Source: Acholeplasmataceae bacterium (GTDB lineage Bacteria > Bacillota_I > Bacilli_A > Acholeplasmatales > Acholeplasmataceae). Taken from it: a stretch of DNA of 61,405 nt. A program made the translations under genes and the position numbers. The DNA is taken from contig RECG01000007.1 of NCBI GenBank assembly GCA_007692425.1, positions 1-61,405 on the forward strand, read 5' to 3'. The notes beneath the pieces were generated by a model. It worked only from the letters and a program-made list of their open reading frames with translations. It had not been told where the DNA came from and searched no databases. Each line of letters starts with the position of its first letter. The stretch's first letter is position 1. Positions 1 through 61,405 of the stretch are shown one piece after another.

Positions 1-113
1 AAAATCAATTAAATCGTGTAAACACATATTCACTTACATAATTATTTTCCAAATTTCAGCAACTTTTCATATCAAAAATAACTCGGCAAAGCGAGAAAAA
101 GCCCTTATTAAAG

Positions 114-147
114 CAAAAAAAGGCCTGATACGTATTGTATCAAACCT
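114..147 (-). terminator. Terminator of the tRNA-Arg/tRNA-Ser transcript
   Basis: On the minus strand an 11-bp stem (two G-T pairs) closes a 5-base loop, AATAC, and is followed at once by seven T. It lies 12 bases downstream of the tRNA-Ser CCA end and should end the tRNA transcript. Confidence 0.85.
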
Positions 148-159
148 ATGCTTGTTATA

Positions 160-248
160 TGGCGGAGGAAAGGGGATTTGAACCCCTGCGCCTTTGACAG
201 CCTACGAGCTTTCCAAGCCCGCCTCTTCAGCCACTTGAGTATTCCTCC
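160..248 (-). tRNA. tRNA-Ser (anticodon GGA)
   Basis: The minus strand folds as a class II tRNA with a 7-bp acceptor stem (GGAGGAA/TTCCTCC), a long variable arm, a T arm around GGTTCAAATCC and an anticodon loop TTGGAAA, giving anticodon GGA. The 3' CCA is encoded in the DNA. It is separated from the tRNA-Arg gene by three bases, so both belong to one transcript. Confidence 0.95.
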
Positions 249-251
249 GTA

Positions 252-329
252 TGGCGCACCCGACATGGATCGAACATGCGACCTCAACCTTCGGAGGGTT
301 GCGCTCTATTCCAACTGAGCTACGGGTGC
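252..329 (-). tRNA. tRNA-Arg (anticodon CCG)
   Basis: The minus strand gives a cloverleaf with acceptor stem GCACCCG/CGGGTGC, D arm TAGCTCAGTTGG, anticodon stem CAACC/GGTTG and loop CTCCGAA (anticodon CCG), T loop TTCGATC and an encoded CCA. It is the first gene of a two-tRNA transcript. Confidence 0.95.
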
Positions 330-346
330 GAATCACGCCGACATTT

Positions 347-375
347 ATTTTACCATGAGAAAAAGCAAATGTCTA
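347..375 (-). promoter_or_regulatory. Promoter of the tRNA-Arg/Ser operon
   Basis: On the minus strand a -35 box TAGACA (370-375) and an extended -10 box TGG-TAAAAT (347-352) are 17 bases apart. The expected start lies about 10 bases upstream of the mature tRNA-Arg. Confidence 0.65.
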
Positions 376-466
376 ACCTAATCGAATCAAATTGACATAC
401 TTGGCGTCATCAGTCCTGTCTTGGCCGGTTTTGTGGATTGGACAAGTGTTTCTATGTGTTTCATGA

Positions 467-472
467 TATAAT
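467..472 (+). promoter_or_regulatory. Extended -10 element of the polyphosphate operon
   Basis: TATAAT is preceded by TGA, forming an extended -10 box. No good -35 box is seen at the right distance. It lies 54 bases before the chosen ATG of the polymerase gene, which argues against the upstream in-frame start at 478. Confidence 0.5.
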
Positions 473-525
473 ATGAAGTGGTTTCGAAATCTGTATCACA
501 CACCATGATCAATCAAGGATATGGA

Positions 526-1275
526 ATGAATACAATCTTTAATCGTTATGAACGCAAATACTTGATCAACAGCAAGCAGCAGGCCGAACTGGTGGCTTTT
601 TTAAAAGCGCACTTGACTTTTGATTCTTATTCATCAGAGGGGCAGCCCTATACCATTTACAACCTCTATTACGATACCAATGATTTCAGTGTCATCCGTT
701 CTTCAATCAACAAACCCATCTACAAAGAAAAACTACGTCTGCGCTGCTATCAAAAACCGACACAAGACGAGGATATCGTCTACCTGGAAATCAAAAAGAA
801 GCATGCCGGACGCATCAACAAGCGCCGGCTGGCACTCTCATACAAAGAGGCACGGCATTACATCAATGAAGGATCTTCGCCTGTCTTATCGACCTATAAC
901 GCGTCTCAGGTATTCAAGGAAATCGACTATTTCGTCAACATCCACAAAGCCAGGCCCAGTGTGTTGATCAAATACAACCGGCTCGCCCTACATTCACCAA
1001 ACGAAGCGCTCAGGGTGACCTTTGACAACATGATTGATTTCATCGGTGACATCCGATCACTTGATGACGAAGACAGTCGACAATTCCACGCCGTGCTGGC
1101 TGATACCGATTTGTCGATCATGGAAATCAAATCGGGCCAGAATTTCCCGTTATGGCTGGTCAGGAGACTGTCTGAACTCGACTTGTTCAGCCAACCCTTC
1201 TCCAAATATGGCAAAGCCTATCAACATTATCTTTCCGGAGGTGCCGCAGATGACCACATGCTTTATGACGCTTGA
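526..1275 (+). CDS. VTC-domain polyphosphate polymerase
   Basis: This 249-residue soluble protein matches the VTC domain that makes polyphosphate from ATP at the membrane. Visible family landmarks are an N-terminal ERKY motif, a basic pair in KLRLRCY, the strand YLEIKKK, a KYNR motif near the middle and a late EIKSG motif. These charged strands line the tunnel in characterised VTC polymerases. The start at 526 is chosen because AAGG lies at a normal distance before it and because the family match begins there; an in-frame start at 478 sits almost on the -10 box. The next gene overlaps by 26 bases and encodes a DUF4956 membrane protein, a known partner. The family call is firm, but polyphosphate synthesis here is inferred. 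Confidence 0.85.
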   Translation: MNTIFNRYERKYLINSKQQAELVAFLKAHLTFDSYSSEGQPYTIYNLYYDTNDFSVIRSSINKPIYKEKLRLRCYQKPTQDEDIVYLEIKKKHAGRINKRRLALSYKEARHYINEGSSPVLSTYNASQVFKEIDYFVNIHKARPSVLIKYNRLALHSPNEALRVTFDNMIDFIGDIRSLDDEDSRQFHAVLADTDLSIMEIKSGQNFPLWLVRRLSELDLFSQPFSKYGKAYQHYLSGGAADDHMLYDA

Positions 1276-1933
1276 CATGAATATCCTCACGCTTGAAAAC
1301 ATTCTTTTGATCCTGTTTGCCGCCACGATCCTCGGGTTTGTCTTGAGCAAGGTGTTCGTACTCACCCACCGCAGAAGCGTCTATGACCACCATTTCAGCA
1401 CGACCTTGATCATGTTACCGGTGGTGATTGCCGTCATCATCATACTCGTGCAAAACAACCTGGCCAGGGCATTCAGTCTGGCTGGTGTGTTCGCTTTGGT
1501 GCGTTTCCGTACCGCGATCGCCGATTCACGCGATATTGCCTACATCCTGTGCGGTGTCGGCATCGGCCTGGCGGCCGCGCTTGGTTATCTCGGATACGCG
1601 CTTGTCATCACGCTCTTCATCAGCGCCATTCTGATCTTGTTGCATCTCCTTCATGTCGATACCGACCGGACGAATCACGCGAAGCTTCGGATCATCATTC
1701 CCGAGGACTTGAATTACGCCGATGTCTTCGATGATATTTTCACCAAATACGTGCACAGTTATCAACTCCAGCGCGTCAAGACGACCGATTTCGGCACGCT
1801 CTTTGAACTGACTTATCTTGTCAAACTGAAAGGCAAAATCAACCAAAAAGAGTTCATCGATGAATTACGGGTCCGTAACGGTAACCTGAACATCACGCTG
1901 ACCTCTGATTATATCTCACTGACGAGCGAATAA
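1250..1933 (+). CDS. DUF4956 membrane protein
   Basis: This 227-residue protein has four hydrophobic segments in its first half (about residues 12-30, 45-65, 70-85 and 100-130), followed by a soluble domain of about 85 residues. It matches DUF4956, a family usually encoded next to VTC polyphosphate polymerases. The start at 1250 follows a strong GGAGGTG site by six bases, although in-frame ATGs at 1265 and 1277 are possible. It overlaps the upstream gene by 26 bases, so the two are probably translationally coupled. A likely job is to anchor the polymerase or help move its product. That role is inference, as the family has no firmly assigned activity. Confidence 0.8.
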   Translation: MTTCFMTLDMNILTLENILLILFAATILGFVLSKVFVLTHRRSVYDHHFSTTLIMLPVVIAVIIILVQNNLARAFSLAGVFALVRFRTAIADSRDIAYILCGVGIGLAAALGYLGYALVITLFISAILILLHLLHVDTDRTNHAKLRIIIPEDLNYADVFDDIFTKYVHSYQLQRVKTTDFGTLFELTYLVKLKGKINQKEFIDELRVRNGNLNITLTSDYISLTSE

Positions 1934-1934
1934 G

Positions 1935-1961
1935 CAAAAGGGACCGGTTGGTCTCTTTTTT
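1935..1961 (+). terminator. Terminator of the polyphosphate operon
   Basis: A 6-bp stem GGGACC/GGTCTC with loop GGTT is followed by a run of T. It begins just after the stop codon of the DUF4956 gene. Confidence 0.75.
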
Positions 1962-2033
1962 CTCATACTTGGTTCTGTTCTTGACAACGTTGATCTTTCA
2001 ATTCTTCATGCGGTTTCTTATCGTTTGGACAAC

Positions 2034-2071
2034 AAAAAAAGGCTTATCGGTGAAGGTGCATCCGATCCGCC
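2034..2071 (-). terminator. Terminator of tRNA-Pro
   Basis: On the minus strand a GGC...GCC outer stem and an ATCGG/CCGAT inner stem, split by a small internal loop, are followed by seven T. It lies just downstream of the tRNA-Pro CCA end. Confidence 0.75.
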
Positions 2072-2083
2072 TCTGGTTGGTCA

Positions 2084-2160
2084 TGGTCGGGACGACAAGA
2101 TTTGAACTTGCGACCTCTTGGACCCCATCCAAGCGCTCTACCAAGCTAAGCTACGTCCCG
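2084..2160 (-). tRNA. tRNA-Pro (anticodon GGG)
   Basis: The minus strand forms a cloverleaf with acceptor stem CGGGACG/CGTCCCG, D arm TAGCTTAGCTTGG, anticodon stem CTTGG/CCAAG with loop ATGGGGT (anticodon GGG), T loop TTCAAAT and an encoded CCA. Confidence 0.95.
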
Positions 2161-2178
2161 CCTTTGTCAGGCCACTTC

Positions 2179-2184
2179 ATTATA
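2179..2184 (-). promoter_or_regulatory. Extended -10 element of tRNA-Pro
   Basis: TGA-TATAAT on the minus strand lies 18 bases upstream of the mature tRNA 5' end. The -35 region is occupied by the tail of the pepC terminator and shows no clear box. Confidence 0.5.
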
Positions 2185-2198
2185 TCAAATTCGAGCAC

Positions 2199-2222
2199 GA
2201 AAAAAAAGAGCAAACGCTCTTT
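2199..2222 (-). terminator. Terminator of pepC (and possibly the jet operon)
   Basis: On the minus strand AAAGAGC/GCTCTTT with loop GTTT is followed by a long T run. It starts seven bases after the pepC stop codon. No terminator is seen between jetC and pepC, so this one may end the whole transcript. Confidence 0.85.
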
Positions 2223-2228
2223 CTTTTT

Positions 2229-3557
2229 TCATTTCGCCAGCGATCCCATCGGGTCCCATGGTTTGAGCACGACGGGTTCGAGATCCCAGGCGTCAATCTG
2301 GTTTTTCGACAAGTGTTTGCGGTGAACGACCGCTTGGTAGACATAACGGTCGAACCAGGAGTCAGACGCCAGGTAATAGCCCTTGTTGCCGTGGGTGTCG
2401 CCCCATGAGTTCTCGATCTTCCAGCGGTTTGGTTTGTCGCCATCAAGGTTGACAGCGGTGATGACCATCGCATGGTTCATCGCACTTTGGGCGTAATCGA
2501 GTTCTTCGGCCTTGGTCATGGCCAGGCTCATCTCCATCATGCCTTCATAGTCGAAGGATTCATCATCCCAGACGCCTTCCTTGCGGTCGCCGTAGCGACC
2601 GACATCGGAACCGAACCAGACGACCTCGTTGTCTTTCAACTGCTTGAGGACAAGGTCTTTGAGTTCGGGCATCTCGAGATTGAGATATTTCACGGGACGT
2701 CCGCCCACGACATTGCCCAGATAAGCGACGGTGTAGGTTTTCATGAAAGGCTTGTCCGTGGTCGGCGCGTTGATGACGCTGACATAATCATCGAGCACGT
2801 CACCGACATGTTTTTGGTAAAACTGAAGCGGTGTCAGGTGCTTGTCGATGGCATATTTGTCGTTCTTATCGACGTATTCGAAGTCAAAGGTCTCGGGCGG
2901 CATGCCGAAATTGGTCACCAGGAAGGTATAGAGTTCTTCCAACGTCTTGTCTTTGAGGGCCGGGATGTCATTGGCTTTGCCTTGTTGAAAAAGCGTTCTG
3001 GCACCGGCGGCATACTGACGCAGCTTGACATTGATGATCTGGTTCATGAAGCGGGTCCCGCCGCTGCTGGCCGTCTCCGGCATCGCATCTTTGGGAACGA
3101 CGCCGTATTTCTTGACGACGTTGACAAACATGTCCCACTGGCCACCATCCTGGATGCCGGTCTTGAGCAGATGCTGCAAGGTGCGGTCATCCTGGTCGGC
3201 ATCAAGAAAGTCGTCCATCGCCTCGATGAAATAGTTGATCTTTTCAAACTTATCATAAAAAGCGGTATGATTTTGCGAGAGTTCGAAGTTGGCGAGGTCG
3301 TAGGTGTTGGCGACTTTCAGACGCATGACGTTGAGGGCGGCGAAAATCCAGCAACGGCCGCTTGCCTTCTGATGGGTCACAGGCAAGGTCTTGATCGCAT
3401 GCGAGAAGCGGAAACGGGTGTGTTGTTTCTGCTCCTGCTTGTCGAACAGGGTGGCGAGTTCGTTTTTGACGAGCACCCTTGACAATGCCTTTTGGACCGG
3501 TTTTTGTCCATAGTTCTGATTGAATGTGTCAATCCGTTTCAAGTCGATCGGTTTCAT
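2229..3557 (-). CDS. pepC: Aminopeptidase C (bleomycin hydrolase family, peptidase C1B)
   Basis: This 442-residue cytoplasmic thiol aminopeptidase has the three catalytic motifs of the family in order: Cys69 in KASGRCWIFAALN, the His in NHAMVITAV, and the Asn in WKIENSWGD. Its length fits the PepC/BLMH family (about 440-460). The start at 3557 follows an AAAGGATG site by six bases. It removes N-terminal residues from peptides for amino acid recycling. It lies 50 bases downstream of jetC with no terminator between, so it sits where jetD would be expected but is unrelated to it. Co-transcription with jetABC is possible and not proven. Confidence 0.95.
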   Translation of the reverse strand: MKPIDLKRIDTFNQNYGQKPVQKALSRVLVKNELATLFDKQEQKQHTRFRFSHAIKTLPVTHQKASGRCWIFAALNVMRLKVANTYDLANFELSQNHTAFYDKFEKINYFIEAMDDFLDADQDDRTLQHLLKTGIQDGGQWDMFVNVVKKYGVVPKDAMPETASSGGTRFMNQIINVKLRQYAAGARTLFQQGKANDIPALKDKTLEELYTFLVTNFGMPPETFDFEYVDKNDKYAIDKHLTPLQFYQKHVGDVLDDYVSVINAPTTDKPFMKTYTVAYLGNVVGGRPVKYLNLEMPELKDLVLKQLKDNEVVWFGSDVGRYGDRKEGVWDDESFDYEGMMEMSLAMTKAEELDYAQSAMNHAMVITAVNLDGDKPNRWKIENSWGDTHGNKGYYLASDSWFDRYVYQAVVHRKHLSKNQIDAWDLEPVVLKPWDPMGSLAK

Positions 3558-3607
3558 GTGAATCATCCTTTCCGGGTGGCATGTTTTGATCATTTGTTTT
3601 CAAGTCA

Positions 3608-6600
3608 TCAAGCCCGCAAGACACGTTCGTCCTTGAAGGCTTCGACAATCGCATAGTCGTTGTCCTTGACGACGACCAGGCTGGTGTTGACGAAATTGAT
3701 GATGTTGGTGACACGTTGGGGCGGGACCGCGATCAACAGCTGGATCGACAATGAGTTGTAGAACTTCATCATCGCGTCGATACGCGATTCGTCCATGTTG
3801 TTGAAGGCTTCGTCGAAGAGCACGATACAGCCGGAGTCGACCCGCTTGTTCTTGGTCAGAAGCTGCTGGAAGGACGCGGCGATGACGATATAGAACGGCA
3901 CCTGGGTCTCCCCGCCGCTCTTTTCCTTGGAGACTTTGGAGAAATACGATTTGTTGCCATTCAGGTTGGTGACCTCGATGTCATAGGACATGTAGTTGCG
4001 ATAATCGAGGAATTTGTAGGTCAGCAAATCGTATTCGGGGTCGTTGGAAGCGATTTTCTCAAACAGCTCCATCAGGATGGCTTCTTTCCGCTTGCTCAGT
4101 CCATCGGTGAACAAGGTGTGCTTGCCAATCGCGTCGTAGCCCATGATGATGTCATAGTACTGATGGTATTCAGGCTGGTCGCTGGCTTTGCAGAGCAGTT
4201 GGTAGGAGTCGGTACCGAACGTCTTGTCTTTGAGGGCGATGTTGAGTTCGGCGATTTGCTGCTGGGCGTTTTCAATCGACGCCCTGAGCTTGTTGACAAA
4301 CTCTTCCTTGAAACTGATTTCGGAATTGCGTCTGAGTTCGGTGGCCTCCTGCTCGTAGCGGACGAGGTTGTTGTTGCGGATTTGATTTGCTTCGGTTTCG
4401 TAGGCGACCAACTGGTCAAATTCGGGTGAGGCCCCGAAATGATAGGTCTGGTTGTAGAGTTTCATCATGTTGATGACATCCGACTGATCTTTGATGATCT
4501 GGTTGTTGAGACGGACGTTCGAATCGGCCAGGAATTTGGCGATCGCTTCAAAATCCTGCTTGAATTTTGTCTTCAGGGCATAATACTGGGTGCCCGCCAT
4601 GCTCAGTTTTTCCGGATGTTTCTGGGCAAGCTGTTTCTGGTTTTGCAGGAAGGCCTCGTTTTTGTCCTTGATATCCTCGATGGCATCAAGCACGCGTTGG
4701 CGCTCCTCCCGCTGGGTCGCGATTTCGCCGACAATCGTTTCGGCTTCACCGCGCATGGTCTTGCGGTTGTTGCGCTCGGTTTCGATCTTGCTTTCCAGTT
4801 TTTCAAGACTCTGGTCTTTTTCAAGCGCGTTGATCTGTTCTTCAATCTGCGTGTATTCACGTCTCGTCTGCCTGACCAGTTCCAGAAAACGGATCTGGTT
4901 CTGATGGACGATCTGTCCGCTCTTGTCCTGATTCAGCAATCTGGTGATGCGCTCTTGCTTGTCGGTCAGGTCATGCAGTTGATCCATCCTGTTTTCCAGC
5001 AGTTTGAGCGCTTTGATGTCCATCTCGATTTGAAGAGCGGTCGCCTCCTTGCCGATATAAGGCGTCTCATAGGCGCGCGGATTGATTTGGCGGGCCGTGT
5101 AATTGTTATACGTCATGCACGTCGGTGTGACGGCCCGGTTGAAGTTTTTCAAGTCATGGACATTGTCGACACAATAGGTCGTGTTCAACAACATGTTCAC
5201 ATAGTGACGGGCATGGGTGTGGTCGCTTTCGATTTTTTCCGCCAAGGTGCCGGGTGCCACCTGGGCATACGCTGACAGTTTGGTCGTGTTGACCAGACCG
5301 ACGCCGTAGATACGTTCCTGGAACTTGACTTTTTCATAGATGTCAAGGGCGTCGTTGAAATAACTGGGGTCGACGATGATGTCGAAACGCTGGGTGTTCA
5401 AATAACCTTCCAGGGCGTTGCGCCAATGCTCGTCCGCGACTTCGATCAATTCACAGAGCGGACGGACACGGATGTCTTTCTGGTAATGTTCAGACAAACC
5501 GTCGTTGAGGGCCTGGATCAATTTTTCAACATGGACAGGATAGGTCTTGACCTGACGTTTGAGCTGGTTCAGGCGTTGCGTGTTGTGACGGATGTTTTCC
5601 GACAGATTACGTTTTTCACTTTCGACCTTGTCACGTTCGGTATGATAAGCCTGCAAATAGGCCGCGACATCCGTGGCGACATGGCCGAGATGGACCGTCA
5701 GTTCACTGACGTTGAGCTGCTCCTGCTGGGTTTGATAATAATCGATGAAACCTTTAAAAGATGCCACCGGCAACAACTGGTTGAGTTCCTTGAGGGTGGC
5801 AAACTCCTTGTCAAGGGCTTGTCTGACCTGGGCGGTGATCTCCTTTTGTTGTTCGTATTCGCCGCCTTTCTTGACCAGTGCTTCCTGATAACCGGACAGC
5901 GTCCTGGACAAATCGTTGTCGCTCTTGGCGCGCTCAAGGGCGAAAATCGCCTGTTCGCTGGCCTCGAGCCGGCCGTCGACTTGTGCTTTTGATTCACGCA
6001 AATACTCAAGCCTTTGGTCGATCGTGACCAGTTTGGCTTCATGGTCCTTGATGAAACTTTCCCGCTTTTCAACCCAGTTGAGCTGGTCAATCAGGACATT
6101 GATGACATGCTGGTCCTGGTTCATGGTGATCGCTTCACCGGTTTGGACGATACCGTCGAGCTTGTCGAGTTTTTCCTTGTCGCGTTTGATCTGGGTTTCG
6201 ACTTTCTTCAGCTGGGCGACGTTGTTTTTAAGTGACTGGATGTCGATGGGATCGTCATCAAGCAGGAATTCAAACACAAAAGCCTGCAGGTCGATTGAAC
6301 GGAAAGCCAGTGCTTTCGGCAGGATTTTCGCATACTTGGAAGCATCCATGCCGAAAAAGCGGGCGAGGGCGTCACGGTATTTCTTTTGCGTTTCAAAAGG
6401 CACGAACTCGATGTCGATTGATTTGAGATATTGTTTCATACTCTTGTAATCACGCGGATATTTCTTCTCAAGGAACAACCCGTCGTGGATGGACGTGTTC
6501 TCCAAAATATAGAAACGTTCCTTGAGAGAGCCGTTCTTGGGCAGGTCGAGGATGCAACCGATGATGTTGAACTGTTTGCTTTGCTCATCAAAAAACTCTA

Positions 6601-6883
6601 GCGCCAGATGCGTAATCACGTCGTTGTTGCGGATGTATTCCTTGTTTTCCGCACCGATGCGGCCCCTGACATAACCTTCGAGCGTCCGCTTGGCATCATC
6701 GGTGGCGGCGACATTGAATTTGGCCCCGCTCCGGCCGCCGACCAGCAAATACTGCATGGCATCAAGCAAGGTCGACTTGCCGGACCCGTTTTCACCGGAG
6801 ATGAGGGCGTTGTCCTTGATATCGATCGTCTGGTTGGTGAACAGATGCCAGTTGACCAGCTTAATCTTCGTCAGTTTCTTCAT
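3608..6883 (-). CDS. jetC: SMC-like ATPase, Wadjet JetC / MksB-type
   Basis: This 1091-residue protein has the split ABC-ATPase layout of SMC proteins. Walker A is GENGSGKST at residues 30-38. Long charged coiled-coil stretches flank a central non-coil hinge region around residues 550-640. Near the C-terminus are a signature SGGETQVPF and a Walker B ending in LFDEAFNNMD. Together with the JetA and JetB neighbours this places it in the Wadjet JetC / MksB family, whose complexes extrude DNA loops. The start at 6883 (MKKLTKIKL) gives a 23-base overlap with jetB and lies 11 bases from GGAGG; longer in-frame versions run into jetB. Downstream there is pepC, not jetD. Confidence 0.9.
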   Translation of the reverse strand: MKKLTKIKLVNWHLFTNQTIDIKDNALISGENGSGKSTLLDAMQYLLVGGRSGAKFNVAATDDAKRTLEGYVRGRIGAENKEYIRNNDVITHLALEFFDEQSKQFNIIGCILDLPKNGSLKERFYILENTSIHDGLFLEKKYPRDYKSMKQYLKSIDIEFVPFETQKKYRDALARFFGMDASKYAKILPKALAFRSIDLQAFVFEFLLDDDPIDIQSLKNNVAQLKKVETQIKRDKEKLDKLDGIVQTGEAITMNQDQHVINVLIDQLNWVEKRESFIKDHEAKLVTIDQRLEYLRESKAQVDGRLEASEQAIFALERAKSDNDLSRTLSGYQEALVKKGGEYEQQKEITAQVRQALDKEFATLKELNQLLPVASFKGFIDYYQTQQEQLNVSELTVHLGHVATDVAAYLQAYHTERDKVESEKRNLSENIRHNTQRLNQLKRQVKTYPVHVEKLIQALNDGLSEHYQKDIRVRPLCELIEVADEHWRNALEGYLNTQRFDIIVDPSYFNDALDIYEKVKFQERIYGVGLVNTTKLSAYAQVAPGTLAEKIESDHTHARHYVNMLLNTTYCVDNVHDLKNFNRAVTPTCMTYNNYTARQINPRAYETPYIGKEATALQIEMDIKALKLLENRMDQLHDLTDKQERITRLLNQDKSGQIVHQNQIRFLELVRQTRREYTQIEEQINALEKDQSLEKLESKIETERNNRKTMRGEAETIVGEIATQREERQRVLDAIEDIKDKNEAFLQNQKQLAQKHPEKLSMAGTQYYALKTKFKQDFEAIAKFLADSNVRLNNQIIKDQSDVINMMKLYNQTYHFGASPEFDQLVAYETEANQIRNNNLVRYEQEATELRRNSEISFKEEFVNKLRASIENAQQQIAELNIALKDKTFGTDSYQLLCKASDQPEYHQYYDIIMGYDAIGKHTLFTDGLSKRKEAILMELFEKIASNDPEYDLLTYKFLDYRNYMSYDIEVTNLNGNKSYFSKVSKEKSGGETQVPFYIVIAASFQQLLTKNKRVDSGCIVLFDEAFNNMDESRIDAMMKFYNSLSIQLLIAVPPQRVTNIINFVNTSLVVVKDNDYAIVEAFKDERVLRA

Positions 6884-7499
6884 CGTCGTCACTGCCTCCT
6901 TCCATGTAACCCTCCAGTTTCTGGACCACTTCCTTGATGCTGTCCAGATTGGTGACATAGAGGATCGTCGGATAGATCTTGATGCGGGCATCATCATGCA
7001 GCCCGCGGTCGATGTAATCAATGATGTTGTAGTTCCGTAAAAAAACCAGTGCCGGTTTGAGCCGGTCCTTGGTGATACGTTTGTTGTCAAGGTAGCCGAT
7101 ACGCATCAGTTCAGCGTGGATCTCATGCAGGTAGATTTCGACATCCTCGTCCAAGGTGATGAGATCTTTTTTGCGTTGATAAAGGATCCGGATGACCAAA
7201 AGCATGACGCTTTCGGTCTTGCGCAGACGCATGTGATTGAACATGCTTTCATTCTGGATATAGACCACTTCGTCCTCACGTCGGACATTCAAGACAAAGT
7301 CGGTGAGGGCGAAAAAAGGTTCAAACACTTCCTTGTATGCCAGGATGAAACGGTAGTCATTGACATCACCAGGCTTGCGTTTGGTCAGAAAATTCACTTG
7401 GAAGAGCTTGTTCGTGATGCGTGAAAATTGAGTCTTTTCGCCTTCCTTGAGCGAAAGATAGGCTTCATGAAATTGATTGGCGGCCTGCGTCTTGTTCAT
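6861..7499 (-). CDS. jetB: Wadjet JetB / MksE-like (DUF4194) subunit
   Basis: This 212-residue protein resembles the JetB/MksE (DUF4194) family, winged-helix proteins that bind the kleisin of bacterial condensin-like complexes. The body (residues 20-190) is predicted mostly helical, with a conserved-looking stretch RLRKTESVMLLVIRILY typical of the family. The last 15 residues are almost all Asp, Glu, Gly or Ser. Its ATG overlaps the jetA stop codon by four bases (ATGA), and jetC begins inside its 3' end, so the three genes are tightly coupled. The role as an accessory subunit is inferred from family and context. Confidence 0.85.
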   Translation of the reverse strand: MNKTQAANQFHEAYLSLKEGEKTQFSRITNKLFQVNFLTKRKPGDVNDYRFILAYKEVFEPFFALTDFVLNVRREDEVVYIQNESMFNHMRLRKTESVMLLVIRILYQRKKDLITLDEDVEIYLHEIHAELMRIGYLDNKRITKDRLKPALVFLRNYNIIDYIDRGLHDDARIKIYPTILYVTNLDSIKEVVQKLEGYMEGGSDDDEETDED

Positions 7500-8884
7500 G
7501 CGACGACTCCTTTGATCAGAAAGTTTTGAAAGGTGATGAAATTATTGTTGCACTCGCGGCCTGTCAATTCAACATCATAGTGCATGCCGATAGACTTCGA
7601 GTAAAGGAAAATCAAAATGAGCTTGATGTAGTCTTCTTGCGTCTCCAAGGGAATCTCGGCCGCTTCAATATGGTTGCGGTCCCTCAGCAGCAGACGGACA
7701 TACTGGTCGATTTCTTTCTTGGTGTAGATGCTGTTTTTCAAAAGCGCCCTGACCTTTTCCTGTTTCAAGGTGTCGCTGATGAAATCATCGTCATAGACAA
7801 GTTCCTCAGGCACCGTCTCAATGCGGGCGCGTCGTTGGTTATAAAGTGATTGGGTATCAAGATTACGGGCATTGAAGAGATTGAAGAATGACGCGTAATC
7901 CATGTTTTTTTGGCTGAGAACGATTTTAAAGAGCCGGTTGAAGATGCCTTCAATGTCATCGGAACGATTCGTGAAAAACAAAATCTTGGCCGCTGCGGCA
8001 CTGATGTACTGTTCGTTTTTGCGGTCAATCGCCAAGACCAGGTGCTCGAGAGCGGTAAAACTGTCGGCGATGAAACGGAGCCTGTCTTCAACGTAATGAA
8101 AGGCTTCGTTATAGTCTTCCATCCGCTTGAGTTTAAGGACGCTTTCAGCCAGCCTTTCCATGGTCGGCTCGTTGTTTTGGATGGTTGAAATCGATTCAAG
8201 GATGACACGCTTGTAGCGGGGCAGACTGTCGGTTGTCTTGAGGTTGTAATAGGCCGAATCAAAAAAATTCTGCTTGTATTCAATCAGCAGTTTTTCCAAC
8301 AGTTTCTGCAGGTCGTGTTTCGATTGTTTACGGGTAATGTCATAATAATAACGGTAGATGTTGGCCTTGAGTGCTTTGAGTTTACGGATGATGTCATGGG
8401 TCTTTTGATAGGCCTGCTCCAAGACACCGATGCCTTCATCGAGTGAAAACGACGACAAAAGCGAGTAAACCGCGAAAATTTCGCCGGTATACTCGTTTTG
8501 GGTGAAATTGGCGACACTTTCCAGCACATCGATGATCTGGATGGTGTAATCGAAAAGATTAAGCGATGTCTTATAGTCGCCGAGTTCTTCTTCACCCAGC
8601 CAACCGTTCTTCTTGAGCACGTTGATGACATGCAAGGCTTTTTGACGGCTGGTGCGTGCCGGTTCGACCTGATCTTCATCGTCATCGACAAGCTCGGTGC
8701 CTGGCTGGTCGTCGAAGTAATCGGTCAGTCTTTGAATGATGTATTCCCTATCCCCTTGAAAAGCGTCTTCGATGGTGTCGATCGCATGATAGATAATGAA
8801 GATGCAATCAACATACGTTTTCCGGTTGGGCGATGCCAGCACACTGAAGAAACTGCTGTGAATGGTCTCAAAGAGATGTGCCAT
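7496..8884 (-). CDS. jetA: Wadjet JetA / MksF-like kleisin subunit
   Basis: This 462-residue protein matches the JetA family of the Firmicutes-type Wadjet (DUF5716), the kleisin-like subunit that bridges the JetC heads. It begins MAHLFETIHSSFFSVLASPNR, a start typical of the family, and has an acidic linker with EDQVEPARTSRQ near residue 65. The remainder is helical with no enzymatic motif. The start follows GGAGG by five bases. It is the first gene of jetA-jetB-jetC and has its own extended -10 promoter just upstream. Whether the complex acts against plasmids or in chromosome organisation cannot be read from this gene. Confidence 0.85.
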   Translation of the reverse strand: MAHLFETIHSSFFSVLASPNRKTYVDCIFIIYHAIDTIEDAFQGDREYIIQRLTDYFDDQPGTELVDDDEDQVEPARTSRQKALHVINVLKKNGWLGEEELGDYKTSLNLFDYTIQIIDVLESVANFTQNEYTGEIFAVYSLLSSFSLDEGIGVLEQAYQKTHDIIRKLKALKANIYRYYYDITRKQSKHDLQKLLEKLLIEYKQNFFDSAYYNLKTTDSLPRYKRVILESISTIQNNEPTMERLAESVLKLKRMEDYNEAFHYVEDRLRFIADSFTALEHLVLAIDRKNEQYISAAAAKILFFTNRSDDIEGIFNRLFKIVLSQKNMDYASFFNLFNARNLDTQSLYNQRRARIETVPEELVYDDDFISDTLKQEKVRALLKNSIYTKKEIDQYVRLLLRDRNHIEAAEIPLETQEDYIKLILIFLYSKSIGMHYDVELTGRECNNNFITFQNFLIKGVVA

Positions 8885-8935
8885 GCGCGCCTCCTTTATT
8901 TTTTTTCAAAAATAAAAAATATGAATATCAAGTAC

Positions 8936-8967
8936 ATTGTACCATGATTTAGACATATTTTATATGT
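8936..8967 (-). promoter_or_regulatory. jetA promoter with overlapping palindrome
   Basis: On the minus strand an extended -10 box TGG-TACAAT lies at 8936-8941. The -35 position is poor (TATAAA). A perfect 6-3-6 inverted repeat ACATAT-TTT-ATATGT (8953-8967) covers that -35 position and could be an operator. It has no T run on the minus strand, so it is not the terminator of the helicase gene. Confidence 0.45.
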
Positions 8968-8971
8968 TTTT

Positions 8972-10585
8972 TCACGATTTGGTTTTCAGGATTTGTATCT
9001 TGATTTGACGACCGTTGACGAGGCGTGACTGCAAGCTTTCAAGACGTTTGACAGCAGCCGGATGGATTTGAAAACGGGTCATGCTTTTCTCCATCTCGAT
9101 ATCGCCGATGTTGCGTGGATAGAGATCGGCATGTTTCTTGAAATAATCCAAGAGGGTCACCGGTCTGAAACCATCGCTTTTGCCTAAGTTGATGGTGGCC
9201 AGACGATAATGAGTGGCCGGTTTTCGACGATTCGACGTGTCGCTCCGTTCTGTTTTCAAGGCGGGTTTGCGGATGGGCGGACCGATTGGCTCATAGTCGG
9301 TGGAGACCTTGATGGTCGCATTCAACAAGCCGGTCATGACCGCCTCGTCGGAAAAGCCATCCTGACGGAGTTTGGTGATGATGTCTGACACGTCAGCGGT
9401 CTGGTTTTCAATCATGCGCTTGATGCTTTCATAGGCGCGGTCCCGCATGCGGGCATTGATGGCGGTTTCATCGGGAATCGACAGTTCAACCATGCGTGTC
9501 TTGATGAAGCGTTCGATCATGTTCAGCTTGGTACGCAGACTGGGATAGACCAATGAGATGGAGACCCCGGATTTGCCGGCTCTGCCGGTCCGGCCGATGC
9601 GGTGGACATAGACTTCGTCTTCGAAAGGCATTTCATAATTGATGACCATGTCGACATCCTTGATGTCCAGACCACGGGCCGCGACATCAGTGGCGATCAA
9701 ATAGTTCATTTTTTTACTTCTGAACCGGTTCATGACCTGATCACGCTGGCTTTGTTTGAGATCACCGTGCAAAGCTTCCGCCTCGCGGTTGTGTTTTTGC
9801 AAGAAAGCGGACAAGTCGTCGACATCCTTCTTGGTGTTGGCGAAAATGATGGCCGAAGGTGGTGCATAATAATCGAGCAGACGCAACAAGAGCTGGTCAC
9901 GATCCGCTTTCCTGACCATGACATAATACTGTTCGGTCAAGGAAACGGTCATGGTCGGCGTGTCGATTTTGATGATGACCGGTTGACGTTGATAACGTTC
10001 GGCCACTTTTTTGATAAAGGGCGGAATGGTCGCGGAAAACAAGGCGGTCTGACGGCTGGAAGGCGTGTCGCGCAACATGCGCTCGAGGTCTTCCTGAAAC
10101 CCCATTTTAAGCATTTCATCAGCTTCATCCAAGACCAGGACACGCAATTGGCTGAAATCAATCGTTTTGCGTTCAAGATGGTCGATGGCACGTCCGGGGG
10201 TGGCGACCACGATCTGGGGATGGGCGGCCAACGCCTTGAATTGCTTGGTGTAGGATTCGCCGCCATAAACCGATGTCACACGGATGGCGCGGTTGAATTT
10301 GACAAGCTTTAAAAACTCCTTGTAGACTTGGAGTGTCAGTTCCCTGGTGGGACAGATGACCAACGCCTGGACATCTTCGCAGGCGGGATCGATCTTTTCC
10401 AAAATCGGAATGGCGAAGGCAAACGTCTTGCCGGTGCCGGTCTGAGCCTGGCCGATCAGGTCTTTGCCTGCAAGCATGACCGGAATGGCTTCATGCTGGA
10501 TGGCGGTGGTTTCGACCAGTCCGAGGGCTTCGATCGCCTGCTTGGTCTCGTCGCGAATGGGTAATGCGTCAAATAATAGATTCAC
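8972..10585 (-). CDS. DEAD-box RNA helicase (CshA/DeaD type)
   Basis: This 537-residue ATP-dependent RNA helicase shows the full motif set: Q motif near residue 30, motif I AQTGTGKT (47-54), PTREL, DEAD, SAT, and HRIGRTGRAGKSG. A C-terminal extension of about 170 residues ends in a basic segment that resembles the RNA-binding (DbpA/RRM-like) tail of CsdA/CshA enzymes. Such helicases unwind mRNA and rRNA structures in cold adaptation, ribosome assembly and RNA decay. RNase J is also encoded in this window. An extended -10 box TGG-TATAGT lies about 35 bases upstream. Which helicase paralogue this is cannot be settled from sequence alone. Confidence 0.93.
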   Translation of the reverse strand: MNLLFDALPIRDETKQAIEALGLVETTAIQHEAIPVMLAGKDLIGQAQTGTGKTFAFAIPILEKIDPACEDVQALVICPTRELTLQVYKEFLKLVKFNRAIRVTSVYGGESYTKQFKALAAHPQIVVATPGRAIDHLERKTIDFSQLRVLVLDEADEMLKMGFQEDLERMLRDTPSSRQTALFSATIPPFIKKVAERYQRQPVIIKIDTPTMTVSLTEQYYVMVRKADRDQLLLRLLDYYAPPSAIIFANTKKDVDDLSAFLQKHNREAEALHGDLKQSQRDQVMNRFRSKKMNYLIATDVAARGLDIKDVDMVINYEMPFEDEVYVHRIGRTGRAGKSGVSISLVYPSLRTKLNMIERFIKTRMVELSIPDETAINARMRDRAYESIKRMIENQTADVSDIITKLRQDGFSDEAVMTGLLNATIKVSTDYEPIGPPIRKPALKTERSDTSNRRKPATHYRLATINLGKSDGFRPVTLLDYFKKHADLYPRNIGDIEMEKSMTRFQIHPAAVKRLESLQSRLVNGRQIKIQILKTKS

Positions 10586-10657
10586 TGTTCTTCCTCACTT
10601 CTTTTTCAAACCTTGAATACTATACCATATTTTTGTTAAAAATACCATCATATGCAA

Positions 10658-10680
10658 GAAAAAAAGACTCAATGAGTCTT
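10658..10680 (-). terminator. Terminator of the ABC exporter / DsbA-like operon
   Basis: On the minus strand AAGACTC/GAGTCTT with loop ATT is followed by a T run. The hairpin contains the stop codon of the DsbA-like gene. Confidence 0.85.
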
Positions 10681-11322
10681 CTTTCTGGCGCAGTGTTCAT
10701 CCTTGCAGTGTTCATCATCCTTGATTTGGATTCTGGCACGATTGATCGCACTGATGAGCGTTTCGACACTTTGTAGACCGTTCAAACGGATTTTGCCGTC
10801 GAGTCTCAGATGGGGAATCTGGTGAATGCCTTTGATGATGGCATTTTCACGGTTGAGCGAAACGGCATCGCGGAACTGGTCGCTGGCAAGCACCCATTCG
10901 GCACAAGCCGGGTCGATGCCGACGACGGTGGCGATGTCGATCAGCACATGATGGTTGCTGATGTCTTTCTGTTCTTCATAATAGGCTTTGAATAGTTGGC
11001 GGTTGAAGGCGTAGGCCAGGTTGTATTGTTTGGCAAGATGCGACAGACGGTGCGCATCGATGACCGATACCGGACGCACATGCGCCACATCTTCGACACC
11101 TTTCAGCAAGTCAACCGTTTCATCAGCGGTCAACACATGATGTTTGGCGACCACATCATAAAGGGTGCAGGATTCATCGAATCTGAAACCAGGCATCATC
11201 TCGTAACTACGATAAAGAACCTCGAGTTCAAATCCGGGATTTTGCTCGATGACGATTTCCATCAATTTATGGGTCTGATATGACAGCGGACTCAGATAGT
11301 CCAGCCAGAATTCAAGCTTCAT
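10669..11322 (-). CDS. DsbA/FrnE-family thioredoxin-fold protein without the CXXC motif
   Basis: This 217-residue protein has the overall pattern of the FrnE branch of DsbA-like proteins: N-terminal strand LEFWLDYLSP, a helical insertion (residues 60-150), then the cis-Pro loop HQIPHLRLDG and a final helix. The active-site motif, normally DPxCPWC, reads DYLSPLSY here, so both redox cysteines are gone. Four of the last residues form an unusual EHCKDEHC motif that could bind metal. There is no signal peptide, so it is cytoplasmic. ATG 11322 is chosen over a GTG at 11328 because GGAG is correctly spaced for it. It is cotranscribed with the ABC exporter just upstream. Its activity is unknown. Confidence 0.75.
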   Translation of the reverse strand: MKLEFWLDYLSPLSYQTHKLMEIVIEQNPGFELEVLYRSYEMMPGFRFDESCTLYDVVAKHHVLTADETVDLLKGVEDVAHVRPVSVIDAHRLSHLAKQYNLAYAFNRQLFKAYYEEQKDISNHHVLIDIATVVGIDPACAEWVLASDQFRDAVSLNRENAIIKGIHQIPHLRLDGKIRLNGLQSVETLISAINRARIQIKDDEHCKDEHCARKKTH

Positions 11323-11324
11323 GG

Positions 11325-13655
11325 TCACTCCGTTCGCAAGGCGACAACAGGATCTTTCTTTGAGGCTATTGTAGCAGGAATAAGGCCGGCAATCAAGGTT
11401 AATGCAACGCTGACCATGATAAGCAAGAAGGCAGGAAGGACATTCAAAGAGGCGATGCCGCGGGCACCGGTAATGCCATGGAGCACGATGTTGATCAACG
11501 GGTTCATCGCATAAGTCGCCAATACCCCGAACGTGCCAGCCGTAAACCCGATGATCATGGTTTCAGCATTGAAGACTCTTGTGATGTCGATTTTGCGGGC
11601 CCCGATGCTGCGCAAGACGCCGATTTCCTTGGTTCTTTCAATGACAGAAACATAGGTGATGATGCCAATCATGAGCGATGAGACAAAGAGTGAAATCGCA
11701 GCGAAAGCGACCAAAATGATCGTGATGGTGCGGATCATCTGGCCAAGGACGCCGGTCACGGTCTCGGAGACATCGGTATGAATGATGAACAGATGACGCT
11801 CGAGTTCCTGGTCGAACCTGTCATTATAGTCCCGTAAATACGTGGTAATCGCATCTTTTGCCTCGAAACTCTTGGGATAGATGGTGATGCGGTTGGGAAA
11901 CTGGGGTGCACCCAACGACGTCAGACGAGACAGTGTTTCGGCTCTTGTAATCGGGTTGCCGTTGATGACATTGACATAAGTCCCGGTGTCTTCTCCTGTC
12001 GTGAAGGCTTCAAGTTGTGCCTGGACAACCTGCGAATCACGAGCGGTATCAAGGACATATCTGGTCAACAAAGATGTGTAGCCGATGCCCATGGACAAGA
12101 TGCTGGATGCGGCATCCTCCTTGACACGCAGGATGCCGACAACGCGAACTTCAATCGCTGCTTCGTCATGATAAGCCGACAAACGGGGTTGATAAAGTCC
12201 CGTGTCTTCGTTTTTAACGTAATAGATGTCATTGTTGACAAGTTTGAACGTCATACCCAGCAAATCCTCAAAAGGCACTTCGATGTTTTGTCCGGGAAAA
12301 CCAAGCGCGTTGAGCATTGAATCAAGCAACTGGTTCCGCGAATTGACGACAATGACGGCATCAAAACTGTCAGGTTCGGGAAACTCGCCCGCCAAAATGT
12401 CATATTGGGTCAACAAATATTCTGGATTGTCCGCTGCCAGTTCGTTGATTCTGAAAGCGGAATTGCTGATGTGATGGACGGTTTCATCGGGACGCATGCG
12501 TAGAAAAACAGGAGAGACGCTGTAAGTCATGGTGATGTCATCATAGAGGTTGGAATCGAGCGCCTGGATGTAATCGATATAATCCTGTGTCATGATGTTG
12601 GCATGCGTATACACATTGATGTTGCTTGTGGGAACCAACGGCGTGACAAAATCCGTTTCGGGAAACAATCCTTCACGGTCTGGCATTCTGGTCTGACCGA
12701 AGTTGAGCACATTGGTCGGCAACACGGTGGTGGTGCGATCAATCGTGATGGGAAGGCTTGCTAGAAGATCGGTTTGGACATTGTTGACATAGCGACCGAA
12801 CCCGTTGGACAAGGATAAGACCAACGCGACACCGATGATGCCGATGCTTCCGGCGACTGCAGTGATGATGGTCCGGATTTTTTTGGTGAACAGGTTGTTG
12901 AAACTGAGTTTGAGGGCAGTGGAAAAAGACATCGCTGTCTGCTTGCGCTTTTCTTTCATGCTGAGTTCATCTTGACTGGCATGTGGTTTGCTGTCGGCGA
13001 TCACTTCGCCATCGAGCAGTTTGATGATTCTGTCGCTATAGGTTTCAGCCAATAATGGATTGTGAGTGACGAGAATGATCAGTTTGTCTTTAGAAATACT
13101 TTTGAGTATATCCATGATCTGGATGCTGGTTTTCGAATCAAGCGCACCCGTCGGTTCATCAGCCAGGATGATGTTGGGGTCGTTGACAAGTGCACGGGCG
13201 ATGGCCACCCGTTGCATCTGACCGCCTGAAAGCTGGTTCGGCTTCTTATCAAGTTGGTCGGCAAGACCGACCTGTTCAAGCACCTTGGTGGCACGGTTAC
13301 GGCGTTCTTTCGGTCCGACGCCGGAAATCGTCAGGGCTAGCTCGACATTTTGCAACACCGAGATATGGGCAATCAAATTGTAATTTTGAAAGACAAAACC
13401 GACGCGATGGTTACGGTAAGTATCCCAATCTGCGTCTTTATATCGTTTGGTTGAAACACGGTCGATTTCAAGATCACCGTCGCTATAACGGTCAAGACCG
13501 CCGATGACGTTGAGCAAGGTGGTTTTACCTGATCCGGATTGACCGAGGATGGCGACGAACTCTTGTTCACGAAACGCCAGGTTGATACCTTTGAGTGCAT
13601 CGACGACGCGGGTGCCTAAATCATAAGATTTCGATATGTTTTTCAGTCTGAGCAT
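11325..13655 (-). CDS. MacB-like ABC exporter, ATPase-permease fusion
   Basis: This 776-residue protein fuses an ATPase to an FtsX-type permease. The ATPase part has Walker A GQSGSGKT (38-45), signature LSGGQMQRVAIARAL and Walker B NIILADEPTGALD, ending near residue 225. The permease part has one membrane segment near residue 260, a large extracytoplasmic domain (about 280-610) and three C-terminal membrane segments. This layout fits MacB/LolCDE-like mechanotransmission exporters, which handle peptides, antibiotics or lipoproteins. The start at 13655 (a second ATG lies at 13658) follows GGAGGTG. The DsbA-like gene begins three bases after the stop codon is reached. Its promoter overlaps an inverted repeat, so it is probably regulated. 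Confidence 0.9.
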   Translation of the reverse strand: MLRLKNISKSYDLGTRVVDALKGINLAFREQEFVAILGQSGSGKTTLLNVIGGLDRYSDGDLEIDRVSTKRYKDADWDTYRNHRVGFVFQNYNLIAHISVLQNVELALTISGVGPKERRNRATKVLEQVGLADQLDKKPNQLSGGQMQRVAIARALVNDPNIILADEPTGALDSKTSIQIMDILKSISKDKLIILVTHNPLLAETYSDRIIKLLDGEVIADSKPHASQDELSMKEKRKQTAMSFSTALKLSFNNLFTKKIRTIITAVAGSIGIIGVALVLSLSNGFGRYVNNVQTDLLASLPITIDRTTTVLPTNVLNFGQTRMPDREGLFPETDFVTPLVPTSNINVYTHANIMTQDYIDYIQALDSNLYDDITMTYSVSPVFLRMRPDETVHHISNSAFRINELAADNPEYLLTQYDILAGEFPEPDSFDAVIVVNSRNQLLDSMLNALGFPGQNIEVPFEDLLGMTFKLVNNDIYYVKNEDTGLYQPRLSAYHDEAAIEVRVVGILRVKEDAASSILSMGIGYTSLLTRYVLDTARDSQVVQAQLEAFTTGEDTGTYVNVINGNPITRAETLSRLTSLGAPQFPNRITIYPKSFEAKDAITTYLRDYNDRFDQELERHLFIIHTDVSETVTGVLGQMIRTITIILVAFAAISLFVSSLMIGIITYVSVIERTKEIGVLRSIGARKIDITRVFNAETMIIGFTAGTFGVLATYAMNPLINIVLHGITGARGIASLNVLPAFLLIMVSVALTLIAGLIPATIASKKDPVVALRTE

Positions 13656-13677
13656 CATGTCACCTCCAAATAAAAAA

Positions 13678-13730
13678 ATGCTGTAACGAGTCACAGCATC
13701 ATTATATAGACTTCTTGCTCAACTTGTCAA
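13678..13730 (-). promoter_or_regulatory. ABC exporter promoter overlapping an inverted repeat/terminator
   Basis: On the minus strand TTGACA (13725-13730) and TATAAT (13701-13706) are 18 bases apart, a near-consensus promoter. Directly downstream is a 9-bp inverted repeat ATGCTGTGA-CTCG-TTACAGCAT (13678-13699) followed by seven T. The expected transcription start (about 13694) falls inside the repeat. For transcripts from the amidohydrolase gene it would act as a terminator; for this promoter it could be an operator. Confidence 0.7.
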
Positions 13731-13763
13731 AAAACAACCTGTCAACCCATAATTTACGACAAT

Positions 13764-15239
13764 TCAGCGTTGGTGAACCACGGTTTCATCAACGATGGTC
13801 ATCATGCATTTTGCATGAAGCAGTCTCTCCGGCAACGCGGTCTCGAGATCAAAATCAAACAGCGTGAAATCAGCAATATGACCGACATCGATCAGACCCC
13901 TGTCTGATTTGTAAGTCGGGATGTTGGCATGGGTGGTATACGCACGAATGGCTTCGAAGCGGGTCATCTTCTCATGCTCACCATAACATTGGCCATCGTG
14001 TGACGACAGACGTTCGGTGGCGGCATGGATGCCCAAAAGCGGATTGGGGATTTCAACCGGGGCGTCACTGCTTCCAGCCAGGATGAGCCCGGCATCAAGA
14101 TAAGTCCGCCACGGATAGATGAGTGCCGGTGGTTCACCAAGATAATCAAAAGCCCATGGCAGGTCGCTAGACATGAACTGCGGTTGGATGTCAAGCACGA
14201 CGGGACATCCGGCCAGTTGTTTCACCGTTTCGACATCAGCGAACGAGGCATGGATGATCCGGTCATGCAATCCTTGTCTTGGCGGATGTTTGGCAAGCCA
14301 ACCGGTCAGTTCACGCAATCCCAAATCACCAATCACATGAACCGCCGCCGTCAATCCATGGTCGCGGATCTTGATGAGCAATGCCTCAAGATCATCATCG
14401 TTGAACATTCTGATTCCTTGTGTCTTGACGCTTTTATATGGGTGATGCATCAATGCCGTTCTTGAAGAGATGGTGCCGTCATAAAACAGTTTGATCGCAC
14501 CGAGTTGCAAAAAGTCATGCTGATCAAGGAAAGCACGACCAGATTTGAGATAGTCGTCAAGCACGAGATGATGCATGAGCAGGTGAGCCCGGAACGGCAT
14601 GTTTTCAAGCACATGTTCAAAGACCGCCACGGTCTCGTGAAAGCCGTTGAAATAGTACAAATCGTCACTATGGGCGCCGGTGATACCATAGGTATATAAA
14701 GAGGAAATGGCCTTTTCAAGCAGTTTACCAAGTTGCTCACGGGTATGTTTTGGGAATGCATCCATCGCCCTTTGGGCATCGTCTTCGGTCAGTACGCCGG
14801 AAGATGATGTCAGGCCGATCCTGGCAAGGACATCCGTGTTCACGGTCAGGCTGTGATAATCATTATGACGAAGCATGATGGGGACTTCCGGACTGATCCG
14901 GTCAAGGTCATGCTTGGTCAGCCCGACATCGAAATAACCTTCGGCAAATAAAGGTTCGCCTGCAAACGCATGTGTCAATTGATCCAACACGACAGCACGA
15001 TCCTTATGGTTTTCCAAGTTCAGTCGCGACAGTTTCTGACCATAACCCAACAAATGCATGTGGGCATCGACAAAGCCGGGATAAACATGCAGACCTTGAA
15101 GATCAACCACTTGTTCAGGCTGGTGCCGGCTGGCATCCTCACCAATGGCGATGATCCTGCCTTGGTCGGTCATGATTTGCGTGACGGTCTTGCCGGGATG
15201 TGTCATCGTATGGAACGTGCCGTTTTTCCAAAGTTTCAT
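13764..15239 (-). CDS. YtcJ-like amidohydrolase
   Basis: This 491-residue protein belongs to the amidohydrolase_3 (YtcJ) family of metal-dependent hydrolases. The metal-binding HxH is in DAHMHLLGYG near residue 60, after a strand-rich N-terminal domain; later parts include the HVIGDLGL segment and a final GSSDAPVE motif with the last metal Asp. Family members act on amide bonds (for example N-substituted formamides), but the substrate cannot be predicted. The start follows GAGGTGAT by a few bases. It is a single-gene unit, with a terminator-embedded promoter upstream and a terminator hairpin about 65 bases after its stop codon. Confidence 0.88.
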   Translation of the reverse strand: MKLWKNGTFHTMTHPGKTVTQIMTDQGRIIAIGEDASRHQPEQVVDLQGLHVYPGFVDAHMHLLGYGQKLSRLNLENHKDRAVVLDQLTHAFAGEPLFAEGYFDVGLTKHDLDRISPEVPIMLRHNDYHSLTVNTDVLARIGLTSSSGVLTEDDAQRAMDAFPKHTREQLGKLLEKAISSLYTYGITGAHSDDLYYFNGFHETVAVFEHVLENMPFRAHLLMHHLVLDDYLKSGRAFLDQHDFLQLGAIKLFYDGTISSRTALMHHPYKSVKTQGIRMFNDDDLEALLIKIRDHGLTAAVHVIGDLGLRELTGWLAKHPPRQGLHDRIIHASFADVETVKQLAGCPVVLDIQPQFMSSDLPWAFDYLGEPPALIYPWRTYLDAGLILAGSSDAPVEIPNPLLGIHAATERLSSHDGQCYGEHEKMTRFEAIRAYTTHANIPTYKSDRGLIDVGHIADFTLFDFDLETALPERLLHAKCMMTIVDETVVHQR

Positions 15240-15250
15240 GTGATCACCTC

Positions 15251-15286
15251 AAAAAAAGCCTACCTTGATTGTACCATGGCAGGCTT
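15251..15286 (-). terminator. Terminator of the padR operon with embedded amidohydrolase promoter
   Basis: On the minus strand AAGCCTGCC/GGTAGGCTT encloses a 13-base loop and is followed by seven T. The loop carries an extended -10 box TGG-TACAAT (15268-15273) with a possible -35 TGAACA at 15290-15295, 16 bases away. The T run is followed at once by the amidohydrolase ribosome binding site, so this promoter appears to drive the next gene. Confidence 0.7.
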
Positions 15287-15292
15287 TTTTGT

Positions 15293-16243
15293 TCACTTCT
15301 TATGTTTGTGGATTTCTTCGATCGCACCGGCAAAGATGCCAAAACAGATGCCCACCACCGGCCACATGATCCAGGTGATGTCCCAACGCATGGTGAGGAA
15401 GCTGACCAAAAGATAAACCACTGCGGTCAAAGGAAAGACGATGCTCGCCACGATATCGGTCAAGCGGTTGGCTTTCTGCATGGCTGGCGTGTGACTGCCG
15501 CGCTTGAGCAACTGGCTATATCCAGACATGATCAAGCCGCTCCATACGAGACGGAAGACACCGGCACCGACCACGAGCAGCCCTAATGAGACAAACGGTG
15601 TCTGCGCGTTGCCGATGAAGCCGCTTGTGATGAAAAAGAGCATCGACATCAAAATGATCATCACACAGAGCAGGATGCCACGCTGATAGGTTTTTTGATA
15701 ACTTTCAGCCGCAAGTTCCATCTGATGTCTGGCCTGGCTGGTCAACTCAAATGCCGCTTCCCGGAAACGTCCGGCCTGGGATAGTTCCATGCCGGAACCG
15801 ATGAAGATGCCGACAGCGGGAATGACCATGGCGAACAACAGGATGCCGCCCAGAAGGTCTTGGTGCACATTGATGCCGAGCCATTGTGTCAGATGACTTG
15901 AGCTGATGAGAAAGGCGGGACCGGCGATACAAAGCAGGACACCGAGTGCGATGCGCCAACTGTGTGTTCGTCTTGAGGCGATGAAGGCATCGGCCTGCTG
16001 GTCATCGATTTGTACAACGGCTTCTTTTTCGACCTGGATGCCCAGTTCGACCAGAAGCTCATCGATGTTGCCAAACTCGGAAATGACCAACCCGACAGCT
16101 TCATTTTCGCTTTTGCCTTCTTTTTTGTAATCCTCGTACTTCTCCATCATCATCTGATGAAGATCCTCTTTGGCCTTCAAGATTTCCGCTGTCTTGGGCA
16201 GACCTGCAAACATGTTTTCCAAAAAAGTCTGAATGGTGTTCAT
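15293..16243 (-). CDS. HAAS/DUF1700-like membrane protein
   Basis: This 316-residue protein has an N-terminal helical domain (residues 1-75) like the HAAS/DUF1700 or 'permease prefix' domain, often found next to PadR regulators. Five or six hydrophobic segments follow (about 97-117, 130-155, 190-210, 217-240, 268-300). The start follows GGAGG. It lies 12 bases after a PadR-family gene, in the common arrangement where the PadR protein controls the membrane partner in response to envelope or drug stress. Its molecular function is unknown. Confidence 0.75.
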   Translation of the reverse strand: MNTIQTFLENMFAGLPKTAEILKAKEDLHQMMMEKYEDYKKEGKSENEAVGLVISEFGNIDELLVELGIQVEKEAVVQIDDQQADAFIASRRTHSWRIALGVLLCIAGPAFLISSSHLTQWLGINVHQDLLGGILLFAMVIPAVGIFIGSGMELSQAGRFREAAFELTSQARHQMELAAESYQKTYQRGILLCVMIILMSMLFFITSGFIGNAQTPFVSLGLLVVGAGVFRLVWSGLIMSGYSQLLKRGSHTPAMQKANRLTDIVASIVFPLTAVVYLLVSFLTMRWDITWIMWPVVGICFGIFAGAIEEIHKHKK

Positions 16244-16255
16244 GAAACGTTCCTC

Positions 16256-16576
16256 CTATTTGATGAATGTGTTGATGACTTGCTGAGTCGTCACCCATTC
16301 TGTTTTCTTTTCGTCTAGATAAACCTGTCCTGCTGGCGTGATTTCATAATAAGTCCGCCTCGATTCATCGCCTGCTTCTTTTTGAAAAGGACGGATGTAG
16401 CCATTTTTCTCGAGCCTGTTGAAAGCCGAATACAAGGTTGTCTCCTTGATGATGTATTGATCGTGAGAACGTAACCGGATCGTCTTGGAAATCTCATAGC
16501 CGTATGAAGCGTCTTCGGCCAGGATTGCCAGGATGATGATATCGTTGTAACCCCTGATGACATCGCTGCTGATCAT
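16256..16576 (-). CDS. PadR-family transcriptional regulator
   Basis: This 106-residue protein is a short PadR (subfamily 2-like) winged-helix repressor. The core has AILAEDASYGYEISKTI, then the recognition region ETTLYSAFNRLEKNGYI, and the wing RRTYYEITPAG. The start at 16576 follows GGAGG by six bases; a longer version to 16723 would run through the promoter and operator. It heads a two-gene operon with the HAAS-type membrane protein. A promoter flanked by an 8-bp inverted repeat upstream is a good candidate for autoregulation. Confidence 0.9.
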   Translation of the reverse strand: MISSDVIRGYNDIIILAILAEDASYGYEISKTIRLRSHDQYIIKETTLYSAFNRLEKNGYIRPFQKEAGDESRRTYYEITPAGQVYLDEKKTEWVTTQQVINTFIK

Positions 16577-16598
16577 GCTATCCCTCCTACTCCATCTA

Positions 16599-16640
16599 TC
16601 GTAGTAATTCCAGTATAACACAACTACTACGACAGGTAAA
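16599..16640 (-). promoter_or_regulatory. padR promoter with inverted repeat operator
   Basis: On the minus strand TTTACC (16635-16640) and TATACT (16612-16617) are 17 bases apart. A perfect 8-bp inverted repeat TCGTAGTA-N18-TACTACGA (16599-16632) places one arm in the spacer and one just after the -10 box, where a bound dimer would block polymerase. Binding by the PadR protein is inferred. Confidence 0.6.
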
Positions 16641-16694
16641 GTACTTTTTTGCATTTTCTGTATTTTTTTGTTAAAATGTGCGCTATTTAAACAT

Positions 16695-16747
16695 TTTGAC
16701 ATTGTCAAATCGGCATGTTTCAAGTAAATTGGTAGTAATGAAACATG
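16695..16747 (+). promoter_or_regulatory. Inverted repeats upstream of the GH3 gene
   Basis: Two palindromes lie in the GH3 upstream region. The first is TTTGAC-ATT-GTCAAA (16695-16709), which includes a TTGACA hexamer. The second is a perfect 9-bp pair CATGTTTCA-N16-TGAAACATG (16714-16722 and 16739-16747), close to the GGAGG of the gene. No convincing -10 box was found at the right distance, so the exact promoter is uncertain. Both look like operator candidates. Confidence 0.45.
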
Positions 16748-16769
16748 TTACAACCCAGGAGGTTCCACC

Positions 16770-19154
16770 ATGAAACACGCATCAATCATTAAAAACATGA
16801 CACTCGAAGAAAAGGTTTCACTCCTTTCAGGTCATGATGTCTGGCATACAAAAGCGGTTGAACGTCTCGGCATCAGACGGTTGTTGATGACCGATGGTCC
16901 GCATGGCTTGCGTAAACACGCAGAAAACACCGTCGAAGTCGGTATTCACGAAAGCGTGCCTGCCACTTGTTTTCCGCCGGCCGTCAATCTGGCAAGCAGC
17001 TGGGATGAGACCTTGGTGGCTGATGTCGCACGTCATATCGCCGCAGAAGCCAAGGCTGAAGGCGTGGATATCGTGCTCGGACCCGGCATCAACATCAAAA
17101 GACATCCTTATAACGGACGCAATTTCGAGTATTTCAGCGAAGATCCGTTTTTGACCGGACAGCTTGCATCCGCGTTTGTCAACGCAATGCAAAATGAAGG
17201 CGTCGGCACGTCACTGAAACATTATGCTGCGAACAATCAGGAAACCAAACGGATGGTGATCGACACCATCGTTGATGAACGGACCTTGCGTGAACTTTAT
17301 CTCAAAGGGTTCGAGATGGTCGTCAAGCAGGCCCGTCCCTGGACAATCATGTGTTCGTATAATCGTGTCAATGGCGCATACATGTCAGAAAATCCTTATA
17401 TGCTTGATGACATCTTGCGCAAGGACTGGGGATATGATGGTGTCGTGGTCACGGACTGGGGTGCGATCAATGACCGTGTATCAGGCCTGAAGGCGACACT
17501 TGATTTGGAAATGCCGTCGAGCAAAGGCATCAATGACCAGGCCGTGGCAGACGCCATCCGCGCCGGACGCTTGGACGAACAGGTGCTTGACCAGGCAGTT
17601 GACAGGTTGCTTGGTTTGATTGGTCAGGCCGGGGCGAAGGTTGATCATCCTGCTTATGATCGTGATGCCCATCACGCGTTTGCACGCAAGGCGGCCGCTG
17701 ACACCTTTGTCTTGTTGAAAAACGAGGATCATATCCTGCCGCTTGACACCAACCGAAAGATTGCCATCATCGGTGATTTCGCCAAAGCGCCACGTTATCA
17801 AGGTAGTGGCAGTTCACAAATCAATCCAACTCATTTGGACACTCTGTCTGATTTGGTCAAGACCGAATATCCAGATCTTGATGTCATCTTCGCCAGGGGT
17901 TATGATGTCAACCAGACAAAGGCTGACGAGCGGTTGATGACAGAAGCGGTCGAGACCGCCCGACAAGCCGATGTCGTCATTGTCCTGGCCGGTTTGACGG
18001 ATGTGACCGAAGCTGAAGGTTTCGACCGTGACACCTTGTCCTTATCCCCCGGTCATGACCTGTTGATCGAACGGTTGACTGCGGTCCATCAACAAGTCGT
18101 GGTGGTGCTTTCGAATGGTGCGCCGGTCGCCATGCCCTGGCTTGAGAAGGTCAAGGGTGTGCTGGAATGTTATCTGGGTGGCCAAGCCCAGGCAGGTGCG
18201 TTGCTTGATGTCCTGTTCGGCCATGTCAATCCTTCCGGCAAACTGGCTGAAACCTTTCCTAAAGCGGTCGAAGATGTCCCTTCCCATGCTTTTTTTCCGG
18301 GGCACCCGAGACAAGTCGTCTACCAGGAAGGACTTTATGTCGGTTACCGTTACTTCTGCACCGCCGAGGTCAGGCCGCTCTTTCCTTTCGGGCATGGCCT
18401 GTCCTATACCCAGTTTGGTTATCATGACCTGAAGGTCTTCCGTCAGGACAAGAACGTCAAGGTCACGCTCGTTGTCAGCAACGACGGAGAGCGGGCGGGC
18501 AAGGAAGTCGTACAACTCTATGTTGCCAAGACCGACCCGGTCGCCTACCAGCCTGCCAAGGCGCTCAAGGCCTGGCGGAAAATTCACCTTGAACCAGGTG
18601 AACGTCAGACCGTGTCATTCGTCCTCGGACAAGATGCGTTCGCCTATTATGACGTAGAGACCTCATGTTTCGAAATCGAAGACGGACAATATGACATCCA
18701 GATCGGCCGTTCGGCTGACGACATCGTGTTTGCATCCCCCATTCAAATGTCAGGGACGCATGCACCCAAACCTGGTCCGGTTTCCTATCTGGACATCAAA
18801 CAAGGATTTGCACCGACTGATGAAGATTTTGAACGGTTGTATGGCAAAAGGGTGCCAAGACCGGAAAAGCGAAGGCCTTATACGCGCATGTCGACGCTCA
18901 TGGATGTGAATAAGACCTTGATCGGTAAACTCATCATCAGGAAGATCAAGCATGAGATGCGCAAGCGGATCGATTCAAGCAAGCGGGAAGTCGAAAGCAA
19001 AATGATCCGTGAACTGCTTTCCAATCTGCCTTTGAAAACATTGACGTCCTTCGCCGGTGTTTCCAATCACCAGGTCGATGGTCTGATTCACGTCTTGAAC
19101 CATCGTTATGGCAAAGCGTTCAAGTCGTTCAGACGACAAAAAAAGACACCTTAG
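16770..19154 (+). CDS. Glycoside hydrolase family 3 enzyme (beta-glucosidase-like)
   Basis: This 794-residue protein has the GH3 domain order: N-terminal barrel (residues 1-300) with catalytic nucleophile Asp in VVTDWGA, the alpha/beta sandwich (about 310-530), and a fibronectin type III-like domain (about 560-665). A further helical tail of about 120 residues, rich in Lys and Arg, ends the protein. The motif KHYAANNQE also fits GH3. No signal peptide is present, so it hydrolyses imported oligosaccharides or glycosides in the cytoplasm. Substrate specificity (glucose, xylose, other) cannot be told. The start follows AGGAGG. No transporter or regulator gene is adjacent. Its stop overlaps the recX stop by four bases in convergent orientation. 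Confidence 0.92.
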   Translation: MKHASIIKNMTLEEKVSLLSGHDVWHTKAVERLGIRRLLMTDGPHGLRKHAENTVEVGIHESVPATCFPPAVNLASSWDETLVADVARHIAAEAKAEGVDIVLGPGINIKRHPYNGRNFEYFSEDPFLTGQLASAFVNAMQNEGVGTSLKHYAANNQETKRMVIDTIVDERTLRELYLKGFEMVVKQARPWTIMCSYNRVNGAYMSENPYMLDDILRKDWGYDGVVVTDWGAINDRVSGLKATLDLEMPSSKGINDQAVADAIRAGRLDEQVLDQAVDRLLGLIGQAGAKVDHPAYDRDAHHAFARKAAADTFVLLKNEDHILPLDTNRKIAIIGDFAKAPRYQGSGSSQINPTHLDTLSDLVKTEYPDLDVIFARGYDVNQTKADERLMTEAVETARQADVVIVLAGLTDVTEAEGFDRDTLSLSPGHDLLIERLTAVHQQVVVVLSNGAPVAMPWLEKVKGVLECYLGGQAQAGALLDVLFGHVNPSGKLAETFPKAVEDVPSHAFFPGHPRQVVYQEGLYVGYRYFCTAEVRPLFPFGHGLSYTQFGYHDLKVFRQDKNVKVTLVVSNDGERAGKEVVQLYVAKTDPVAYQPAKALKAWRKIHLEPGERQTVSFVLGQDAFAYYDVETSCFEIEDGQYDIQIGRSADDIVFASPIQMSGTHAPKPGPVSYLDIKQGFAPTDEDFERLYGKRVPRPEKRRPYTRMSTLMDVNKTLIGKLIIRKIKHEMRKRIDSSKREVESKMIRELLSNLPLKTLTSFAGVSNHQVDGLIHVLNHRYGKAFKSFRRQKKTP

Positions 19155-19903
19155 TCAAGGAGTCTTTTGATCGCTTCATAACGAAACCCTTTGGCATGCA
19201 ATTTTGCTTTGATGAATGGACCCAGTTTGTCGGGGTCCATTTTTTCACCATAACGTGCCATCAATTTATGATAGGCCTTGACAAGCAAGTCCTGCTCGTC
19301 ATCCTGATAATGGACGAGCGCGTGTTGAACGGCCTTTTCAACGGTTTCAAGGGTGAACCCTTTTCCTAATAAATACGATTTCGTGCTGAGGATCAGTTGT
19401 CTTTTCGTTTTGCCTTTGGCGGACTGGATCCGTTTTTTGGCGATGGCCCTTAAGATTGCCGTTTCATCATAACTTCGCATGTGTCTGTCAATCAAAGCTT
19501 CATCAATGCCTTTTTCAGATAGTTTCGCCTTGATCATGCGTGGTCCTTCACGCATGCTGCGGGCGGCGATGTAAGCCTTGACATAGGCATCATCATCCAG
19601 ATAACGTTTATCCTGATAATGTTTGATCAGGGTCTTGACCAACGCCGGGGGCGCTCCTTGGGCTGACAAGTATGTGGCGAGTTCACGCGTGGTGTGCATC
19701 CGTTTAAGCTTGACAATCGCCAGACGGTCATAATACAGTTTCTCGTTTTCTGACATGAGTGCTTGCCATGCGGCCTTGTCTAAGGTCATGCCGGTTTGCA
19801 GGCGGTGTCGCGCGACCAGGACTTTTTCGACCGGGATGACCATCCCGTCAACTGTCAGTTTGTCACGCTGCCGCCCCTTTTCAATGGCGGTGATGGTTTT
19901 CAT
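19151..19903 (-). CDS. recX: RecX-family RecA regulator
   Basis: This 250-residue protein matches RecX: three-helix repeats with KRMHTTRELATYLSAQG, then KRYLDDDAYVKAYIAAR and GPRMIKAKLSEKGI, followed by a second repeat set as in the longer Firmicutes RecX proteins. RecX binds RecA filaments and modulates recombination. Its ATG overlaps the stop codon of the S41 protease gene by four bases (ATGA), and its own stop overlaps that of the convergent GH3 gene. No terminator separates the two convergent genes. Confidence 0.9.
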   Translation of the reverse strand: MKTITAIEKGRQRDKLTVDGMVIPVEKVLVARHRLQTGMTLDKAAWQALMSENEKLYYDRLAIVKLKRMHTTRELATYLSAQGAPPALVKTLIKHYQDKRYLDDDAYVKAYIAARSMREGPRMIKAKLSEKGIDEALIDRHMRSYDETAILRAIAKKRIQSAKGKTKRQLILSTKSYLLGKGFTLETVEKAVQHALVHYQDDEQDLLVKAYHKLMARYGEKMDPDKLGPFIKAKLHAKGFRYEAIKRLLD

Positions 19904-21414
19904 GACGCGTTGTTTTTAATCAGGTCGATCAATGTCATCAACTGACGGTCTTGCTGCCAGTCATGAACGGTCTCCATATAGATGTCATGGACCCTGATGG
20001 CGGTGTCCCGGTCGAGATGACCGGTCAGCGGCAGACCTTCTTCGAGTTGAAACTGACTGATGATGGCGAGGGTCGCGTCATCGAAATAATGATCGGTCCT
20101 GAGCATGTCTTCGCCGTCAAGACCGTAATAGATGTTGAAAAACTGTTGATAAAGTCCCAGTCCCGGCCTGACTTCGTCATGGACTGTCAAACCCATGTAG
20201 ACAGGCATGTCAATCGTATGGAGGCCGACTTGCTCAATCAGGTTGACCGGAAGCGGTGTGTCTTCGACGCTCATGCCGTCATTGTAAAACCAGCGTCCCT
20301 CGGTATAGACCAACGAATAACGGATGCCTCTGATGTCGCGCAGACGGATGGTGTTTTGATAAACATCCTTGCCGAAGGTCGGCGTGCCATACAAGGCATA
20401 TCCGCCGTTGAAGTGCAAGCCTGCGGCCAATACTTCCGCCGCGGAAGCGGTCTGTTCGTTCACCAGGACGACGATATGATAAGGTTTGGGTTGGTTCAAG
20501 CCACCGTTGAAAAGGATGGTTTTGCCTGACCGGGGAATCATCGAGAAGACACTGTTCTCGATGTCGCGCACGAGCAAGCGTTGTACGATGCCCGGCAACA
20601 AACCGCTTTGTCCCTGGTTGTGCAACGCGGAAAGCGCACCACCCGGGTTGTCGCGTAAATCAAGAATCAAGGTCTTGTTTTCAGGATGGTCAAGCAACAT
20701 GGTTGTCTCAAGTTCCAAAAGCCGGTCGGCAAAAACCTTGCTGGTGCCAGGTGTGATATCTTCGATCCATTCGCTGAACCGGGTGATCCGTAAATAGGCG
20801 ATATCTTCTTCCATGAGATCGACCGCGAAAGCGGTGGGTGTCAGGATTTCACTGTAGACGACCTCGACATTGTGCCTGATGCCATCCGGATCATAAACAA
20901 TCAGGATTTTGACCGTGTCGACTTCGCCTCTGAGGGTTTCTAAGATGGACGTCTGGTCCGGCAAGGTGACAAACTCAAGATCCACGCCATCGACGACCAG
21001 GCCGGTAATCAAGTCATTGGGATAAAGCTTGCCGTCTGCGGCGCTGCCACGATAGACGTCAAGCACCCGCAGGTAAGCGCCTTCCATGAAAAAACTGATG
21101 CCGATGCCGACAAACCGTTCATCATCACCGGGGACCGCAGACAAAGGGGTGGCCACAAGCCTGGTGTAAGGGTCATTGTTCGCTTCGGCATATGCCCTGA
21201 TGGTCGCCTCCATGTGGGCGATGAAGGCGGCATTGATGGCATCATCGTCAATCTCGTAATAGTAATAGTTTTGGAAACTCTCAGTAATATATTCGAACAT
21301 GTCGCCGCCACCAGCGATCGGCAAAAAAGGCAACAAGCGTGACGCGTGGTAGCCTGTCAAAAACGATAAGATGACTGCAGCCAGGAAAATGATACCTAGC
21401 TTTCTGCTTGCCAT
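19900..21414 (-). CDS. S41 family C-terminal processing protease
   Basis: This 504-residue protein has an N-terminal membrane anchor (residues 6-22), a PDZ-like region with FVGIGISFF and YPNDLITGLVVDG (about 100-170), the S41 catalytic core, and a C-terminal peptidoglycan-binding-like domain (about 430-480, ISQFQLEEGLPLTGHLD). The Ser is in NEQTASAAEVLA and the Lys in TPTFGKDVY, as in CtpA/CtpB. It probably acts on proteins outside the membrane. The start follows GAGGAGG. In many Firmicutes a Ctp protease lies near secA-prfB-ftsEX; here the ftsEX pair is missing between prfB and this gene. Confidence 0.9.
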   Translation of the reverse strand: MASRKLGIIFLAAVILSFLTGYHASRLLPFLPIAGGGDMFEYITESFQNYYYYEIDDDAINAAFIAHMEATIRAYAEANNDPYTRLVATPLSAVPGDDERFVGIGISFFMEGAYLRVLDVYRGSAADGKLYPNDLITGLVVDGVDLEFVTLPDQTSILETLRGEVDTVKILIVYDPDGIRHNVEVVYSEILTPTAFAVDLMEEDIAYLRITRFSEWIEDITPGTSKVFADRLLELETTMLLDHPENKTLILDLRDNPGGALSALHNQGQSGLLPGIVQRLLVRDIENSVFSMIPRSGKTILFNGGLNQPKPYHIVVLVNEQTASAAEVLAAGLHFNGGYALYGTPTFGKDVYQNTIRLRDIRGIRYSLVYTEGRWFYNDGMSVEDTPLPVNLIEQVGLHTIDMPVYMGLTVHDEVRPGLGLYQQFFNIYYGLDGEDMLRTDHYFDDATLAIISQFQLEEGLPLTGHLDRDTAIRVHDIYMETVHDWQQDRQLMTLIDLIKNNAS

Positions 21415-21500
21415 GATGATGCCTCCTCGTCAAGATTTAATGGCCTGATGGAACCGGCATGGTCGGATGTGACATGATCAGTGATGATGGACAGACGGAA

Positions 21501-22598
21501 TTAATCGGACTCCCCTGTTTTCAAGTAAGCATTGATGAAACCATCGAGATCGCCATCCATGACCTGGTCGACCTGGCCGACTTCATGGTTGGTCCGGTGG
21601 TCTTTGACCATCTGGTATGGATGGAAGACGTATGAACGGATCTGCGATCCCCAGGCGATGTCTTTTTGTTCACCTTTGATGTGTCGTAAAGCTTCTTCTT
21701 GTTTTTTCAGTTCTTCCTGAACCAGTTTCGCCTTGAGAATGCCCAGTGCCGTTTCACGGTTTTTGATCTGGCTTCGTTCGTTTTGGCAGGTCACCACGAT
21801 GTTGGTCGGCAAATGGGTGATGCGGACGGCCGAATCGGTCGTGTTGACCGATTGTCCACCTGCACCGCTGCTGCGATACACATCGATTTTCAAGTCTTCG
21901 TCCTTGATTTCGATATTGACATCGTCATCAATCTCAGGAATGACATCGAGTGAGGCGAATGACGTATGGCGACGGGCATTCGAGTCGAAGGGTGAAATGC
22001 GCACCAATCGGTGGACGCCCCGTTCAGCCTTGAGATAGCCATAGGCATAAGGTCCCTTGATCAGCATGGTCACACTTTTGATGCCGGCTTCATCACCGGA
22101 CTGGTAGTCAAGAATGTCGACCTTGTATTGCTTCTTCTGGGCATAGCGCACATACATCCGGTGCAACATGTCCGCCCAGTCTTGTGACTCGGTGCCGCCG
22201 GCACCGGGGTGAAGTTCGAGAATGGCGTTATTGTTGTCATAAGGTCCGTTGAGCAGGGTTTCCAGTTCAAACGCCTTGAGATCGATTTTGAGGTGATGGA
22301 TGTCCGCTTCCAAAATATCCCATTCCTCGCTCTGTTCCTCACTGATCTCAAACCATTCGACCAAGCCGTCATATTGCTTTTTCAAACGGTCAAAAGCGTC
22401 CAGCTTGGCTTTGATGCTGTTCGCTTCCTTGGTGACCTTTTTGGCTTCTGCGGTCCGTTGCCAGAAGGCCGGATCCTGCATCGTTTCATTCAAGGTTTGA
22501 TAGGTGGCTTCAAGTTCAGCGGGCTGAAGCGCGTTTTCAAGCGCATCCAGTGTTTCCTTGAACTGGGCCAGCGTTTTGTTGACTTCATAGCGTTCCAT
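21501..22598 (-). CDS. prfB: Peptide chain release factor 2
   Basis: This 365-residue class I release factor recognises UAA and UGA stops. The codon-recognition motif SPF is at 202-204, and GGQ, which triggers peptide release, is at 247-249. The reading frame is continuous from the ATG, so the programmed +1 frameshift at an early in-frame TGA found in many bacteria is absent. The presence of RF2, together with genes ending in TGA, shows that UGA is a stop codon here. It lies 12 bases after secA, the classical secA-prfB pair. Confidence 0.97.
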
Positions 22599-22610
22599 GA
22601 TGTCTTCTCC

Positions 22611-25079
22611 TTAACGCCAAGGCAGATTGCGCTGGCTGCGGTTGGCACGCACCTTGGGTCTGCGGGGACGCGCGTCACTCCGGCCTTGATTGGTCGAGGT
22701 GTTTTTGACAACTGCTTCACGTTCGACGTTGTAGGCGATTTGGGCACGCAAGGTATAGCGGGTGACATCATTGGCAATGTTGTTGACCATGTCGGTGAAC
22801 AGACGCAACCCTTCCTGTTGATAGATCAGCAACGGATTTTGCTGGCCGTAGGACTGCAAGGTGACCCCTTGCCTGAGTTCGCTCATCGTATCGATATGTC
22901 GCATCCAGTAGGTATCGATGACACGCAACATGACCACTTTGAGAAATTCATGGTAGATTTCCGGTGGCACAAGTTCTTTTTTACGGTTGATGTCTTCTTC
23001 CGCAAGATTAAGGATGTACTGTTTGATTTCCACCTCGTCCATGGTCTCAAGTGTTTCCTTGGCCAATGTCTCAGGTTGGAAGATGTTGCCGTTGAACTGG
23101 GCGATGATGGCATCATCATCAATATCAAACTCGTTTTTGCCAACCGGTTTGATGTGTTGGTCCAGAAGGTTGCCAAGACTTTGCCTGACGGTGTTGCGCA
23201 CTTGTTCTTCAATGGAATCAAGGACAAGCACATCGCGGCGTTCCTTGTAGATGATTTCACGTTGTTTGCGCAGGACATCGTCATATTTGAGCACGTTTTT
23301 ACGGATGTCGTAGTTGTTGCCTTCAATCCGCTTTTGTGCACTGGTGACAAAACGGGAAAACATTTTGGAAGACAGGGCTTCGCCTGTGGTGTTCATGCGT
23401 TCCAGGAACTCAATCCGGCGTTTGAAGGACTCACCACCGAAACGTTGCATGAGTTCATCTTCCGCAGACAGGTAGAAACGTGAGTAACCGGGGTCGCCTT
23501 GACGACCACTGCGTCCTCTGAGCTGGTTGTCGATACGTCTTGATTCGTGACGTTCGCTGCCGATGACGGCCAGACCGCCAAGTTCAACCACGCCAGGTCC
23601 GAGTTTGATGTCGGTCCCACGACCGGCCATGTTGGTGGCGATGGTCACCGATCCCTGCAGACCGGCTTTGGCGATGATGTCGGCTTCACGTTCATGGTTT
23701 TTGGCATTGAGGACTTCATGGGGGATGCGGCGTGACTTGAGCATGCGTGAGACGTCTTCTGACGTTTCGACCGCGATGGTGCCGATCAGGATCGGCTGAC
23801 CGCGCTGATAACGTTCCTCGATTTCGTCAACCAAGGCGTTGAATTTGTCTTTGAGGTTGGCGTAGATGTAATCCGGTTCATCAGCGCGGACGACGGGCGC
23901 GTTGGTGGGAATCTCGATCACGTCCATGTTGTAAATGTCGCGGAATTCCTCTTCTTCGGTCTTCGCCGTACCGGTCATGCCTGAAAGCTTCTTATACATC
24001 CTGAAAAAATTCTGATAAGTGATGGTCGCCACGGTGACGGTTTCTTTTTTGATCGGCACGCGTTCTTTCGCTTCGAGTGCCTGGTGCAGGCCCTCGCTGA
24101 ACTGGCGTCCGCGCAGAATGCGACCGGTAAACTGGTCGACGATGAGTACTTCGCCCCCATCGACGACATATTCCTTGTCGCGGAACATGATGTAGTTGGC
24201 ACGCAAGGCATTATTGATGTGATGGACCAGCGTCACATGACGCAGGTCATAAAGGTTATCAAGTTGGAATACCTGCTCGGCACGCTTGATGCCGTCAGGT
24301 GACAAGGAAATGGATTTCGATTCGATGTCAATTTCAAAATCTTCGTCCCGCAACGATTTCGCGAAGCGGTCGGCTGATTGATAGAGGTTCTGATTTTGTT
24401 TGGCACCACCGGAAATGATGAGCGGTGTGCGTGCTTCATCGATCAAAATCGAGTCGACTTCATCGATGATGGCGAAATTAAGTCCGCGTTGGGCCACCAT
24501 GTCCTTGGCATACAGCACCATGTGGTCGCGCAAGTAATCAAACCCTAGTTCACTGTTGGTCGAGTAAAGGATGTCGCAGTCATAGGCTTCCCGCTTTTCC
24601 TCGCGGGACATTTCACGGCTATTCAAACCGACGGTCAATCCCAAAAACCGGAACAAATCGCCGATTTCGCCATGCGCTTCGCGCTTGGCCAGGTATTCGT
24701 TGACGGTGACGATATGAACACCTTCGCCGTTGAGGGCCATCAGATAGGCAGGCATGACGGCGGTCAGGGTTTTCCCTTCACCGGTTTTCATTTCAGCGAT
24801 GTTGCCGTGGAAGATGGCGACGGCACCTTGGACCTGGACATGATAAGGAATCAGTCCGGTCACCCGTTTGGATGCTTCACGGACGACGGCATACGCCTCG
24901 ACCTGAAGACTTTCCAGTGTTTCACCACTTTCATAACGTACTTTGAAGTCATCGGTCCTGGCGCGCAATTCCGCATCGGAAAGGGCCACCATTTCATCAT
25001 TCAAGGCAAAAACAAGGTCAGCGATCCGACGCGCTTCCTTCAGTTCCCGCTTGCTCGGGTCAAACCATTTTCTAAGCAT
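22611..25079 (-). CDS. secA: Preprotein translocase ATPase SecA
   Basis: This 822-residue protein is the motor of the SecYEG channel. Motor domain 1 carries Walker A MKTGEGKT (97-104) and [15 protein letters not shown]; motor domain 2 has [14 protein letters not shown] and [10 protein letters not shown]; the substrate-crosslinking, scaffold and helical wing domains follow. The C-terminal tail is basic and lacks the Cys-rich zinc-binding motif of many SecA proteins. It has a good promoter and an AAGGATG site upstream. prfB follows 12 bases later. Confidence 0.97.
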
Positions 25080-25106
25080 AGATACACATCCTTTACGTTC
25101 TCTAAT

Positions 25107-25135
25107 ATGATACTATATCAGGGCCGTTTTGACAA
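25107..25135 (-). promoter_or_regulatory. secA promoter
   Basis: On the minus strand TTGTCA (25130-25135) and TATCAT (25107-25112) are separated by 17 bases, each one base off consensus. The expected start is about 20 bases before the secA ATG. Confidence 0.75.
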
Positions 25136-25202
25136 GCAGATTCCCCCTTTCCCCATATTTAACACAATTGCGTCATCATCCTGTTGAGATGATTCTTTTT
25201 GC

Positions 25203-25226
25203 AAAAATAAAACGCCCTGGGGCGTT
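25203..25226 (-). terminator. Terminator of the DUF3137-lemA operon
   Basis: On the minus strand AACGCC/GGCGTT with loop CCAG is followed by TTTTATTTTT. It begins three bases after the lemA stop codon. Confidence 0.85.
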
Positions 25227-25229
25227 CTA

Positions 25230-25790
25230 TTAAAAATCAAATTGGACATCCTGGCGTTTGACCGCTTCCGCTTCGAAAAATTCACGTTTGTTGAATTGTT
25301 TCCACTTGGCGATGATGTTGCTCGGAAAGACCACGACCTTCTGGTTGTAATAAGACACGTTGGAGTTGTAGACGCGTCTGGAAGCCTGAAGGTTCTCTTC
25401 GACCTCGAAGGTGGCGTCCTGCAGACGCATGACATTTTGTGAAGCCTTGAGGTCGGGGTATTGCTCGACCACGACATTGATGGCTTGCAGTCCGCGGGTG
25501 ATTTCATTGGCAAACTCTTGTTTTTCCGTGATAGGTGCGGCATGGGCCGGCTGACGCATGGCGACAACTTTGGTCAGCGTTTCCGCCTCATGTTTCATAT
25601 AGCCCTTGGCAGCCTGGAACATCTTGGTCAGCAAATCAAAACGCTTGGTCAACGCGACATCAATGCTTGATTCTGACTCATCAATCTTGACCAGCATCCG
25701 ACGAAATGCGTTGACCGTCGTGATGAACCAGATCAGGAATATGACAAGCAGCACGCCGATGACGGCCAGTACAATATACAAATCATCCAT
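25230..25790 (-). CDS. lemA: LemA-family membrane protein
   Basis: This 186-residue protein matches LemA: an N-terminal membrane segment (residues 5-25), then a coiled helical domain with the family motifs RRMLVKIDESESSIDVAL, YPDLKASQNVMRLQD and RRVYNSNVSYYNQKV, and a NKREFFEAE end. LemA proteins have no established biochemical function; they often lie near stress or transport genes. It follows the DUF3137 gene by four bases, a common pairing. Confidence 0.92.
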   Translation of the reverse strand: MDDLYIVLAVIGVLLVIFLIWFITTVNAFRRMLVKIDESESSIDVALTKRFDLLTKMFQAAKGYMKHEAETLTKVVAMRQPAHAAPITEKQEFANEITRGLQAINVVVEQYPDLKASQNVMRLQDATFEVEENLQASRRVYNSNVSYYNQKVVVFPSNIIAKWKQFNKREFFEAEAVKRQDVQFDF

Positions 25791-25794
25791 ATGT

Positions 25795-26706
25795 TCAGAT
25801 CCTTTCTTCTTTCTTGAATTTTCTACTATCCAACCGCATCTCGTTGATGATGGCGGGAATGAGATCGATATCCGCTTGGAAATCTTTGAGCGACTGGTCG
25901 TTGACCGCCTTGTTCAAAGGCAGTTCGAGATAGTCCTTGCGGTCGTTGACACCGACGTGAAGTTCGTTGTCATGAAAATAAAACATGATTTGACCACGGT
26001 GCATGGCTTCAAGTTCGCCGAATTTCTCGATAATGCGCGGCGTCAGGTGGTAAAAGGCATACTCCTTGCTGGATGCGAAGATGGCGAACTTCTTGTTGAA
26101 GACGATGCTTTCAGTGTCGATTTTCTCGAGTCCGCGCGTTTGCATGTGGAAGCCACGGCCTTGTGAGAGTTTCAAGGTGCCTTCAAAGGCGCGTTCGAAC
26201 TTGTAGATATACCAGCGTCCTTTGAAGTACGTCTGATAGGTGACGGTGCGGTTGCCTTTCGAATCCCGCCTTTCGACCCTTTCTTTCATTTCGACATCAG
26301 CGACTTCGAAATCAACCTCCTTGTAACGACCTGAGATGTAATCTTCACCACGGTAGCGGTCCGGTCGTTTGACCATGCCGGTCTGCACGATGGTTTGCAT
26401 CGGAATCGAGCCATGGTGGGCATACACCACATTGTCAAACATGTCACGAAGGACCAGTTGAATGAATTCACCTTTGATCAACTGTTTGAAGGTCTTGACA
26501 TGGACCTGTGCCCGGCCGAACATGACCAGTGCGACCACACCGAGCACGATGGCGATGACCAGCACCCAGTTGAATTCAGTCGCCAGATAGGCAAGCAACA
26601 CAAGGATGCCGCCGGCCAGGAATAACACACCGGATGTCAATTCTTTCTTGTACGTGCCATGAAGTCTCTTTCGATTGTCTTCAATGGCAAGCATCTTGTC
26701 GTTCAC
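25795..26706 (-). CDS. DUF3137 membrane protein
   Basis: This 303-residue protein has two adjacent N-terminal membrane segments (about residues 25-43 and 47-66) followed by a soluble domain (about 75-290) that fits DUF3137, a family often paired with lemA. It starts at a GTG 7 bases after GAGG. Its function is unknown. A promoter lies inside the 3' end of metK. Confidence 0.8.
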   Translation of the reverse strand: MNDKMLAIEDNRKRLHGTYKKELTSGVLFLAGGILVLLAYLATEFNWVLVIAIVLGVVALVMFGRAQVHVKTFKQLIKGEFIQLVLRDMFDNVVYAHHGSIPMQTIVQTGMVKRPDRYRGEDYISGRYKEVDFEVADVEMKERVERRDSKGNRTVTYQTYFKGRWYIYKFERAFEGTLKLSQGRGFHMQTRGLEKIDTESIVFNKKFAIFASSKEYAFYHLTPRIIEKFGELEAMHRGQIMFYFHDNELHVGVNDRKDYLELPLNKAVNDQSLKDFQADIDLIPAIINEMRLDSRKFKKEERI

Positions 26707-26735
26707 ATCATCACCTCGTTTTCACGCTTAGATTC

Positions 26736-26764
26736 ATTTTATCGTAATTGCTTGAATAATTCAA
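26736..26764 (-). promoter_or_regulatory. Promoter of the DUF3137-lemA operon
   Basis: On the minus strand TTGAAT (26759-26764) and TAAAAT (26736-26741) are 17 bases apart. Almost all of this promoter is inside the last codons of metK. Confidence 0.6.
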
Positions 26765-27890
26765 TCTTATCCAGTCGTTCCCAGGAAAAATCGTCATCGT
26801 CACGGCCGAAATGGCCATAGGCGGCTGTTTTAGCGAAAATGGGCCGGTTCAGCTCCAAGGTGCGGATGATGCCCTGGGGACGTAAGTCGAAATGTTTGTC
26901 AACGGTTTCATAAATGCGTTCAAGCGGTACTTTTGCCGTTCCAAAGGTGTTAATGTTGAAACTGACCGGAAGGGCGATGCCGATGGCATAGGCAATCTGG
27001 ATTTCACAGCGGTCGGCAATGCCTGAAGCCACAATGTTCTTGGCCAGATAACGGGCCATGTAGGCCGCGCTGCGGTCAACCTTGGTCGCATCCTTCCCAG
27101 AAAAGGCACCCCCGCCGTGACGGGCATGACCGCCATAGGTGTCCACGATGATCTTACGACCGGTGATACCGGCATCGCCATTGGGTCCGCCAATCACGAA
27201 ACGTCCGGTCGGATTGATCTGATACACGGTCTGGCTCGTCTCATAATCTTTGAGAACCGGAGACAGCACATGTGTGTGCATCAGTTGTTGCAAATCATCC
27301 TGGGTGATGTCCGGATCATGCTGGGTCGAGAGCACCACCGTATGGATGTACGCCGGTCTGTCGGCGTCATCATATGCGACTGTCACCTGGGTCTTGCCAT
27401 CGGGACGAAGTCCTTTGACAATGCCCTGTTTGCGGACATGGGCCAATCTTTCCGCCAAACGATGGGCGAGATGAATCGGCAATGGCATGAATGTTTCAGT
27501 CTCGTTGATGGCATAACCGAACATCATGCCCTGGTCCCCGGCACCGATGTCATGCTTGGTCGGGCTTTTGTCGACACCGATGGCGATATCGGGTGACTGG
27601 GGCTTGATCTTGAGCGCGATGTCAACTGTGTCGTACGCATAACCGAGAGCTTCATCGGTATAACCGATGTCTTTGATGGCGGCTCTGGCAATCTGCTCGT
27701 AATCAATGTCTGCTGTCGTCGACACTTCACCGAAAAGCAAGGCATAGTTCGTGGTGACGGCGGTCTCGACCGCGACACGTGCTTTAGGGTCTTGGGCCAG
27801 GCAGGCATCCAGGATGGCATCCGAAATGCGGTCTGCGACTTTGTCCGGATGTCCCTCGGTCACCGATTCACTGCTGAATAATTTGATCAT
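26739..27890 (-). CDS. metK: S-adenosylmethionine synthetase
   Basis: This 383-residue enzyme makes SAM from methionine and ATP. Family motifs are clear: the N-terminal [13 protein letters not shown], the signature [12 protein letters not shown] and the loop [20 protein letters not shown]. The start at 27890 follows AGGAGG by six bases. A longer in-frame version would extend through the riboswitch and terminator and is not real. Expression should be controlled by the S-box leader upstream. Confidence 0.97.
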
Positions 27891-27909
27891 GTCTTTATCC
27901 TCCTGTTTG

Positions 27910-27937
27910 AAAAAAAGAGCGCTTTTCAGGAAAGCGC
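27910..27937 (-). terminator. S-box expression platform terminator
   Basis: On the minus strand GCGCTTT/AAAGCGC with loop CCTGA is followed by TCTTTTTTT, just upstream of the metK ribosome binding site. It should form when the aptamer binds SAM. Confidence 0.85.
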
Positions 27938-27951
27938 GTTTCATCGTTTTC

Positions 27952-28045
27952 CTTATTGATGGGCCGATCGCCCCTCGTGACAAGCACCTAATCCAATAGG
28001 TTGCTGCTGCTTCGTCGGTCACTGGCCTCCGCAGCTCTGAATAAG
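27952..28045 (-). ncRNA. SAM-I (S-box) riboswitch of metK
   Basis: The minus-strand leader has the S-box core: P1 closed by CTTATT (28040-28045) and AATAAG (27952-27957), the CAGAGCTGCGGAGG segment, GACGAAGCAGCAGCAACC and the AGGTGCT motif. These match the conserved order of the SAM-I aptamer. SAM binding is expected to favour the terminator that follows and switch metK off. Confidence 0.92.
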
Positions 28046-28072
28046 ATCGTATGTAATTGTTAAATCTCATTC

Positions 28073-28101
28073 ATGATAACGCATTTTCCAAGTCATGTCA
28101 A
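28073..28101 (-). promoter_or_regulatory. metK promoter
   Basis: On the minus strand TTGACA (28096-28101) and TATCAT (28073-28078) are 17 bases apart. Transcription should start about 20 bases before the riboswitch aptamer. Confidence 0.8.
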
Positions 28102-28111
28102 GCGCACGTCT

Positions 28112-29419
28112 TTAGAAATTATCGTACATCTCTAAAAACTCGTCATGGAACTTCAAAAAACGCTCTTTAAGATTGTAGTCGAAATAGTTGCCCAACTCAT
28201 TTTGGAACAGTTTCAGGACGGTGCTGTGCGCCAATGGCCGTTTGTAAGGCGTGGCGACGCGCATCGTGATGTAGAGATCTGCCAGCAAGATGATTTGCGA
28301 CTCGATCTCCGACTGGATCACCAGCATGTCTTTTAAAAATTTCTCGTTGGCGGTATCCTCCATTTGGGCCCGGGCGATGTCTTCGCATTTCTGGGCCAGT
28401 TGCATGCGTTTGGCGATTTTCGAGCCCAGTTCGGTCTTCTCTTTGAGGACATCGTAGTTTTGCTCATCGAAGGTATTCATCTCATTGATCATGTTCTTGA
28501 TTTCCTGGTATCTCAGATGAATCATCGCATAACCGTTCATCTCGTCGATCCTGGTTTGCGACAACCCATAAAAGTGTGCCAGTTTCATGCTCATTTGTTG
28601 AACCTGATAGGCGTGTTTCTTATCCATCAAGGCATATGATGTCGAAAAAACGACCGAAAACAGGTCACCGACAATGTGGGTGAAATCACCTTGGACCTGA
28701 CGTCTTTTGATCAGTTCTTTTTTCCGTTCCTCCTGCATGTACTGTCCCATCGAGACGATGGCGTAGACAACAAAGTAAAAAAGGATGAAAAGCAAGGTCC
28801 TGAGCAAAATATCCGAGAATTCAGGACTTCGGATGAAGACCGGCAGGAATTCCGTAAAGGACAAACCGGCCACCAGGCCTTGCAGACTGTAGGTCCAAAT
28901 GAGATGAATGGCCGTCAACAGCGCCAGAAGACCTTGAAAACTGCTTGACAGCAGTTTGCGTTCTTGATAGAGCGAGATGACAACGACGGCGTAATACATC
29001 AAGATATAGGCGCCGGTCTCGAAATGCGGGATGCGGTAAAGACGGGCATAAATCAACACTGATGAGAAAAAGATATAGAAACCGGCGACATACATCGCGA
29101 CCATCTGCTTGGTCTTGTCTTGCGGATCCATGTTGATCAGTTTGCGCAACAACCGGTTGATGACATAGGTCAGGGGGAAGGCAATGATGGTGATGACCCA
29201 GTCCGTGACCTGTCCCTCGCTGCTGACAGAAAGGATGAACAAAAGGATGGTGTAGATGATGTTGGAGATAAAGATGATGTTCTTGATGACGACATTGCGT
29301 CGATAGAGGACGGCGACGTCATCGGTGATGTCAACACCCTGTTCAAAGCCGAAAAAACGGGCGAAAAAGCCCTTGCCGAGCTGGTTAAGGTTCAAAAGAC
29401 GGCGTTTTTTGGCTTCCAT
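28112..29419 (-). CDS. Membrane protein with degenerate HD-GYP-like domain
   Basis: This 435-residue protein has six or seven hydrophobic segments between residues 45 and 230. The C-terminal 180 residues follow the helical pattern of HD-GYP cyclic-di-GMP phosphodiesterases: LAHFYGLSQTRIDEM, then LLADLYITMRVATPYKRPL, which parallels the family's AD.fdAmts.RpYr element, and a final GNYFD...F.KF helix. The HD pair, the HDIGK motif, the paired His and GYP itself are absent, so catalysis is unlikely. It is the last gene of priA-fmt-pgpA and starts 14 bases after pgpA at an ATG with AAAGGA upstream. A sensory or scaffolding role is a guess. The domain assignment is a by-eye match. Confidence 0.6.
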   Translation of the reverse strand: MEAKKRRLLNLNQLGKGFFARFFGFEQGVDITDDVAVLYRRNVVIKNIIFISNIIYTILLFILSVSSEGQVTDWVITIIAFPLTYVINRLLRKLINMDPQDKTKQMVAMYVAGFYIFFSSVLIYARLYRIPHFETGAYILMYYAVVVISLYQERKLLSSSFQGLLALLTAIHLIWTYSLQGLVAGLSFTEFLPVFIRSPEFSDILLRTLLFILFYFVVYAIVSMGQYMQEERKKELIKRRQVQGDFTHIVGDLFSVVFSTSYALMDKKHAYQVQQMSMKLAHFYGLSQTRIDEMNGYAMIHLRYQEIKNMINEMNTFDEQNYDVLKEKTELGSKIAKRMQLAQKCEDIARAQMEDTANEKFLKDMLVIQSEIESQIILLADLYITMRVATPYKRPLAHSTVLKLFQNELGNYFDYNLKERFLKFHDEFLEMYDNF

Positions 29420-29433
29420 CAAAACATCCTTTC

Positions 29434-30015
29434 TCAGCGGTTGTTCAAATCAAAGAGCGTCATGCGCCGACCCCCGAAATCCTCGAGAGCGTCCGACTCG
29501 CTCAATACCTGGGCGACCCGTGTCGAGGCGGCGGCGGCAATGGCACCGACGATGTCGTCCATGAACGTGTGGCAGATGCCTGCTTCCTTGCCGGCATCAT
29601 TTAGTTTTTTAACAATGCCGTGCTTGTTGACGTCGATATCGCCGAAATTGGTCATGCCGATCGTGCCGTAAAGACCCGCGACATCAAGACCCATGGTTTC
29701 ATCAATGCCAAAAAGGCCGAGGTCTTCATAAATGATGTCCTGAATAGGACCTTTCAATAACTTTTCTTCAGCCAACCGGTCAATTTCAGCCGCTAATTGG
29801 ACATGATGGAAGACATCACGCAACGACAAGATTTTTTCGACGGATTCGATACAAAGTTCACGTGAGACGTTTTGCATGTAACGACTTTGTTGTGTAAAGG
29901 TGATCTCGCCGATCGCTTCAATGCTGATACCGCGTTTTTCAAGTGTCTTCTTATTAAAGTCAAACATTTCCTGGCGGGTGTAGACCAGGCGCTTTGTTTC
30001 ATTGCTGGTGCTCAT
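29434..30015 (-). CDS. pgpA: Phosphatidylglycerophosphatase A (YutG-like)
   Basis: This 193-residue protein matches the Firmicutes PgpA/YutG family: KRGISIEAIGEITFTQQ at the N-terminus, then a segment of acidic residues LGLFGIDETMGLDVAGLYG and a FMDDIVGAIAAAASTRV helix. The family removes the phosphate of phosphatidylglycerol phosphate. No membrane segment is seen. The start at 30015 is better spaced from GGAG than an ATG at 30021 that overlaps the fmt stop. Enzyme activity in this branch is inferred from family membership. Confidence 0.82.
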   Translation of the reverse strand: MSTSNETKRLVYTRQEMFDFNKKTLEKRGISIEAIGEITFTQQSRYMQNVSRELCIESVEKILSLRDVFHHVQLAAEIDRLAEEKLLKGPIQDIIYEDLGLFGIDETMGLDVAGLYGTIGMTNFGDIDVNKHGIVKKLNDAGKEAGICHTFMDDIVGAIAAAASTRVAQVLSESDALEDFGGRRMTLFDLNNR

Positions 30016-30017
30016 GT

Positions 30018-30950
30018 TCATGCTCCTTCCTTGGTCAGCATGTCGCCTGTTCGAAACAAGGTCTGACCATTGAGAAAATCGTGCGTATCCATGATGCGCC
30101 GGCCCGGAATCTGCAGCCGGGTGATGGCGACAACGCCATCCCTGGTCTTGACCAACAGTTGTTTGCGGATGTCAATCACCGTGCCTGGCGCTGCGTCGTG
30201 CTCTATTATATCATGTTTTTCAAGTCCGTATATCTTGATCCGTTGTCCGCGGATGAAGGCGAACCCGCCCGGCTCGGGCGAAAGGCCGCGCAAGCGGTTG
30301 ATCAACACTTGTGTCGGTTGTTCAAAATCAAGTCGTTCATCGTCTGGTTTGATTGTATAGGCGTAGGTCGCATCCGCTTCATTTTGTGGTTTCCGAATGT
30401 CGATGCCTTGGGCCAGATCATGAATCACGACATGTAAAAGACGCGCCCCGACCACGCTTAAACGATGCGACAGCGATGCCACATCATCGTCAGGCAGAAT
30501 CGGGACACGGGCTTGCCTGATGATATCACCGCTGTCCATGCGGGACGCCATGTGCATGATGGTGATGCCGGTTTCCTCAAGACCGTCGAAAAGCGCATGC
30601 TGGATGGGCGCTCCACCCCGATATGCCGGCAACAAGGACCCATGGACGTTGATGGCCGTGATGGGGTCGATCAAGGTATCGGGCAACATCTGTCCATACG
30701 CCGCCGTCACAATCAGATCGGGTTTGACGGCCAGGACAGGCTCATGATTTTTTTTAAGACTGGCAGGCTGAAAGAGCGGCAATCCCTTTTGCAGGGCCAG
30801 CGTCTTGACAGCTGACGGCATCAAGGTCTGTTTGCGGCCGACCGGCTTGTCAGGCTGTGTCACCACAAGGCTGACCTGATGGTCGTGGGTCAGCAAATGA
30901 TGCAGGATTTCAGCAGCGAAGGGCGGTGTGCCCATGAAAACGATGTTCAT
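30018..30950 (-). CDS. fmt: Methionyl-tRNA formyltransferase
   Basis: This 310-residue enzyme formylates Met-tRNA-fMet for initiation. It has VFMGTPPFA, VTAAYGQMLP, NVHGSLLPAYRGGAPIQ and the MDSGDI motif of the catalytic domain, and a C-terminal tRNA-binding domain from about residue 205. The start at 30950 follows AGGTGAT. It lies nine bases after priA and overlaps the 5' end of the pgpA region, so the genes are one operon. Confidence 0.96.
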   Translation of the reverse strand: MNIVFMGTPPFAAEILHHLLTHDHQVSLVVTQPDKPVGRKQTLMPSAVKTLALQKGLPLFQPASLKKNHEPVLAVKPDLIVTAAYGQMLPDTLIDPITAINVHGSLLPAYRGGAPIQHALFDGLEETGITIMHMASRMDSGDIIRQARVPILPDDDVASLSHRLSVVGARLLHVVIHDLAQGIDIRKPQNEADATYAYTIKPDDERLDFEQPTQVLINRLRGLSPEPGGFAFIRGQRIKIYGLEKHDIIEHDAAPGTVIDIRKQLLVKTRDGVVAITRLQIPGRRIMDTHDFLNGQTLFRTGDMLTKEGA

Positions 30951-30959
30951 TTTTATCAC

Positions 30960-33272
30960 CTACACAAGATCAAGATCGGGATGATAGCGGACGCGGACGT
31001 GTTGATCATCAAGCGTCTCCAGGATATCAAACAGTGCCTGTTTGTCGATGGTGTCATATTTGAGGGTGACCAAAAAGCGGTATCGGTCACGAAGTTTAGG
31101 TAAAATGGCGGGTGCGGGACCGAGCACGTCATGGCCCTCGATGGCAAGCATCTTCTTCAGTTGATAGGCATGTTGATAGGTTTTCAGATAACCTTCGCCT
31201 TCAAACAGGATATGGGCGATGTTGACAAATGGTGGATAGCCAGCCTGCCTTCGTTTGACAATGGTATCCGCATAAAAGGCATCATAACCTTCGATGACAT
31301 GGCGGATGGCATGATGATCGAGCTCATAGCCTTGGATGACGGCTTCGCCGGGAAAGAACCGGCCGGATCGACCGGTCATTTGTGCAAACAACACATAAGC
31401 ATCTTCATCAGCGCGGTAGGACGGCACCCTGAAAGACATGTCCGCCATCAGGACCACCGACAAGGTCACTTTGGGAAAGTCGAGTCCTTTGGCCACCATC
31501 TGGGTGCCGATCAGGATATCGGCATGCTCGCTTTTGAAAGCCTGCCAGAGACGTTCATGTGCGCCTTTGGTCGTCGTCATGTCCTTGTCCATACGCATGA
31601 TTCTGGCTTCTGGTAGCAGTTGATTCAAGGCTTTTTCGACATACTCGATGCCGATACCGACTGGTTTGACAGCCTGGCTTTCGCAGGATGTGCATGCTTG
31701 TACATCAGGTTGTTCGTGACCACAATATGTGCATTTCAAATGTGCTTTGTCGTGATAGTAGGTCAGCGCGATGTCACAGGATGGACAAGTCGGCACGTGA
31801 CCGCATTGACGACAAAGCAGATAAGGGGCGTAACCTTTCCGGTTATAAAGCAGGATGGTCTGTTCCTTGCGGGCCAGCCTGTCCTTGATTTTGTCAATCA
31901 GCAATCGCGAGAAGATCGAAGTGTGTCCGGCTTCCAGTTCTGCTTTCATGTCGACCAGGATGATGGCCGGTAAAGACAGTCCTGAAGGACGATGGCGCAA
32001 AACCAACAGATGATCAGTCCCTTGTCTGGCCTGATGCATGCTTTCAATGCTTGGCGTGGCACTGCCTCTCAAGAGCGGAACGTCATGATAACGGGCCCGG
32101 ATGTCCGCGATGACCCTTGCATCGTACCAGACGCCGCCACGTTGGACATAGGCGTCATCGTGTTCTTCATCGATGATGACAAGACCCAGCGATGACAGTG
32201 GCAGAAACACGGCACTTCTGGTACCAAGGACGATATTGGCATGCTGGTTGACAATCATGCGGTATTGGTCGGTGCGTTCACCGGTTGACAAGCCGCTGTG
32301 AAAGATGGCCACTTTGGTAAAACGGGCTTTGAGACGTTGCGCCATGGGCGCGATCTGGGCGATTTCAGGCACCATGATCAAGACTTGCCGGCCTTGTTTG
32401 ATGACCGCTTCGATGAGATCAAGATAGACTTCGGTCTTGCCTGAACCGGTCACGCCATATAAGAGATGTGTCTGATGGTTTGTTTTAGACAAGACGGCAC
32501 GGACCGCTTGTTGTTGTTCGTCATTGAGCGTGACTTGTTTATCCGTCTTGTCAAAGACATGAACGGGTTCACGAAAGACATCGTGCTCGGATGGCATCAG
32601 GACATCATGCTTGACGAGCGTGTTGATCGTACTTGGCGAGATGCCGTTTTCCAGCAACGCTTTCCGGCTGATGATCGCGTCAGGTTCGAATAAATCCACG
32701 ACATGTAAATAGCGGTCAATCCTGGCATAACGGTGCTGTGTATTGAATCGATAAGTGGTTTCGACCTTGCGGGTCGCTTTTTCTTTGATGACCGTCTCGA
32801 TGGTGACAACGCCTTTGTCGGCCAGGCGTTTGATGCGTCCGGCATGGACCTGGTCGCTTTTTTTCAGTCGCCAACGTTGATTCCGGTTGAAAAAAGGCAA
32901 TAAGTCGTCATCTGCTTCCTCCGGCTTGACCAGACGGACTTCCTTGGCATATTTGACCAGCAGTTCCTGAGGTAGGACCGTCTCGATGGCACTGCTATGC
33001 AAGGTCGGTCTTGTGGCGCGCAAGGCATCGACCATGATGAAACTTTCCTCGTTGAGGGTCGGGACGACATCAAGGACATCCTCGATCTCACGGGTGGCAG
33101 CCTGGCTTTCCGACATGGTTTCGATGACAAAACCAAGTCTTCGTTGTTCGCCAAAGGGGACGATGACACGCATGCCGCGTTCTAAAAAACCCGCGAAACG
33201 CGGTGGAATCTGATAATCAAAACAGGTATTGACATGTTGATGTTTGATGTCAACAACGACACGTGCGTACAT
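30960..33272 (-). CDS. priA: Primosomal protein N' (replication restart helicase PriA)
   Basis: This 770-residue 3'-5' helicase loads the primosome at stalled forks. Visible parts are the N-terminal 3'-end-binding domain, a GVTGSGKTEVYL Walker A, IIDEEHDDAY Walker B, GSATPS motif III, a zinc-binding stretch with CRQCGHVPTCPSCD and CTYCG...CTSC, and GTQMVAKGLDFP plus QMTGRSGR. The start has TAGGTGA upstream. It heads priA-fmt-pgpA-(HD-GYP-like) with a promoter next to the rbfA terminator. Confidence 0.96.
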   Translation of the reverse strand: MYARVVVDIKHQHVNTCFDYQIPPRFAGFLERGMRVIVPFGEQRRLGFVIETMSESQAATREIEDVLDVVPTLNEESFIMVDALRATRPTLHSSAIETVLPQELLVKYAKEVRLVKPEEADDDLLPFFNRNQRWRLKKSDQVHAGRIKRLADKGVVTIETVIKEKATRKVETTYRFNTQHRYARIDRYLHVVDLFEPDAIISRKALLENGISPSTINTLVKHDVLMPSEHDVFREPVHVFDKTDKQVTLNDEQQQAVRAVLSKTNHQTHLLYGVTGSGKTEVYLDLIEAVIKQGRQVLIMVPEIAQIAPMAQRLKARFTKVAIFHSGLSTGERTDQYRMIVNQHANIVLGTRSAVFLPLSSLGLVIIDEEHDDAYVQRGGVWYDARVIADIRARYHDVPLLRGSATPSIESMHQARQGTDHLLVLRHRPSGLSLPAIILVDMKAELEAGHTSIFSRLLIDKIKDRLARKEQTILLYNRKGYAPYLLCRQCGHVPTCPSCDIALTYYHDKAHLKCTYCGHEQPDVQACTSCESQAVKPVGIGIEYVEKALNQLLPEARIMRMDKDMTTTKGAHERLWQAFKSEHADILIGTQMVAKGLDFPKVTLSVVLMADMSFRVPSYRADEDAYVLFAQMTGRSGRFFPGEAVIQGYELDHHAIRHVIEGYDAFYADTIVKRRQAGYPPFVNIAHILFEGEGYLKTYQHAYQLKKMLAIEGHDVLGPAPAILPKLRDRYRFLVTLKYDTIDKQALFDILETLDDQHVRVRYHPDLDLV

Positions 33273-33288
33273 GGCTTCACCTACCTTT

Positions 33289-33294
33289 ATTATA
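33289..33294 (-). promoter_or_regulatory. priA extended -10 element
   Basis: TGG-TATAAT on the minus strand lies 17 bases before the ATG, giving a leader of about 10 bases that holds only the ribosome binding site. The -35 position falls in the T run of the rbfA terminator (TTACTT, 18 bases away). Confidence 0.55.
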
Positions 33295-33307
33295 CCACCA
33301 CGATAAG

Positions 33308-33331
33308 AAAAAAAGTAACCGAAGTTACTTT
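33308..33331 (-). terminator. Terminator of the rimP-rbfA operon
   Basis: On the minus strand AAAGTAAC/GTTACTTT with a UUCG tetraloop is followed by a T run. It contains the rbfA stop codon. Confidence 0.9.
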
Positions 33332-33666
33332 AATGTCTTGAGAATCTTGTCGATGTGATTCCCATACGCGAGCGCTTCATCAAACTTGAAGATCAGTTCT
33401 GGAATGCGTCGGATGTTCTTGATTTTCTTGGCCAGTTCCATACGGATGGTGGCCTTGCTGTCATCAATGCTTTTCTTGGCGCGCTCGAGCACGCTCGGAT
33501 CGTCACTCAGGATGGTGTAATAAATGGTTGCAAACGTCTGGTCTTTGGAGACTTTGACTTCAGTCAGATTGATGTAACCGAAACTTTTGTCCTTGACCTC
33601 TTGGTTGACGATCGATGCAAGTTCACGTTGAATGAGACTTGCCAGACGATCGACTGTGATTGACAT
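33325..33666 (-). CDS. rbfA: 30S ribosome-binding factor A
   Basis: This 113-residue protein matches RbfA, a KH-fold factor in 16S rRNA maturation: RLASLIQRELASIVNQEVKD, then VTEVKVSKDQTFATIYYT-like strands and RRIPELIFKFDEAL. The start at 33666 follows GGAGG by nine bases and lies just after the infB stop. It is the last gene of the rimP-nusA operon. Confidence 0.95.
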   Translation of the reverse strand: MSITVDRLASLIQRELASIVNQEVKDKSFGYINLTEVKVSKDQTFATIYYTILSDDPSVLERAKKSIDDSKATIRMELAKKIKNIRRIPELIFKFDEALAYGNHIDKILKTLK

Positions 33667-33667
33667 G

Positions 33668-35530
33668 TCAATCAACCTCCACTTCTTTCATTTGTGATGC
33701 TTCGATGATGTCGCCGATCTTGATGTCATTGTAATTGGCGATTGAAAGTCCGCACTCAAATCCTGATTTGACTTCCTTGGCATCATCTTTGAAACGTTTG
33801 AGCGAAGCCAGTTTGCCTTCGTAAACGACAACCCCTTCACGCAAGACACGCACCAGCGCATCACGCTTGACGACACCGTCGGTGACATAACAACCGGCAA
33901 TCGTACCGATTTTGGAAACCTTGAACAGATCGCGCACTTCGGCTTGACCGGTGACGATTTCTTCGAAGGTCGGTTCGAGCATGCCCTTGAGGGCGGCTTC
34001 GATGTCTTCGGAGACGCGGTAAATGATGTTGTATAAACGGATTTCGACACCTTCGGTATCAGCGAATTGTTTGACGGCTGAGGTCGGACGGACGTTGAAA
34101 CCGATGATGATGGCTGACGATGCGCTGGCCAGGGTCACGTCATTTTCAGTAATGGCGCCGACACTGGAGCGGACCACGTTGACATGGAATCCGGCGATGT
34201 CAATTTTCTCCAGCATGCCCCGCAGTGCTTCAATCGATCCTTGCACGTCGCCTTTGATGATGATGTTCAGTTCCTTTTCTGAACTTTCCATGTCACCAAA
34301 CATGCGGTCGAGTGATGCTTTCTTGACACTTTTGTTTTCACCTTCGCGCTGCCTGCTTTGGCGTTCAAGGGCGATCTGACGGGTGACTTTCTCATCTTCA
34401 AACGCCATGAAAACATCACCGGCCTGGGGCACTTCATTGAGTCCGGTGACTTCGACCGGTTGCGAGGGTTTGGCTTCGGTATAACGTTTCTTGAGGTCGT
34501 CGTTCATGGTGCGGACCTTGCCATAGGTGTTGCCGATGACGATGAAATCACCGGTTTTGAGTGTGCCGGTCTCGACGATCAGCGTGGCAACCGGGCCACG
34601 ACCTTTATCGAGGCTTGCCTCAATGACGGTCCCTTTGGCCAAACGGTTGGGGTTGGCTTTGAATTCATCAATGTCGGCAAGCAGCTGGATGACATCAAGC
34701 AGTTCTTCGATGCCCTGGTTTTTCAGTGCCGAGATCGGCACAAAGGGTGTCTTGCCACCCCATGCTTCCGGAATCAGTTCTTTTTCTGACAATTCGGTCA
34801 TGACACGTTCAGGGTTTGAACCGACTTTGTCAATCTTGTTGATGGCGACAATGATCGGCACTTTGGCAGCCTTGGCATGGTCAAGTGCTTCCAATGTTTG
34901 TGGCATGACGCCATCATCGGCAGCCACGACCAAGATGCAAATATCGGTCACTTTGGCGCCACGGGCACGCATTTCTGTAAAGGCGGCATGTCCGGGGGTG
35001 TCAATGAACGTGATGGGCTGATCATTCCTGATGACCTGGTAGGCACCGATGTGCTGGGTGATGCCACCTGCTTCGCCTTCGACGACTCGTGATTGACGGA
35101 TGGTATCAAGCAAGGTGGTCTTGCCATGGTCGACATGACCCATGACGGTGACGATTGGGGGCCGTTTGACCAAATCGGTCGGATCATCCTCGATTTCCAT
35201 CTCATCATAACGGGTGACATCCGTAATGACCTCATCCTGGACCTCATATCCCTCTTCAAGGGCGATGACCTCGATGGTGTCGCGGTCGATAATCTGGTTG
35301 ATGCTTGTCATCAGACCGAGCTGCATCAGTTTCTTGATCATGCCGGCATTGGTCAGACCGAACGCTTCCGCCACCTGGGCGACGTTCATGTCAGGCTTAT
35401 AGATAAAAATACGTTCACCTTGTTTCTTGGTTTCCCGGCGAGGCACGTTTGAACGACGTTGTGAGCCAGATTGGCGTTGAGCGCCGGATTTAGGTTTTCG
35501 ATAATGCTTTTTTCTTTGGTATGTAGGCAT
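33668..35530 (-). CDS. infB: Translation initiation factor IF-2
   Basis: This 620-residue GTPase positions initiator tRNA on the ribosome. It has a short basic N-terminus, one IF2_N domain (about 40-95), G1 GHVDHGKT (131-138), DTPGH, NKID and the C-terminal IF2 C1/C2 domains. The short N-terminus is typical of reduced Bacillota genomes. The start follows AAAAGGAAGTG. The ylxQ gene ends four bases upstream. Confidence 0.96.
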
Positions 35531-35534
35531 GCAA

Positions 35535-35825
35535 TCACTTCCTTTTCGGCTGCATCAAGAGGTTGGCAAACCCTTGATCGGTCACACCGATCACCTTGAT
35601 GTCATGCCTGCCTGTGGCATGAGACAGTTCGCCTGCTGAATAGTGCTCCAACACGTCGACCTGATAATGTCTTGCCTTGTCATGAATATTTTTTTTGGTC
35701 GGTCCCGAAGCATCGCTTGCCAGCAATATCAAAGACAAGCGGCCTTTTCTCAGGGCGAGCAGGGTCGACGCCGTGCCGATGACAAGTTTGCGGGCACGGG
35801 CGGCCAATCCGATATTATTGGTCAT
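35535..35825 (-). CDS. ylxQ: L7Ae-like RNA-binding protein YlxQ
   Basis: This 96-residue protein has the L7Ae/L30e/S12e fold pattern: [53 protein letters not shown]. YlxQ proteins bind K-turn-like RNA, but a cellular role is not established. It overlaps ylxR by 11 bases and precedes infB. Confidence 0.88.
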
Positions 35826-36084
35826 GGACCATCAAGAGAAGCGTCTCGTAGACATCATCGGGGACAGTGGTCTCGAGTTTGCGGTCAAGCGCTTTGGTTT
35901 TTTTGGCTTGTAAAATGACCGCTTTATCCAATTTGACATAAGCGCCACGACCTGGCGCCTTGCCGATCGGATCAACCGTGACCGTGCCTGCTTTGGTGGC
36001 GGCAATACGGACAAGTTCTCTTTTGGGCAGGACTTCTTTGGTCACCACACATGTGCGGAGTGGTGTTTTTTTTACTTTGGACAT
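35815..36084 (-). CDS. ylxR: YlxR-family RNA-binding protein (RnpM)
   Basis: This 89-residue protein has the family signature PLRTCVVTKEVLPKRELVRI and the GRGAYV motif. YlxR/RnpM binds the RNase P RNA in B. subtilis. The start at 36084 follows GGGTGG by eight bases. It lies between nusA and ylxQ in the standard order. Confidence 0.92.
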   Translation of the reverse strand: MSKVKKTPLRTCVVTKEVLPKRELVRIAATKAGTVTVDPIGKAPGRGAYVKLDKAVILQAKKTKALDRKLETTVPDDVYETLLLMVHDQ

Positions 36085-36118
36085 GAGGGATCCACCCAAA
36101 CCTTTCTGACAAGACCTG

Positions 36119-37189
36119 TCAATAGAGAATGCCTTCGTTTTCAGCCATGGTCTCAGATTTGATGTCAATGCTCCAACCACATGCCTGAACCGCAAGTTTG
36201 ACGTTTTGGCCGAGCTTGCCGATGGCCAGTGACAATTGGTCATCAGGAACGATGGCCATGGCGGTTTTCTCTTTGGGATTGAGTTGCGTGACCGCAATGA
36301 CTTGGGCAGGTTGAAGGGCATTGGCGATCAATTCGCGTTCGTTGTCGCTCCAGCGAAACAAATCGATCTTCTCATCACTGAGCGCTTTGACAATTTCACG
36401 GATGCGTGATCCGCCCTCGCCGACACATGCGCCGATCGGATCAACTTTTGGTTCATTGGATTTGACACCAATCTTGGAACGGTCACCGGCATCACGGCTG
36501 ATGCCCATGACTTCGATGGTGCCATCCTTGATTTCCGGAATCAGGTTTTCCAAGAGACGGATGATGAGACTTGGATGTGTCCGGCTGACAAAGACCTTGG
36601 GCCATTTGGTTTTCAACTCAACATCAGAGACATAGACCCTGATATGGTCTCCGACATGGAAGTTATCCTTGGGGAGGGCTTCTTTCTTGGGAAGCAAAGT
36701 GGTCAGATCTTTACCGATGTCCAGACGATAATGGTCATCTGCAACATCAATGACACGGGCGTTCAGCATTTCGTTTTCATAAGCCTTGAAATGCTGGTAG
36801 AGATTTTCCTTTTTCATGGTGGTCAGTGTTTCATGAAGGCGGCTTTTGAAATCACGGACAGCGAACAAACCAAAATCCTTGGGATCGATTTTTTGTTCAA
36901 GTACGGTACCGACCTTGACGCGGCTATTGATCTTTTTGGCATCTTCAAGCAACATTTGTGTGTAGGTTTTGTCCACGTCGATGCTATAGGCTTCAACCAC
37001 GAGATGCTGGGTGTAGACCAGAATTTCGTTTTTTTCTTCTTTGATTTCAACCCGGCAACTGCGCACGTCGTGTGCCTTTTTACAACCGGCGATCATGCCT
37101 TGACTGAATGCTTCAAGCACCTGTTCGCGGCTGAGTTCCCACTCTTCGGCGACATCATCGACATTTTTGAAAAATTCTTTGCTAATCAT
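36119..37189 (-). CDS. nusA: Transcription termination/antitermination factor NusA
   Basis: This 356-residue protein has the N-terminal RNAP-binding domain, an S1 domain (about 130-200) and two KH domains with VDPIGACVGEGGSRIREI and LSLAIGKLGQNVKLA. Its length is normal for Bacillota, which lack the C-terminal repeats of E. coli. It is the second gene of the operon, nine bases after rimP. It may control its own operon through the leader hairpin upstream of rimP. Confidence 0.97.
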   Translation of the reverse strand: MISKEFFKNVDDVAEEWELSREQVLEAFSQGMIAGCKKAHDVRSCRVEIKEEKNEILVYTQHLVVEAYSIDVDKTYTQMLLEDAKKINSRVKVGTVLEQKIDPKDFGLFAVRDFKSRLHETLTTMKKENLYQHFKAYENEMLNARVIDVADDHYRLDIGKDLTTLLPKKEALPKDNFHVGDHIRVYVSDVELKTKWPKVFVSRTHPSLIIRLLENLIPEIKDGTIEVMGISRDAGDRSKIGVKSNEPKVDPIGACVGEGGSRIREIVKALSDEKIDLFRWSDNERELIANALQPAQVIAVTQLNPKEKTAMAIVPDDQLSLAIGKLGQNVKLAVQACGWSIDIKSETMAENEGILY

Positions 37190-37198
37190 GATTTCCTC

Positions 37199-37642
37199 CT
37201 AAAACTTGACGGCGATGCGACGCTTGCGGGCATCCGCCTGTGGGACATTGATCTTGCGGATCCGTCCCTTATCGTTGATTTCAACTTGCATGATGTCACC
37301 ATCAAAGGCCAACAAGGTACCATTGCCTTGATAGCTTGATGACTCGAAATAAATGTAGCGGCCGACCGCCTTGTGTAATGATTCAATCGAATCAAGCGGG
37401 CGTTCAATACCGACCGATGACAGTTCAATGCCGAATTTGGGATTGATTTCTTCATCGGAGAATGATGCCAGGATGTCGGCATGGATGCGTTCCAGCAGTT
37501 CGGTGCCCAGACGACGTTCACCGTCAATCAAGATTTCCAGGACATCTTGTCCGAAAGCCTTCTTGGTTTTGATGCTGTGGACAAACAGTTCATCCTTTTC
37601 CAACATGTGATTCAGTTTTGTTTTGATGTTTTCCAGTTGCAT
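37199..37642 (-). CDS. rimP: Ribosome maturation factor RimP
   Basis: This 147-residue protein has the RimP two-domain pattern, including FGIELSSVGIERPLDS and the C-terminal SM-like barrel with GNGTLLAFDGDIMQV. It helps 30S assembly. The start at 37642 follows GAGG by five bases. It is the first gene of rimP-nusA-ylxR-ylxQ-infB-rbfA. Confidence 0.94.
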   Translation of the reverse strand: MQLENIKTKLNHMLEKDELFVHSIKTKKAFGQDVLEILIDGERRLGTELLERIHADILASFSDEEINPKFGIELSSVGIERPLDSIESLHKAVGRYIYFESSSYQGNGTLLAFDGDIMQVEINDKGRIRKINVPQADARKRRIAVKF

Positions 37643-37651
37643 GTCGACCTC

Positions 37652-37683
37652 AATAAAATGAGTGGAAGTCATCATCCCACTCA
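37652..37683 (-). terminator. Leader hairpin upstream of rimP-nusA (possible attenuator)
   Basis: On the minus strand a 9-bp stem TGAGTGGGA/TTCCACTCA (one G-T pair) with a 7-base loop is followed by TTTTATT and then by the rimP ribosome binding site. It lies between the promoter and the first gene, so it could stop early transcripts. A full T run is lacking, which fits a weak, NusA-assisted terminator. Confidence 0.6.
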
Positions 37684-37696
37684 CATTCTGCACTAT

Positions 37697-37725
37697 ATTA
37701 TAACACCCTTCGCGTTTAAATTCAA
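37697..37725 (-). promoter_or_regulatory. rimP-nusA operon promoter
   Basis: On the minus strand TTGAAT (37720-37725) and TATAAT (37697-37702) are 17 bases apart. The start would be near 37690, a few bases before the leader hairpin. Confidence 0.75.
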
Positions 37726-37765
37726 TTTTTTTGGATGGTTTTTTCGTTGATTTTATCGATTGATT

Positions 37766-37823
37766 TGCAATTCATTTGCAAGTTTCACGGTTTATGGTAT
37801 ACTTTATATGCAAATCATTCGCA
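37766..37823 (+). promoter_or_regulatory. znu operon promoter with two Zur-type boxes
   Basis: TTGCAA (37776-37781) and an extended -10 box TGG-TATACT (37798-37803) are 16 bases apart. Two 15-base 7-1-7 palindromes lie on either side: TGCAATTCATTTGCA (37766-37780), covering the -35 box, and TGCAAATCATTCGCA (37809-37823), at the start site. Each has one mismatch. This layout fits repression by the Fur-family regulator encoded at the end of the same operon. Confidence 0.75.
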
Positions 37824-37840
37824 AAAGGAGATTATTTTTC

Positions 37841-38836
37841 ATGAAAAAGTTTTTACTCATATTATTGGTTCTGCTTGCCGGTCTGTCCCTCAGCGCCTGT
37901 CGGGATGACAAGTCTGCGGATATCGTCACCACGATGTTTCCGCAATACGATTTTGCCAGACAGATCGTTGGTGACAAGATGACAGTCAGCCTGTTGACAC
38001 CTCCAGGTGTCGACATCCACAGTTATGAAGCCACCAGTCGTGACATGGCGGCCATCCAGAATGCCAAGTTGTTCATTTTCACCAGTCTTGAGATTGAACC
38101 ATGGTTAAACAATCTGACCAACATCGGCGGACCTGATACAGTTGTCCTCGATTTGTCAACACAATATGTCTTGCGTGACCACGACCATCATCACGATGAC
38201 CATCATGATGACCACGATCATACACAATCAGGCAGCCAAGTGACGTTGAACGGTGATCATCATGACCACGATCACGATGACGATTTCCATTACTGGACGG
38301 ATCCCACGACTGCCATCCAACTGATTGAAGCCATCTTGGCCAGCGTCATCGCCATCGATCCTGATAACGCCTATTTCTATGAAGCCAATGCTCATGCCTA
38401 TGTTCATGAAATCGAAGATTTACATGAGGCTTTGGAAGACTTCCTGCTTGATCATGAGCGTGAAGGGTCGACCATCTTCTTTGCCGGTCATAATGCCATG
38501 GGGGCTTTCGCAGAGCGTTATCACCTCAACATCGTGTCGTTGTTTGAAGACTTTGTTCCCGATGCCGATCTGACCAGCGCGCAGCTCATCCAGTTCACTG
38601 AAGCGGTCCGTACCGCTGGTGTCCGTCATCTCTTCATCGAGGAATTGGTCGAACCCAAGGCGGCCTTGGCAATTGTCAATGAGCTGGCGAAGGACGGTTA
38701 TGCCTTGGAACTGCTCGAATTGCATGGTTATCACAATGTCACCCGCGAGGATTTTGAAACAGGCGTTTCTTATGCCGATCTGCTGGCAAGAAATCTTGCC
38801 TATCTGATCATCGCTTTAAGTGAGGAATCGATGTAA
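37841..38836 (+). CDS. znuA: Zinc-binding lipoprotein ZnuA/AdcA-like
   Basis: This 331-residue substrate-binding lipoprotein has a signal peptide with lipobox LSLSAC (Cys near residue 20), then the ZnuA fold. A central Asp/His-rich loop (about residues 112-148), including DHDHHHDDHHDDHDH, is typical of zinc-specific binding proteins. His ligands are seen in GVDIHSYE, HYWTD and FFAGHNAMGAFAERY. It captures zinc at the cell surface for the ZnuC-ZnuB transporter. Start 37841 has GGAG 10 bases upstream. It is the first gene of znuA-znuC-znuB-zur. Confidence 0.94.
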   Translation: MKKFLLILLVLLAGLSLSACRDDKSADIVTTMFPQYDFARQIVGDKMTVSLLTPPGVDIHSYEATSRDMAAIQNAKLFIFTSLEIEPWLNNLTNIGGPDTVVLDLSTQYVLRDHDHHHDDHHDDHDHTQSGSQVTLNGDHHDHDHDDDFHYWTDPTTAIQLIEAILASVIAIDPDNAYFYEANAHAYVHEIEDLHEALEDFLLDHEREGSTIFFAGHNAMGAFAERYHLNIVSLFEDFVPDADLTSAQLIQFTEAVRTAGVRHLFIEELVEPKAALAIVNELAKDGYALELLELHGYHNVTREDFETGVSYADLLARNLAYLIIALSEESM

Positions 38837-39505
38837 GTGATCCATTATCGTGATGTCTCTGTCTCGTTTGGCAAATTCACCGCATTAAGTCATGTCTCCT
38901 TCTCGTTGCAGAAGGGTGACTTTTTGCATATTGTCGGCCCTAACGGAAGCGGCAAGACCACCTTGCTTAAACTCTTGGTCGGCTTTTTGCAACCGACGGC
39001 AGGCAACATTGCGGTCGAACCGGTCACGATGGGATACCTGCCGCAAAAACTCAACGTCAAACCGAGTGTGCCGATGACCGTCCGGGAAGTGATCTACAGT
39101 GGTTTCAGCAAGCAGAAACTGATACCTTCGAAAGCTGATTGCAAGCTAATCAGGGGATGGCTTGAGCGCATGGAAATTCCGCAGCTTTTCAATGAAAGCA
39201 TGCAATACCTTTCCGGTGGACAACAACAACGCGTCTATTTGATCCGGGCCTTGATCAGCGAGCCCGAATTGTTGATTCTCGATGAGCCGACCTCGGCTTT
39301 GGATCCTTCTTTCCGGGAAAAGTTTTACGACCTGCTTTATGACCTGCAACAACACAAGCAAACAACCATTATTCATGTCACCCACGATTTGACGGACGCT
39401 GTCAAAGAAGACTGCCTGACCATGTATGTCGACCAACAGGTCAAGTTTTTCGGCACCTACCACGACTTCCATGCGTTCGAGCACAGGGGGCATCGACATG
39501 TTTGA
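38837..39505 (+). CDS. znuC: Zinc ABC transporter ATPase
   Basis: This 222-residue ATPase has Walker A GPNGSGKTT (near residue 34), signature YLSGGQQQRVYLIRAL and Walker B LLILDEPTSALD. It energises zinc uptake with ZnuB. It starts at a GTG directly after the znuA stop codon, without a spacer; an internal GAGG is about 12 bases before it. Confidence 0.92.
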   Translation: MIHYRDVSVSFGKFTALSHVSFSLQKGDFLHIVGPNGSGKTTLLKLLVGFLQPTAGNIAVEPVTMGYLPQKLNVKPSVPMTVREVIYSGFSKQKLIPSKADCKLIRGWLERMEIPQLFNESMQYLSGGQQQRVYLIRALISEPELLILDEPTSALDPSFREKFYDLLYDLQQHKQTTIIHVTHDLTDAVKEDCLTMYVDQQVKFFGTYHDFHAFEHRGHRHV

Positions 39506-40307
39506 TTTCTTGCAATATGGTTTCATTCAAAACGCCTTGTTGATCGGGGTTGCCCTTGGGTTGGCGGCCGCTTTCCTGAGCCCTTATCTCGTCTTGAACC
39601 AGCAAGCAATGATTGCTGATGGCCTGGCGCATGTCAGCTTTACCGGTTTGATTTTGGGTATCTTGCTGGCCGATGAGGCGATTGTCATCGCCATCCCGTT
39701 TGTGATGATTGCTTCGCTGTTGATCAAATACTTGTCACAAGCCAAAAAAATCAATAATGACGCCGCCATCGGCCTGGTCTCGGCGGTCTCGTTCGCCATC
39801 GGCTTGATTCTTGTGAAAAGCAGCCGTGGTTTCAACATCTCGATCGAAAGCATGCTGGTGGGCAACATATTCACCGCCAGTCCGTTGGAAATCACATTAT
39901 CGCTTTTGATTTTGGGCATCATCGCCCTCTTCATCACTTTCTTTTACAGACCACTGTTCCTGATTACCTATGACGCCGACTATGCCCGTTTCGCCAAGGT
40001 CAAGGTCAACCTGCTCAGCTACACGTTGGCCGGACTGACGGCCTTCTTCATCGTGGTCGGCGTACGGACCATCGGCATCTTGTTGATTTCCGCCTTGGTC
40101 ATCTTCCCTTCCGTGATTGCCAGCCAGTGGACCAAGAGTTTCCGGATGACGCTCATCTTCGGTTTATGCACCTCGGTCATCATCGTCATTTTGGGGATTT
40201 TCATCGCCCATCCGCTGGAAATTCCAGCAGGCTCGACAATTGTTGTCATCTATGCTATACTGATGATGCTTTCGCTCGGTATCAAGTCACTTTTAAGGAG
40301 GGCATAA
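39498..40307 (+). CDS. znuB: Zinc ABC transporter permease
   Basis: This 269-residue membrane protein has about eight hydrophobic segments and the family features of the ABC-3 (ZnuB/MntB) permeases, with LSPYLVLNQQAMIADGLAH near the N-terminus. It forms the channel with ZnuC. It starts at 39498 and overlaps znuC by eight bases. Confidence 0.93.
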   Translation: MFDFLQYGFIQNALLIGVALGLAAAFLSPYLVLNQQAMIADGLAHVSFTGLILGILLADEAIVIAIPFVMIASLLIKYLSQAKKINNDAAIGLVSAVSFAIGLILVKSSRGFNISIESMLVGNIFTASPLEITLSLLILGIIALFITFFYRPLFLITYDADYARFAKVKVNLLSYTLAGLTAFFIVVGVRTIGILLISALVIFPSVIASQWTKSFRMTLIFGLCTSVIIVILGIFIAHPLEIPAGSTIVVIYAILMMLSLGIKSLLRRA

Positions 40308-40309
40308 TC

Positions 40310-40672
40310 ATGCGCATGACGCGGCAACGGCGACGGATTCTCAATCTTTTGGAAGCAAGCGAACGTCCCAAAAGCGCGGAGATGATTCATCAGGAACTGG
40401 CAGGTGAATCCTTGGACCTTTCCACGGTTTATCGGACATTGGACACCTTTTTCGAAGAGGGGCTGATCTCCAAAAGCAGTTTGAAGAATGCCTCCTATTA
40501 TTATCTGAGACGCAAGGAGCATCACCATTACATGATTTGCCTGAGCTGTCATAAGATGATTGAGATCGATTGTCATATTTCGGACATCGAGTCCGAGATT
40601 GCCGCTGATCATCATTTCGATATCAGTCACCATGATATGACCATTTACGGATATTGTCAGGATTGCCAATAA
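40310..40672 (+). CDS. zur: Fur-family repressor, probably Zur
   Basis: This 120-residue protein has the Fur winged-helix domain (MTRQRRRILNLLEAS...STVYRTLDTFFEEGLI), the metal region EHHHYMICLSCHKMIEID and the structural C-x-x-C pairs (CLSC and CQDC). The genetic context, at the end of znuACB, makes zinc-responsive control likely, though Fur or PerR cannot be excluded from sequence alone. It starts three bases after znuB with AAGGAGGG upstream. It probably acts on the two palindromes at 37766-37823. Confidence 0.85.
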   Translation: MRMTRQRRRILNLLEASERPKSAEMIHQELAGESLDLSTVYRTLDTFFEEGLISKSSLKNASYYYLRRKEHHHYMICLSCHKMIEIDCHISDIESEIAADHHFDISHHDMTIYGYCQDCQ

Positions 40673-40699
40673 AAAAATCCAACGCGGTTGGATTTTTTT
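40671..40699. terminator. Bidirectional terminator between zur and the aldo/keto reductase
   Basis: An almost perfect hairpin AAAAATCCAAC-GCG-GTTGGATTTTT has A and T runs on both sides, serving zur on the plus strand and the aldo/keto reductase on the minus strand. Confidence 0.9.
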
Positions 40700-40710
40700 C
40701 TGGTCATGTG

Positions 40711-41541
40711 TCAATCCCAGCGTCTGGGATCACCCTTGATGGCTTCAAGCACCTTCATGTCTTCCTTGCTGATGGTGAAGTCAACTGAAGCGTTTTCGAT
40801 CATGCGGTGTTCCTTGGTGGTCTTGGGAAGAGGCAATGTCTCTTTCTCGATGCAGTAACGGATACAGATTTGCGCAGCGGTCACACCATACTTGTCGGCC
40901 ATTTTCTGGATCTCACCGTTCTTGAGGGCAAAGCCGATGGCCAGCGGCGAATAGGCTTCGACCAAGATGTTGTGTGTCTTGCAGTAATCGAGGGTCTCTT
41001 TCTGGTCAATGCCGATGAAGAAGGCGATCTGGTTGGCATGTGGAACAAAGCCGGTATGTTTGACGATATAGTCGATATCGGCCGGTGCGAAATTAGACAC
41101 ACCGATCGCACGGATGCGCTTGTCATGATAGAGTTGGACCATCGCTTTCCAGGCTTCAACGTTGCCGTCTTTACAATCCTTGCCGATCTCGTGCCAAGGC
41201 CAGGGGGCGTGAATGAGATAAAGATCAAGCACAGCCAATCCAAGATTGGCCATGGTTTCTTCAAAATGGTCCAGCGTGCCTTGATAATCCTTGACATGAG
41301 AAGGCAGTTTGCTGGTGACGAAAATCTCATCACGGGGAATGCCTGAAGCACGGACGGCCTCACCGACACTGCGCTCGTTTTGATAAGCGTGTGCGGTATC
41401 GATGTGACGATAACCGTTTTTCAAGGCGAGCAAAACCGAATGGTAGGCTTCTTCTCCGGATTTGACCTGCCAGGTGCCAAAACCGATTTGAGGAATGGTG
41501 ACGCCGTTTGACATGACATACGTTTGATTCAAGACTTTCAT
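40711..41541 (-). CDS. Aldo/keto reductase
   Basis: This 276-residue NADPH-dependent oxidoreductase has the AKR catalytic residues: Asp in RHIDTAHAY, Tyr in the same motif, Lys in VTSKLPSH and His in LYLIHAPWP. Other family features are IGFGTWQV and AIGVSNF. It resembles the AKR5-type 2,5-diketogluconate/glyoxal reductases in size. The natural substrate cannot be predicted. The start at 41541 follows AAAGGAG by eight bases. Confidence 0.9.
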   Translation of the reverse strand: MKVLNQTYVMSNGVTIPQIGFGTWQVKSGEEAYHSVLLALKNGYRHIDTAHAYQNERSVGEAVRASGIPRDEIFVTSKLPSHVKDYQGTLDHFEETMANLGLAVLDLYLIHAPWPWHEIGKDCKDGNVEAWKAMVQLYHDKRIRAIGVSNFAPADIDYIVKHTGFVPHANQIAFFIGIDQKETLDYCKTHNILVEAYSPLAIGFALKNGEIQKMADKYGVTAAQICIRYCIEKETLPLPKTTKEHRMIENASVDFTISKEDMKVLEAIKGDPRRWD

Positions 41542-41566
41542 GGTGAATACTCCTTTCAATATGGGT

Positions 41567-41959
41567 TTATTTCAATCGAAGGATGCGGCTTTGGATGACC
41601 ACGCCGGTCAAGGCGACCAGCATGCACAAGACACCGGAAGCGATGTGAAACCATGCCTCGCTGCCAAATGCAATCGCACCTTCGAGAATGATATTCAAAA
41701 TATAGATGCCGAAATAGCCATACAGCAAATAGCGGATCAGGCTGATTTCGCGTTTGGTGATGACGACTGTCCGCTCATCACCTTTGCGATATATGATGAA
41801 ACCGATGATGGCAAAAGCCACCAACAAAAACAACAAGACGAAATGGAGCCATGGCCATTGTCCGACCAGATAGAACGAGACAATCAGGTTGGCACCCATG
41901 ATGAGAAATGCGATGAACAAGATTAGCTGGATCAAGATACTCTTACGATAAACCTGCAT
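41567..41959 (-). CDS. Hypothetical four-helix membrane protein
   Basis: This 130-residue protein has four hydrophobic segments (about residues 10-30, 38-57, 78-97 and 105-123) with a basic loop KGDERTVVITKREISLIRY between the second and third. It resembles no family I recognise. The start at 41959 follows GGAG by seven bases. It lies between the aldo/keto reductase and the divergent coaD, and could be cotranscribed with the reductase (25 bases apart). Function unknown. Confidence 0.7.
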   Translation of the reverse strand: MQVYRKSILIQLILFIAFLIMGANLIVSFYLVGQWPWLHFVLLFLLVAFAIIGFIIYRKGDERTVVITKREISLIRYLLYGYFGIYILNIILEGAIAFGSEAWFHIASGVLCMLVALTGVVIQSRILRLK

Positions 41960-41971
41960 GATCAATCTCCT

Positions 41972-42001
41972 TTGAAAGGTTTTGTTTTTTTATGATATAC
42001 T
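41972..42001 (+). promoter_or_regulatory. coaD promoter
   Basis: TTGAAA (41972-41977) and an extended -10 box TGA-TATACT (41996-42001) are 18 bases apart, about 27 bases before the coaD ATG. Confidence 0.6.
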
Positions 42002-42027
42002 ATGAGGTGAAGAGAGGGATGTTAACG

Positions 42028-42525
42028 ATGAGAAGAGCTGTATATCCAGGCACGTTCGATCCATTGACCATCGGTCATCTGGATGTCATCAAGCGTGCCG
42101 CCAGACTGGTTGAGGAACTCCATGTCGTCGTGGCCGACAATCCGCGCAAGCAACCGACTTTCAGCAATGAGGAACGAATGGACATGGTCAGGCGCGTGAC
42201 CGGTGACCTTGACAACATCGTCATCACATCGACATCGGATCTCGTGGTCCGTTACGCCAGGCAGCATGGCATCGATTTGATGATCCGTGGTTTGCGAAAC
42301 ATCCAGGATTACGAAAACGAATATGCGCTTTACCAGTTTAACCGCAATCTGGACCGGAACATCGAGACGATGATCCTGTTCCCGTCTTCACGCAATCACT
42401 TCGTGTCTTCTTCAGCCATCAAGGAGCTGGTCCTGCATCATGCGGACATCTCACCTTATGTGCCAAAGGAGATCATCAAGGATGTCCAGGAGAGGATCCG
42501 GGCTATAGCAGGCGAAGTTGTTTAA
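42028..42525 (+). CDS. coaD: Phosphopantetheine adenylyltransferase
   Basis: This 165-residue enzyme makes dephospho-CoA from phosphopantetheine and ATP. Signature motifs are YPGTFDPLTIGHLDVI (T/HxGH nucleotidyltransferase motif) and the C-terminal SSSAIKE. The start at 42028 is nine bases from AGAGGG. Its last 23 bases overlap the 3' end of the convergent Cof phosphatase gene. Confidence 0.95.
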   Translation: MRRAVYPGTFDPLTIGHLDVIKRAARLVEELHVVVADNPRKQPTFSNEERMDMVRRVTGDLDNIVITSTSDLVVRYARQHGIDLMIRGLRNIQDYENEYALYQFNRNLDRNIETMILFPSSRNHFVSSSAIKELVLHHADISPYVPKEIIKDVQERIRAIAGEVV

Positions 42526-43279
42526 AGAAATCATAGAGCCGGTCATCACGTACATGCGGTGCGAGATGATCGGCTTTTTCTTTAAGTTCGGCAAAACGGC
42601 TGTTGCTCATGGCAATACCGATGTCGGCCATTTCGATCATCTGGATGTCATTGGCGCCATCCCCGATGCAAATCAACCGGTAATCCTGCTCATCGGCGAG
42701 TGCCTGCCGGATGCCAAAAGCCTTGTTCATGTCGCCATCAAGAAAATCAACGCCGGCCTTGTGCCAAGGATAGGCCTTGAACCGAGGCAACCTGCTTGTG
42801 ACCGCATTGATTTCGTCTTCATCCTCGGTGAACAGCCAGATCTGATAGACCTTGTTTTTGTGATGAAATTGCGGATCGACCACGGGTGAGACGCCTCGCA
42901 ACAGTTCCATGCCGTAGCTGACGCGTTCATCCCAATAGTTGACAGCCTCCTCATCCAGACCGACCATGCCGATGTTGAAGCCTTTGTCTTGGGTCAGGGT
43001 CAAAATCTGCTCGATATCCGCTTGTGCAATGGGTTGTTCGAAAACCAGTTGATCATCCTTGAATACGACCGCCCCATTAACCAGGACACGGTAAGTAAAC
43101 AAATGGAGCACATCGCTGATGATATGCAGTTTACCGGTGCCCCTGCCTGTGGCCAATCCTAAAAAAACATCGGGTTTGGCAGCCAGTTCCGTCAAGAGAC
43201 GCTTGGTCTGGGGTGGAATGACATTGTCTTGATTGCTGTAGATGGTGTTGTCGACATCAAAAAAGATGATTGTTTTCAT
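42503..43279 (-). CDS. Cof-type HAD phosphatase
   Basis: This 258-residue HAD-superfamily phosphatase has the nucleophile motif FDVDNTIYS at the N-terminus, GLATGRG, a Cof-type alpha/beta cap (about 80-185), and IGDGANDIQMIEMADIGIAM near the C-terminus. Members dephosphorylate sugar phosphates, pyridoxal phosphate or FMN; the substrate is unknown here. The start at 43279 follows GAGG. It converges on coaD with a 23-base overlap and no terminator. Confidence 0.9.
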   Translation of the reverse strand: MKTIIFFDVDNTIYSNQDNVIPPQTKRLLTELAAKPDVFLGLATGRGTGKLHIISDVLHLFTYRVLVNGAVVFKDDQLVFEQPIAQADIEQILTLTQDKGFNIGMVGLDEEAVNYWDERVSYGMELLRGVSPVVDPQFHHKNKVYQIWLFTEDEDEINAVTSRLPRFKAYPWHKAGVDFLDGDMNKAFGIRQALADEQDYRLICIGDGANDIQMIEMADIGIAMSNSRFAELKEKADHLAPHVRDDRLYDFFKQLRLL

Positions 43280-43383
43280 GATGGACCTCATTCATCATTA
43301 TATCATATGCAGTATAACACTACCATTTTGAAACATTTTGTTATACAATAGAAATAAGCACAAACGTTTCTGGAGGATTTGCG

Positions 43384-45075
43384 ATGAAAAATCCGCTTTT
43401 GCAAACCGGTGAGCTCGGCATTTTTGCCTTGGGTGGACTGGGCGAAGTCGGCAAAAACATGTATGTCTATGAAATCGAGGACAAGCTTTTCATCATCGAT
43501 GCCGGTATCCTGTTTCCCGATGAACAACTTTTAGGAATCGATTATGTGATTCCCGATTATCAATATCTGGTTGACAATGAAGCGCGTATCGCCGGTCTTT
43601 TCATCACGCATGGACACGAAGACCATATTGGCGGGATTCCCTACCTTTTGAAGAAGGTCAAGATTCCCAAGATTTACGCCGCTGGTGTCGCAGTCGACCT
43701 GATTGAATACAAGTTGGTCGAGCATCCGGACATCAAGCCTCCGCAAATCGAAGAATACAAAAGTTATTACAATTATACGTTTGGTGGTGTCGAGATTTCA
43801 TTCATCCGGCTCAACCATTCCATTCCTGACATGTTCGGTATCGTGTTAAGAACGCCACAAGGCATTCTTTTCCATACCGGCGATTTCAAAATCGACTTCA
43901 CACCGGTGGGACCGCCGGCCGAGTATGACAAACTTGCCGCCATCGGCAAAGAAGGCCTGCTATGCCTGTTGTCTGATTCGACCAATGCTGAAAGAGACGA
44001 GTTGACACCTTCTGAAAGCAAAATCGGCAAATCGATCAATGAGCTCTTCTCCCGGATCGAAGGACGCATCCTGATCGCGACCTTTGCTTCCAACATGTAT
44101 CGGATTCAACAAATCATCGAAGCGTCCTTCATCAATGGCCGGAAAGTCGTTGTTTTCGGCCGCAGCATGGAAAGGGCGATTGAAGCCGGCCAGCAAACCG
44201 GCTATATCAAAGCGCCCAGGGACACCATCATCGAGGCCGACAAGGTCAATCGCCACAAACCCCATGAACTGACCATCCTGGTCACCGGATCACAAGGTGA
44301 GCCCCTAGCGGCGCTCAGTCGGATCGCCAATGGCTCGCATCGCCAGATCAAGGCGATACCAGGTGATACCGTCGTCTTTTCATCATCACCAATTCCCGGC
44401 AACCAGGAAGGCATCAACCGCACCATCAACCGCCTTTTCCGTCTGGATGTCAATGTCATCACCCACGGTCCGTTGGCTGACACCCATACATCCGGTCATG
44501 GTGCACAAAACGATCTCAAGATGATCTTGAGTCTTGTCAAACCGAAGATGTTCATTCCCATGCATGGCGAACACCGCATGCTCAAACACCATCGCGACCT
44601 GGCCATCGAATGCGGCGTCGATCCCGATCACATCCTGGTGATGGACAATGGTGACGTCGCTGCCTTGACCAGTGAGACCATCCGTCTGGCCGGCAAGGTG
44701 CATTCAGGTGAAATCTACATCGACGGCACCGGCATCGGCGATATTGGCAGCACCGTGCTCAAGGAACGCAAGTTACTGAGTGAAGAAGGTCTCTTCTCGA
44801 TCATTCTCACCATCCATTCCGGTGAAAAACGGTTGGTCAACGACCCGACGATCATTTCACGTGGCTTCATTTACATGAAAAGCAATGAAGAAATCACGCT
44901 TGAACTGGCCAATGAGGCCAAGCAGGTCGCCATCCAGGAGTTGGCTAAAAAAATGCCGAGTGAACCTGCTTTGAAACAGGCTGTCACCGAGCGTTTGAAC
45001 CAAAAAATCTATGAAATGACGTTAAGGCGACCGTTGGTCATTCCAATTGTCGTGGACATGAACCCCGGCACATGA
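43384..45075 (+). CDS. rnj: Ribonuclease J
   Basis: This 563-residue metallo-beta-lactamase/beta-CASP RNase carries the metal motif HGHEDH (76-81), GDFKID, the KLSDST-like CLLSDSTNAE, and the beta-CASP segment ending in HTSGHGAQ, with HGEHRML near residue 400. RNase J has 5'-3' exo- and endonuclease activity in mRNA turnover and rRNA maturation. It is the size of RNase J1. The start follows TGGAGG. Only one RNase J is in this window. Confidence 0.95.
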   Translation: MKNPLLQTGELGIFALGGLGEVGKNMYVYEIEDKLFIIDAGILFPDEQLLGIDYVIPDYQYLVDNEARIAGLFITHGHEDHIGGIPYLLKKVKIPKIYAAGVAVDLIEYKLVEHPDIKPPQIEEYKSYYNYTFGGVEISFIRLNHSIPDMFGIVLRTPQGILFHTGDFKIDFTPVGPPAEYDKLAAIGKEGLLCLLSDSTNAERDELTPSESKIGKSINELFSRIEGRILIATFASNMYRIQQIIEASFINGRKVVVFGRSMERAIEAGQQTGYIKAPRDTIIEADKVNRHKPHELTILVTGSQGEPLAALSRIANGSHRQIKAIPGDTVVFSSSPIPGNQEGINRTINRLFRLDVNVITHGPLADTHTSGHGAQNDLKMILSLVKPKMFIPMHGEHRMLKHHRDLAIECGVDPDHILVMDNGDVAALTSETIRLAGKVHSGEIYIDGTGIGDIGSTVLKERKLLSEEGLFSIILTIHSGEKRLVNDPTIISRGFIYMKSNEEITLELANEAKQVAIQELAKKMPSEPALKQAVTERLNQKIYEMTLRRPLVIPIVVDMNPGT

Positions 45076-45080
45076 CGATT

Positions 45081-45110
45081 AAAAAACGAGTCACTCGGAC
45101 TCGTTTTTTT
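45081..45110. terminator. Bidirectional terminator between rnj and the exonuclease gene
   Basis: AAAACGAGTC/GACTCGTTTT with loop ACTCG has A and T runs on both sides. It ends rnj and, on the minus strand, the uvrC-exonuclease operon, whose last codons it overlaps. Confidence 0.9.
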
Positions 45111-45942
45111 GTGGGGGCATGTCCCCGACAAAGGCATCAAAAACATATTTGGTGACCATGGCATCTTCCTTGGCGTCATGGGTCTGGTCATATTCGACCT
45201 GATAATAGGTTTGATAGGCCTTGAACAGGCCGAGATCATCCCTGAGATTGAAGTAATCCTTGTGCAACTTCAACAAATCGATGAAGTCCTTGTCATGCGT
45301 CAATGGCTTCTTTTCATGCAAAAGATACGAGTCATTGAGGGCGCTCAGGTCGTTTTTCCCCCAGACAACCAACTTGGGTCGATACGTTTTGAGAACATCT
45401 TTCAGTTTTCGATAAAACACTTCGTAAGGAAGGGCTTCCTTGAAAAACGTTTCCTCATCGATTTTGAGAAAGCGCCGGGTCCGCTTGGTCAGGCTCCGGT
45501 CATGTTTGGGCAGCACATAGAAGCCCTCGGCCAGACGGACCGGCCCGCCTGCTTCGGCGAGCACATAGCCGGCCTGGATGATTTCAGAACGGAAATTGGC
45601 CGGATTGTAGCCGGGCATCGTCATTTCAAAATCAATGAACAGATAGTGTGTGTGCCGGTTGAGGACTTCACGCATGCCGGCACGCAGAACCGCAAGGTCG
45701 TAGTGGATGTAAAATGGATCCAATGAGACGATTTGCTGGAAATAGGCAACCTGTTGGACACGCTGGTTACCGATGATCTTTTGTTGGTCCGAGACGATAA
45801 AATCGACCAGGATCCCTGGCCGTAGAAATGGCATGAAGGTCTTGGCCAGACGATTGGTCAAATGATAACCGTTCTTACGACCGTGCACAATCAGATAAAA
45901 GATTTTACGTCGATGATCGACGTCCCAGATCAGTTTTCTCAT
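45091..45942 (-). CDS. DnaQ-like 3'-5' exonuclease with N-terminal extension
   Basis: This 283-residue protein has an N-terminal domain of about 95 residues (basic, not recognised) followed by a DEDDh exonuclease core: YLFIDFEMTMPG (Asp and Glu), KNDLSALN and HDAKEDAMVT (His/Asp). It resembles the exonuclease domains of KapD/DnaQ-type proteins. The role, in DNA proofreading, repair or RNA processing, is unknown. Its ATG overlaps the uvrC stop by four bases (ATGA), which suggests a repair link. Confidence 0.8.
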   Translation of the reverse strand: MRKLIWDVDHRRKIFYLIVHGRKNGYHLTNRLAKTFMPFLRPGILVDFIVSDQQKIIGNQRVQQVAYFQQIVSLDPFYIHYDLAVLRAGMREVLNRHTHYLFIDFEMTMPGYNPANFRSEIIQAGYVLAEAGGPVRLAEGFYVLPKHDRSLTKRTRRFLKIDEETFFKEALPYEVFYRKLKDVLKTYRPKLVVWGKNDLSALNDSYLLHEKKPLTHDKDFIDLLKLHKDYFNLRDDLGLFKAYQTYYQVEYDQTHDAKEDAMVTKYVFDAFVGDMPPQKNESE

Positions 45943-47669
45943 GAAATAACCTCTTTGATATTGGTGATGACATTGGCTGGAATACCGAGTTCAGCCAATT
46001 CTTCAGTGGTGGCGTTTTTCAGTTCATCAAGACTTTTGAAACGGTTTAAAATGGCTTTCTTGCGTGCTTCTCCAATGCCTGGAATGTCATCGAGAGGTGA
46101 GCGCACGGTTTGTTTTGAACGTGTTTTTCGATGAAAGTCAATGGCAAAACGATGCACTTCCTCAGATAGTCTGCCCAGTAATTTGTAAACCTGGCTGTGC
46201 TTGACCAAAGGCTTGGTCTCACGACCGATGACCAGCGCTTCGAGCTGATGTCTTTGGTTTTTTTGCAGACCGGCGACAGGAATGTCAAGCCCCAGGGCAT
46301 CAAGCGTCTCCCTGGCTGCCGCCAGTTGATTGAGACCGCCATCGACCAAAATCAGGTCGGGCTGCTTCTGTCCTTCGACCAGCAGACGCTGGTAGCGCCG
46401 GTAGGTGACTTCGCGCATGGCTTGAAGGTCATCATTCGTGGTCGTTTTCAAATGGTATTTACGGTATTGCTTCTTATCAAAACCTTGTTTGCCATACACG
46501 ATCAAAGCTGATATCGGCGCGGTGCCAAACAGTTGGGCATTGTCGAAGACCTCGATGGTGGAAACCGGTCTGCCCACCCATTCGGATAATGTCTCCAATG
46601 CTTTCATCTGCTGTTCTTCCTGATGACGATAAAGCATCGAATGATGTTCCAGGTCATGACGGGCGTTCTTGCGTGCCAGTTCGACCAGGCGTTTCTTGTC
46701 GCCTTTTTTGGGAATCAGTGCTTGTTTGCCGAAAGCCAACGACAGACCTTTGGCATCAAACACATCGTCAAATAGCCACTCATCGGGTTGATAATCTTCA
46801 TAAAACTGGGTCAGGTAACTCATGACCGCCTCAAGCGGTTCATCGACATAGGCAAAGACAACTTGATGGTGGTCGACAATCCGGCCTTGCCGCATCATCA
46901 GAATCTGGATGGCGACATCATCTGTGCTGGCAGCATAACTGACAGCGTCACGGTCTTTGAAATCATTAAGATTGATGATTTGCTTTTCAGTCGTGGTTTC
47001 GATATGTTGGATCATGTCGCGGAATTCAGCCGCTTTTTCAAAAGCCATATCGCGGCTTGCCTCGTCCATCTCTTGTTGTAATTTGGTCAAGACGTCACGC
47101 GTGTCGCCTTTCAAGAAACGGATGATCTGCGTCAGATGCGGTTCATAGCTTTCCACCTTATGAATACAAGGGGCCAGACATTGCCCCATGTGATAATACA
47201 GACAAGCTTTCTTAGGGAGGATATCACACTTGCGCAATGGATAAAGACGATTGAGCAGACGGGCGGTCTCCCTGGCGCCATAAACATTGGGATAAGGACC
47301 GAAAATGCGTCCTTTGACATCTTTTTGTCTGACAACCTGCAGTCTGGGATGGGTCTCTTCAGTCAGTTCGATAAACGGATAGGTCTTGTCATCAACGAGA
47401 CGGATGTTGTATTTGGGGGTGTGTTGTTTGATCAGGTTGAGTTCGAGAATCAATGATTCTTGTTCACTGTTGGTGACGACATACGAAAAGTCTCGTATCT
47501 CGGATACAAGACGGGTGGTCTTCTCATTGTGTGCACCTGTGAAATAGGACCGGACACGGTTGCGTAATTGTTTGGCCTTGCCGACATAGATGACTTCTTG
47601 ATCGGCGCCGCGCATGAGATAACAGCCGGGTTCGATGGGCATTTGTGCGATTTTATCTTTCAAAGTCAA
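45939..47669 (-). CDS. uvrC: Excinuclease ABC subunit C
   Basis: This 576-residue nuclease of nucleotide excision repair has the GIY-YIG domain (PGCYLMRG...VIYVGKA), a Cys-rich region YYHMGQCLAPC, a UVR motif and the C-terminal RNase H-like and HhH domains ending in GIGEARKKAILNRF. It starts at a TTG at 47669, six bases after GGTGA; an ATG seven bases before it opens only a seven-codon frame. The family alignment needs the residues before the first ATG, so TTG is favoured. The exonuclease gene overlaps its end. Confidence 0.93.
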   Translation of the reverse strand: MTLKDKIAQMPIEPGCYLMRGADQEVIYVGKAKQLRNRVRSYFTGAHNEKTTRLVSEIRDFSYVVTNSEQESLILELNLIKQHTPKYNIRLVDDKTYPFIELTEETHPRLQVVRQKDVKGRIFGPYPNVYGARETARLLNRLYPLRKCDILPKKACLYYHMGQCLAPCIHKVESYEPHLTQIIRFLKGDTRDVLTKLQQEMDEASRDMAFEKAAEFRDMIQHIETTTEKQIINLNDFKDRDAVSYAASTDDVAIQILMMRQGRIVDHHQVVFAYVDEPLEAVMSYLTQFYEDYQPDEWLFDDVFDAKGLSLAFGKQALIPKKGDKKRLVELARKNARHDLEHHSMLYRHQEEQQMKALETLSEWVGRPVSTIEVFDNAQLFGTAPISALIVYGKQGFDKKQYRKYHLKTTTNDDLQAMREVTYRRYQRLLVEGQKQPDLILVDGGLNQLAAARETLDALGLDIPVAGLQKNQRHQLEALVIGRETKPLVKHSQVYKLLGRLSEEVHRFAIDFHRKTRSKQTVRSPLDDIPGIGEARKKAILNRFKSLDELKNATTEELAELGIPANVITNIKEVIS

Positions 47670-47686
47670 GCTTCATCACCGTTTCT

Positions 47687-47692
47687 ATTGTA
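47687..47692 (-). promoter_or_regulatory. uvrC extended -10 element
   Basis: TGA-TACAAT on the minus strand would give a leader of about 11 bases before the TTG start. No good -35 box is seen. Confidence 0.45.
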
Positions 47693-47741
47693 TCATAAAC
47701 CCATGCATCTTGACAGTCGGGACCAGCTTTTTCCCAACGGG

Positions 47742-47772
47742 TTGATACGACTTCGTGATTGTATGATATAAT
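47742..47772 (+). promoter_or_regulatory. Promoter of the acidic lipoprotein gene
   Basis: TTGATA (47742-47747) and an extended -10 box TGA-TATAAT (47767-47772) are 19 bases apart, about 30 bases before the ATG. Confidence 0.5.
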
Positions 47773-47801
47773 GGCGTTATAAATAGGGAGAGGTTCATAT
47801 C

Positions 47802-48836
47802 ATGAGATTATTGGTATCAAGCTTGCTTATGATCATCATGACGTTCTTTTTGTGGGCGTGCACGCCGGTAGATGCGCCGGCTGAAGATGTCGATTGGCTG
47901 ACTTTGAGGGGTACCGTGCTCGAGTGGGATGTCGACACCATCACCGATGTGGTCGGCAATCTGACGCTTGCCGAACATGGCATGCGTCATTTAAGGACGC
48001 ATATGCTGATTGACCTTGTTGTCAATGCCACTTATTTGCCGGAAGGTGAATCGGAATGGGTTGTCTTGGAGGATGCCTCCTTTGAACTTGATATCGACCT
48101 TGATCATTATGTCGACCAGCGCCTTGAACCTGAATTTTATTTTTACTCGAAAGGTGCCGTGGTCGCCAATGATTCGACCGGGTTTTTCCTCGATACCGGG
48201 GTTCCGACCAACATCGTCTTGATCACGTCATTGTTCGTCGATTTCGATGGCAGTTACTTTTACTATAACCTGGGCATCTTTCTCAACATGTTCAATGTCG
48301 GTCTGACCGACAAACAGGTTGTCTTTCATGAGGATGAGCCTGATCTTGACTGGTTGCCTGTCGATCCAATGGGTTTGATAACGACGATTCTTTTCGATCT
48401 CGTGGTCGACAATATGATCCTTCTTGTTGATTACATCACGGTGTATGATGTGGTTCACGGCTATCGACTTGATGTCGAGATGACCTTGGCCGACCTGATC
48501 GGACTGGATGATGACCTTGCTGACATGATTGATGACGACATCACTGATCTTGATCAAGCGTTGATCATCGAGGTGTTTGTTAAAGACAACCGCTTGGTGT
48601 TGGTCCGCATGGTTGCCGACACGCTGACGTTCGCCCTTCATTTGGAAGAGGTCGATGTGACCTTCATGGAGGTGTCATTGGCAGATACATTGTCGATGTC
48701 ACTCACCCTGTCTATCAATCTGATCTATCATTTGCATGACGCCGAACCCGACCTGCCTGATCCGGCAATGCTTGCCTTGTTCAGGGAAGTCGAACAATTC
48801 GAGTGGCCTGATCTCGGTGGTTTGCCGATGCCATAA
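47802..48836 (+). CDS. Acidic lipoprotein of unknown function
   Basis: This 344-residue protein has a signal peptide with lipobox FLWAC (Cys near residue 20) and is then very rich in Asp, Glu, Leu and Val, with several stretches of alternating hydrophobic and acidic residues such as LADLIGLDDDLADMIDDDITDLDQA. No repeats or catalytic motif are clear. It may form a beta-rich extracytoplasmic domain. The start follows GGGAGAGG. It is a single-gene unit between uvrC (divergent) and rpoZ (convergent). Not recognised as a known family. Confidence 0.8.
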   Translation: MRLLVSSLLMIIMTFFLWACTPVDAPAEDVDWLTLRGTVLEWDVDTITDVVGNLTLAEHGMRHLRTHMLIDLVVNATYLPEGESEWVVLEDASFELDIDLDHYVDQRLEPEFYFYSKGAVVANDSTGFFLDTGVPTNIVLITSLFVDFDGSYFYYNLGIFLNMFNVGLTDKQVVFHEDEPDLDWLPVDPMGLITTILFDLVVDNMILLVDYITVYDVVHGYRLDVEMTLADLIGLDDDLADMIDDDITDLDQALIIEVFVKDNRLVLVRMVADTLTFALHLEEVDVTFMEVSLADTLSMSLTLSINLIYHLHDAEPDLPDPAMLALFREVEQFEWPDLGGLPMP

Positions 48837-48860
48837 AAAAAAAGCTGCGAAGCTTTTTTT
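48834..48860. terminator. Bidirectional terminator between lipoprotein gene and rpoZ
   Basis: AAAAAAGCT-GCGA-AGCTTTTTT with A and T runs on both sides lies between the two convergent stop codons, and overlaps the rpoZ stop. Confidence 0.8.
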
Positions 48861-49074
48861 ATGATTCGAACTCGATGTCGACCTTGTCATTGAGTATTTC
48901 TTCCAATGCGATGCCAACGCTTTTGACGCATTGCGCGCCATCGACCTTCAATTGCTCGGTTTCAATGATTTTGGCCACTTTGCTGGCGGCAAAGACGAGT
49001 TTATACTTGGAATCGATTTTCAACAACAGTTTGTCAATCGACGGATAGCGCATGCCATCTTTGTTTTTGCTCAT
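48859..49074 (-). CDS. rpoZ: RNA polymerase omega subunit
   Basis: This 71-residue protein starts MSKNKDGMRYPSIDKLLLKI and contains YKLVFAASKVAKII, the conserved omega helix. It stabilises RNA polymerase. It starts two bases after the gmk stop, the standard gmk-rpoZ pair. Confidence 0.9.
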   Translation of the reverse strand: MSKNKDGMRYPSIDKLLLKIDSKYKLVFAASKVAKIIETEQLKVDGAQCVKSVGIALEEILNDKVDIEFES

Positions 49075-49076
49075 GT

Positions 49077-49694
49077 TTATTCTCCTATCATCTTGATATA
49101 GTTATGGATAGTCCGCTCGGTGCGGGCATGTTCGGCCCTGATGATGGCCATGATGCGATCAGCGGCGTTATTGACTTCGTCGTTGACCACGATGTAATCA
49201 TATTTGTGGGCCAGCAGGAATTCACCTTCGGCTTTTCGCATCCGCTTGTTGATCATGTTCATCGATTCGGTGCCCCTGTTCTTCAAGCGGTCGTACAAGG
49301 CTAGTTTGCCCGGTGGGACCAGGAAGATGAAGACGGCTTCTTTCATTTGCTTGCGGACTTGCAGGGCCCCTTCGACTTCAATTTCCAAAACGACTTCCTT
49401 GCCCAGGTCCAGTTGCTCATCGACCTTGTCGCGCGGTGTGCCGTAATAATGACCGACAAATTCGGCCCATTCCAGAAACTTGTTTTCCTGAATGCGTCTT
49501 AAAAATGTTTCCTTGTCGACAAAATAATAATCGACGCCTTCAATCTCACCTTCCCTGACAGGTCTTGTTGTCATCGAGACCGAATAAACCAAATCGTGAT
49601 TCGGCATGTTGAAAAGGGCGCGTCTGACGGTGCCTTTTCCGACACCGGAGGGGCCTGAGATGACAACCAGTAAACCACGTTGGTTCAGTTTCAT
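49077..49694 (-). CDS. gmk: Guanylate kinase
   Basis: This 205-residue enzyme makes GDP from GMP. It has the P-loop ISGPSGVGKGT, SVSMTTRPVREGEI and GVDYYFVDKETF, with EIEVEGALQVRKQ further on. The start at 49694 follows GGAGG by six bases. It forms an operon with rpoZ. Confidence 0.96.
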   Translation of the reverse strand: MKLNQRGLLVVISGPSGVGKGTVRRALFNMPNHDLVYSVSMTTRPVREGEIEGVDYYFVDKETFLRRIQENKFLEWAEFVGHYYGTPRDKVDEQLDLGKEVVLEIEVEGALQVRKQMKEAVFIFLVPPGKLALYDRLKNRGTESMNMINKRMRKAEGEFLLAHKYDYIVVNDEVNNAADRIMAIIRAEHARTERTIHNYIKMIGE

Positions 49695-49839
49695 AGGCGC
49701 CTCCTTTTTCACAATTTGTGTTAACTTATATTATATATGATAAAATGAATTGTGTAAATAGAAAACGCCATATTTTGCCAAATAACCACGCTTACAGAGA
49801 CTTTTTCGCCTTTAGCGAACATGGAAAAGGGAGACTGCA

Positions 49840-51408
49840 ATGTCATTGGACGGTTTTTTCATCAGTCATCTCGTCAACGAACTCGATCAGTCGCTTTCCA
49901 AGGCAAGGCTGGACAAAGTCAGCCACGCTTCGGAAACGTCTTTTCTTTTCCAATTTCATCATCGGGGTCAACGCCATTCGCTCATCATCGAACTTGAAGC
50001 CAATCGTTTTGGTGCCTGGCTGACAGGACAAAACAAAGGTGATGGCACCACTTCACAACTGCTTTTGACGTTGAAAAAACATTTAGAAGGGGCGATTCTG
50101 GACCGGATCGGACAACATCAGACCGACCGTGTCATGCTGTTTCATTTCATCCGTCATGATTACATCATGGGACCGTTGGCGAAAACATTGGTCTTTGAAG
50201 CGATGGGCCGCCATTCCAATTTGCTGCTGGTCCAAGACGGCAACATTGTTGATTGCTTCAAAAAAATGTTCTTCGAATCCGGCAGACAGTTGTTGCCACA
50301 AGCAGCATTCGCTTTTTTTCCGACTGACAAACAACCTTTTACAGCGCTCGATTATGATGATGTGCTTGAGCCTGATGTCCTGGTCAGACGTTATATGGGC
50401 GTCTCCCCTGTCTTGGCCAGGTATCTGTTTCAACAGCGATGCAAACTCGAGGAGATCGACGTCTTGCCTGTCAAGTCGCTGAAATCAGAGCGGTTTTATT
50501 GTTTCAATGTCTTTGGTGACGATCCCATCAAGACTTATCCAAGCCTGAGCGCCTTGCTCGATGACCGGAAAACGCACAAACCTTCATCAACCGTTTCACA
50601 TGAGCATTTCATCAACAAGCAACTTGATAAGTTGTCACGCAAACAGGTCGTGCTTGAAGATGAACATGAAAAAGCGCTTGAGATGCTGAAGGACAAAGAC
50701 AAGGCCGATGCGATTTACAGTAGTGGCCTGGATGTGCAGACACGGACTTCTTCAATTGCCCTCGCAGGTGAAACACTGAGCCTCGATCCGACCAAGACGC
50801 TAAATGAAAACGCCCAGGAACTTTACCGGCGATACCGGAAGGCCAAGCGTGGCTTGACCCGTCTTGAAAAGATGATGAAGGAAACCGCCTGGCTGCTTGA
50901 ATGGTTCGAGCATCAAAAGACTTATCTGGCGTTATCAGGCGAAACCGGTCTGGCAGACTTGGAAAAAGACCTGATGACATATGGCTACAACCCCAAACGC
51001 AGAACCCAGGGCCGCAAACAACCGGCCAAACCGGACATTCTGAAGATCGAACACCATGGTGCCACCTTCCTGGTCGGACGAAATAACATCCAAAACACTT
51101 ATGTCACACAAACGCTCGCCCAGCGTCATGATGTCTGGTTTCATGTCAAGGATGCGCCCGGCAGCCATGTCGTTGTCCAGGCTGCTGCGCTAAGTGAAGC
51201 CATCATCAGAATGGCCGCGATGTTGGCGGCCTACTTCTCGAAACTGCGCCATTCATCGTCTATTCCCGTGGATTATACGGAAGTGAGACATGTCAAAAAA
51301 ATCGCGGGTCGTCCCGGTTATCATGTCACCTATCGCCAACACAAGACCATCTTCATCGATATCGATGAAACATTGCTGAATGACTGGTTGGAAAACAAGC
51401 GTATTTAA
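49840..51408 (+). CDS. rqcH: Ribosome quality control factor RqcH (NFACT/FbpA family)
   Basis: This 522-residue protein has the NFACT N-terminal domain, a helix-hairpin-helix part, a coiled-coil region (about 250-360) and the C-terminal NFACT-R domain with DVWFHVKDAPGSHVV and DYTEVRHVKK. RqcH adds Ala tails to stalled nascent chains on split 50S subunits. The start follows GGGAG by six bases. It is monocistronic. Confidence 0.94.
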   Translation: MSLDGFFISHLVNELDQSLSKARLDKVSHASETSFLFQFHHRGQRHSLIIELEANRFGAWLTGQNKGDGTTSQLLLTLKKHLEGAILDRIGQHQTDRVMLFHFIRHDYIMGPLAKTLVFEAMGRHSNLLLVQDGNIVDCFKKMFFESGRQLLPQAAFAFFPTDKQPFTALDYDDVLEPDVLVRRYMGVSPVLARYLFQQRCKLEEIDVLPVKSLKSERFYCFNVFGDDPIKTYPSLSALLDDRKTHKPSSTVSHEHFINKQLDKLSRKQVVLEDEHEKALEMLKDKDKADAIYSSGLDVQTRTSSIALAGETLSLDPTKTLNENAQELYRRYRKAKRGLTRLEKMMKETAWLLEWFEHQKTYLALSGETGLADLEKDLMTYGYNPKRRTQGRKQPAKPDILKIEHHGATFLVGRNNIQNTYVTQTLAQRHDVWFHVKDAPGSHVVVQAAALSEAIIRMAAMLAAYFSKLRHSSSIPVDYTEVRHVKKIAGRPGYHVTYRQHKTIFIDIDETLLNDWLENKRI

Positions 51409-51451
51409 ATGGATTTTTTCTAATAAAATAATGGGAAACAAGGCAAAACAA

Positions 51452-51480
51452 TTGAAAAAATGCACTGGATTGGTTAAGAT
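51452..51480 (+). promoter_or_regulatory. sodA promoter
   Basis: TTGAAA (51452-51457) and TAAGAT (51475-51480) are 17 bases apart, about 26 bases before the sodA ATG. Confidence 0.65.
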
Positions 51481-51506
51481 AAAGGTGTAACAAAGGAGGA
51501 ATCAAC

Positions 51507-52109
51507 ATGACATACGAATTACCTAAATTGTCTTATGCGTATGACGCATTGGAACCGTTTATCGATGCCAGAACGATGGAAATCCATTACTCGAAGCATC
51601 ATCAGGCTTACGTCACCAACTTAAACGCCGCCCTGGACAAACATCCCGAACTGACCACACCGCTTGAAGAATTGCTGGCCGACCTTTCATTGGTCCCCGC
51701 CGACATTCGTACCGCCGTACAAAACAATGGTGGCGGTCATTTCAACCACACGTTCTTCTGGTCTTTGCTCAAGGTCAACAATGGTGCACTTCCCAAAGGT
51801 GAGCTGGCTGACGCCATCAACAAGTCTTTCGGCTCGTTTGATGCCTTCAAAGAAGCGTTCGGCAATGCTGCCAAAACCCGTTTCGGCAGTGGTTGGGCCT
51901 GGTTGATCGTGACACCGGAAAATGAACTCAAAGTGCTTTCGACACCCAATCAGGACACTCCGTTGTCAGAAGGCAAACCGATTTTGGGTCTCGACGTGTG
52001 GGAACATGCTTATTATCTCAACTACCAGAACCGTCGTCCCGATTATGTCTCAGCTTTCTTCAACGTCATCAACTGGGACAAGGTTGAAGCCCTCTTCAAG
52101 GAAGCCTGA
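51507..52109 (+). CDS. sodA: Superoxide dismutase, Mn or cambialistic type
   Basis: This 200-residue enzyme has all four metal ligands of the Fe/Mn SOD family: His27, His81, Asp163 and His167 (DVWEHAYY). The second-sphere residues GGGHFNH and the Gln in TPNQDTPL favour manganese. No signal peptide is present. It protects against superoxide, so the organism meets oxygen at times. The start follows AAAGGAGG. Confidence 0.95.
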
Positions 52110-52126
52110 TCAGGCCAAGGACAAAC

Positions 52127-52156
52127 AAAACCGCATCTGTAGATGCGGTTTTTTCT
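52127..52156. terminator. sodA terminator, also usable by hpf
   Basis: A perfect stem AAAACCGCATCT-GT-AGATGCGGTTTT is followed by T on the plus strand and by TTTTGTTT on the minus strand, so it may end both sodA and hpf. Confidence 0.88.
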
Positions 52157-52192
52157 TTATCGCTTACGGCAATGCCGTTGTGTGGTCTAACA

Positions 52193-52744
52193 TCAGATGG
52201 TTTGAGTCTCGATCACGGCGTAATCGCCGTCATCACGGCGATACACCACATGGGTGCGCCCTGTCTGGTGATCGAGGTAGACATAGAAGTCATGACCGGA
52301 GAGTTCCATGGCGGCAATCGCCTCCTCGGAAGTCATCGGTTTCAACTCGACCTTCTTGTTTTTGACAAGTTGTGTGGCAAGCACTTCTTTTTCAAGCTGT
52401 TCAGCATCGAAGGCTTGGCTGTAGGCTTGCTTGATGCCTTCTTTTTCAAGATTTTTCTTCAACTTGTCCTTGTGTTTCCTGATTTGGGCCACCAACTTGT
52501 CGTTGGCCTTGTCGATGGCGGTGTACATGTCCGGGTCGGTGACTTCGGCACGAAGCACCGTGCTCTTGGCGGGGATGGTCACTTCGATCTTGTGATGGTC
52601 CTTATAGACTTTGCAGACCACCCTGATTTCCGAGATGACTTCCGGTCCGAAAAAGGAAACAACTTTCATCAAACGTTTTTCGGCGTATGCCCTGATGGCA
52701 TCGGTGGGCACAAAACCGTTTTTACCCAGCACTTCAAATTTCAT
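52193..52744 (-). CDS. hpf: Ribosome hibernation promoting factor, long form
   Basis: This 183-residue protein has the N-terminal ribosome-binding domain (residues 1-95) and, after a linker with EKEVLATQLVKNKK, the C-terminal dimerisation domain with DFYVYLDHQTGRTHVVYRRDDGDY (shown by its FYVY and RRDDG elements). This is the long HPF that forms 100S ribosome dimers. The start follows AAGGAG. It overlaps the ComF-like gene by 11 bases. Confidence 0.95.
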   Translation of the reverse strand: MKFEVLGKNGFVPTDAIRAYAEKRLMKVVSFFGPEVISEIRVVCKVYKDHHKIEVTIPAKSTVLRAEVTDPDMYTAIDKANDKLVAQIRKHKDKLKKNLEKEGIKQAYSQAFDAEQLEKEVLATQLVKNKKVELKPMTSEEAIAAMELSGHDFYVYLDHQTGRTHVVYRRDDGDYAVIETQTI

Positions 52745-53123
52745 GGTTTTTCTCCTTTTTTTCTACTCTGTTTTCATATAATGCAATCACATGAAGATGT
52801 CCGAGTTTGAGCAGATCCAGCATCGCCATGATGGCTTCATCCATCTCATCGAAATACAAGAGGAGATGGTCATGAACATGGCGGACGTGGTGGATGATGT
52901 AAGGTTTGAGAAACGACATATGGGCCAAAGGCGATGTGCGTCGCCGATGCCGGACCAGAACCGTGAGTTGCATCACTCCTTCCTCGATCGGAATCGTACG
53001 GTGGCTGGGGATGATCGGATGTTTCCGGTAGCATCGCTCACATATGTGATGGGTCTCAACCTTGAAATAGCGTTGGATGGTGCGTCTCGTCTTGACGCTT
53101 TTGCTACATACCTCACAAAGCAT
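52734..53123 (-). CDS. Shortened ComF-like zinc-ribbon protein
   Basis: This 129-residue protein begins MLCEVCSKS and has a second pair ICERC about 23 residues later, matching the N-terminal zinc ribbon of ComFC. The remaining 95 residues lack the phosphoribosyltransferase domain that makes up most of ComFC and are rich in His, Leu and Arg. comF next to hpf is a common Bacillota order, which supports the relation. Its GGAGG lies in the 3' arm of a 12-bp hairpin. It may be a reduced remnant or a distinct small protein; function unknown. Confidence 0.6.
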   Translation of the reverse strand: MLCEVCSKSVKTRRTIQRYFKVETHHICERCYRKHPIIPSHRTIPIEEGVMQLTVLVRHRRRTSPLAHMSFLKPYIIHHVRHVHDHLLLYFDEMDEAIMAMLDLLKLGHLHVIALYENRVEKKEKNHEI

Positions 53124-53159
53124 GACAAGCCCTCCTGTCTCATACTAGGAAGGCTTGTC
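53124..53159 (-). promoter_or_regulatory. Hairpin covering the ribosome binding site of the ComF-like gene
   Basis: On the minus strand GACAAGCCTTCC and GGAGGGCTTGTC (one G-T pair) form a 12-bp stem with a 12-base loop. The GGAGG site of the ComF-like gene is inside the 3' arm and the ATG follows directly. No T run follows, so it is not a terminator. The same sequence on the plus strand has a C-A mismatch where the G-T pair is, which favours a function on the minus-strand RNA. Confidence 0.65.
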
Positions 53160-53168
53160 CGTTTTTGC

Positions 53169-55226
53169 TTATTTCTTGTAGGCTTCGACAATCTTGTCGA
53201 TCAATTGGTTCGGCACTTCCTCGTAACGCAGGAATTGGCGGGTGAAGGACCCGCTGCCTTGTGTCATCGCCTTAAGGTCGATGGCATACTTGACAATTTC
53301 CGCTTCGGGCACTTCGGCGACCACGACTTGGAAACCATCGGTCTGGTTCATGCCGAGCACGCGCCCGCGTCGTTTGTTCATGTCACCCATGACGTCACCG
53401 ACAAACTGGTCTTTGACGGTCACCTCGACCTTGACAATCGGTTCGAGGATGGTGGGTGAAGCGGTTTTGATCGCTTCTTTGAAGGCCAAGGCGGCAGCCA
53501 GTTTGAAACTGATTTCGTTCGAGTCGACGGCATGATAGGAACCGTCATAAAGCGTCGCTTTGACATTGATGACGGGGAAACCGGCCAATGGTCCGCTTTC
53601 AAATGTCTCAATCAAGCCTTTTTCAACCGCTGGAAAATAGTTTTTAGGGACTGCGCCGCCAAAGACATTTTCGGCGAATTCGAAAATCTCCTTGCCTGGT
53701 TCGAACTTGATCCAGACATGACCGAACTGTCCGGCCCCGCCGGACTGTTTCTTGTGTTTGCCTTCGGCCTGGACGCTTTTCTTGATGGTTTCACGGTAAA
53801 CGATTTTCTGGTCATCGATGTCGACATCGACCTTGAACATCGTCTTCATGCGTTCGATGATATAACCAAGATGCGTCATGCCCTGACCGCCGAGCAACAG
53901 CTGGGCTGTTTCTTTGTTGCGTCGGATCTCAAAGGTTGGATCTTCCAGGTTGAGACGTTGCAAGGCTGACGAAATCTTGTCTTCATCGTTTTTGTTTTTG
54001 GGATGAACGGCGATATAGATGACCGGAGTAGGCAAGATAACCGGTTCATAGACAATCGGGTTTTTCGGATCGGCAAGCGTGTCACCGGTCTCGAGACCGT
54101 CGATTTTAGCCACTGCGGCAATGTCGCCCGCATGGAAGGTGTCCATTGGCAATTGTGTCTTGCCTCTCAGCATGAAGAGATTGGAAACCTTCTTGTTTTC
54201 ATCTTTGTTGGTTAACGTAACTTCCTGACCGGCTTTCAAGACACCTGAGTTGATTTTGACAAAACTGATGGCACCCATGAATGGATCGACAACAGTCTTG
54301 AAGACATAGGCTGAGAAAGGCTCACTATCAAGTGTTTGACGGGTGATGTCGGCATCAGTCTTGGGATTCTTGCCGAACAAGGGTTTGAGTTCGTCCGGTG
54401 CCACCACATAGTCAATCAACATGTTCATGAGTGTTTTGACACCGATTGTCTTGGTGGCACTGCCGACGAGCACGGGTGTGATGTCTCCGCTCGTGATGCC
54501 TTTTTTCAAGGCTGCCTTGATCTGTGCTTCACTGATGGTTTCACCGGAAAAGTAAAGTTCCAGCAATTCTTCTGATGTTTCGGCCACGCTTTCCATGATG
54601 TTTTCCCTGAGTTCATCGACCTTGGGTTTCTTTTCTTCCCAGATCTCGGCATCATGACAATCGGTCCCATCGTGTATACGGGCTTTCATGTCGATGACGT
54701 TGACAAATCCCTCGAAGTTTTCCTCATGGCCGATTGGCCAGCAAAACGGCACGGCTTTTTTACCTAGTTTTTCACGGATGTCTTCCAGTACTTTTTCAAA
54801 ACGGACGTTTTCCTTGTCCATCTTGTTGACGAAGACCATGGTTGGGATGTGACGGCTTTTGATTTCCTGCCAGACCCGTTCGGTGCCGACTTCAACACCT
54901 TTGCTGGCATCAATCAGCACAATCGCGCCTTTGACGACGCCGAGTGCCTGGTTGAGGTCACCGACAAACTCGTCACTGCCCGGCACGTCGAGGAAATTGA
55001 GTTTGTGATCCTGCCATTCGACCGGAATCATGCTCATCGACAAGCTCGAGAGTTTGTTCTGTTCTTCGACCAAATAGTCAGAAACCGTATTCTTGCGTTC
55101 CACTTCCCCCTTTTTTTCGATGTTTTTGGCTGCAAAAAGCAGCGCTTCAGACAGCGTCGTCTTACCGGAACCCTGATGTCCCAGGATGGCGATATTACGA
55201 ATCTGCTTGGTTTGGTATTCCTTCAT
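53169..55226 (-). CDS. EF-G paralogue (FusA2-type)
   Basis: This 685-residue translational GTPase has the domain order of EF-G, but its P-loop is GHQGSGKTT (16-24) instead of GHxDAGKTT, and the DTPG motif reads DVPGS. These are features of the EF-G2/FusA2 subgroup rather than the main elongation factor. NKMD and the RGR...GM loop of domain IV are present. Subgroup roles differ and include ribosome recycling or stress. It is followed by the ComF-like gene and hpf. An extended -10 box lies at 55265-55270. Confidence 0.88.
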   Translation of the reverse strand: MKEYQTKQIRNIAILGHQGSGKTTLSEALLFAAKNIEKKGEVERKNTVSDYLVEEQNKLSSLSMSMIPVEWQDHKLNFLDVPGSDEFVGDLNQALGVVKGAIVLIDASKGVEVGTERVWQEIKSRHIPTMVFVNKMDKENVRFEKVLEDIREKLGKKAVPFCWPIGHEENFEGFVNVIDMKARIHDGTDCHDAEIWEEKKPKVDELRENIMESVAETSEELLELYFSGETISEAQIKAALKKGITSGDITPVLVGSATKTIGVKTLMNMLIDYVVAPDELKPLFGKNPKTDADITRQTLDSEPFSAYVFKTVVDPFMGAISFVKINSGVLKAGQEVTLTNKDENKKVSNLFMLRGKTQLPMDTFHAGDIAAVAKIDGLETGDTLADPKNPIVYEPVILPTPVIYIAVHPKNKNDEDKISSALQRLNLEDPTFEIRRNKETAQLLLGGQGMTHLGYIIERMKTMFKVDVDIDDQKIVYRETIKKSVQAEGKHKKQSGGAGQFGHVWIKFEPGKEIFEFAENVFGGAVPKNYFPAVEKGLIETFESGPLAGFPVINVKATLYDGSYHAVDSNEISFKLAAALAFKEAIKTASPTILEPIVKVEVTVKDQFVGDVMGDMNKRRGRVLGMNQTDGFQVVVAEVPEAEIVKYAIDLKAMTQGSGSFTRQFLRYEEVPNQLIDKIVEAYKK

Positions 55227-55264
55227 GCTTGACCTCCTGTGATCTCTTGCACTTCTATAGAAAT

Positions 55265-55270
55265 ATTATA
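55265..55270 (-). promoter_or_regulatory. fusA2-like gene extended -10 element
   Basis: TGC-TATAAT on the minus strand lies 39 bases before the ATG. No clear -35 box is seen. Confidence 0.45.
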
Positions 55271-55344
55271 GCATATAATCAGTACTGATGAAACTGAAAG
55301 CATGTTCAAAAGTTGAAATGTCAGGGACGCTCCGAGACACATGG

Positions 55345-55350
55345 TATAAT
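55345..55350 (+). promoter_or_regulatory. yidD extended -10 element
   Basis: TGG-TATAAT would give a start near 55357, only about nine bases before the yidD ATG. No clear -35 box is present. Confidence 0.5.
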
Positions 55351-55365
55351 GTGAGTGGTGAGCAT

Positions 55366-55614
55366 ATGCGAAAACTGGCCATCCGCCTGATTACCTGGTA
55401 TCAACGAAAGATTTCACCCCATAGCCGTCATCGTTGCCGGCATGCGCCGACTTGCTCGGCTTATGCCAAAACATGTTATGAACGCTTTAATGTCTTCAAG
55501 GCGTCTTTTTTGACGGCCAAACGAATTTTGACTTGCAATCCCTTGTTCAAGCCCAAATATGATCCTGTCCCAGAAAAAAAGGTCAAACACAGCAAAAAGG
55601 CGAAGCCTGACTGA
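55366..55614 (+). CDS. yidD: Membrane protein insertion efficiency factor YidD
   Basis: This 82-residue protein has the YidD signature: LITWYQRKISPHS followed by the Cys-rich CRHAPTCSAYA and the later CNPLFKPKYDPVP. YidD helps YidC insert membrane proteins. The tail is basic (KHSKKAKPD). The start at 55366 lies about nine bases after the expected transcription start, so the leader is very short. Confidence 0.92.
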   Translation: MRKLAIRLITWYQRKISPHSRHRCRHAPTCSAYAKTCYERFNVFKASFLTAKRILTCNPLFKPKYDPVPEKKVKHSKKAKPD

Positions 55615-55630
55615 GGCATCGCCTTTTTTT
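55594..55630. terminator. Bidirectional terminator after yidD
   Basis: A two-part stem AAAAAGGCGA/TCGCCTTTTT with an inner GCCT/AGGC pair is followed by T on the plus strand and by T on the minus strand (the A run). It contains the yidD stop and borders the repeat-lipoprotein stop. Confidence 0.88.
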
Positions 55631-56145
55631 CATGCGGGATCGTACTCGGCATAGAGGTGGATCGATTCGCTGACAGGCTGACTGAAGTCAAAGGGCAGGT
55701 CCATGGCTTCTTCCATGTCATAATAGACCCAGCGAACAAACACAAAGTTGGTCAAGACAGGGTCATCCGGTCGGACGGCAAGACCGTTTTTCTCAATCAT
55801 CTGGTTTGGGATATAGGTGCCTCCCACCGTGATAAAGGTCACAATGACATGGGTGTCTTGTTCGTTCGCCAACCACTTGGCATAAAGGGTGAGCTGTTTA
55901 TTCGTGGTCAATGCTAAAGGGGTGTAGAGTTCCGTCAGCGTCTCATCAATGTACCAATTGACGAACTGATACCCCTGGCGTTGCGGGATGGTGGGGTTCC
56001 ATTGCGGAGAATCCGAATTGACCTGAGTCTGCGAAATCATATTGCCACCATTGGTCACATACGTGATTGAGACCGTGTGTGTCCCGCTGCAGGCAACCAA
56101 CAGGAAGACAAAAACAAACATCATTGTCAAACTGAATTTTTTCAT
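55630..56145 (-). CDS. Small lipoprotein with InlB B-repeat-like domains
   Basis: This 171-residue protein has a signal peptide with lipobox LLVAC (Cys near residue 19) and then two copies of the Listeria-Bacteroides repeat pattern: VSITYVTNGGN...WYIDETLTELY and VIVTFITVGGTYI...WVYYD. These are Ig-like beta-grasp surface modules. The start at 56145 follows AAAGGA. Its exact role is unknown. Confidence 0.75.
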   Translation of the reverse strand: MKKFSLTMMFVFVFLLVACSGTHTVSITYVTNGGNMISQTQVNSDSPQWNPTIPQRQGYQFVNWYIDETLTELYTPLALTTNKQLTLYAKWLANEQDTHVIVTFITVGGTYIPNQMIEKNGLAVRPDDPVLTNFVFVRWVYYDMEEAMDLPFDFSQPVSESIHLYAEYDPA

Positions 56146-56179
56146 GAATTTTTCCTTTCGAATGTTGATAGATAGCATC

Positions 56180-56207
56180 ATTATACATGTTTGCATGCCT
56201 TTGTCAA
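56180..56207 (-). promoter_or_regulatory. Promoter of the repeat lipoprotein
   Basis: On the minus strand TTGACA (56202-56207) and TATAAT (56180-56185), both consensus, are 16 bases apart, about 35 bases before the ATG. Confidence 0.8.
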
Positions 56208-56264
56208 TACGTTTCAATCATCATGTTTAAAATACTACAATCATATTGATTGTCATAAAAATAA

Positions 56265-56297
56265 AGAAGGCGATACAAGGATGCGTATCGCCTTTTT
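56265..56297. terminator. Terminator of the cvfB-proS operon
   Basis: AGGCGATAC/GTATCGCCT with an 8-base loop has TTTTT on the plus strand and TCTTTATTTTT on the minus strand. It follows the proS stop codon. Confidence 0.85.
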
Positions 56298-56317
56298 CTG
56301 ACACGATTGACATGCTT

Positions 56318-57751
56318 TTAATAAGCCCTGGCAAACCAGACTGTCTGGGTGGCGGGTTTACCTGTGACCGGACATGTTTTGGTGATCAATGTCTGATCAA
56401 AGGGGATGACACGGGCGGTCGCCGACGTGTCTTCCTTGATCTTGATTTCTGCTTCTTCACCGCTGATGCTGACGGCGACATAGCCGCCCTTCTTGATCAA
56501 CGCTTTGAAGGTGTCATAGTCGGTCGCTTCATAGGTGTTTGAACGGACGTGATCAAGTGCTTTTTGATATATGTCTTGATGAATGGTTTTGAACAGGTCA
56601 GGCAGCATGCTTGCCACGTCGTCCAAAGCCACAGATCTTTTCATACGGTCATGACGGGTGAAGAGCACGACTTCGCCCTTTTCCAAATCACGCGGACCGA
56701 GTTCGATGCGGACCGGCACGCCCTTCATCTCATATTCGCTGAATTTCCAGCCCGGTGTCTTGTTGGTGTCGTCAAGGGTCACGCGCACGCCTTGTCCACG
56801 CAGTTTGTCACGTAGATCGACAGCTGCCTTTTTGACATTGTCGCGCTGACCTTGGATGGGAATGATGACCACCTGGACCGGTGCCACGTAAGGTGGCATG
56901 ATCAATCCTTCGTCATCGCCGTGGACCATGATGACAGCCCCGATCAGACGGGTTGAAACACCCCAGGAAGTCTGGTGGACATGCTGAAGTTGATTGTTTT
57001 CATCCTGGAATTTGATGTCGAAAGCCTTGGCAAATCCTTGTCCGAAGTAATGCGTGGTGCCAGACTGCAACGCCTGGCCGTCAGGCATGAGGGCTTCGAT
57101 GCTGTAAGTCTCGATCGCACCGGCGAATTTCTCACGTTCGGTTTTACGGCCGGTGACAAATGGAATGGCCAACAGTTCTTCACCCAACCGGCGATAAATC
57201 TCCAAAATGCCCAATGTTTCGGCACGGGCTTCTGCTTCATCAGCATGCACGGTGTGGCCTTCCTGCCAGAGAAACTCCTTGCCTCTGAGAAAAGGCCTTG
57301 TCGTCTTCTCCCAACGGACCACGCTGCACCACTGGTTATAAAGTTTGGGCAGATCGCGGTAGGAATTGACCACTTTGGCATAATGCGTACCGAACAGGAC
57401 TTCGGAAGTCGGACGAATAATCAGGCGCTCTGTCAGTTCTTCGATGCCTGTTGTCGTGATCATTGCGGTCTCGGGTGCGAAGCCTTCGACATGATCCTTT
57501 TCCTTTTGGAACAAGGATTCGGGGATGACGAGTGGCATATAGACATTTTCATGACCGGTCAGTTTGAATTCGCGGTCAAGATAAAACATGATGTTTTCCC
57601 AGATGGCGTAACCGTAGGGACGATAGATGATGAAGCCTTTGACCTCACTGTAATCCATCAGTTCCGCCTTGAGGCAAAGGTCTGTATACCATTGTGCGAA
57701 ATCGACATCACGGGCGGTGATGCTTTCCACTCTTTTTTGTGTGTTGTTCAT
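56318..57751 (-). CDS. proS: Prolyl-tRNA synthetase, archaeal/eukaryotic type
   Basis: This 477-residue class II synthetase charges tRNA-Pro. It is the short ProS type without the YbaK editing insertion: motif 2 with TRPFLRGKEFLWQEGHT and motif 3 with IMVHGDDEGLIMPP, a C-terminal anticodon-binding domain and a final CPVTGKPA region. This form is found in Mycoplasma relatives and some Firmicutes. The start at 57751 follows AAGGAAG, 13 bases after cvfB. tRNA-Pro(GGG) is also encoded in this window. Confidence 0.94.
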   Translation of the reverse strand: MNNTQKRVESITARDVDFAQWYTDLCLKAELMDYSEVKGFIIYRPYGYAIWENIMFYLDREFKLTGHENVYMPLVIPESLFQKEKDHVEGFAPETAMITTTGIEELTERLIIRPTSEVLFGTHYAKVVNSYRDLPKLYNQWCSVVRWEKTTRPFLRGKEFLWQEGHTVHADEAEARAETLGILEIYRRLGEELLAIPFVTGRKTEREKFAGAIETYSIEALMPDGQALQSGTTHYFGQGFAKAFDIKFQDENNQLQHVHQTSWGVSTRLIGAVIMVHGDDEGLIMPPYVAPVQVVIIPIQGQRDNVKKAAVDLRDKLRGQGVRVTLDDTNKTPGWKFSEYEMKGVPVRIELGPRDLEKGEVVLFTRHDRMKRSVALDDVASMLPDLFKTIHQDIYQKALDHVRSNTYEATDYDTFKALIKKGGYVAVSISGEEAEIKIKEDTSATARVIPFDQTLITKTCPVTGKPATQTVWFARAY

Positions 57752-57764
57752 AATGGCTTCCTTT

Positions 57765-58622
57765 TCATTCGGACTGCTTGAGCGGGTTGACCAGCAAGGT
57801 CTTCCCGTCGACAAACTCAATTTTACGTTCCTTGTATAGTTTGCCAAGTGCACGTTTGAATGCTTTCTTGCTCATCTTGAAGAGGGTATCGATGGCTTCG
57901 GGCGTGCTGTTGCTGTCAAGCGGCATTTCTTTTTTCTTGATGAGGTAGGCAAGAATGGTTTCGGCATCTTGGATACGGGCATTTTCTTTTTGTTCGATCA
58001 ATGAACCCGTATACCCTTTTTCAGAGCGGTAAGTCAATTTGACTTCAAGTGCCTGTCCCAGGCGATAAGGTTCTTTGTACATCGTATGATGGACAAAGAT
58101 GAAATGGCCATCACAGGTCAGCAGGTTCATGCCTTCACGACCGATTTTCTGGACGTTTGCACGGACCGTTTCCTTGAGCTCAAGCGGTCGGTCCGGAACC
58201 AAGGTCACGTCTTCCTTGTCGGCCGGTTTGGCGACCAGGCGACCTTTGAGTTTGAGATAACAATAGACCTTGTCACCGGGACGTGGCCACAAGACCGGGT
58301 TTTGGGGCAGGTCGTCTTTGGACAACAGCAGTCCTTTGGTAATGCCGATATTCATGAAGACACCCAGTTTTTCATTGACATCGACCACTTCCAAAAAGGT
58401 CGGTCGTCCCATGGTGATCAAAGGTGTGTTGAGCGTCGCAGCCAACCGTCCTTTATGGTCGTAATAAAGGAATGCCTCGACCATATCACCAGGTTTGAGA
58501 TCCGCATGATTGCTTTCGTGCTGATGCAAAAAAACGTCGCCTTCACTGCTGTCGAGCAGATAACCGATATCAGTCTTTCGATTCACCTTCAAACGGTTGA
58601 TGTCACCAATCCTTAAAGCCAT
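57765..58622 (-). CDS. cvfB: S1-domain RNA-binding protein, CvfB/YitL family
   Basis: This 285-residue protein matches CvfB: an N-terminal S1-like domain with DIGYLLDSSEGDVFLHQHE, a second S1 domain with GVFMNIGITKGLLLSKDDLP, a third, and a C-terminal winged-helix part with SKKAFKRALGKLYKERKIEF. CvfB binds RNA and affects virulence gene expression in staphylococci. The start at 58622 follows AGGTGAT and the leader is about 10 bases. It is followed by proS. Confidence 0.88.
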   Translation of the reverse strand: MALRIGDINRLKVNRKTDIGYLLDSSEGDVFLHQHESNHADLKPGDMVEAFLYYDHKGRLAATLNTPLITMGRPTFLEVVDVNEKLGVFMNIGITKGLLLSKDDLPQNPVLWPRPGDKVYCYLKLKGRLVAKPADKEDVTLVPDRPLELKETVRANVQKIGREGMNLLTCDGHFIFVHHTMYKEPYRLGQALEVKLTYRSEKGYTGSLIEQKENARIQDAETILAYLIKKKEMPLDSNSTPEAIDTLFKMSKKAFKRALGKLYKERKIEFVDGKTLLVNPLKQSE

Positions 58623-58638
58623 ATCATCACCTGAGTTC

Positions 58639-58667
58639 ATTGTATCATAAAACATGGGTCCCGACAA
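58639..58667 (-). promoter_or_regulatory. cvfB-proS promoter
   Basis: On the minus strand TTGTCG (58662-58667) and an extended -10 box TGA-TACAAT (58639-58644) are 17 bases apart. The leader is about 10 bases. Confidence 0.6.
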
Positions 58668-58671
58668 CCTT

Positions 58672-58698
58672 AAGAAAAGCGAGTGCTAGGCACTCACT
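58672..58698 (-). terminator. Terminator of fic
   Basis: On the minus strand AGTGAGTGC/GCACTCGCT with loop CTA is followed by TTTCTT. The stop codon of fic is in the loop region. Confidence 0.7.
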
Positions 58699-59420
58699 TC
58701 CAGTCTTTTCAACACCTCTTCATAACGTTTCAGCAGCAAATCTTTGATGAGTGCAACCAATGGTTGGATGTCTTTCTCGACTTTGAATGTCTCCAAATGT
58801 TTGAAATATGTCGAACGCAACGCCACAGGAATGGAAATGGGCAGGTAGCCGGCCTGGATCAACAAGTAGTTCATGATCAAACGTGTCAGACGGCCGTTGC
58901 CATCCAGAAAGGGATGGATCTTGGCGATGCTGGCGTGCGTATAAACTGCTTTTTCGATTGGATGTCCTTCGTATTCGGGCAAGGCTTGAAAGAACTTGTT
59001 CATGCGGTCATACACCTTGATGTAGTCAGGAGGTTGATGGGTGCCGCCTTGAATGTGGATGTTGACATGGCGGTAGATACCGCCTTGAAAAATGCCTTCC
59101 ACGAGCAATTCGTGGATGTCTTTGACTTTTTCTTCATCCAAAAGCTTGTCCGCCTTGGCTTCTTGGGTCACAAAATCAAAAGCTTTGTGATGATTGAGGA
59201 TTTCTTTCTGATCGCGTTCGCAGTAGTCGGGCAGGGTGCGCGTACGAATCAATCTTTTCACATCCTCGAAAGGCACGCTGTTCTTACCTTCCATCTGGAC
59301 GGCATCAAACGTATACTGATAAGCAAAATCCTTATCGGCTTCCAACGCTTGTTCCGGATCGCATTCCTGCAGGATGTTACTCAGATGCCTGCGCTCTACT
59401 TCCAACAGATCTTTCTCCAT
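58686..59420 (-). CDS. Fic-family protein (probable AMP transferase)
   Basis: This 244-residue protein carries the canonical Fic motif HPFLDGNGRLTR at residues 169-180. The helix before it, FDAVQMEGKNSVPFEDVKRLI, resembles the N-terminal inhibitory helix of class II Fic proteins, in which Ser or Thr precedes the E-G by four; here that position is Ala40, before Glu44-Gly45. The motif residues His169 and Asn175 suggest an active enzyme. The start at 59420 is chosen because an ATG at 59447 would lie upstream of the expected transcription start. No antitoxin gene is adjacent. Confidence 0.9.
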   Translation of the reverse strand: MEKDLLEVERRHLSNILQECDPEQALEADKDFAYQYTFDAVQMEGKNSVPFEDVKRLIRTRTLPDYCERDQKEILNHHKAFDFVTQEAKADKLLDEEKVKDIHELLVEGIFQGGIYRHVNIHIQGGTHQPPDYIKVYDRMNKFFQALPEYEGHPIEKAVYTHASIAKIHPFLDGNGRLTRLIMNYLLIQAGYLPISIPVALRSTYFKHLETFKVEKDIQPLVALIKDLLLKRYEEVLKRLEVSA

Positions 59421-59447
59421 CTTGACCACGCTCCTGTCTTTTAACAT

Positions 59448-59477
59448 ATTATATCATGGAACAAACCGTGCAGACAA
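59448..59477 (-). promoter_or_regulatory. fic promoter
   Basis: On the minus strand TTGTCT (59472-59477) and an extended -10 box TGA-TATAAT (59448-59453) are 18 bases apart. The expected start, near 59441, excludes the longer fic start at 59447. Confidence 0.65.
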
Positions 59478-59487
59478 GCACGGATGT

Positions 59488-59510
59488 CAAAAACACTTTT
59501 TTAAAAGTGT
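59488..59510 (-). terminator. Possible second terminator after the cold shock gene
   Basis: On the minus strand ACACTTTT-AA-AAAAGTGT is followed by five T. The stem is A/T-rich and the loop is tight, so it may be weak. The 59454-59600 interval otherwise holds only the fic promoter. Confidence 0.4.
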
Positions 59511-59587
59511 CATGTCCCTTGGTTGATAAGTGAATGGCAGATGACGTTGATGGTCATGCGTCATATGATATGGGTGAAAAACTGCCC

Positions 59588-59618
59588 TGAAAATAGAAGA
59601 GGGACCCTGATGGGTCCC
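59588..59618 (-). terminator. Terminator of the cold shock gene
   Basis: On the minus strand GGGACCC-ATCA-GGGTCCC is followed by TCTTCTATTTT, an imperfect T-rich tail. It lies 17 bases after the csp stop codon. Confidence 0.6.
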
Positions 59619-59634
59619 CGTACCGTTTAAAATT

Positions 59635-59832
59635 TTATACCTTAATGACGTTGGCCGCTTGTGCTCCGCGGTCTCCGTCTTTAACGTCAAATTCTACTTG
59701 GTCTCCTTCTTGTAATGTCTTGTACCCTTCAATTTGAATCGCACTGAAGTGAACGAAGATGTCCTTACCTTCTTCTGAAGAGATAAATCCATATCCCTTG
59801 TCAGAGTCAAACCATTTTACTACGCCTTTCAT
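59635..59832 (-). CDS. Cold shock protein, CspA family
   Basis: This 65-residue protein is a complete cold shock domain with RNP1 KGYGFI and RNP2 DIFVHFSAI, which bind single-stranded RNA and DNA. The start at 59832 follows AAAGGAG. The leader of about 40 bases has a small palindrome GGCAAT-AA-ATTGCC near its 5' end. Confidence 0.96.
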
Positions 59833-59877
59833 TGTAATGCTCCTTTATCAATTCTTGGCAATTTATTGCCTATCATC

Positions 59878-59906
59878 ATTATACACACATGTCGGCCAAA
59901 TTACAA
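59878..59906 (-). promoter_or_regulatory. Cold shock gene promoter
   Basis: On the minus strand TTGTAA (59901-59906) and TATAAT (59878-59883) are 17 bases apart. Confidence 0.7.
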
Positions 59907-59921
59907 CTAAAAAAACTATGA

Positions 59922-61405
59922 TTATGCGAATTGGCTCTCATAAAGTTCATGATAGAAGCCTTTTTGTGCCATGAGTGACGCATGATCGCCCTGCTCGACA
60001 ATGTTGCCGTCCTTGATCACGAGAATCAGATTTGCGTTCTGGATGGTCGACAAACGATGGGCGATGACAAACGATGTCTTATTCTCCATCAAAGCCAGCA
60101 TCGCTTTCTGGATTTGCACCTCGGTATGGGTGTCGACATTGGATGTCGCCTCATCGAGAATAAGCATTCTTGTTTTTGAAAGCATGGCACGGGCGATGAC
60201 CAGCAATTGCTTCTGTCCCTTGGAGATATTGAGCCCTTCATCAGTCAACAAGGTGTCGTAACCATCAGGCAAATGGGTGATAAACGAATGAATCCTGGCT
60301 TTTTTAGCGGCTTCTTCAACTTCAAGGCGGCTGACATTGCCATTGCCATAGGCGATGTTTTCAAACACGGTGCCATGGAAAATCCAAGTGTCTTGTAAAA
60401 CCATGGAAAAGGCTTTTCGCCAGGATTGGCGCGTCAAGGACTTGATTTTGACATCATCGATGGTGATCCGACCACGGTCGGCATCATAAAAACGCATCAA
60501 GAGGTTGACAAGTGTCGTCTTGCCGGCACCGGTCGGACCGACAATGGCCACCACCCTGCCGGGCGGCGCGGTGAAACTGACATCGTCTAAGACGACCTGG
60601 CCGGGCAGGTATCCGAAGGAGACATCATGGAAGGTGACTTTGCCCTTGATGTCACCGAGCACCTTGGCATCGGGTTCATCGGCGGGTTCATCGGGCTGGT
60701 CAAGCACGCCGAAGACACGTTCGGCGGCCGCCAAAGCGCTTTGGATTTCCGCCATGATGGATGACATTTGGTTGATGGGACCGGAAAAGCGACGGGAATA
60801 CAATGTGAAACTGGTCAGGTTGCCAAGTGTGATGTTGCCTAGAAAATAGAGAATCCCGCCGAACACACCGACCAAGGCGACCGAAAGGTTGCTGATAAAG
60901 TTGACAGACGGTCCGACGGTCGTGGCGTAATAACCGGCTTCATAAGCGGCTTCGGAGGCTTCTTTGTTGATGACGTCAAATTTTTCTAGGACGCTCTCTT
61001 CTTGGACATAAGACTGGATGGTGCGTTGCCCGGTGATCATTTCCTCGGCAAACCCGTTCAACTCACCGAGTTTCTGGTTACGGAGACGGTATTTGCGTTT
61101 GACAATGCGGGAAAGGACCCGTGTCAGGATAATCGACATTGGTAGCGTCACCAGAAAGACCAGCACCAACACCGGTGACATGATGATCATCATGACAAAG
61201 GAGATGATGACGGTGATCAGGCTCGTGGTGATGCTGATGACATCGGTGGCCAACGATGTATTGATGGTATCGATGTCATAACTCATCTTGCTGATGATGT
61301 CTCCGGTCTGATTGTTGTCGAAGTAGGACACCGGCACACGATTGAGTTTCTCAAACAGGTCCTGACGCATCTTGTAGACCACGCGTTTGGAAATCTTGAC
61401 CATGC
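59922..61405 (-). CDS. ABC exporter half-transporter, 5' end outside the window
   Basis: The visible 494 residues are the C-terminal part of a type IV half-transporter. Four membrane segments remain, then the ATPase with Walker A GPTGAGKTT, a signature that reads ISKGQKQLLVIARAM in place of LSGGQ, and Walker B RMLILDEATSNVD with a canonical Glu. The altered signature occurs in one partner of heterodimeric exporters, so a second subunit gene is likely beyond the window edge. The N-terminus and the start codon are not in this window. Confidence 0.88.
   Translation of the reverse strand, partial: MVKISKRVVYKMRQDLFEKLNRVPVSYFDNNQTGDIISKMSYDIDTINTSLATDVISITTSLITVIISFVMMIIMSPVLVLVFLVTLPMSIILTRVLSRIVKRKYRLRNQKLGELNGFAEEMITGQRTIQSYVQEESVLEKFDVINKEASEAAYEAGYYATTVGPSVNFISNLSVALVGVFGGILYFLGNITLGNLTSFTLYSRRFSGPINQMSSIMAEIQSALAAAERVFGVLDQPDEPADEPDAKVLGDIKGKVTFHDVSFGYLPGQVVLDDVSFTAPPGRVVAIVGPTGAGKTTLVNLLMRFYDADRGRITIDDVKIKSLTRQSWRKAFSMVLQDTWIFHGTVFENIAYGNGNVSRLEVEEAAKKARIHSFITHLPDGYDTLLTDEGLNISKGQKQLLVIARAMLSKTRMLILDEATSNVDTHTEVQIQKAMLALMENKTSFVIAHRLSTIQNANLILVIKDGNIVEQGDHASLMAQKGFYHELYESQFA

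Follow-up and report, generated by a model that had tools for sequence, protein, structure and literature searches.

A type I Wadjet core without its JetD nuclease as the probable sole condensin of an Acholeplasmataceae bacterium and its relatives

Introduction

The JetABC core of Wadjet defence systems confers DNA-circle sensing, and the JetD nuclease cuts (PMC10586767). An operon from an Acholeplasmataceae bacterium encodes such a core with a peptidase gene in the position of jetD, which raises the question of what the core does without its nuclease. A Wadjet-like defence origin of the MukBEF and MksBEF complexes is only a matter of speculation in reviews (PMC10586767), and a genome review has described the partitioning repertoire of phytoplasmas and acholeplasmas as "sparse" (PMC3322544). 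No earlier report of Wadjet in Acholeplasma, or of SMC or condensin in phytoplasmas, was found in a literature search outside which most subscription journals and preprints lay. The sequence comparisons presented here suggest that, quite probably, JetABC descends from a type I Wadjet system whose nuclease is permanently gone and acts as the only SMC-kleisin condensin, in place of SMC-ScpAB.

The jetABC operon and its subunits

The operon lies in a window of 61,405 nucleotides (the whole stretch of DNA analysed), and its features are listed in Table 1. The first-pass annotation had described three overlapping genes for the kleisin, accessory and SMC-like subunits of Wadjet, followed by pepC and preceded by a DEAD-box helicase gene; Pfam and PADLOC type I matches bear out the subunits, and Pfam matches both neighbours. 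The overlaps measure 4 bp (jetA/jetB) and 23 bp (jetB/jetC), the latter because the conserved start of jetC is at 6883 (MKKLTKIKLVNW, 1091 aa); the mechanical open reading frame starts at 7090. Good ribosome sites can be read in the operon. The stop codon of jetC is 14 bp from the start of the peptidase gene, a neighbour whose product is probably no component of the complex. The rest of the window is ordinary chromosome, with genes for SecA, IF-2, EF-G, RNase J, UvrC and NFACT, and no defence island was seen among the window genes scanned. Window positions 478-1933 encode a VTC-domain protein (PF09359) and, after it, a membrane protein, the two genes forming a pair conserved in related genera, and three minus-strand tRNA genes (163-329 and 2087-2160) flank this segment.

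Table 1. Features of the jetABC locus (window coordinates)
Feature	Position	Strand	Description
pepC-type peptidase	2229..3593	minus	Peptidase_C1_2, 558 bits; occupies the jetD position
jetC	3608-6883	minus	SMC-like ATPase, 1091 aa
jetB	6861-7499	minus	KITE subunit, 212 aa
jetA	7496-8884	minus	Kleisin subunit, 462 aa
Helicase-jetA gap, 87 bp	8885..8971	minus	Probable operon start (putative); carries AAAGGAGG ribosome site, read directly from the sequence
DEAD-box RNA helicase	8972..10585	minus	Pfam DEAD, Helicase_C and DbpA; upstream neighbour of jetA

JetA matches the Pfam family "Wadjet protein JetA" (PF18982) with 279.5 bits (cut-off 26.2), JetB matches DUF4194 above cut-off (79.5 bits), and JetC matches SbcC_Walker_B and AAA_29 above cut-off. 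The PADLOC type I models give 329 bits for JetA1, 216 bits for JetB1 and 1071 bits for JetC1 (residues 1-1088), the three type I motor subunits being encoded by overlapping genes in a single operon. A JetC profile matches the solved JetC structure 8as8 over 4-1084 (E 7e-41) and also the solved JetC 8dk2; homology to solved JetC runs from one end of the protein to the other, and the lack of SMC architecture against which the first-pass annotation had cautioned was not encountered. The JetC ATPase motifs are Walker A (G30 and GKST 35-38), the signature SGGE (989-992) and Walker B (DE 1024-1025), and all three are invariant among 20 diverse sequences. Comparison of the JetA sequence with PDB sequences yielded nothing meaningful, and fold prediction was therefore used. 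The AlphaFold2 model of JetA, of moderate confidence (pLDDT 75, pTM 0.45), has winged-helix ends and a helical middle, and its best PDB matches are MukF (E 2.9e-5) and JetA 8q72 (E 1.9e-4). The JetB model (pLDDT 84) best matches MukE and JetB 8dk1 (TM by target 0.75).

Absence of JetD

A JetD HMM made from 67 JetD proteins found no match in any reading frame of the window, in agreement with the first-pass annotation, and there was no PF09983 match in the whole assembly (1.45 Mb, 97.8% complete), leaving no co-conserved JetD elsewhere in the bacterium's own genome. Nor did JetD adjoin the core JetABC in relatives, among 161 loci compared. The sensitivity of the HMM appears adequate, because it detects a JetD gene immediately after JetC in the majority of the loci retrieved from Bacillota, Spirochaetota and Anaerolineae genomes. 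JetD_C was present in only eight of the 160 Acholeplasmatales genomes surveyed; five of these (G023, G096, G109, G111 and G121) have two jetA copies, with JetD directly behind the second JetC, and in G151 the JetD-bearing operon is the sole copy. The JetD of such operons in this order scores as PADLOC JetD1.

Two further loci illustrate other arrangements. In G133, a JetD of 421 aa (L065:947-2212) has no adjoining JetABC, the core JetABC being found elsewhere in the genome. In G088, a second jet locus (L199:5149-5793) has a jetC shortened to about 215 aa and represents a decaying extra Wadjet copy.

Distribution of JetABC and SMC-ScpAB

The order survey covered 160 Acholeplasmatales genomes and 14 control genomes; relatives named among the matches include Acholeplasmataceae, Acholeplasma sp., Haploplasma modicum, Candidatus Phytoplasma pruni and Candidatus Phytoplasma luffae, and they assign the window's genome to this order. 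JetA was found in 127/160 and JetC in 132/160 Acholeplasmatales genomes, with one or the other in 133/160. A search for canonical SMC-ScpAB, proposed with the first-pass annotation, detected none of the three subunits above cut-off in the order (SMC TIGR02168, ScpA and ScpB each 0/160); in the control genomes SMC was above cut-off in 10/14, ScpA in 9/14 and ScpB in 9/14. Counted as presence of JetA or JetC, the core was retained by 53 of 54 genomes of the window's family (f1) outside genera g12 and g14, by all 55 of its sister family (f2), by 3/3 in f3 and by the one genome of f5. At least one jet gene was found in 19 of the 29 genomes of the phytoplasma-like g12, in none of five in g14, and in two of 13 in G146-G158, both with JetD. 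The core JetABC is near-universal and single-copy in small genomes.

Neither SMC-ScpAB nor JetABC was found in ten phytoplasmas (G047, G048, G050, G056, G064, G065, G066, G070, G072 and G073), in genus g14 (G081-G085) and in most of G146-G158, and several genomes without both complexes are complete chromosomes. Condensin would therefore be dispensable in some relatives, and these organisms may be living without any condensin. Another SMC-like protein was considered for the relatives without JetABC; the sole matches above cut-off (G148 and G164) are encoded behind an SbcD-like gene and resemble SbcC.

The window's genome has retained a Soj-ParB pair despite the absence of SMC-ScpAB; ParB adjoins the Soj and gid genes (G000:C9:561-2151, L226). 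Several genomes with JetABC (G014, G086, G020 and G094) gave no ParB match, so dependence of JetABC on ParB was rejected and its loading is probably ParB-independent. A parS site near jetABC was likewise rejected, given one match with three mismatches against a chance expectation of 0.5.

Gene order in relatives

Gene order was compared at 40 loci and then at 161 loci, a comparison also proposed with the first-pass annotation, and JetD-less jetABC was found across relatives with a varying downstream gene. The gene after jetC differs among genera of the window's family, in which peptidase, PTS-type enzyme and helicase genes occupy this place. In the sister family, jetABC lies directly upstream of sepF (PF04472 above cut-off), often followed by an IleRS-type tRNA synthetase gene. 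A replacement effector adjoining jetC was sought and rejected: what follows jetC differs from lineage to lineage, so that no effector travels with jetABC, and the small gene found consistently in the sister family encodes SepF.

These comparisons bear on the possibility that JetABC continues to sense plasmids or phages in defence, in partnership with an effector nuclease that is of another kind, is encoded elsewhere or has escaped recognition. In favour of such a sensor, the models that best fit all three subunits are those of Wadjet type I, and the core has no detectable signature of a changed function. A JetD-docking motif has been reported at the N-terminus of JetB (PMC10586767); it was considered as a signature and rejected, as there was no difference, short N-termini being common among JetD-bearing systems too. 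No columns conserved in JetD-bearing JetA, JetB or JetC were lost in all three JetD-less clades described below, and no sequence signature separating JetD-less from JetD-bearing JetABC was detected. However, JetD is absent genome-wide, the gene after jetC varies between peptidase, PTS-type enzyme, helicase and sepF, small genomes retain the core almost universally and in single copy where defence systems are patchy, and some genomes with the core have a complete JetABCD operon in addition. A role as a defence sensor therefore seems unlikely.

The phytoplasmas have a different arrangement, all complete chromosomes examined having jetA and jetBC far apart. At loci L050-L053, L066-L069 and L078-L079 the distance is at least 100 kilobases, and a HAD-family hydrolase gene lies ahead of phytoplasma jetB. 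Both jetA and jetBC were kept in 17 of the 29 phytoplasma-like genomes, neither in ten and only one in two, both of the latter being incomplete assemblies; this co-retention of unlinked subunits gives a Fisher p of 6e-6, in a test that ignores species kinship.

Coexistence and exclusion in a class-wide sample

In a class-wide sample of 326 evenly drawn genomes, in which ScpA was searched throughout and SMC itself only within the order, JetA was present in 90, ScpA in 148, both in ten and neither in 98, odds-ratio tests on these counts ignoring shared ancestry. Families f12 and f17 alone combine JetA with ScpA, and six of these ten genomes have strong JetD (at least 60 bits). JetA without ScpA was found in Acholeplasmatales and in families f7, f11, f21, f23 and f24, a total of 80 genomes, with strong JetD in five. 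The 98 genomes without both ScpA and JetA weaken a simple story of replacement. In f12, JetD-less JetABC is found alongside ScpA (L183, L187, L188 and L190), and loss of JetD thus does not require loss of SMC; this combination could be an intermediate stage. Two genomes of this family (G199 and G216) have JetD-less JetABC beside complete JetABCD.

The coexistence with ScpA in f12, and the relatives that have neither JetABC nor SMC, might be taken to mean that JetABC has a narrower role in DNA maintenance (repair, replication restart, or non-cutting sequestration of plasmids or phages) and is not the main condensin. Such a restriction is very unlikely, given that both the mutual exclusion of JetABC and SMC-ScpAB in most JetABC lineages and the sepF linkage in the sister family point to chromosome and division housekeeping.

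Phylogeny and selection

Unrooted trees of JetC were built with FastTree (146 proteins) and IQ-TREE (LG+C20, 63 proteins). Both recover three large JetD-less clades, one formed by f1, another by f2, f3, f5, f23 and f24, and the third by f11 and f21, and JetD-bearing lineages separate the three from one another. The JetD-less clades c1 (26 rows), c2 (24) and c3 (12) each have 100% support, and the starred branches of the 63-row tree force at least four changes. Forcing c1 and c2 into one clade was 114 log-likelihood units worse and was rejected (p-AU 4e-5) in an AU test that used 21 rows, the simpler LG+G4 model and groups named after inspection of the tree. Since JetD-bearing systems span several phyla, change would most naturally have run towards loss of JetD; unrooted trees cannot prove this direction. 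It seems reasonably likely that an immune machine became the sole condensin on at least three separate occasions, in Acholeplasmatales and neighbouring lineages, through loss of the nuclease in hosts without SMC-ScpAB.

JetABC is under purifying selection. Overall dN/dS is 0.08-0.18: two closely related phytoplasmas give 0.16-0.18 for JetC and JetA, and more distant pairs, in which dS is near saturation, give about 0.1. No internal stops were found in the jet genes compared. That JetABC is a functionless, decaying Wadjet remnant, as the missing jetD and the complete loss of jet genes in some phytoplasmas and genus g14 might suggest, is hardly credible in the face of this selection, the ATPase motifs invariant across the family, the deep conservation in the window's family and its sister family, and the co-retention of unlinked subunits in phytoplasmas.

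Proposed function

The first-pass annotation had listed a housekeeping condensin among its options, and this option is the one favoured by the order-wide absence of SMC-ScpAB, the near-universal JetD-less JetABC, purifying selection and the sepF linkage. The evidence for a role in chromosome organisation (SMC-ScpAB absence, sepF linkage and conservation) is only indirect; loop extrusion, action on the chromosome and the sequence of events are inferred. In the proposed mechanism, JetA and JetB would bridge JetC dimers, and the assembly would extrude or tether loops of chromosomal DNA in a cycle powered by ATP. The loops would aid the compaction and segregation of sister chromosomes, and JetABC would in this way fill the place of the missing SMC-ScpAB. 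Without JetD, completion of a loop on a small circle entails no cutting, and the complex could thus act safely on all DNA; plasmid restriction or small-circle cutting by JetABC is unlikely.

JetABC is thus a candidate chromosome organiser in phytoplasmas and acholeplasmas, which, if this proves true, gain a condensin. A single order allows side-by-side comparison of JetABC without nuclease as a fixed core and JetABCD as an occasional extra copy, and repeated conversion, if true, would provide a replicated natural experiment for the route from Wadjet to MukBEF and MksBEF. Defence-finding software may call "Wadjet" components in these genomes where plasmid defence is absent.

Comparison with known systems

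The scores on the JetA1, JetB1 and JetC1 models, the gene order and the overlaps are shared with Wadjet type I, but JetD is missing here from both operon and genome. Wadjet type I is also patchy in its distribution, whereas the JetABC described here is near-universal and single-copy in hosts without SMC-ScpAB. With SMC-ScpAB it shares the expected role in chromosome organisation, but no subunit of that complex was above cut-off in the 160 genomes, and JetC itself scores 23.4 bits on the SMC_prok_B model against a cut-off of 567. MksBEF without MksG, to which the first-pass annotation had likened the operon, is in Pseudomonas aeruginosa likewise an SMC-kleisin-KITE complex without a nuclease, and JetABC has the same composition, an SMC ATPase with an intact head, a kleisin and a KITE subunit. 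P. aeruginosa MksBEF acts on chromosomes, and its descent from JetABCD has been proposed (PMC10586767, PMC7485682). It works beside SMC-ScpAB, whereas JetABC is the only such complex here and belongs to a different branch, with a type I JetC and no MksB assignment made. In enterobacteria, Smc-ScpAB has been replaced by MukBEF (PMC10586767). The predicted models of JetA and JetB resemble MukF and MukE, but the MukB model, with its cut-off of 699, gives JetC only 36.5 bits, and MukBEF is found in another phylum. JetABC is probably analogous to MksBEF and MukBEF, but separately derived.

Follow-up and report, generated by a model that had tools for sequence, protein, structure and literature searches.

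The start of a small gene downstream of an elongation factor G (EF-G) paralogue in an Acholeplasmataceae bacterium is buried in an RNA hairpin, and the putative -10 box of a promoter extends from the 5' arm of this hairpin into its loop. We think it fairly probable that the promoter is used by a SigH-like sigma factor and that the hairpin acts as a lock on read-through messages, which would place the small gene and the gene for ribosome hibernation promoting factor (HPF) behind it under the control of the sigma factor. The window analysed here is a whole stretch of 61,405 nucleotides, and the locus lies on its minus strand.

Genes of the locus

The coding sequence of the EF-G paralogue (685 residues, 53169–55226, from reading frame and profile search) is followed by the gene of a 129-residue, small zinc-finger-like protein (52734–53123) and by that of HPF (52193–52744, profile match), which overlaps the end of the 129-residue gene. 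No terminator was found between the EF-G paralogue and the next gene. A bidirectional terminator-like hairpin (52127–52152) lies between hpf and a convergent gene recognised by eye as superoxide dismutase. Another, higher-scoring EF-G is encoded elsewhere in the same genome (G000:C20:82073), so the copy in the window is a paralogue, as the initial annotation had proposed, and its identification of HPF was confirmed by Pfam and NCBIfam searches. The initial annotation had also named the 129-residue protein ComF-like, a designation that was not confirmed. The protein has four invariant cysteines. It gave no significant Pfam or NCBIfam match to ComFC, which combines a zinc ribbon with a phosphoribosyltransferase domain, and its best PDB match in a fold search was not significant (E 0.44). 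The term comF loci is kept below for loci of the 129-residue gene, as a label that profiles and fold do not back. Elsewhere in the window, a perfect sigma-70 promoter match, TTGACA-16-TATAAT (56207–56180), precedes a gene whose product contains Listeria-Bacteroides repeats.

A hairpin encloses the ribosome-binding site

The minus-strand RNA of 53180–53100 has a predicted folding energy of -27.8 kcal/mol (z -4.9), and none of 200 shuffled sequences folded equally well. The helix consists of thirteen contiguous pairs between the 5' arm GACAAGCCTTCCT (53159–53147) and the 3' arm AGGAGGGCTTGTC (53136–53124), both assigned by folding. The hairpin proposed previously is therefore real, with thirteen pairs instead of twelve. 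One of the pairs is G-U and fits the minus-strand RNA, in agreement with the earlier assignment of the strand. The Shine-Dalgarno sequence AGGAGG (53136–53131) is paired within the 3' arm, and the ATG (53123–53121) follows the arm immediately, as had been described. The stem begins just past the stop codon of the EF-G paralogue (53171–53169), at a distance of nine bases, not ten. Opening the region from -16 to +3 of the 129-residue gene would cost 23.0 kcal/mol, the highest value among the 51 start regions of the window, for which the second highest value is 10.6 and the median 5.5 kcal/mol. The hairpin matched no Rfam family, and the only further copy of its DNA in the same genome was a 14-base chance match.

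The accessibility of the start was computed for a long RNA containing both arms and for a short RNA starting at the Shine-Dalgarno sequence. The paired probability of the latter is 0.98–1.00 in the long and 0.01–0.32 in the short RNA, and opening AGGAGG costs 14.7 and 0.7 kcal/mol, respectively. In the short RNA, the AUG is partly paired with downstream bases, and the Shine-Dalgarno sequence is located at the extreme 5' end. The low translation that the initial annotation had predicted for messages lacking translational coupling is thus to be expected for the read-through mRNA.

Conservation of the junction

The 129-residue gene is present in 46 of the 61 nearest genomes and in 51 of the 88 genomes of the family Acholeplasmataceae, and the order EF-G paralogue, 129-residue gene, HPF is kept in most of the fetched loci. 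We read 66 junctions; because the relatives share their phylogeny, these and all following counts of sites and loci are non-independent. The covariance model R1, run against the 88 genomes, identified one strong copy per genome, upstream of comF, in 29 genomes. The remaining matches were antisense echoes of the strong copies and weak matches, several of which belong to other genes of the putative regulon. The stem of the 29 strongest matches is 99.5% paired across 19 distinct rows. One pair differs at both positions, with U-A in place of C-G in L018 and L043, and one is U-G, a modest covariation that results from the high conservation of the hairpin core. In more distant relatives the arms diverge yet still pair. 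The stem is thus kept in the relatives, which the initial annotation had suggested comparing at this junction. The invariant columns of 21 diverse junctions are C-T-A..A-T close to the loop, not the arms, and the most conserved element is the sequence CTANYAT at the hairpin loop rather than the stem. Four comF loci of genus g9 located beside EF-G (L052, L055–L057) are without CTANYAT, though the SigH-like gene is present.

A putative promoter within the hairpin

The loop element of the window, CTAGTAT (53142–53148), covers the top of the 5' arm, reaches into the loop, and is a putative -10 box. Sixteen nucleotides before it, the sequence AAGCAA (53165–53170), a putative -35 box one base off the consensus AAGTNA, overlaps the EF-G stop codon; AAGCAA is also found at comEA of the same genome. 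CTANYAT and AAGTNA probably constitute a two-box promoter, from which transcription is predicted to start at the Shine-Dalgarno sequence, past the 5' arm (53135–53136, from the spacing to the -10 box). TANYAT is also similar to a housekeeping -10 box; the matches listed include no sigma-70 promoter near 53171–53135. The initial annotation had named a separate promoter downstream of the hairpin as an argument against its own reading, and the two boxes, which are common to other genes at a spacing of 15–17 nucleotides, are a candidate for a separate promoter with its start beyond the 5' arm. The overlap of the putative -35 box with the stop codon would account for the closeness of the EF-G stop to the hairpin.

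Several weak R1 matches show this layout upstream of genes other than comF; in the genome of the window the gene concerned is comEA. The pattern CTANNATN5AGGAGG occurs at 124 sites in 51 of the 88 family genomes, compared with 25 sites for the reversed pattern (hand tally), a control that does not take into account how frequent AGGAGG is at gene starts. Genes downstream of the matches listed include, as recognised by eye, the 129-residue gene with hpf, comEA, recA, and radC, and also a gene of a secreted protein of about 208 residues after a PepP-like gene (sec208) and one of a secreted protein of about 400 residues (sec400). Forty distinct sites, picked without any rule on a -35 box, have 27 AAGTNA in the 60 bases upstream, 24 of which fall 15–17 nucleotides before CTA. 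Outside the comF loci, AAGTNA is present at this distance in 18 of 34 sites and missing there in 16. At the comF loci, AAGTAA coincides with the lysine-stop end of EF-G. In L019 and L020 it is retained within the reading frame and does not serve as the stop of EF-G, and in five of eight loci with a gap of 68–93 nucleotides it stands alone at -44/-45. The full pattern AAGTNA-N15-17-CTANYAT has five sites in the genome of the window against two for the control; one of the five is intragenic, and the others belong to recA, a gene of a UvrD-like helicase, and two genes of extracellular proteins. Elsewhere it is weak by itself, with four sites against eight for the control in G001 and none against four in G002.

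Several matches were rejected as members of the regulon, since they have no AAGTNA or fitting start: those at rplT (L100, L110, L112, L149) and sites such as L101, L105, L108, and L117. As separate observations, AAGTGA-N15-CTATTAT (10573–10600) is located near the start of a DEAD-box-helicase-like gene in the window, 95 nucleotides before the ATG given by the script, and an extracellular-protein gene (L152/L204, G000:C20:134011) starts within a long arm of a hairpin with the same boxes in its loop.

The better conservation of the loop than of the arms could also indicate a switch that opens on a signal, with the loop box as the target of a protein or small RNA or with the hairpin acting as a thermometer. 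Such a loop motif would have no need of the spaced upstream partner AAGTNA, the box is retained at recA, where the hairpin is weak, and no Rfam family corresponds to the element. We regard the switch as highly improbable, the least probable of the readings weighed here.

The predicted lock is less widespread than the boxes

We scored a site as locked if the cost of opening AGGAGG in the long RNA reached p ≤ 0.05 in comparison with 100 RNAs in which the upstream part had been dinucleotide-shuffled. Locks were found in 43 of the 48 comF loci beside EF-G, in two of the eight with a longer gap, and in two of the ten without EF-G in the fetched piece. The lock is weak at the longer gaps, where most loci show, by eye, a terminator after EF-G. 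Of 35 loci other than comF, those at comEA (4/4), radC (2/3), sec208 (9/14), sec400 (2/6), and two remaining groups (1/2 and 0/1) were locked in the proportions given; the other five sec208 and four sec400 sites have no clear lock. None of the five recA sites is locked, though the boxes are kept there. These 35 loci do not include the rejected matches named above, the model match L091, the in-gene or doubtful sites L151 and L153–L155, the sites L123, L125, L127, and L128, or the duplicates L104, L114, L116, L118, L119, L121, L141, L143, and L156. L054 and L130, the latter from the genome of the window, are locked though a nearby upstream gene in the same orientation was not found, so the association of the lock with read-through is imperfect. 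In a swap test, the native value exceeded the mean swap at 22 of 22 sites, a result biased by the choice of sites partly for their locks. In whole groups, the native value was above the mean swap in 10/11, 9/9, 9/13, 6/7, and 4/6 cases, and at recA in 4/5, with almost equal means. The putative promoter is common to the gene set, and the predicted lock is not.

The initial annotation had proposed translational coupling, in which a ribosome finishing EF-G melts the stem and allows starts on the next gene. The nine-nucleotide distance from the EF-G stop in the window agrees with coupling, as does the occurrence of locks mainly at EF-G-adjacent loci (43/48) and more rarely at gaps of 68–93 nucleotides (2/8). 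A terminating ribosome would extend no further than the base of the 13-bp stem. Locked elements before other genes have the upstream stop 36–68 nucleotides before the -10 box, which is, given this footprint, too far for the ribosome to melt the arm, and L054 is locked without EF-G. The constant distance to the stop would be accounted for by the overlapping putative -35 box, and coupling leaves the conserved loop box unexplained. With the inner two-box promoter as a candidate, coupling is unlikely to be the purpose of the hairpin, and it may provide some minor help on the long mRNA.

At many sites the putative -10 box is flanked by a dyad, which would also suit a DNA operator read by a transcription regulator. 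The arms vary between sites yet stay complementary, and folding is stronger for the sense strand than for the antisense (mean -13.3 and -11.2 for 71 distinct sites; the difference is -2.15 for native and -1.23 for shuffled 5' arms). These properties, together with recA sites that carry the boxes without the dyad, make the operator very unlikely.

A SigH-like sigma factor and the gene set

The genome of the window encodes the sigma factors RpoD, one ECF-like, and one SigH-like of 168 residues. The best equivalog match of the latter is TIGR02859 (E 1.2e-11), which scores 44 bits, below its cutoff of 294.8, and covers residues 5–86 only. The gene (L202) is positioned between rlmB-like and nusG-like genes, neighbours named by eye. 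In B. subtilis and L. sakei, sigH occupies the corresponding position, in the order rlmB-sigH-...-nusG. One study mentions the cysS-nusG locus in this context (PMC3364868).

A SigH-like sigma factor was found in 55 of the 88 family genomes. Genus g8, with 29 genomes, gave no match to it and also has no CTANNATN5AGGAGG site and no 129-residue gene. We assume that g8, with its small genomes, represents the phytoplasmas. Among the 59 genomes outside g8, the sigma match is missing in four (G007, G030, G076, G111), and two of these, G030 and G076, carry the motif. G008 has the SigH-like factor and the motif and no ECF sigma. G033 has two copies of the SigH-like gene. Based on this co-occurrence, the SigH-like factor probably reads the two boxes.

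By eye, the genome of the window (1.45 Mb) has ComEA and a ComEC-like gene; the pilus ATPase (PF00437) and DprA (PF02481) gave no match in it. Since the name ComF-like is not supported either, we refer to a DNA-uptake, recombination, and hibernation gene set, not to a competence regulon. At L096 (G000:C7) and L201, comEA is followed by a ComEC-like gene in the same locked layout, and recA, 5 kb away, has the boxes and no lock.

Proposed mechanism

The following mechanism can be proposed for the operon. The sequences themselves show the hairpin, its conservation, the two-box motif, the common gene set, and the co-occurrence with the sigma gene, and from these we infer the promoter function of the boxes, their use by this sigma factor, the start site, and the consequence for translation. 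The long mRNA from the EF-G paralogue would carry both arms and have its Shine-Dalgarno sequence locked, so that the zinc-finger-like protein and HPF would be made weakly at most; HPF may additionally start independently. When the sigma factor is active, RNA would begin at the Shine-Dalgarno sequence, which would be free because the 5' arm is missing. The position of HPF in the operon fits the requirement of B. subtilis hpf for sigma-H.

We speculate, with less confidence than an even chance, that the whole alternative-sigma regulon of the Acholeplasmataceae is built in this way. The -10 box would be placed at the loop and the -35 box within the 5' arm or ahead of it, and the 3' arm would contain the Shine-Dalgarno sequence, at the first bases of the transcript. 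Leaky read-through would then be mute in a gene-dense genome, and only sigma-dependent mRNA would be translated. RecA, which is always needed, would keep the promoter and drop the lock. If correct, the model would equip an alternative sigma factor of a mollicute family with a testable promoter consensus and a gene set for DNA uptake, recombination, and ribosome hibernation. An RNA lock would replace terminators in shielding a regulon from read-through, and synthesis of the hibernation factor would be tied to the same type of sigma as in B. subtilis.

Comparison with known systems

In Firmicutes, according to the portions available of the cited papers, SigH-type sigma factors of the Sigma-H/ComX regulons (L. 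sakei, S. aureus, streptococci) are encoded near nusG (PMC3364868), their targets include comEA, comEC, comF, or hpf (PMC3364868, PMC12421865), and B. subtilis hpf requires sigma-H (PMC12421865). The regulon proposed here differs in its putative boxes, AAGTNA-N16-CTANYAT, and in that the genome gave no match for the families of the pilus ATPase and DprA. Sigma-20 of M. genitalium (MG428) is likewise an alternative sigma factor of a mollicute and, in the text available, has recA among its targets (PMC9262362). The part seen of an A. laidlawii start-site study (PMC5138195) contains no text on SigH or competence, and no listing of the promoter-in-hairpin layout for Mollicutes was found in the literature searched, which is not proof of absence.

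The lock itself has precedents, described here from partial texts. Long upstream mRNAs of the T4 genes e, soc, and I-TevI hide the ribosome-binding site, and a late promoter around the 5' arm produces a short, well translated mRNA (PMC3014915, PMC2988022). Our locus resembles them in the pairing of the Shine-Dalgarno sequence in computed folds of the long mRNA. As an inner promoter whose mRNA would be free of the 5' arm, the two-box motif at fixed spacing is a candidate. The T4 genes serve phage timing and have mapped starts, whereas here a bacterial sigma regulon is proposed and starts are predicted from sequence. For sigG of B. subtilis, a large hairpin was proposed to block translation of read-through from spoIIG; mRNA that starts at the inner sigma promoter is unable to form it (PMC5942855). 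That read-through lock concerns a single gene, whereas the present layout, with the -10 box at the loop, recurs at comF-hpf, comEA, radC, and other genes. A mechanism known singly from T4 gene e, and proposed for sigG, looks here like a feature of a sigma regulon.
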